This document shows, piece by piece, positions 1 through 18,659 of a DNA stretch of 18,659 bases. Below the pieces are notes generated by a model that worked only from the letters and a program-made list of their open reading frames with translations, did no database searches and had not been told where the DNA came from. Source of the DNA: Actinomycetota bacterium (GTDB lineage Bacteria > Actinomycetota > Thermoleophilia > Gaiellales > Gaiellaceae); contig VAYE01000060.1 of NCBI GenBank assembly GCA_005883235.1, forward strand, positions 1 through 18,659. The letters are read 5' to 3'. The stretch's first letter is position 1. Each line of letters opens with the position of its first letter. Both the position numbers and the translations under genes were made by a program.

Positions 1-136
1 AAGGCGACCGCGGAGATGAAGGCGGCGAACACGGCCTGAAGCCTGCCACGACCGGGACGGTCGCGCCGCTTGACCTTTTGGCGGTCAGGTGTTTACGCTG
101 GTGTTGCTGCGGACCCGACCACCAAGGAGCAGGCAC
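1..136. other. Left edge and leader of the BNR gene; no clear gene
   Basis: A plus-strand frame runs in from the left edge and stops at TGA 37-39; it could be the last 12 codons of an upstream gene. The opposite strand offers a GTG at 32 followed by a hydrophobic stretch leaving the window, so a divergent gene start is equally possible. Too little is visible to choose. A 6-bp perfect inverted repeat with a 3-nt loop lies at 49-63, and a short T-run follows at 76-79, too far away to be a convincing terminator. Confidence 0.2.
70..99 (+). promoter_or_regulatory. Candidate promoter for the BNR propeller gene
   Basis: TTGACC at 70-75 matches five of six positions of the -35 consensus. TACGCT at 94-99, 18 nt further on, fits the TANNNT pattern of actinobacterial -10 elements. 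Transcription would start near 106, giving a leader of about 30 nt that contains the AAGGAG ribosome site at 124-129. Placement rests on motif matching only. Confidence 0.3.
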
Positions 137-1633
137 ATGAGATTCAGGCCTACGCCCCGCAGAAGGCGTTTCGCGCTGGTGCTCGGCTTGGCGGCGGCCG
201 CCGGGCTCGTGCTCAGCCTCGCAGCGAGCGCGACCATCCCCGTCCTCAAGATCGCGACCGACCCGTTCACGAATGCGTCGAGCCAGCACAAGACGGTCGT
301 CGAGCCGGATTCGTACTTCTTCGGCTCGACCGGCGTCGCGGCCGCGCAGGCCGGACGCTTCATCGACGGCGGATCTTCCGGCATCGTCTTCGCGAGGTCG
401 GTCGACAACGGGGTCTCCTACACGAGCGGAACCCTCCCCGGAATCACCGTCTTCCAGAACCCCCCTGGGCCGTTCGCCCGCGTCAGCGACCCCTCGGTCG
501 CCCACGACCGGATGCACGGCGTCTGGATGGTCTCGTCGCTCGCGCTCGACGCCAACATCACCGGCACGGCCGTGATCGTGAACCGCTCGACGAACGGCGG
601 TGCAACCTGGGGCAACCCGGTGACCGTCCGCTCTGCCGGAGCCGGCGAGGACTTCGACAAGAACTGGAGCGTCTGCGACAACACGACCACGAGCCCGTTC
701 TACGGCAGGTGCTACACGACCTGGGACGACTTCGGCCACGGCAACCGGCTGAAGATCGCCTTCTCGACCGACGGCGGCCAGAACTGGACGCTCTCGACGA
801 CGCCGAACGTCGGCGTGATCGGCGGCCAGCCGGTCGTGCAGCCGAACGGAAACGTCGTCGTCCCGCTCGACAACTCGTCCGAGACCGCGCTCGGGTTCAC
901 GATCTCGACGAACGGCGGCGTGAGCTTCGGGAACGCCTTCACGATCACCTCGATCTCGGCGAAGGTCGACCCGGGCGGGATCCGCAGCGGCCCGCTGCCC
1001 TCGGCCGAGCTGTCCGGCGACGGGAAGATCTTCGTCGTCTGGGAGGACTGCCGCTTCCGCAGCGGGTGCTCGACGAACGACCTCGTCTTCGTGACGTCGA
1101 CGAACGGCACGACGTGGTCGGCGGTCCAGCGCATCCCGATCGACCCGACGAGCAGCACGGTCGACCACTTCATTCCGGGCGTCGGGGTCGACAGGAACAC
1201 GTCGGGCTCCACGATCAAGGTCGGAGTCACCTACTACTACTATCCGAACGTCAACTGCACGTCCGCGACGTGCGAGCTGCGGGTCGGGTTCATCTCGTCC
1301 TCGAACGGCGGCACGTCGTGGAATCCGTTCATCGACGTCGCCGGGCCGATGACGTTGAGCTGGCTTCCGAACACGACGCAGGGCCGGATGGTCGGCGACT
1401 ACATCTCGACCTCGTACAACGGGAGCTTCCAGGCGCGCGGCTACTTCGCGCTCGCCAACGCACCCACGGGGAACGCCGATTGCGCGATCGCCACGCCGAA
1501 CTGCGACGTGGCGCTGCACACCTTCGTCAGCGGACAGTCGGCGGCGGCCGCTGGCAGCCTCACGGCGAACGACCCGGTGGTCTACGCGGCGAAGCCGCAA
1601 GGGGGCAAGTCGGCCTTCCACCGAAAGCGCTAG
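137..1633 (+). CDS. Secreted sialidase-like (BNR/Asp-box) beta-propeller protein
   Basis: This 498-residue protein is probably exported and folds as a beta-propeller. The ATG at 137 is chosen because AAGGAG lies 7 nt upstream (124-129) and the protein then opens with a signal peptide: an Arg-rich start (residues 4-11), a hydrophobic stretch to about residue 29 and an ASA-type cleavage site near 32. At least six Asp-box-like motifs are spread through the chain, including STNGGATW, STDGGQNW, STNGGVSF and SSNGGTSW. Asp-boxes mark turns in sialidase-type propellers, but they also occur in non-enzymatic proteins, and I cannot identify the Arg triad and nucleophile of a true sialidase. No C-terminal anchor or sorting signal is visible. 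It converges on uvrB with a terminator between. It may be a glycoside-binding or hydrolytic surface protein; the substrate is unknown. Confidence 0.85.
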   Translation: MRFRPTPRRRRFALVLGLAAAAGLVLSLAASATIPVLKIATDPFTNASSQHKTVVEPDSYFFGSTGVAAAQAGRFIDGGSSGIVFARSVDNGVSYTSGTLPGITVFQNPPGPFARVSDPSVAHDRMHGVWMVSSLALDANITGTAVIVNRSTNGGATWGNPVTVRSAGAGEDFDKNWSVCDNTTTSPFYGRCYTTWDDFGHGNRLKIAFSTDGGQNWTLSTTPNVGVIGGQPVVQPNGNVVVPLDNSSETALGFTISTNGGVSFGNAFTITSISAKVDPGGIRSGPLPSAELSGDGKIFVVWEDCRFRSGCSTNDLVFVTSTNGTTWSAVQRIPIDPTSSTVDHFIPGVGVDRNTSGSTIKVGVTYYYYPNVNCTSATCELRVGFISSSNGGTSWNPFIDVAGPMTLSWLPNTTQGRMVGDYISTSYNGSFQARGYFALANAPTGNADCAIATPNCDVALHTFVSGQSAAAAGSLTANDPVVYAAKPQGGKSAFHRKR

Positions 1634-1647
1634 CGCGACGACCCACG

Positions 1648-1677
1648 CGAGGGGGTCGGCCCAGGCCGGCCCCCTCG
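1648..1677 (+). terminator. Hairpin terminator between BNR gene and uvrB
   Basis: Arms at 1648-1661 and 1664-1677 are complementary over about 12-14 bp, with one G-T pair and a tiny loop. TTT follows on the plus strand at 1678-1680. The hairpin begins 15 nt after the BNR stop and ends just before the last codon of uvrB. As the hairpin is symmetric it may slow transcription in both directions, but only the plus-strand side has a T-run, and that is short. Confidence 0.6.
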
Positions 1678-1679
1678 TT

Positions 1680-3686
<2,007 letters not shown>

Positions 3687-3705
3687 GCGGCCAAGGGTAT
3701 CGACC

Positions 3706-4182
3706 GTGACGACGGACACCTCCGCCCCGCCCTACGGCTCGTACGCGGCGATCATGGGCACGTTCGTCGGCGGCCTCGCCGTCGCCGGGGTGCTGGCCCG
3801 GCTGCTCGACCGCGACCCGCAGGAGCACACGGCGCTCGACCTCGTGGCCCTCGGCGCCGCCACGTTCAAGGCCTCCCGCACGCTCTCGCACGACGAGGTG
3901 ACGAGCTTCATCCGCGACCCGTTCGTCGAGGGGAGCGCCCACGAGGGCGGCGAGCGGCCGGTCGCGAGCGGCGGCATGCAGCAGGCGATCGGCGAGCTCG
4001 TCACGTGCTCGCGGTGCATCGGCACCTGGGTGGCCGCAGCGCTCGCGACGACGCAGATCCTCGCGCCGCGCTTCGGACGGCTCCTGACGTGGACGCTCGG
4101 CGGCGCCGGCGTCAACGACTTCCTCCAGGCCGGCTTCGCCGCGCTCGCCCGCACGTCGAACGAGCTCGAGCAGCGCGTCTAG
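3706..4182 (+). CDS. DUF1360 family small membrane-associated protein
   Basis: This 158-residue protein matches DUF1360, a family of unknown function common in Gram-positive bacteria. The recognisable signature is the Cys pair in TCSRCIGTW near residues 102-110, followed by a hydrophobic Ala-rich segment. An N-terminal hydrophobic stretch (about residues 12-30, with [17 protein letters not shown]) suggests membrane association. The GTG at 3706 is chosen because AAGGG sits 8 nt upstream (3693-3697); the ATG at 3685 lies inside the uvrB start and lacks a ribosome site. The stop TAG at 4180-4182 overlaps the stop of the convergent STAND gene, leaving no room for a terminator. The family is clear from the motif; the function is unknown. 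Confidence 0.8.
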
Positions 4183-7100
4183 CGTCGGAGGCGCTGCTCG
4201 GCGAGCCGGAGGAGGTCTTGGAGGCCGCCGCAGACCTCGCACGTGTAGAGGCGAACGCTGCCGTCGTCGCTCGAGCTCAGGACGAGCCTCCCGTCCGGGC
4301 TGAACGACACGGCGGTCAGCAGCTTCGTGTCGCCGCGAAGATAGAAGAACGGGCGCTCGGCTCCCGTCCGCCAGAGGATCGCGCTGATCGGGCCCGCGGT
4401 CACGATCCACCGCCCGTCCGGGCTGAAGGCGCCTCCCGAGACCGTGCCGAAGTGACCGACCAGCACGTGCAGCCGCTTGCCCGTCCGGGTGTCCCAGGTC
4501 ATCACGTCCCGCTCGAGGCTCGTCGTCAGCAGGGTCCGGCCGTCCGGGCTGAAGACGACGTCGGTGAGACCGCGCCCGGACGCGGGCAGGACGTGACGGA
4601 GCTTGCCTGTCGCCGCGTCCCAGACCCGAGCGGCGCCGTCGCCGCCTGCGGTCGCCACGAGCCTCCCGTCGGGCGAGAACGCGACGCGCGACGCACCCGC
4701 CAGCGCATGGAGCCGCCGGCCGCTCGGGACCGACCAGACGAAGCTCCCTCGAGCGGAAGCCGTGACGACCGACTTCCCGTCCGGGGCGAACGCGGCGTCC
4801 GTGACGCGGCCCGGCGCCTTCATGGTCGCGACCAGACGCCCCGCACCCGCGCTCCAGAGCTGAACCTCGCCGTCGGCCCGCCCGGTCACGACCAACGTCC
4901 CGTCGGGACTGAACCTGGCGACGAGCACAGGCCCACCGCCGCCCAGCGCGCGCTGGAGCGCGCCGCTCGCCGTGCTCCAGATGCGGGCCCGGCCGTCGGC
5001 ACCGGCCGTGACGACGAGCCGGCCGTCCGGGCTGAACCTGGCGTCGTTCACCGGACCGCGATGTCGAAGCGTGTGCAGGAGCCGCCGGCCGCGGACGTCC
5101 CAGATGCGAGCCGTGCCGTCGCGGCCGGCGGAGACGACGAGTCCGCCGCCGGCTCCGAACGACGCCGTGACGGCGCCGCCGTGGTGCGATCCGAGCGGTC
5201 GCAGCTCCTGCTCCACGCGGGCGTCCCAGACTCGCGCGCTGCCGTCGGCGCTTCCGGTGACGAGGGACGCGCCGTCGCGGCTGTACGCGATGGACGTCAC
5301 CCCCGCCCGGTGGCCGACGAGGTTCGCGACGCGCTCCCCGACCTCGACACCCTTCACTTCGGAGACGTGAGCGGTCCGGTCGAGGCTCGCGTCGGCGAGG
5401 AAGCGGCCGTCCGGGCTCCACGCGACGGCCACGACGGGATTCGTGTGGCCCGAGAAGTAGTAGAGCCGGTCGCCGTCGTCGACGGTCCAGACGCGGACGG
5501 CGCCGTCCTCGCCCGCGGTCGCGAGCAGCGTTCCGTCGGGGCTGAACGCCGCGGCGTCGACCTTGCCCCCTCCGTCGTCCAGCACGCGGACGAGGCGGCC
5601 CTCCCGCGGTCGCCACAGGAAAGTGCCGGCGTACGTCGTCTCGGCCAGCAGGCGTCCGTCCGGACTGAACGTCGCCCCCGTCACGCCGATCCGCGGGAGC
5701 ACGTGCAGCAGCCGGCCGCTTCGCGCATCGAAGACCCGCGCACGGTGCCCGGATCTGTCCGCACCGACCGTGGCGACGAGGCGTCCGTCCGGCGAGAACG
5801 CTCCGCCGAAGACGGCGCCCGGATGACGAAGCCGTCGGAGGAGCCGCCCGGTCGAGGTGCGCCAGACGTCGGCGGTCCGACCGGTCGAGGTCGTGAGGAC
5901 GAGGCGTCCGCCCGGGCTGAACGTCGCAGACGTGGCGCTGCCGCGCTGAGGCAGCGTCCGGAGGCGCCTCCCGCTCGCGGCGTCCCACACAGTCGCGGCG
6001 CGGCCGCCGGCCGTCAGGACGAGCTTGCCGTCCGGCGAGAAGGAGGCCGCCTTGACCGGACCGCCCTGGCGAAGCGTTCGCACGAGCCTGCCGTCGCGAG
6101 TCAAGTAGATGCGAACCCGACCGTCTGCGCCCGCGGTCAGCATCCGGCGGGGCCCGTGCGTGGTGTAGGACACGAGTGAGATCGGCCCGAGCGCCGGCAG
6201 CACGCGGCGCAGGCGCGATTCGATCAGCGCCCGGCGGAGCACTCCTTCGGCGCGGAGGCTCGGGTCGGCTCGCGCGGCGTCGACTGCATCGGCGAGAGCC
6301 CGCTGCGGGTCGCGGGAGAGCTCCGCGAATGCCGTCGCCTCGAGCGCCCGAGCACGCGCCTGGTGGGCCTCCGAGCGGGCATGCGAGCGCTGGGTCAGCG
6401 CATAGACGGCGACCGCGGTCATTGCCGCAAGTGCCAGGAGGGTCGCCCCGGTGACGAGCAGCAGGCTCCGCTGCCGCCGCCTTGCCCGCTGCCGCTCCCG
6501 CTCGAGCTGTCGCCGGGCCCGCCACGCGAGCACCGCGTCGGCGAGCACGTCGTGGAAGATCTCGTAGCGCTCGCCCGCGCCGCTGCCGTCGACGGCCCGG
6601 ACGATGCGCTCCCGCCCCAGCGCGCTCAGCACCGGCACGACCTCGTCCTCCGGCACCGACGCGTACTGCGCCAGATCCTGCGGCCGGTGCGCGATCTTCG
6701 AGCCGGACGGCGTGACGAGGTGGTCGAACATCGTCGCGGCGACGTCCTGCTCCTCGGGTCCCAGCCGGCCGAGCGCTTGCTCGAGATGGGCACGCACGAT
6801 CGCCTCGGCGCCTCCCAGCTCGAGCAGCGTCGCGAGCCGCAGCACGGTGGATCCGGCCTCGCGCTCCGCCTCCCATAGCCGCTCCATCACGAGCTGCAGG
6901 TAGGGCGCCTCGACGCGCTGCTCGTCGGCCTGCACCCCGCCCCGGCCCGCCTGACCGACGTCGACCTTGCCTGCGGCGACCTGGTCGAGGACCGCCTCGA
7001 CGAGCTCCGGCTCGACCCGCACAGACTCGCCTGTCAGCTCGTTGTAGCGCTCGACCGGGCCGAGGATCGCGGCGCGGCCACCGCGCCGGTCGAGGTGGTC

Positions 7101-7676
7101 GAGACGGAGGTAGTTCGCGAAGAGGTTGGGAATCCGGCCCTTGAACGCGTCGAGCTTGGCGAGCGTGTCCTCCCGCAGGCCGAGCAGGAAGTTCGCGCGC
7201 AGGCCGGGCTCGCGGATCGCCGTCGCGAGCTCGCCGGCGAAGCCTCCCTGCGCGCCCTCGCTCTCGTGGTAGAGGAAGAGCTCCTCGAACTGGTCGAGGA
7301 TCACGTAGACGTCCCCGCCTACGATCCCAGCCGCGGCGGCGAGCGTCTCCGTAAGGGTGCCGCCGCCCTCGAAGCCGACCGCGTCCTCGATCGCCGCGTG
7401 GAGGCCGCGCTTCGGGTCACCCGCCCACGACGAGAAGACGACGACCGCGGCGTCGTGCACCGCCCGCAGCGAGTGCGCGACCGCAGCGCGAAGGAGCGAG
7501 GTCTTCCCCACGCCGCTCGGCCCGTACAGCACGGTCAGGCGCGAGGCCATCAGGTTCGCCACGACGACGTCGCGCTCGCGCTCGCGCCCGCAGAAGAGGA
7601 GCGCGTCGAGCTCGGTGTCCTGAAAGGCCGCCAGGCCCTTGAAGGGAGTCGGAACCGTTCCGGCCGCGACGCTCAT
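4179..7676 (-). CDS. nSTAND-type NTPase with transmembrane segment and 16 WD40 repeats
   Basis: This 1165-residue protein starts at ATG 7676, overlapping the TGA of the upstream SARP-SIR2 gene by 4 nt (ATGA), so the two are translationally coupled. It opens with the PFKGLAAFQ signature of nSTAND proteins. Walker A GPSGVGKT lies at residues 52-59 and Walker B with VILDQFEELF at 125-134. A helical STAND region follows to about 390, then a basic stretch and one membrane helix at about 404-428. The rest holds 16 WD40-like repeats built on FSPDGRLV and DG-x-x-R-V-W, and ends in a Cys pair (C1146, C1149). STAND NTPases act as switches in which a sensor domain controls ATP-dependent oligomerisation. 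The propellers are the likely sensor and the nucleotide domain should be cytosolic, leaving the propellers outside if the helix spans the membrane. The ligand is unknown. Confidence 0.93.
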   Translation of the reverse strand: MSVAAGTVPTPFKGLAAFQDTELDALLFCGRERERDVVVANLMASRLTVLYGPSGVGKTSLLRAAVAHSLRAVHDAAVVVFSSWAGDPKRGLHAAIEDAVGFEGGGTLTETLAAAAGIVGGDVYVILDQFEELFLYHESEGAQGGFAGELATAIREPGLRANFLLGLREDTLAKLDAFKGRIPNLFANYLRLDHLDRRGGRAAILGPVERYNELTGESVRVEPELVEAVLDQVAAGKVDVGQAGRGGVQADEQRVEAPYLQLVMERLWEAEREAGSTVLRLATLLELGGAEAIVRAHLEQALGRLGPEEQDVAATMFDHLVTPSGSKIAHRPQDLAQYASVPEDEVVPVLSALGRERIVRAVDGSGAGERYEIFHDVLADAVLAWRARRQLERERQRARRRQRSLLLVTGATLLALAAMTAVAVYALTQRSHARSEAHQARARALEATAFAELSRDPQRALADAVDAARADPSLRAEGVLRRALIESRLRRVLPALGPISLVSYTTHGPRRMLTAGADGRVRIYLTRDGRLVRTLRQGGPVKAASFSPDGKLVLTAGGRAATVWDAASGRRLRTLPQRGSATSATFSPGGRLVLTTSTGRTADVWRTSTGRLLRRLRHPGAVFGGAFSPDGRLVATVGADRSGHRARVFDARSGRLLHVLPRIGVTGATFSPDGRLLAETTYAGTFLWRPREGRLVRVLDDGGGKVDAAAFSPDGTLLATAGEDGAVRVWTVDDGDRLYYFSGHTNPVVAVAWSPDGRFLADASLDRTAHVSEVKGVEVGERVANLVGHRAGVTSIAYSRDGASLVTGSADGSARVWDARVEQELRPLGSHHGGAVTASFGAGGGLVVSAGRDGTARIWDVRGRRLLHTLRHRGPVNDARFSPDGRLVVTAGADGRARIWSTASGALQRALGGGGPVLVARFSPDGTLVVTGRADGEVQLWSAGAGRLVATMKAPGRVTDAAFAPDGKSVVTASARGSFVWSVPSGRRLHALAGASRVAFSPDGRLVATAGGDGAARVWDAATGKLRHVLPASGRGLTDVVFSPDGRTLLTTSLERDVMTWDTRTGKRLHVLVGHFGTVSGGAFSPDGRWIVTAGPISAILWRTGAERPFFYLRGDTKLLTAVSFSPDGRLVLSSSDDGSVRLYTCEVCGGLQDLLRLAEQRLRR

Positions 7677-9316
7677 CGGGCACCCGTGGGCTGCGCGGTC
7701 AGGTGGCGGCTCAAGGTCTCCGCGTACTGCTCGAACGGAAGCTCGACGACGTCGACGTCGCGCCGGCGCCAGAACTCGCGCTCGAGCGGCTTCGGCTCCG
7801 GCTGCACGGCCCAGGAGCGGTAGCTCAGCGGCTGGTCGCTCCAGAGGCGGTGCAGGATCACACGCAGGTTCCAGTCGGCCATCGTGTAGCCGAGGAAGAG
7901 GAAGTGGCTGCGGCGGAGCGTCGCCGCGAGCGAGACGGGCACCGCGCCGCCGACCTCGGTCTGCGCGAGGTAGTCGATGTAGTCGTCTTCGGTGACGACG
8001 AAGCTCTCCCACTCGCGCGACGGCGAGCGCTCGACCTGGCCGTGGAGCTTGAGGATGACCGTGCAGCGCTCGAGCGACAGCTCCGTCGCGTACGTGTTCG
8101 GCTGCTCGATCAGCGTGCCGGTTCCGTCGCGGCGGATGTGGCAGAAGCGGCCGCGGTTCCGACCGGCGGCGAGGTAGGACACGACCTCGAACTCCTCCCC
8201 GGCCTCCTGGAAGGCGTGCTCGAGAGCGGTGTCGTAGCCGGTCGTCACGAGCAGCTGGTGCGGAAGACCCCGGTCGCGCAGCAGCGGGGGGAGCGACGCG
8301 AAGAAGCGGTGGATGGGCGTCGGCGGGAGGTCGGCGTCTAGGAGCTCGTGCAGCTCGTCGTAGAGCGGACCGGATCCCTTCATGACCGCGATGTACTGGG
8401 CGACGCGCGGCAGCGTCGCGCTTCCGTCCTCGTCGGGATAGCCGAAGCGCTGGGCGAGCCGACGCGTCAGCTCCGCCACGTCGGCGCCGAGGACGGGAAC
8501 GACTCGCCCCTGGAGGATCGTCCGGGCCACGTCCTCGAAGTGGTCCTGCGCAGGCGTCGCCCGGGCAGGCTCGAGGCCGACCTCCTGACGCAGGATCGCC
8601 CCGTGCAGCTTCTGGAGCCGGGGACTCGGGTCGATGCCGAGCCCCTCGACGAGCACCCGCCTCCCCTCCTGGAAGGCCTCGAGCGCCTCCGCCTGGCGGC
8701 CCGACCGGTACAGCGCGAGCATCAGCTGCTCCCGGAAGCGCTCGCGCAGCGGGTGCTCCTTGACGAGCGCCTCGAGCTCGCCGGCAAGGTCCGCGTGCGC
8801 GCCGGCCTCGAGATCGGCCTCGACGCGCTCCTCGAGCACCGCCAGCCGCACCTCTTCCAGGCGTGAGATCTCGCGCTCCGCGAACGGCTCGAAGGCGAAT
8901 TCCTCGAGCGGCGGCCCGCGCCAGAGCGCGAGCGCCTCGCGGAGCTTCGCGGAGCGGTCGCCCGGCGCAGCTGATCCCGCCTCCTCGACGAGCGCCTGGA
9001 CGCGGTTCACGTCGACCTGGAGCGGGTCGATCCGCAGTAGGTAGCCGGGCGGCTTCGTCACGAGCAGCTCCGGCCCGAGGAGCTTCCGGAGCTGGGAGAC
9101 GAAGTTCTGGAGCGACGTCGGCGCCGTGCGCGGCGGCTGCTCGCCCCAGAGCGCGTCGATCAGCCGGTCGGTCGAGACCGCGCGGCCGGCGTCGACGAGG
9201 AGGAGCGCGAGCAACGCCCGCTGCTTCGGCCCTCCAAGCTGCAGGCTGACGTCGCCCTTGCGCACGTCGAGTGCGCCGAGGAGTCGGAACTCGAAGCGGG
9301 GGTCCGGCCCGGTCAC
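7673..9316 (-). CDS. SARP-type (wHTH-BTAD) regulator fused to a SIR2-like domain
   Basis: This 547-residue protein has two parts. Residues 8-97 form an OmpR/SARP-type winged helix (FRLLGALDV, the GPKQRALLALLL helix, LVTKPPGYLL wing). Residues 100-248 form the helical BTAD repeat domain, ending with GLGIDPSPRLQ. Residues 265-540 are a SIR2-like domain, shown by VVPVLGAD (272-279), LLVTTGYD (355-362), LKLHG (422-426, H425) and FLGYTMADWNLR (474-485). Such SIR2-like domains are NADase effectors in several phage-defence systems. Here the usual GAGxS and TTNYD motifs read GADVA and TTGYD, so NAD cleavage is doubtful. The GTG at 9316 is the only canonical start before the winged helix; an in-frame TAG precedes it at 9326-9328. 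The coupled STAND-WD40 gene downstream suggests one regulated signalling or defence unit. Confidence 0.9.
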   Translation of the reverse strand: MTGPDPRFEFRLLGALDVRKGDVSLQLGGPKQRALLALLLVDAGRAVSTDRLIDALWGEQPPRTAPTSLQNFVSQLRKLLGPELLVTKPPGYLLRIDPLQVDVNRVQALVEEAGSAAPGDRSAKLREALALWRGPPLEEFAFEPFAEREISRLEEVRLAVLEERVEADLEAGAHADLAGELEALVKEHPLRERFREQLMLALYRSGRQAEALEAFQEGRRVLVEGLGIDPSPRLQKLHGAILRQEVGLEPARATPAQDHFEDVARTILQGRVVPVLGADVAELTRRLAQRFGYPDEDGSATLPRVAQYIAVMKGSGPLYDELHELLDADLPPTPIHRFFASLPPLLRDRGLPHQLLVTTGYDTALEHAFQEAGEEFEVVSYLAAGRNRGRFCHIRRDGTGTLIEQPNTYATELSLERCTVILKLHGQVERSPSREWESFVVTEDDYIDYLAQTEVGGAVPVSLAATLRRSHFLFLGYTMADWNLRVILHRLWSDQPLSYRSWAVQPEPKPLEREFWRRRDVDVVELPFEQYAETLSRHLTAQPTGAR

Positions 9317-9324
9317 GAGCCTGT

Positions 9325-9351
9325 TCTATAGCACCCTTTCCGGAGCGTGAA
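9325..9351 (-). promoter_or_regulatory. Candidate promoter for the SARP-SIR2/STAND operon
   Basis: On the minus strand TATAGA (9330-9325) lies 8 nt before the GTG start, so a transcript would begin at or within a base or two of the start codon. TTCACG (9351-9346) could be the -35 element but its 15-nt spacing is short. A purine stretch GGAAAGGG (9341-9334) is 17 nt from the GTG, too far for a normal ribosome site. This fits a leaderless mRNA, which is common in actinobacteria. Confidence 0.35.
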
Positions 9352-9419
9352 CATGGGCCGTTGGCGCCCGGTTAGCCGGCCGTGACCGGCCAATTTGGAC
9401 TCCGATCGACGGTGGCCGC

Positions 9420-10379
9420 ATGGCTACCAACACACACACCTCAGTTCGCGCCGGTGCGGCGAAGCTCGCGTTCGCCACCGCCGTCGCCACCGCGACGTTC
9501 ACCGTTCTCGCATCGGTCGGCGCGCTGAAGGCCGGCCCGGAGCGGGCTTCCGCCACCTCTCCCGCAGCGACCCACACCCAGGCAGCCGGAGGCTTCGGCT
9601 GGCCGGTCAAGCCGTTCAACCGTGAGCACCCCGTGCGGGGCAACTTCGGCGACCCGCGCAGCGTCTTCATGGGCCCTCCGACCCTCGCGACCGTGCTCCA
9701 CGGCACGGGGGGCTTCTCGTTCCACCAGGGCGTCGACGTCTCCGCGCCGAACGGCACGGCGGTCTACCCCGTCGCCGACGGAACGGTCACGCTCGTCACT
9801 CCCGCCTGGGTTCGCGTCGACTCCGGCGGCGGGCGGATGTTCGAGTACTGGCACATCCGCCCTCGCGTCCGAGACTCCGACACGACGAAGCCCTCGGTGC
9901 GGTCGATCTCGCTGCGGCAGACCGACACCGGCCCCGCGCTGCTCCCCGGCTTCGTGCGGGGCAAGGTCGAGATGGTCGTGGACGCGTCCGACATGCCTTC
10001 CAAGGCCGTCAGCGGCGAGTGGCGCAACCTGCCTGTCACCCCCGCGCTCCTCACGTGGGAGATCAGGAGCTGGGCCGGCCGGACCGTCGTGGCCCGGCGC
10101 GCCGCAGTCGACTACCGAACGACGGTGCCTTCGAACTCCGCCTTCTGGACCGTCTATGCCCGGGGCACGTACCAGAACATGTCCGTCTTCGGGCCGCACT
10201 ACTCGTACCTCCAGCGTGGCTGCTTCCTCTTCAAGCTCACGCCGCAGCCGTTCGACACGCATCGCCTGCCCGACGGCGTCTACGACCTCGTCGTGACGGC
10301 GAGCGACATCCGCGGCAACAGCGACTCGTCGAGCCTGCGGTTCACGGTGCACAACCGCAACGGCTGGGTCGGATCGTGA
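9420..10379 (+). CDS. Exported M23-peptidase-like protein with incomplete active site
   Basis: This 319-residue protein has an N-terminal signal or anchor (hydrophobic at about residues 14-38). A LytM/M23-like region follows: GWPVKPF at 60-66, RGNFGDPR at 73-80, the HxxxD zinc motif as HQGVD with H102 and D106, and EYWHI with H145. In M23 endopeptidases a later HxH motif (usually HVHF) completes the zinc site and catalysis. Here the chain passes directly from EYWHIRPRV to an Ig-like segment (about 155-310) and no HxH is present, so peptidase activity is unlikely. It may bind peptidoglycan or be a remnant scaffold. The ATG at 9420 has GGTGG 4 nt upstream. The stop overlaps the GTG start of the PQQ-propeller gene, indicating co-translation. 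Confidence 0.8.
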   Translation: MATNTHTSVRAGAAKLAFATAVATATFTVLASVGALKAGPERASATSPAATHTQAAGGFGWPVKPFNREHPVRGNFGDPRSVFMGPPTLATVLHGTGGFSFHQGVDVSAPNGTAVYPVADGTVTLVTPAWVRVDSGGGRMFEYWHIRPRVRDSDTTKPSVRSISLRQTDTGPALLPGFVRGKVEMVVDASDMPSKAVSGEWRNLPVTPALLTWEIRSWAGRTVVARRAAVDYRTTVPSNSAFWTVYARGTYQNMSVFGPHYSYLQRGCFLFKLTPQPFDTHRLPDGVYDLVVTASDIRGNSDSSSLRFTVHNRNGWVGS

Positions 10380-11626
10380 GGCCGAGGCTCGTGATCCTCG
10401 CGGCGGCGCTCCTCGTGGGTGCCGCCGCCGCGGTCCTGCTCCTTCATGCGCACCAGAGCTCCGCGCCCCGGCCGCGAGCGACCACCACGGCGCCGCCGCG
10501 GGCGACCCGGCCTCCGAAGCCGAGGCCGAGCCGGTTCTCGTGGCCCGCGTACGGGTTCGACGCGGCCCGAACCCACGCCGCGCCGCCGCTTCGGCTGCGG
10601 CCGCCGTTCCGCACGATCTGGACGGTGCACGGGGACTGGAGCCTCATCGAGTTCCCGCCGGTCCTCGAGGACGGGCGACTGTTCGTCGGGACGAACCACG
10701 GACTCGTCCTCGCCGTGCAGGCCCGAACTGGACGGGTCCTCTGGCGCCGCCAGTTCGCCGGCTGCGTGGCGGCGTCTCCCGCGGTGGGCCGGGGCGTCGT
10801 CTACGTCGGCTTCATGGATCCGCCGCCCTGCACCGGCACGGCGCCGAGCTTCCTGGCGGCGCTCGACGCTCGTTCCGGCGGGACACTCTGGCGCTTCCGG
10901 GCCGGCGTCGTCGAGACTCCTCCCCTCCTCGCGGACGGGCTCGTCTACTTCGGGTCCTGGGACCGCCGGGTGTATGCCGTCGACGCTCGAACCGGGCGCC
11001 TCAGGTGGAGCTTCGAGACCGGCGACAAGGTGAAGGGCGGCGTCGCCCTCGCGGGTGGCTCGGTCTTCGCCGGCTCGTACGACGGGCGGCTGTACGCGCT
11101 CGACGCCCGTACCGGCCGGCTCCGCTGGACGGCGGGCGACGGCGGCCTCGGCGGGCTCTACGCAACGCCCTCCGTGGCGAGAGGCCGGGTCTTCGTGGGC
11201 TCGACGAACGGCCGGGTGTACGCGTTCGCCGCGGCGACCGGCCGTCTCCTCTGGTCGAAGCGAACCGGGAGCTACGTCTACTCACCCCTCGCGCTCTCGG
11301 GCGGAAGCGCATTCGTCGGCTCGTACGACCACCGTCTCTACGCGCTCGACCAGGCCACGGGAGCTGCTCGCTGGTCGTTCGACGCCGGAGCCCCGGTCTC
11401 GGGAGCGCCGACCGTGCTCGACGGGCTCGTCTACTTCTCGACGTGCGGATCCTGCTCGCTGGCCGAGTCGAATCCAGGGGCGCGACGGACGTTCGCGCTC
11501 GACGCCCGCACCGGAAAGCTCCAGTGGCGATTCCCGGACGGCGAGTACAGCCCGGTGATCGCCGACCGCGAGCGGGTGTACCTCACCGGCTACACGAGCC
11601 TCTACGGACTCGTCCCGGTTCGCTAG
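10376..11626 (+). CDS. Membrane-anchored PQQ-type beta-propeller protein (BamB-like fold)
   Basis: This 416-residue protein starts at GTG 10376, sharing GTGA with the stop of the upstream M23-like gene. Residues 5-24 are a strongly hydrophobic signal anchor without a lipobox Cys, followed by a Pro/Arg/Thr-rich linker to about residue 55. The rest is a run of about seven PQQ-like repeats with the pattern YVG or FAGS, then VYALDARTGRLRW. The repeat marks the eight-bladed fold of BamB and quinoprotein dehydrogenases. Nothing here points to bound PQQ or a dehydrogenase site, so a structural or ligand-binding role outside the membrane is more likely. Two Cys in a CGSC motif lie near the last blade. 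A partnership with the M23-like protein at the cell wall is inference from the operon. It converges on the DUF4097 gene with only 11 nt between. Confidence 0.85.
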   Translation: MRPRLVILAAALLVGAAAAVLLLHAHQSSAPRPRATTTAPPRATRPPKPRPSRFSWPAYGFDAARTHAAPPLRLRPPFRTIWTVHGDWSLIEFPPVLEDGRLFVGTNHGLVLAVQARTGRVLWRRQFAGCVAASPAVGRGVVYVGFMDPPPCTGTAPSFLAALDARSGGTLWRFRAGVVETPPLLADGLVYFGSWDRRVYAVDARTGRLRWSFETGDKVKGGVALAGGSVFAGSYDGRLYALDARTGRLRWTAGDGGLGGLYATPSVARGRVFVGSTNGRVYAFAAATGRLLWSKRTGSYVYSPLALSGGSAFVGSYDHRLYALDQATGAARWSFDAGAPVSGAPTVLDGLVYFSTCGSCSLAESNPGARRTFALDARTGKLQWRFPDGEYSPVIADRERVYLTGYTSLYGLVPVR

Positions 11627-11637
11627 ACGGGCTCGAT

Positions 11638-12339
11638 TCACCGAGCGCCGGCGCGCACGATCTGCACGTCGCCGCTCATCGTGGTGGCCTTCACCTCGAC
11701 AGTCGGGCCTTCGGCCCCGCTCGGCTCGGCGCCGAGGTCGAGGTCGGAGGTCGTGCCTCCGCTCATCGAGGTCGCGTCGACCCACACCGCGACTCCGCGA
11801 CGAACGCCGACGCGGAGGTCACCCGAGGCCGACTTCAGCGTCACCCGTCCGCTCGCCACCTCGTCGATCCGCTGATCCCCGGACGCGGTGCTGACCTCGA
11901 GCGAGCTCTCGGCGACGTCCACGGTCACGTCGCCCGAAGCGGTGCGGATCCGGCCTTCGCCTTCGAGGCGCCCGACCTCGACGTCACCGGAAGCGGCGTC
12001 GAGCCGGCCCTGTCCGATCCGGCGGAACGTCAGGTCCCCGCTCGCCGCCTTCGCCCGTACCTCGCCGTCGACCTCGTCGACCTCGGCATCGCCGGAAGCG
12101 GTCTGGACGTCCGCAGCCGAGAACCTGCCGCGTGCCTGAAGGTCAGCCGAGGCGGCGCGAACGCCGAGCCGCGCCCCATCAGGACAGCGAAGGGTCAGGC
12201 GCACCTCCGCGGTCTCGCCGAAGATGCCGAACCGCCGGTTCTCCGGAACCTCGACGACCACCTCCGACTCGCCGTCTCGACCCGGACGACACTCGATGCG
12301 AGTCGCCTCGACGAGCTCCTCGGCGCCCTCGCCGCGCAA
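11638..12339 (-). CDS. DUF4097 beta-strand repeat protein, N-terminus apparently missing
   Basis: The frame encodes repeated short beta units ending in ASGD (six copies: TASGDAEV, AASGDLTF, AASGDVEV, TASGDVTV, TASGDQRI, SASGDLRV), then SMSGG and TMSGDVQI near the C-terminus. This is the DUF4097 (adhesin-like) right-handed repeat fold, function unknown. The only canonical start in this frame before the gene upstream is TTG 12339, giving 233 residues with no ribosome site. A strong ribosome site (AAGGAGGAG) and ATG 12359 lie 20 nt upstream but in another frame, which ends at 12195. The usual first beta-hairpin of the family (about 30 residues) is absent. The copy may therefore be a recently broken gene, or the assembly may hold a deletion. 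It follows the RHH gene by a few bases, a pairing I recall as common in actinobacteria. Confidence 0.75.
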   Translation of the reverse strand: MRGEGAEELVEATRIECRPGRDGESEVVVEVPENRRFGIFGETAEVRLTLRCPDGARLGVRAASADLQARGRFSAADVQTASGDAEVDEVDGEVRAKAASGDLTFRRIGQGRLDAASGDVEVGRLEGEGRIRTASGDVTVDVAESSLEVSTASGDQRIDEVASGRVTLKSASGDLRVGVRRGVAVWVDATSMSGGTTSDLDLGAEPSGAEGPTVEVKATTMSGDVQIVRAGAR

Positions 12340-12370
12340 CGGAGCGTGTAGAACGCCATCTCTCCTCCTT

Positions 12371-12826
12371 TCAGCTGCGACCGAAGCCCCGCAGACGGTT
12401 GCCCGGGCCTCGGGTCGCGGTTGTGGTGACGGAGACGCTGCGCCCGAGCGCGCGGACGAGCCACGTGTTGAGGGACACGCCCTCGCGTGCGGCGGCCGCC
12501 TCGAGACTCGACTTCAGGCTCTCCGGGAGCCTCAGCGTGATGCGCGCGGACGCGCCGTCGTCGGCGGGAGCCGGCGTCGGCGCGCCCTCCTCGACGTACA
12601 CGAGCGACGGGTCCTGCCCCGCGAGCCGAACCTCGATTCGACCCGAGCTGAGCTGCTCGTTCAGCTCGAGGGCGGCCTCGCCGAGCGCGTCGAGGAGCCG
12701 AAGGCCGGCCGAGGCGCGGATCGCCGCGCTCAGGCGGCGGGCGGCCTCGGCGGTCGCGTCGTCGCCGACAGCGGCGATGGCGGCGAGATCGGCCTCGAGC
12801 GCCTCGACGAAGCGTGCCAGCTCCAT
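12371..12826 (-). CDS. Ribbon-helix-helix (HicB/CopG-like) DNA-binding protein
   Basis: This 151-residue protein has an N-terminal helical region (residues 1-60, Ala/Leu/Glu-rich), a short beta segment (GRIEVRLAG, 62-70), an acidic Ala/Pro linker and a ribbon-helix-helix domain at about 94-131 (ARITLRLPESLKSSLEAAA, then GVSLNTWLVRAL). A basic tail (RGPGNRLRGFGRS) follows. RHH proteins bind DNA as dimers through the beta ribbon, here RITLRL. HicB and CopG members are antitoxins or repressors, but no HicA-like toxin is adjacent; the neighbour is DUF4097. ATG 12826 lies exactly where a leaderless transcript would begin. The paired TGAnGTCA elements at the promoter are a plausible autoregulatory operator. 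The target in the cell is unknown, but regulation of the DUF4097 gene is the simplest proposal. Confidence 0.85.
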   Translation of the reverse strand: MELARFVEALEADLAAIAAVGDDATAEAARRLSAAIRASAGLRLLDALGEAALELNEQLSSGRIEVRLAGQDPSLVYVEEGAPTPAPADDGASARITLRLPESLKSSLEAAAAREGVSLNTWLVRALGRSVSVTTTATRGPGNRLRGFGRS

Positions 12827-12860
12827 GACGTCATTATGACATCACTTCGGCGTCTGTCAA
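12825..12860 (-). promoter_or_regulatory. Near-consensus leaderless promoter with palindromic operator candidate for the RHH operon
   Basis: On the minus strand a perfect -35 TTGACA (12860-12855) is followed after 16 nt by CATAAT (12838-12833), five of six to the -10 consensus. The -10 ends 6 nt before ATG 12826, so transcription would start on the A of the start codon: a leaderless mRNA. Two eight-base near-identical elements, TGACGTCA (12826-12833, within a perfect 10-bp palindrome 12825-12834) and plus-strand TGACATCA (12837-12844), are spaced 11 bp, one helical turn. They flank and overlap the -10, where a bound dimeric repressor would block RNA polymerase. Confidence 0.65.
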
Positions 12861-12863
12861 GTG

Positions 12864-13418
12864 TCAGGCTGGCGGCGGGCCGAGCTGCGAACCGTACGCA
12901 TCCCGGTAGATCCGTTTCAGGCGCTCGACTCGGTCGACATAGGCGCGAGTCTCGGCGAATGCGATTCCCTTCCCCTGGCGGCGCCACTCGTCGACGTTCC
13001 GCTGGCCGGCGTTGTACGCAGCGAGCGCGGTTCGCTCGTCGCCGTACTTGTCGAGGAGATGGCGCAGGTACCACGCGCCGTAGCGGACGTTGAGCTCGGG
13101 CTCGTAGAGATCGTCGACGTGGAACCGCGTCCCGCCCGTCCGGATCGCGATCCCCTCCGCCGTCGAAGGCTGGAGCTGCATGAGACCGATCGCCCCAGCG
13201 TCCGAGCGGACAGCCGGCCGGAACCTGCTCTCCTGGTAGATGACCGCCGCGAGGAGCGCCGGATCGAGGCGGTAGTGCCGCGCATGGCCGCGGACGATCT
13301 GCTCGTAGCCGAGCGGGTAGCGGAGCCGCTCGTACCACGGCGGGCTCACCGTGTGGACGTACGCGAACAGCCCTGCGGCCACGCCGACGAGGGCGACGAG
13401 CGAGACGACGCGCCTCAT
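12864..13418 (-). CDS. Lytic transglycosylase, SLT domain
   Basis: This 184-residue enzyme is predicted to cleave peptidoglycan glycan strands non-hydrolytically, leaving 1,6-anhydro ends. Residues 3-21 are a hydrophobic signal or membrane anchor. The SLT core starts near residue 36: the catalytic Glu63 sits in YQESRFRP, followed by GAIGLMQLQP (75-84), the NVRYGAWYL motif (110-118) and ALAAYNAG (131-138). All hallmark residues of family 1 lytic transglycosylases are present. ATG 13418 overlaps the stop of coaE by 4 nt (ATGA), implying coupled translation. The short length (no extra LysM or SPOR domain) is typical of actinobacterial copies beside coaE. Confidence 0.93.
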   Translation of the reverse strand: MRRVVSLVALVGVAAGLFAYVHTVSPPWYERLRYPLGYEQIVRGHARHYRLDPALLAAVIYQESRFRPAVRSDAGAIGLMQLQPSTAEGIAIRTGGTRFHVDDLYEPELNVRYGAWYLRHLLDKYGDERTALAAYNAGQRNVDEWRRQGKGIAFAETRAYVDRVERLKRIYRDAYGSQLGPPPA

Positions 13419-13984
13419 GCGATCTGCTCGAGCACCCCGGCCACGAACCGGTCGAGGTCGGCGAGCGGGCCGTCGTTCACGTACACGAAGTCGGCGCGGC
13501 GGATCTTCTCGTCGTCCGGTATCAGCCGCTCCTCGCGCGCGTCGGAGACGTCCGTGCGCAAGGCCCGCACCTCGGGCGGCGCGGTGACGACGACGACCTT
13601 GTCGAACCGCTCCTCACCGCCGGTCTCGTACAGGAGAGGCACCTCGACGGCCGCCGCGCGAGGCGGGAACGGCCGGCCGCCGAGCTCCTCGCGCCACGCG
13701 ACGTACTCTCGCACGACCCGAGGATGGAGCAGCGCCTCGAGCCAGTCGAGCTGCTCGCGGTCGCCGAAGACGACGCGCCCGAGCGCGGCTCGGTCGACGC
13801 CGCCCGAGTCGTCGAGGACCTCGGTGCCGAAGCGCGCGACGATCGCACGTCTCACCTCGTCGTCGTCGCGGAGCAGACGGTGGACGACCTCGTCGCTCGA
13901 GGCGACCGCGGCCCCGTGTCGCGCGAAGGCCCGGAGAGCCTCGGTCTTCCCGGCTCCGATCCCGCCGGTGATCGCGATTGCGAC
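13415..13984 (-). CDS. coaE: Dephospho-CoA kinase, start codon unclear
   Basis: CoaE phosphorylates the 3'-hydroxyl of dephospho-CoA, the last step of CoA synthesis. The frame holds the P-loop GGIGAGKT right at the expected N-terminus, SSDEVVHRLL (the D of the substrate site), LLHPRVVREY, VEVPLLYETG and DKVVVVTAPPEVRALR, all family hallmarks. From GTC 13984 the product is 189 residues, the usual size. However, no ATG, GTG or TTG precedes the P-loop in this frame: the first canonical start is GTG 13855, which would remove it. Candidate starts are GTC 13984, ATC 13978 or CTG 13999 (inside the rpsA tail). The coordinate given is homology-based. rpsA ends 4 nt upstream. The gene is co-directional with rpsA and coupled to the transglycosylase downstream. 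Confidence 0.88.
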   Translation of the reverse strand, partial: VAIAITGGIGAGKTEALRAFARHGAAVASSDEVVHRLLRDDDEVRRAIVARFGTEVLDDSGGVDRAALGRVVFGDREQLDWLEALLHPRVVREYVAWREELGGRPFPPRAAAVEVPLLYETGGEERFDKVVVVTAPPEVRALRTDVSDAREERLIPDDEKIRRADFVYVNDGPLADLDRFVAGVLEQIA

Positions 13985-13988
13985 GGGT

Positions 13989-15389
13989 CTAGGCGGCAGC
14001 GTTCGGGCCGTCGGGCTCGTCCCCGGCGGCGGGTTCTTCGTCAGGAGCGGGTTCCGGCTCGGGCTCGGGCTCGGCTTCCGGCTCGGGCTCCTCGGCCTCG
14101 GGCTCAGCCTCGGGCTCGACGACGAGTGCCGCAGGCTCGGCGTCTGCTTCCGGCTCGGGGGCAGGCTCTTCTTCGGCGGGCGCGGGCGCTTCGGCGAAGA
14201 CGTCCTCGGAGAGGTCGAGCTCCGGTGCGGTGTGAACCGATTCGGCCCCGTCCGCGCGCGGCTTCGGCACCGAGCCGTCCTCGACCCGCTTGAGCGACAG
14301 CGAGAGCCGCCGGCGCTCCGCGTCGACCTCGAGGATGAGCACGTTCACGGGGTCGCCCTGCGAGACGACCTCACGCGGGTTCTCGACGTGGTGCTGCGCG
14401 AGCTCGGAGATGTGCACGAGCCCCTCGACGCCGGGCAGGATCTCGACGAAGGCCCCGAAGGTGACGACCTTCGTGACGCGCCCTTCGACGACGTCGCCCT
14501 GGCGGTAGCTCTCGAGCACCTGCTGCCACGGATCCGACTGCGTCTGCTTGAGCCCGAGCGAGATCCGCTGGCGCTCGCGGTCGATGTCGAGCACGCGGAC
14601 GTTGACCTTCTGGCCGATCTCGAGCACCTCGGACGGATGGTTGACGTGGCTCCAGGAAAGCTCGGAGATGTGAATGAGCCCGTCCATCCCGTTCAGGTCG
14701 ACGAAGGCGCCGAAGTCGACGATGTTCGAGATCACGCCCTCGACGTCCTCGCCGGGCTGGAGCCGGTCGAGGATGGCCTGGCGCGCCTCCTTGCGCTCGT
14801 CCTCGAGCACCGCGCGTCGTGACAGGACGACGTTGTTCCGCGAGCGGTTGAGCTCGATCACCTTGCAGGAGAGCTCCTGGCCGAGGAACTCGTCGAGGTC
14901 CTGGACGCGGCGGATGTCGACGAGCGACGCGGGCAAGAACCCGCGAACGCCGAGGTCGAGGATCAGGCCGCCCTTCACGACCTCGATCACCTTGCCGACC
15001 ACCGGCTCGCCGGACTCGGCCGCCTCCTCGATCTTCTTCCAGGCGAGCTCGAAACGCGCGCGCTTCTTGGAGAGGATGAGCCGCCCTTCGGCGTCCTCCT
15101 TCGTCATCACGAGCGCGTCGATCTGCTCGCCGACCGACACTTCGTCGGCGGGATTCACCGACCGGCGAATCGACAGCTCGGCGACCGGGATGACCCCTTC
15201 GGACTTGTAGCCGATGTCGACCAGGACCTCGTCCTTGTCGACGCGGACGACGGTTCCGTGCACGACCTCGCCCTCGTTGATCGTGGGGAAGGTCGACTCG
15301 TAGTCCGGAATGAGCTCGCCCTCCTCGTTCCGGGTCCAGACTCCTTCCTCGAGCTCTTCGTCCGTCGTATCCACTATCTCCGGTGCCAT
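13989..15389 (-). CDS. rpsA: 30S ribosomal protein S1
   Basis: S1 binds mRNA and helps the 30S subunit initiate translation. The 466-residue product holds four S1 (OB-fold) repeats at about 38-108, 126-194, 212-281 and 297-367, the usual actinobacterial count. Repeats 3 and 4 carry the strong RNA-binding consensus (DFGAFVDL, GLIHISELS; TFGAFVEI, GLVHISELA). An acidic tail follows from about residue 385 to the end and is dominated by Glu-Pro-Ala. The N-terminus is acidic as well. ATG 15389 starts the protein with MAPEIVDTTDEELEEG and has no clear ribosome site; a TATACT promoter element lies 12 nt upstream. The order polA, rpsA, coaE, uvrB is widespread in actinobacteria. Confidence 0.97.
   Translation of the reverse strand: MAPEIVDTTDEELEEGVWTRNEEGELIPDYESTFPTINEGEVVHGTVVRVDKDEVLVDIGYKSEGVIPVAELSIRRSVNPADEVSVGEQIDALVMTKEDAEGRLILSKKRARFELAWKKIEEAAESGEPVVGKVIEVVKGGLILDLGVRGFLPASLVDIRRVQDLDEFLGQELSCKVIELNRSRNNVVLSRRAVLEDERKEARQAILDRLQPGEDVEGVISNIVDFGAFVDLNGMDGLIHISELSWSHVNHPSEVLEIGQKVNVRVLDIDRERQRISLGLKQTQSDPWQQVLESYRQGDVVEGRVTKVVTFGAFVEILPGVEGLVHISELAQHHVENPREVVSQGDPVNVLILEVDAERRRLSLSLKRVEDGSVPKPRADGAESVHTAPELDLSEDVFAEAPAPAEEEPAPEPEADAEPAALVVEPEAEPEAEEPEPEAEPEPEPEPAPDEEPAAGDEPDGPNAAA
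14045..14170. repeat. Imperfect tandem repeats encoding the acidic S1 tail
   Basis: The plus strand shows iterations of a 6-nt unit, GGCTCG, and variants, encoding alternating Glu-Pro and Glu-Ala on the minus strand. Such low-complexity DNA is prone to slippage in units of six, which keeps the frame and changes tail length. Confidence 0.7.
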
Positions 15390-15401
15390 GAGCAGCCGGT
15401 C

Positions 15402-15430
15402 AGTATAGCCAGGCCCTGAGCGGCCTTCAG
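15402..15430 (-). promoter_or_regulatory. Candidate rpsA promoter
   Basis: On the minus strand TATACT (15407-15402) matches five of six -10 positions, and CTGAAG (15430-15425), 17 nt upstream, is a weak -35 match overlapping the hydrolase stop codon. Transcription would start about 5 nt before ATG 15389. The mRNA would then be nearly leaderless, which agrees with the missing ribosome site. Confidence 0.45.
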
Positions 15431-16254
15431 GCGCCGGAAGCCGCGCGCAGGAAGGTTCGGACAGCGTCGAGGTAGCGTTCCGGATCCTCGACGAAGCTCA
15501 TGTGGCCGACCCCGGGGACGACCACGAGCCGGCTGTCCTCGATGCCCTCGTGGAGAACGCGTGCGGCCCGCACCGTCGTGGTGCGGTCGCGCTCCCCGAC
15601 CACGACGAGCGTCGGCCGGTGGACGGCTCCGAGCTGCGGCCGGTAGTCGAAGTCGCCGTAGCCGGCGCTCGAGAAGTGGCGGAGCACGTCGGGGGAGTAC
15701 ACGGTCTCCTCGCCGTAGCCCGGCGGCACCTCGCCCGCGAAGTGAAACGGCATCTGGACGCGCATCAGCTCCGCGAGCTCGTCGTCCGTGCGGACGTGCT
15801 GCTCCTGGTCCCACGAGTCGGCGATCGGCCGGCCGCGCTCGCCCATCGCTTCGAGAGAAGCCTCGACGTCGGCCAGCATCGCAGCGCTTTCGTCGGCTCC
15901 ACCGGAGATCACGTACGCCGCTGCGGTGCCGACGTTCGTGGCGTGCCAGGTCGTGACGATCGCGCCGAAGGAATGGCCGAGCAGCGCGAAGCGCCCTACC
16001 CCGAGCGCCTCGGCGAGCAGGTCGACGTCGCGCGCGAAGACGTCGAGCGAGAGGGTCGCGGGGTCGACCCGATCGCTCCGGCCCTGGCCGCGCTCGTCGA
16101 CGTAGAGCAGGCGGAACTCGTCGGCGAGCGGGTCGAGCCAGGGTCGGAACATCGAGTGGTCCAGCCCCGGCCCGCCGTGGAGGACGATGACCGGTAGGCC
16201 GTCGCCGAGCTCCTCGACGAACATCCGGTACCCGTCGGGCAGCGTCACCTGCAC
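15427..16254 (-). CDS. Alpha/beta hydrolase, proline iminopeptidase-like
   Basis: This 275-residue serine hydrolase carries the full triad: Ser95 in the nucleophile elbow GHSFG, Asp223 in GERDRT and His251 in GVGHMSF. HGGPG at 26-30 is the oxyanion-hole motif typical of proline iminopeptidases and related hydrolases. DERGQGRSD (53-61) is another family mark. A lid region spans roughly 120-200. GTG 16254 is the best start, as it gives MQVTLPDGYRMFVEE before the first strand; the ribosome site is poor. No signal peptide is seen, so it is cytosolic. It lies between polA and rpsA, where actinobacterial genomes often place unrelated genes. The substrate is not predictable; peptidase, esterase or lactonase are all possible. 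Confidence 0.9.
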   Translation of the reverse strand: MQVTLPDGYRMFVEELGDGLPVIVLHGGPGLDHSMFRPWLDPLADEFRLLYVDERGQGRSDRVDPATLSLDVFARDVDLLAEALGVGRFALLGHSFGAIVTTWHATNVGTAAAYVISGGADESAAMLADVEASLEAMGERGRPIADSWDQEQHVRTDDELAELMRVQMPFHFAGEVPPGYGEETVYSPDVLRHFSSAGYGDFDYRPQLGAVHRPTLVVVGERDRTTTVRAARVLHEGIEDSRLVVVPGVGHMSFVEDPERYLDAVRTFLRAASGA

Positions 16255-16316
16255 GTCACGCCGATCGTACGCCGTGAGCGAGCTCCTCCACGACGGACAT
16301 GACCGCTTTGGCCGGC

Positions 16317-16383
16317 GGGGACTGTCCCCAGTGTCTCGAGCGGCCAGGCCCAGCCGGGACAGCGGGGACAGTCCCCGCTGTCC
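16317..16383. repeat. REP-like palindromic element between polA and the hydrolase
   Basis: The 182-nt gap 16255-16436 holds no gene. It contains GGGGACTGTCCCC at 16317-16329 (6-bp arms) and, 27 nt later, a perfect 13-bp inverted repeat with a single-base centre: arms 16357-16369 and 16371-16383. Both share the core GGGGAC-N-GTCCCC. Repeated cores with compatible hairpins resemble REP/BIME elements mobilised by RAYT transposases. No T-run follows, so it is not a clear terminator. Confidence 0.6.
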
Positions 16384-16436
16384 GGCACGGACCTCTCGAA
16401 AGGTGTCATGGCACCGGGGCAGCCGGCACCGGACCT

Positions 16437-18659
16437 TCAGGATTTCGCGTCGTTCCAGTCGTCGCCGATGCCGACGTCGACGGCGAGCGGCGGGTCGAGC
16501 GGGAACGCACCCACCATCTCGGCCCGCACGAGGTCGCGCACCGGGCCCACCTCCGCCTCCGGAACCTCCAGCAGGAGCTCGTCGTGCACCTGCAGGACGA
16601 GCCGGGCCCCCCGGCCCTCGTCGCGGAGTCGGCGGTGGATCGCCACCATCGCCACCTTGATGATGTCCGCCTGCGAGCCCTGCATGATCGAGTTCACCGC
16701 CAGGCGCTCGCCGAGTGAGCGGGTCTGCCGGTTCGAAGCTCTGATCTCCGGCACGGGCCGGCGGCGGCCGAGCAGCGTCGTCACGAAGCCGTCCCGCGTC
16801 GCCTGCTCGATCGTCCGCTGGATGAAGTCCTGGACGAGCGGGAAGCGCGCGAGGTACGCGTCGATGTAGGCCTGCGCCTCCTCGCGCGGGATCTCGAGGT
16901 TCTCCGAGAGCCCGAAGGCCGAGATCCCGTAGATGATCCCGAAGTTGACCATCTTCGCGACGGTGCGCTCGTCCCGCGTGAGCGCGGCCGGATCCTTGCC
17001 GAGCACCTCCGCCGCGGTCACCGTGTGGATGTCGTCGCCGCGCGCGAAGGCCTCGCGGAGCTTCGGCTCGCCGGAGACGTGCGCGAGGATCCGAAGCTCG
17101 ACCTGCGAGTAGTCGGCCGAGAGGAGCCGGCTTCCGGGCTCGGCCACGAAGGCTGACCGAATCTCGCGCCCCAGCTCGGTCCGGATCGGGATCGCCTGCA
17201 GGTTCGGGTTCGACGTCGAGAGGCGACCGGTCGCGGCGACGGTCTGGTTGAAGGTCGTGTGCAGCCGCCCGTCGGCCTGCGAGATGAGGCTCGGGAGCGG
17301 CTCGAGGTAGGTGTTCAGGAGCTTCGAGTACTCGCGCCACTCCTCGAGCACGGCCACGATCTCGTGGTCGCCGCGGATCGTGCGCAGGACGCGTGTGTCG
17401 GTCGAGTACCCCGTCTTGCCCTTCCGGCCGGGTGTGAGCTCGAGCTTCTCGAAGAGGATCCGCGCCACCTGCTGCGTCGAGCCGAGCATGAACTCCTCGC
17501 CCGCGAGCTCGTACGCCTGCGCCTCGAGCTCCTCGAGGCGGTCGCGGAGCCGGGCCGTGATCTCGCCCATGCGGTAGTCGTCGATGCGCACGCCCGCGTC
17601 CTCCATCGAGGCGAGGACGGCGGCGAGCGGAAGCTCGATCGTGTCGTAGAGCGGCTCGCCGCCGCGCTCGCGGAGGCGTGCGCGCATCGGATCGGCCAGG
17701 CGGCGGGCCGACTCGGCGTGGCGGACGAGCGCCGTCGTGGCCTCGTCTGCCGCCGGCTTCGGCACCGGCACGAGCCCGTACTCCTCGGCGAGCTCGTCGA
17801 GCTCGTACTCCGAGCGCGAGGGCTCGATCAGGTACGCGGCGATCAGCGTGTCGTCGGCCGGCTGCATCGTCAGGCGCGGGAGCGACTTGAAGTCGTGCGC
17901 GACGAGCCGGGCGTCGCGGAGCCGCGCGGCGAGCTCGGGCTGCCAGTCGCCGACGAGGACGCCGTCCTCTCCGGCCAGGGCGAAGCGGCCGTCCTCGATC
18001 GCGAGCGCCGCCCGGCCGCGGATATCCGGGAGCTCCCCTTCGCGCCACGGCACGTCGGTACCCTCGACCGGCGCCGCTGCCGCCGGAAGCGCCGCGTCGA
18101 GCTCGTCCACTCGGTTCAGGAGGTTCCGGAACTCGAAGCGCCTGAACATCTCCTTCAGCTGCGTGCGGTCGGGCGGGGCGAGCACGAGCTGCGAGGGGTC
18201 GCAGTCGATGTCGAGGTCGCGGCGCATCGTCGCCAGCTCCTTCGAGACGACCGCCTGCTCCGCGTGCTCCCTGAGGTTCTTCGCGCGTGCGGGCGAGAGC
18301 TCGTCGACGTGCTCAAGCACCCCCTCGAGCGACCCGTACTGCGCGACCAGCTGGCCGGCCGTCTTGTCGCCGATCCCTGGGACGCCCGGGATGTTGTCGG
18401 ACGTGTCCCCCTTGAGGCCGATGAAGTCGGGCACGCGCTCGGGCGGGATCCCGTACCGCGCCTCGACGCGCTCGGGTGTATAGACGTGGACGTCCGAGAC
18501 CCCGCGCGGCGTCATCATCAGGCAGATGTTCTCGGACACCAGCTGGAATGCGTCCCGGTCGGTGGAGACGACGCACGTCTTCACGCCGGCCTCGTCGGCG
18601 CGCGCGGCCAGGGTGGCGATCACGTCGTCCGCCTCCCAGCCCTCGAACTCGAGGTTGCG
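16437..18659 (-). CDS. polA: DNA polymerase I, partial (N-terminus beyond the right edge)
   Basis: PolA fills gaps and removes RNA primers. The visible 740 residues run off the right edge and lack about 130-150 N-terminal residues. The 5'-3' exonuclease part shows WEADDVIA, STDRDAFQLV and the helix-turn segment GLKGDTSDNIPGVPGIGDKT. The central 3'-5' exonuclease region lacks the DxE proofreading motif (AIEDGRFAL stands in its place), so proofreading is probably lost, as in Taq and other actinobacterial enzymes. The polymerase part is complete: motif A DYSQVELR, motif B with RTVAKMVNFGIIYG, motif C VHDE. Phe stands at the sugar-discrimination position of the O helix. The stop is at 16437-16439. 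Confidence 0.97.
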   Translation of the reverse strand, partial: RNLEFEGWEADDVIATLAARADEAGVKTCVVSTDRDAFQLVSENICLMMTPRGVSDVHVYTPERVEARYGIPPERVPDFIGLKGDTSDNIPGVPGIGDKTAGQLVAQYGSLEGVLEHVDELSPARAKNLREHAEQAVVSKELATMRRDLDIDCDPSQLVLAPPDRTQLKEMFRRFEFRNLLNRVDELDAALPAAAAPVEGTDVPWREGELPDIRGRAALAIEDGRFALAGEDGVLVGDWQPELAARLRDARLVAHDFKSLPRLTMQPADDTLIAAYLIEPSRSEYELDELAEEYGLVPVPKPAADEATTALVRHAESARRLADPMRARLRERGGEPLYDTIELPLAAVLASMEDAGVRIDDYRMGEITARLRDRLEELEAQAYELAGEEFMLGSTQQVARILFEKLELTPGRKGKTGYSTDTRVLRTIRGDHEIVAVLEEWREYSKLLNTYLEPLPSLISQADGRLHTTFNQTVAATGRLSTSNPNLQAIPIRTELGREIRSAFVAEPGSRLLSADYSQVELRILAHVSGEPKLREAFARGDDIHTVTAAEVLGKDPAALTRDERTVAKMVNFGIIYGISAFGLSENLEIPREEAQAYIDAYLARFPLVQDFIQRTIEQATRDGFVTTLLGRRRPVPEIRASNRQTRSLGERLAVNSIMQGSQADIIKVAMVAIHRRLRDEGRGARLVLQVHDELLLEVPEAEVGPVRDLVRAEMVGAFPLDPPLAVDVGIGDDWNDAKS

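Follow-up and report, generated by a model that had tools for sequence, protein, structure and literature searches.

Two adjoining genes in the window, the whole 18,659-nucleotide stretch of DNA analysed here, encode a SARP-BTAD-SIR2 regulator and an nSTAND1-WD40 protein with one predicted membrane helix. On balance, and with a confidence only somewhat above even, we read this pair as a receptor-gated transcription switch derived from a SIR2-plus-nSTAND1-WD40 effector-receptor pair. An earlier note on the same DNA had proposed an NLR-like signalling or defence unit. Signalling of this kind through transcription is supported, both in the coupling of the two genes and in their transcriptional output; the NAD-consuming defence and the defence island that formed the other part of that proposal are not supported. 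The earlier note was silent on two features, the substituted active-site motifs of the SIR2 domain and the repeats upstream of the first gene.

The gene pair and its conservation

The first gene (7673..9316, minus strand) encodes 547 residues from a GTG start, a call based on Pfam and codon-position GC. Pfam recognizes Trans_reg_C, BTAD (9.5e-44) and SIR2_2 (4.4e-21) in its product. The SARP half (8591..9232, minus strand) has the arrangement typical of the SARP family, an OmpR-type winged helix (Trans_reg_C) followed by BTAD, and its fold matches to AfsR and EmbR mark it as AfsR-like. The SIR2-fold domain that follows (7694..8554, minus strand) is predicted to be non-canonical as an NADase. 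The second gene (4179..7676, minus strand), which encodes 1165 residues from an ATG start, specifies a receptor-like nSTAND1-TM-WD40 protein with Pfam matches to nSTAND1 (1.4e-42) and WD40 (4.4e-95). Its mechanical open reading frame, 4179-8012, begins too far upstream; translation likely starts from the ATG at 7676, and at the junction of the two genes (..CCCGATGAGC..) this ATG and a TGA share bases as ATGA. Pfam, the junction sequence and codon-position GC thus confirm what had been noted of two genes joined by an ATGA overlap, one SARP-BTAD-SIR2 and one nSTAND-WD40.

A search with the first protein returned 7927 matches, and the nearest relative among the matches listed is 99% identical. 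The best 120 of the 7927 are all annotated with BTAD, SIR2_2 and Trans_reg_C, and these relatives, together with codon-position GC values of 0.77/0.45/0.93 and 0.76/0.55/0.90 for the two genes, exclude chance reading frames. Among 299 genomes from the class of one relative, a SARP-SIR2 match at E <= 1e-100 was found in 19, with one full match each; 9 of these 19 genomes were seeds already found earlier. An nSTAND1 gene lies directly downstream in 16 of the 19; the other three stop at a contig edge. By open reading frame coordinates, 4-bp overlaps recur in seven further loci (L002, L004, L005, L006, L060, L065 and L067), while in the other fused loci of this comparison one gene or both were cut, missed or of doubtful start. 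A mobile-element or plasmid origin was considered and rejected, since none of 270 matching plasmid records and none of 4 matching phage records has one place covering 80% of the query.

The second protein possesses each of the features expected of the STAND family: an nSTAND1 domain, a Walker A motif (GPSGVGKT; 7500..7523, minus strand), a Walker B motif (VYVILDQFEELF) and a repeat sensor, here a WD40 propeller region with approximate Pfam limits of 4215..6190 on the minus strand. All 16 fused loci compared retain an intact Walker A; Walker B matches the pattern in 12 of them and is readable by eye in the remaining 4. Between the NTPase and the propellers lies a single predicted transmembrane helix (6405..6461, minus strand), assigned from hydropathy and flanking charge only; it is the one hydrophobic helix there, with a Kyte-Doolittle mean of 2.20 over 19 residues. 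The STAND switch, WD40 sensor, Walker motifs and membrane helix described previously are accordingly borne out by Pfam, motifs and hydropathy. One strongly hydrophobic helix after the NTPase occurs in all 14 fused-type STAND proteins counted, the window's included; three further ones were too short for the count. Positive charge within 15 residues of the helix is greater on the NTPase flank than on the WD40 flank in 11 of the 14, equal in one and less in two, and because the bias is incomplete in this way, a topology with the NTPase inside and the WD40 part outside is likely rather than certain.

Some relatives deviate from this layout. For instance, an N-terminal class III cyclase domain occurs in certain SARP-SIR2 relatives, detected by Pfam as Guanylate_cyc in P0006 and P0106 and read by eye in the frames L044/L061 (L061:7929-10466) and L039/L064 (L064 ~2481-3213); the window's protein has no cyclase domain. 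Genome G002 encodes, alongside a SARP-SIR2/STAND pair, a single-chain BTAD-nSTAND1-WD40 protein (L049:1196-5575, an open frame of 1459 residues). Genome G262 contains a second, less similar SIR2 copy; its copies L045 and L091 carry different substitutions, Asp/Arg and His/His, at the two catalytic positions. The 5' end of L091 is cut by the end of its contig, for which reason this sequence was left out of the stand-alone group described below.

The substituted SIR2 domain and its stand-alone relatives

In fold, the SIR2 half resembles ThsA, DSR2, KomC and Avs5, and the PADLOC profile for ThsA partially matches residues 416-491 of the first protein. The authors of the Avs5 study call the GAGxS and TTNxD motifs characteristic of all known sirtuins, describe GAGxS as contacting NAD, and report that the N110A change abolishes Avs5 immunity (PMC12931631). 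Both motifs are substituted in the window. The phosphate loop reads GADVA in place of GAGxS (8480..8488, minus strand, for the GAD that stands where stand-alone relatives have GAG), and TTGYD replaces TTNYD (8231..8245, minus strand), so that Gly360 occupies the catalytic Asn position; TTGYD aligns to TTNYD of DSR2 and KomC within low-scoring stretches. The HG motif of SIR2 NADase effectors, which is NG in Avs5, is present as His425-Gly426.

These substitutions extend well beyond the window. Among protein rows that are related by kinship, such that counts are not independent, and that were grouped as fused or stand-alone by the search that found each row, Ser or Gly takes the place of the catalytic Asn in 234 of 243 on the SARP-fused side; of 121 stand-alone relatives, 120 have the Asn. 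The third position of GAG is Asp or Glu (GAD/GAE) in 219 of 243 fused-side sequences and Gly in 116 of 121 stand-alone ones. Both catalytic residues, Asn and His, are present in 119 of the 121 stand-alone homologs. On the fused side they occur together in 2 of 174 sequences whose SIR2 part is preceded by 150 residues or more, and in 3 of 69 where fewer precede it. Because GAGxS and TTNxD, the two defining motifs tested, are both replaced in the window protein and in most fused-side relatives, the SIR2 domain is, by its motifs, placed outside the SIR2 NADase effectors, and the suggestion that it acts as one is not sustained.

On the fused side, His425 is kept in 234 of 243 sequences, Asp362 in 239 of 243, and Glu443 and Asp444 in all 243, a near-invariance that suggests the pocket is still used for something. 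The domain as a whole is strongly conserved, with a mean column identity of 64% over 13 divergent rows, and on this ground we rejected a decaying remnant. Loss of the catalytic residues has not reached every member and cannot clearly be called irreversible, since the deep-branching fused members L026 and L044 keep both Asn and His, and P0170, P0177 and P0191, nested in the fused clade, combine a catalytic Asn with a substituted loop. In one subclade (L040-L043 and L046) the His is lost as well, and Gln stands in its place. P0177 has no SARP domain listed.

SIR2 genes of this type appear to be rare in the phylum sample, given that a profile search of 396 genomes gave SIR2 profile matches in 3, the same 3 that match the stand-alone protein. 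In one of these three (G326, L058/L059), a stand-alone SIR2 gene is followed by an nSTAND1 gene, and a second such pair (G144, L090) comes from the class sample. WD40 repeats in both pairs were read by eye; the STAND partner of L059 has no strong membrane helix and that of L090 has one. As both readable stand-alone cases show it, the order of SIR2 then nSTAND1 exists without a SARP part. A tree built from 64 selected rows unites the fused side in one clade (100/100). This tree was rooted on the stand-alone group, and it is for this reason that the direction of change, from stand-alone to fused, is something we infer; the canonical motifs of the stand-alone group and of the fused member L044 support it. 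With two stand-alone relatives also preceding nSTAND1 and the SARP side united in one clade, an effector-receptor pair has probably been turned into a transcription switch.

Upstream repeats, the divergent gene and genomic setting

Ahead of the first gene lies a putative operator (9358..9397, minus strand), composed of four imperfect repeats of 11-bp period with YNAACGG-like heptamers at 9390-9397, 9380-9386, 9369-9375 and 9358-9364. An extended -10-like box, TGCTATAGAAC (9323..9333, minus strand), follows 24 bp from the last repeat. Since this box ends 6 bp ahead of the GTG start codon in the window, the transcript of the first gene is probably leaderless. When 17 intergenic regions were pooled, sequences that are related by kinship and thus not independent counts, identity at lag 11 reached z = 8.8 and at lag 22 z = 5.4 relative to dinucleotide shuffles; none of the other lags among the 27 from 4 to 30 rose above z 4. 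Leaving out three close relatives, lag 11 comes first in 5 of 14 regions, and its median rank is 2 of 26. Taken alone, the window places it 4th among 26 lags; of the two stretches upstream of stand-alone genes that served as controls, the one before L090 has lag 11 first.

SARP targets are described as carrying repeats at 11 or 22 bp, the last of them 8 bp from the -10 element (PMC10936776). Direct repeats of the 11/22-bp type are present across our loci, weakly in the window alone; in place of the 8-bp distance from the 3' repeat, 24-25 bp precede the TGYTA box in nine loci. The SARP regulator PimR is reported to bind three heptamers with 4-bp spacers and without overlap of the -35 box (PMC5930380). 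A pattern of a heptamer-like word followed by TGYTA at 20-28 bp, designed after the sequences had been seen, was run on 19 sequences totalling 273,659 bases. It matched once in each of nine sequences and in none of the other ten. All nine matches sit ahead of SARP-SIR2, with a spacing of 24 bp in eight and 25 bp in one, and L002 and L004 are near copies; fixed repeat spacing is thereby seen in about half of the loci. With 21 matches in the window where 16.5 would be expected, a two-repeat pattern shows no enrichment. A strict triple-repeat pattern, with at most one mismatch, gave just 7 matches in 6 of 19 genomes, five of them at the SARP-SIR2 locus, against 2 for the reversed control, and we rejected a wide regulon on this count, as far as strict sites are concerned. 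The AfsR-like SARP half and the repeats upstream across loci do support the transcriptional output that had been proposed for the pair. Judged by domains and repeats, with one promoter feature differing, the first protein belongs to the SARP family, and the second, by its domains, to the STAND family.

Across the intergenic region lies a divergent gene (9420..10379, plus strand) for an exported-looking, M23-peptidase-like protein (Pfam 25.3 bits, cut-off 28.7), which is a probable local target. By Pfam, the divergent neighbour in 18 loci, the window included, is a DMFA2_C protein in 11 and M23-like in 7, where three of the M23-like matches, the window's among them, fall below the cut-off. Two further loci, read by eye, resemble one type each, bringing M23 or DMFA2_C to 20 of 20. 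All 20 neighbours have a hydrophobic N-terminal stretch by reading. The divergent proteins often share N-terminal residues (MATN/MATT and similar) and upstream repeats, yet their bodies are of one type or the other, M23-like or DMFA2_C, which looks like a swap of the coding body downstream of a constant 5' end.

The remaining neighbours in the window are mostly core genes: uvrB (1680-3719), a DUF1360 gene (3685-4182), coaE, rpsA, polA and a lytic-transglycosylase-like gene. In relatives, uvrB shares a stretch with the pair in L006, L009 and L061; rpsA and the transglycosylase gene lie near it in L003, L007 and L009; rpsA and polA do so in L065, as does polA in L007; and an M23 gene is nearby in L003, L006-L009 and L063-L065. 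None of these neighbours is found within the available stretches of L001, L002, L004, L005, L060, L066 and L067. Because they are kept in some relatives and absent from others, only part of the lineage shares this genomic place. The partial retention of an rpsA - transglycosylase - M23 - uvrB neighbourhood in several relatives approaches the housekeeping context that the earlier note named as evidence against a defence unit. Nor is a defence island supported: PADLOC, applied to 10 window neighbours, matches only uvrB and polA, which we take as generic helicase and polymerase similarity, and finds no defence genes. Between the M23-like and DUF4097 genes, positions 10380-11637 hold no clear gene by codon-position GC, and at 12371-12826 a protein with a C-terminal HicB-family match adjoins the DUF4097 gene.

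A proposed switch, its rivals and known systems

In the switch we propose for this lineage of soil actinobacteria, known from uncultured members, a SARP DNA-binding and activation module would have been joined, most simply once, to the N-terminus of a SIR2 partner. With or after this fusion, the catalytic Asn and the glycine loop would have been lost in most of the lineage, leaving no canonical NADase, while the SIR2 domain would have stayed folded and been conserved as a coupling part, probably as a surface for STAND docking or oligomerisation. The STAND-WD40 protein, anchored by its one membrane helix and with its propellers probably outside, would sense a signal, and an ATP-driven STAND rearrangement would be relayed via the SIR2 domain to the SARP part. 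The latter would bind the 11-bp-period repeats between the divergent genes and regulate both the operon that encodes it and an M23 or DMFA2_C protein exported to the cell surface. Contact between the two proteins, gating, targets and the sign of regulation are all points that we infer. The STAND and SARP functions of AfsR are here split over two proteins with SIR2 between them. Read most simply, the SIR2 domain, formerly the effector partner of the receptor, would now serve as a coupling surface. A bolder formulation, in which an NLR-type immune pair has been institutionalised as a transmembrane switch, its NADase effector has become, through a single fusion to SARP, a pseudo-sirtuin adaptor that relays the STAND-WD40 state to DNA, and the locus under control swaps its exported M23 or DMFA2_C proteins behind a conserved operator, is tentative, and we would place it slightly short of an even prospect. 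An immune-type domain has been described as "institutionalized" for a role in transcription in the case of animal NCOA6 (PMC8195603). Inactive enzyme domains have been proposed as decoys in other bacterial conflict systems (PMC7159879), and by analogy a decoy role for the substituted SIR2 domain is a further possibility.

If the switch reading is true, a single bacterial phylum contains both an immune-type effector-receptor pair and what is likely the regulatory system descended from it, in a case that is traceable: the fused side can be placed on a tree and catalytic losses counted. SIR2 domains beside STAND proteins could then act as signal adaptors, and caution would be in order when annotating SIR2-STAND pairs as defence systems. 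STAND-to-SARP signalling, moreover, becomes testable in two separable proteins with a candidate operator.

The same genes could be viewed as an active NADase defence unit, in which WD40-STAND detects an invader, SIR2 depletes NAD and SARP adds regulation. The closest folds (ThsA, DSR2, KomC and Avs5), the partial ThsA profile match, the retained His425, Asp362 and acidic motif, and the Asn and His of the deep-branching L026 and L044 would all be at home in such a unit. Exchange of Asn for Ser or Gly (234 of 243) and of GAG for GAD or GAE (219 of 243) would not, given that N110A abolishes immunity in Avs5 (PMC12931631); nor would the occurrence of one full match per genome, in a partly conserved neighbourhood and without defence genes in the window. 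The replaced Asn and glycine loop, together with the genomic surroundings, led us to reject NADase defence, which we regard as improbable.

Another proposal is that the SIR2 pocket has become a ligand sensor, binding NAD, ADP-ribose or another nucleotide uncleaved to tune SARP, with STAND as a second input. The near-invariance of His425, Asp362, Glu443 and Asp444 leaves room for a remaining ligand-binding role, and nucleotide signals are plausible because some relatives add a class III cyclase domain. Such a sensor is harder to reconcile with an acidic residue in place of a glycine in the NAD-contacting GAGxS motif (PMC12931631) and with the subclade that has also lost the His to Gln, and we consider it unlikely. 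It is also conceivable that the first protein is an ordinary SARP autoregulator, with SIR2 passive and the STAND gene simply co-transcribed without functional gating. This would account for the constant spacing, in nine loci, between the repeats and the promoter-like box of SARP-SIR2 and for the finding that five of the seven strict-pattern matches across 19 genomes lie at this locus. It is at odds, however, with the constant STAND adjacency, the 4-bp overlaps in seven further loci and the intact NTPase motifs, as well as with the existence of SIR2-nSTAND1 pairing without SARP and of a single-chain SARP-nSTAND1-WD40 protein in a relative's genome; we give it very little credence.

Among known systems, Thoeris combines ThsA, which has a SLOG sensor domain, with a TIR partner, ThsB. 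Neither is found here: the first protein has only Trans_reg_C, BTAD and SIR2_2 in Pfam (E <= 0.001), and no TIR domain occurs in the window proteins scanned. Avs5 (AVAST type 5, SIR2-STAND), ThsA, DSR2 and KomC are described as NADases with GAGxS and TTNxD (PMC12931631), whereas the window protein has both motifs substituted and a DNA-binding activator attached. The nearest SIR2 homologs outside the fused side, the stand-alone pairs L059 and L090, share the gene order of the window, but lack SARP and have canonical GAG and TTN motifs. For the SARP-SIR2 fusion or the gene pair itself, we found no description in the titles and abstract openings of the openly licensed literature, a body of work that mostly does not take in subscription papers. 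The SAMD9 family (AlbA - variant Sir2-like - STAND-like NTPase), reported also from actinomycetes, similarly brings together a nucleic-acid-binding domain, a variant SIR2 and a STAND module (PMC5445408); it differs in having another nucleic-acid-binding domain and a single chain, and the likeness drawn here is one of domain composition.

The single-chain L049 of G002 resembles the window pair in having BTAD, nSTAND1 and WD40 in order, but is one gene, with no SIR2 family among the best 25 of its 47 Pfam matches. AfsR is a large SARP with SARP, NOD and TPR in one chain, and its NOD/TPR part is described as inhibiting SARP until ATP binding relieves this restraint (PMC10936776). In the window the corresponding system comprises two chains, with an nSTAND1-WD40 protein that has a membrane helix and a SIR2 domain set between the SARP and STAND functions. 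By analogy, the pair may work like a split AfsR equipped with an immune-type receptor.
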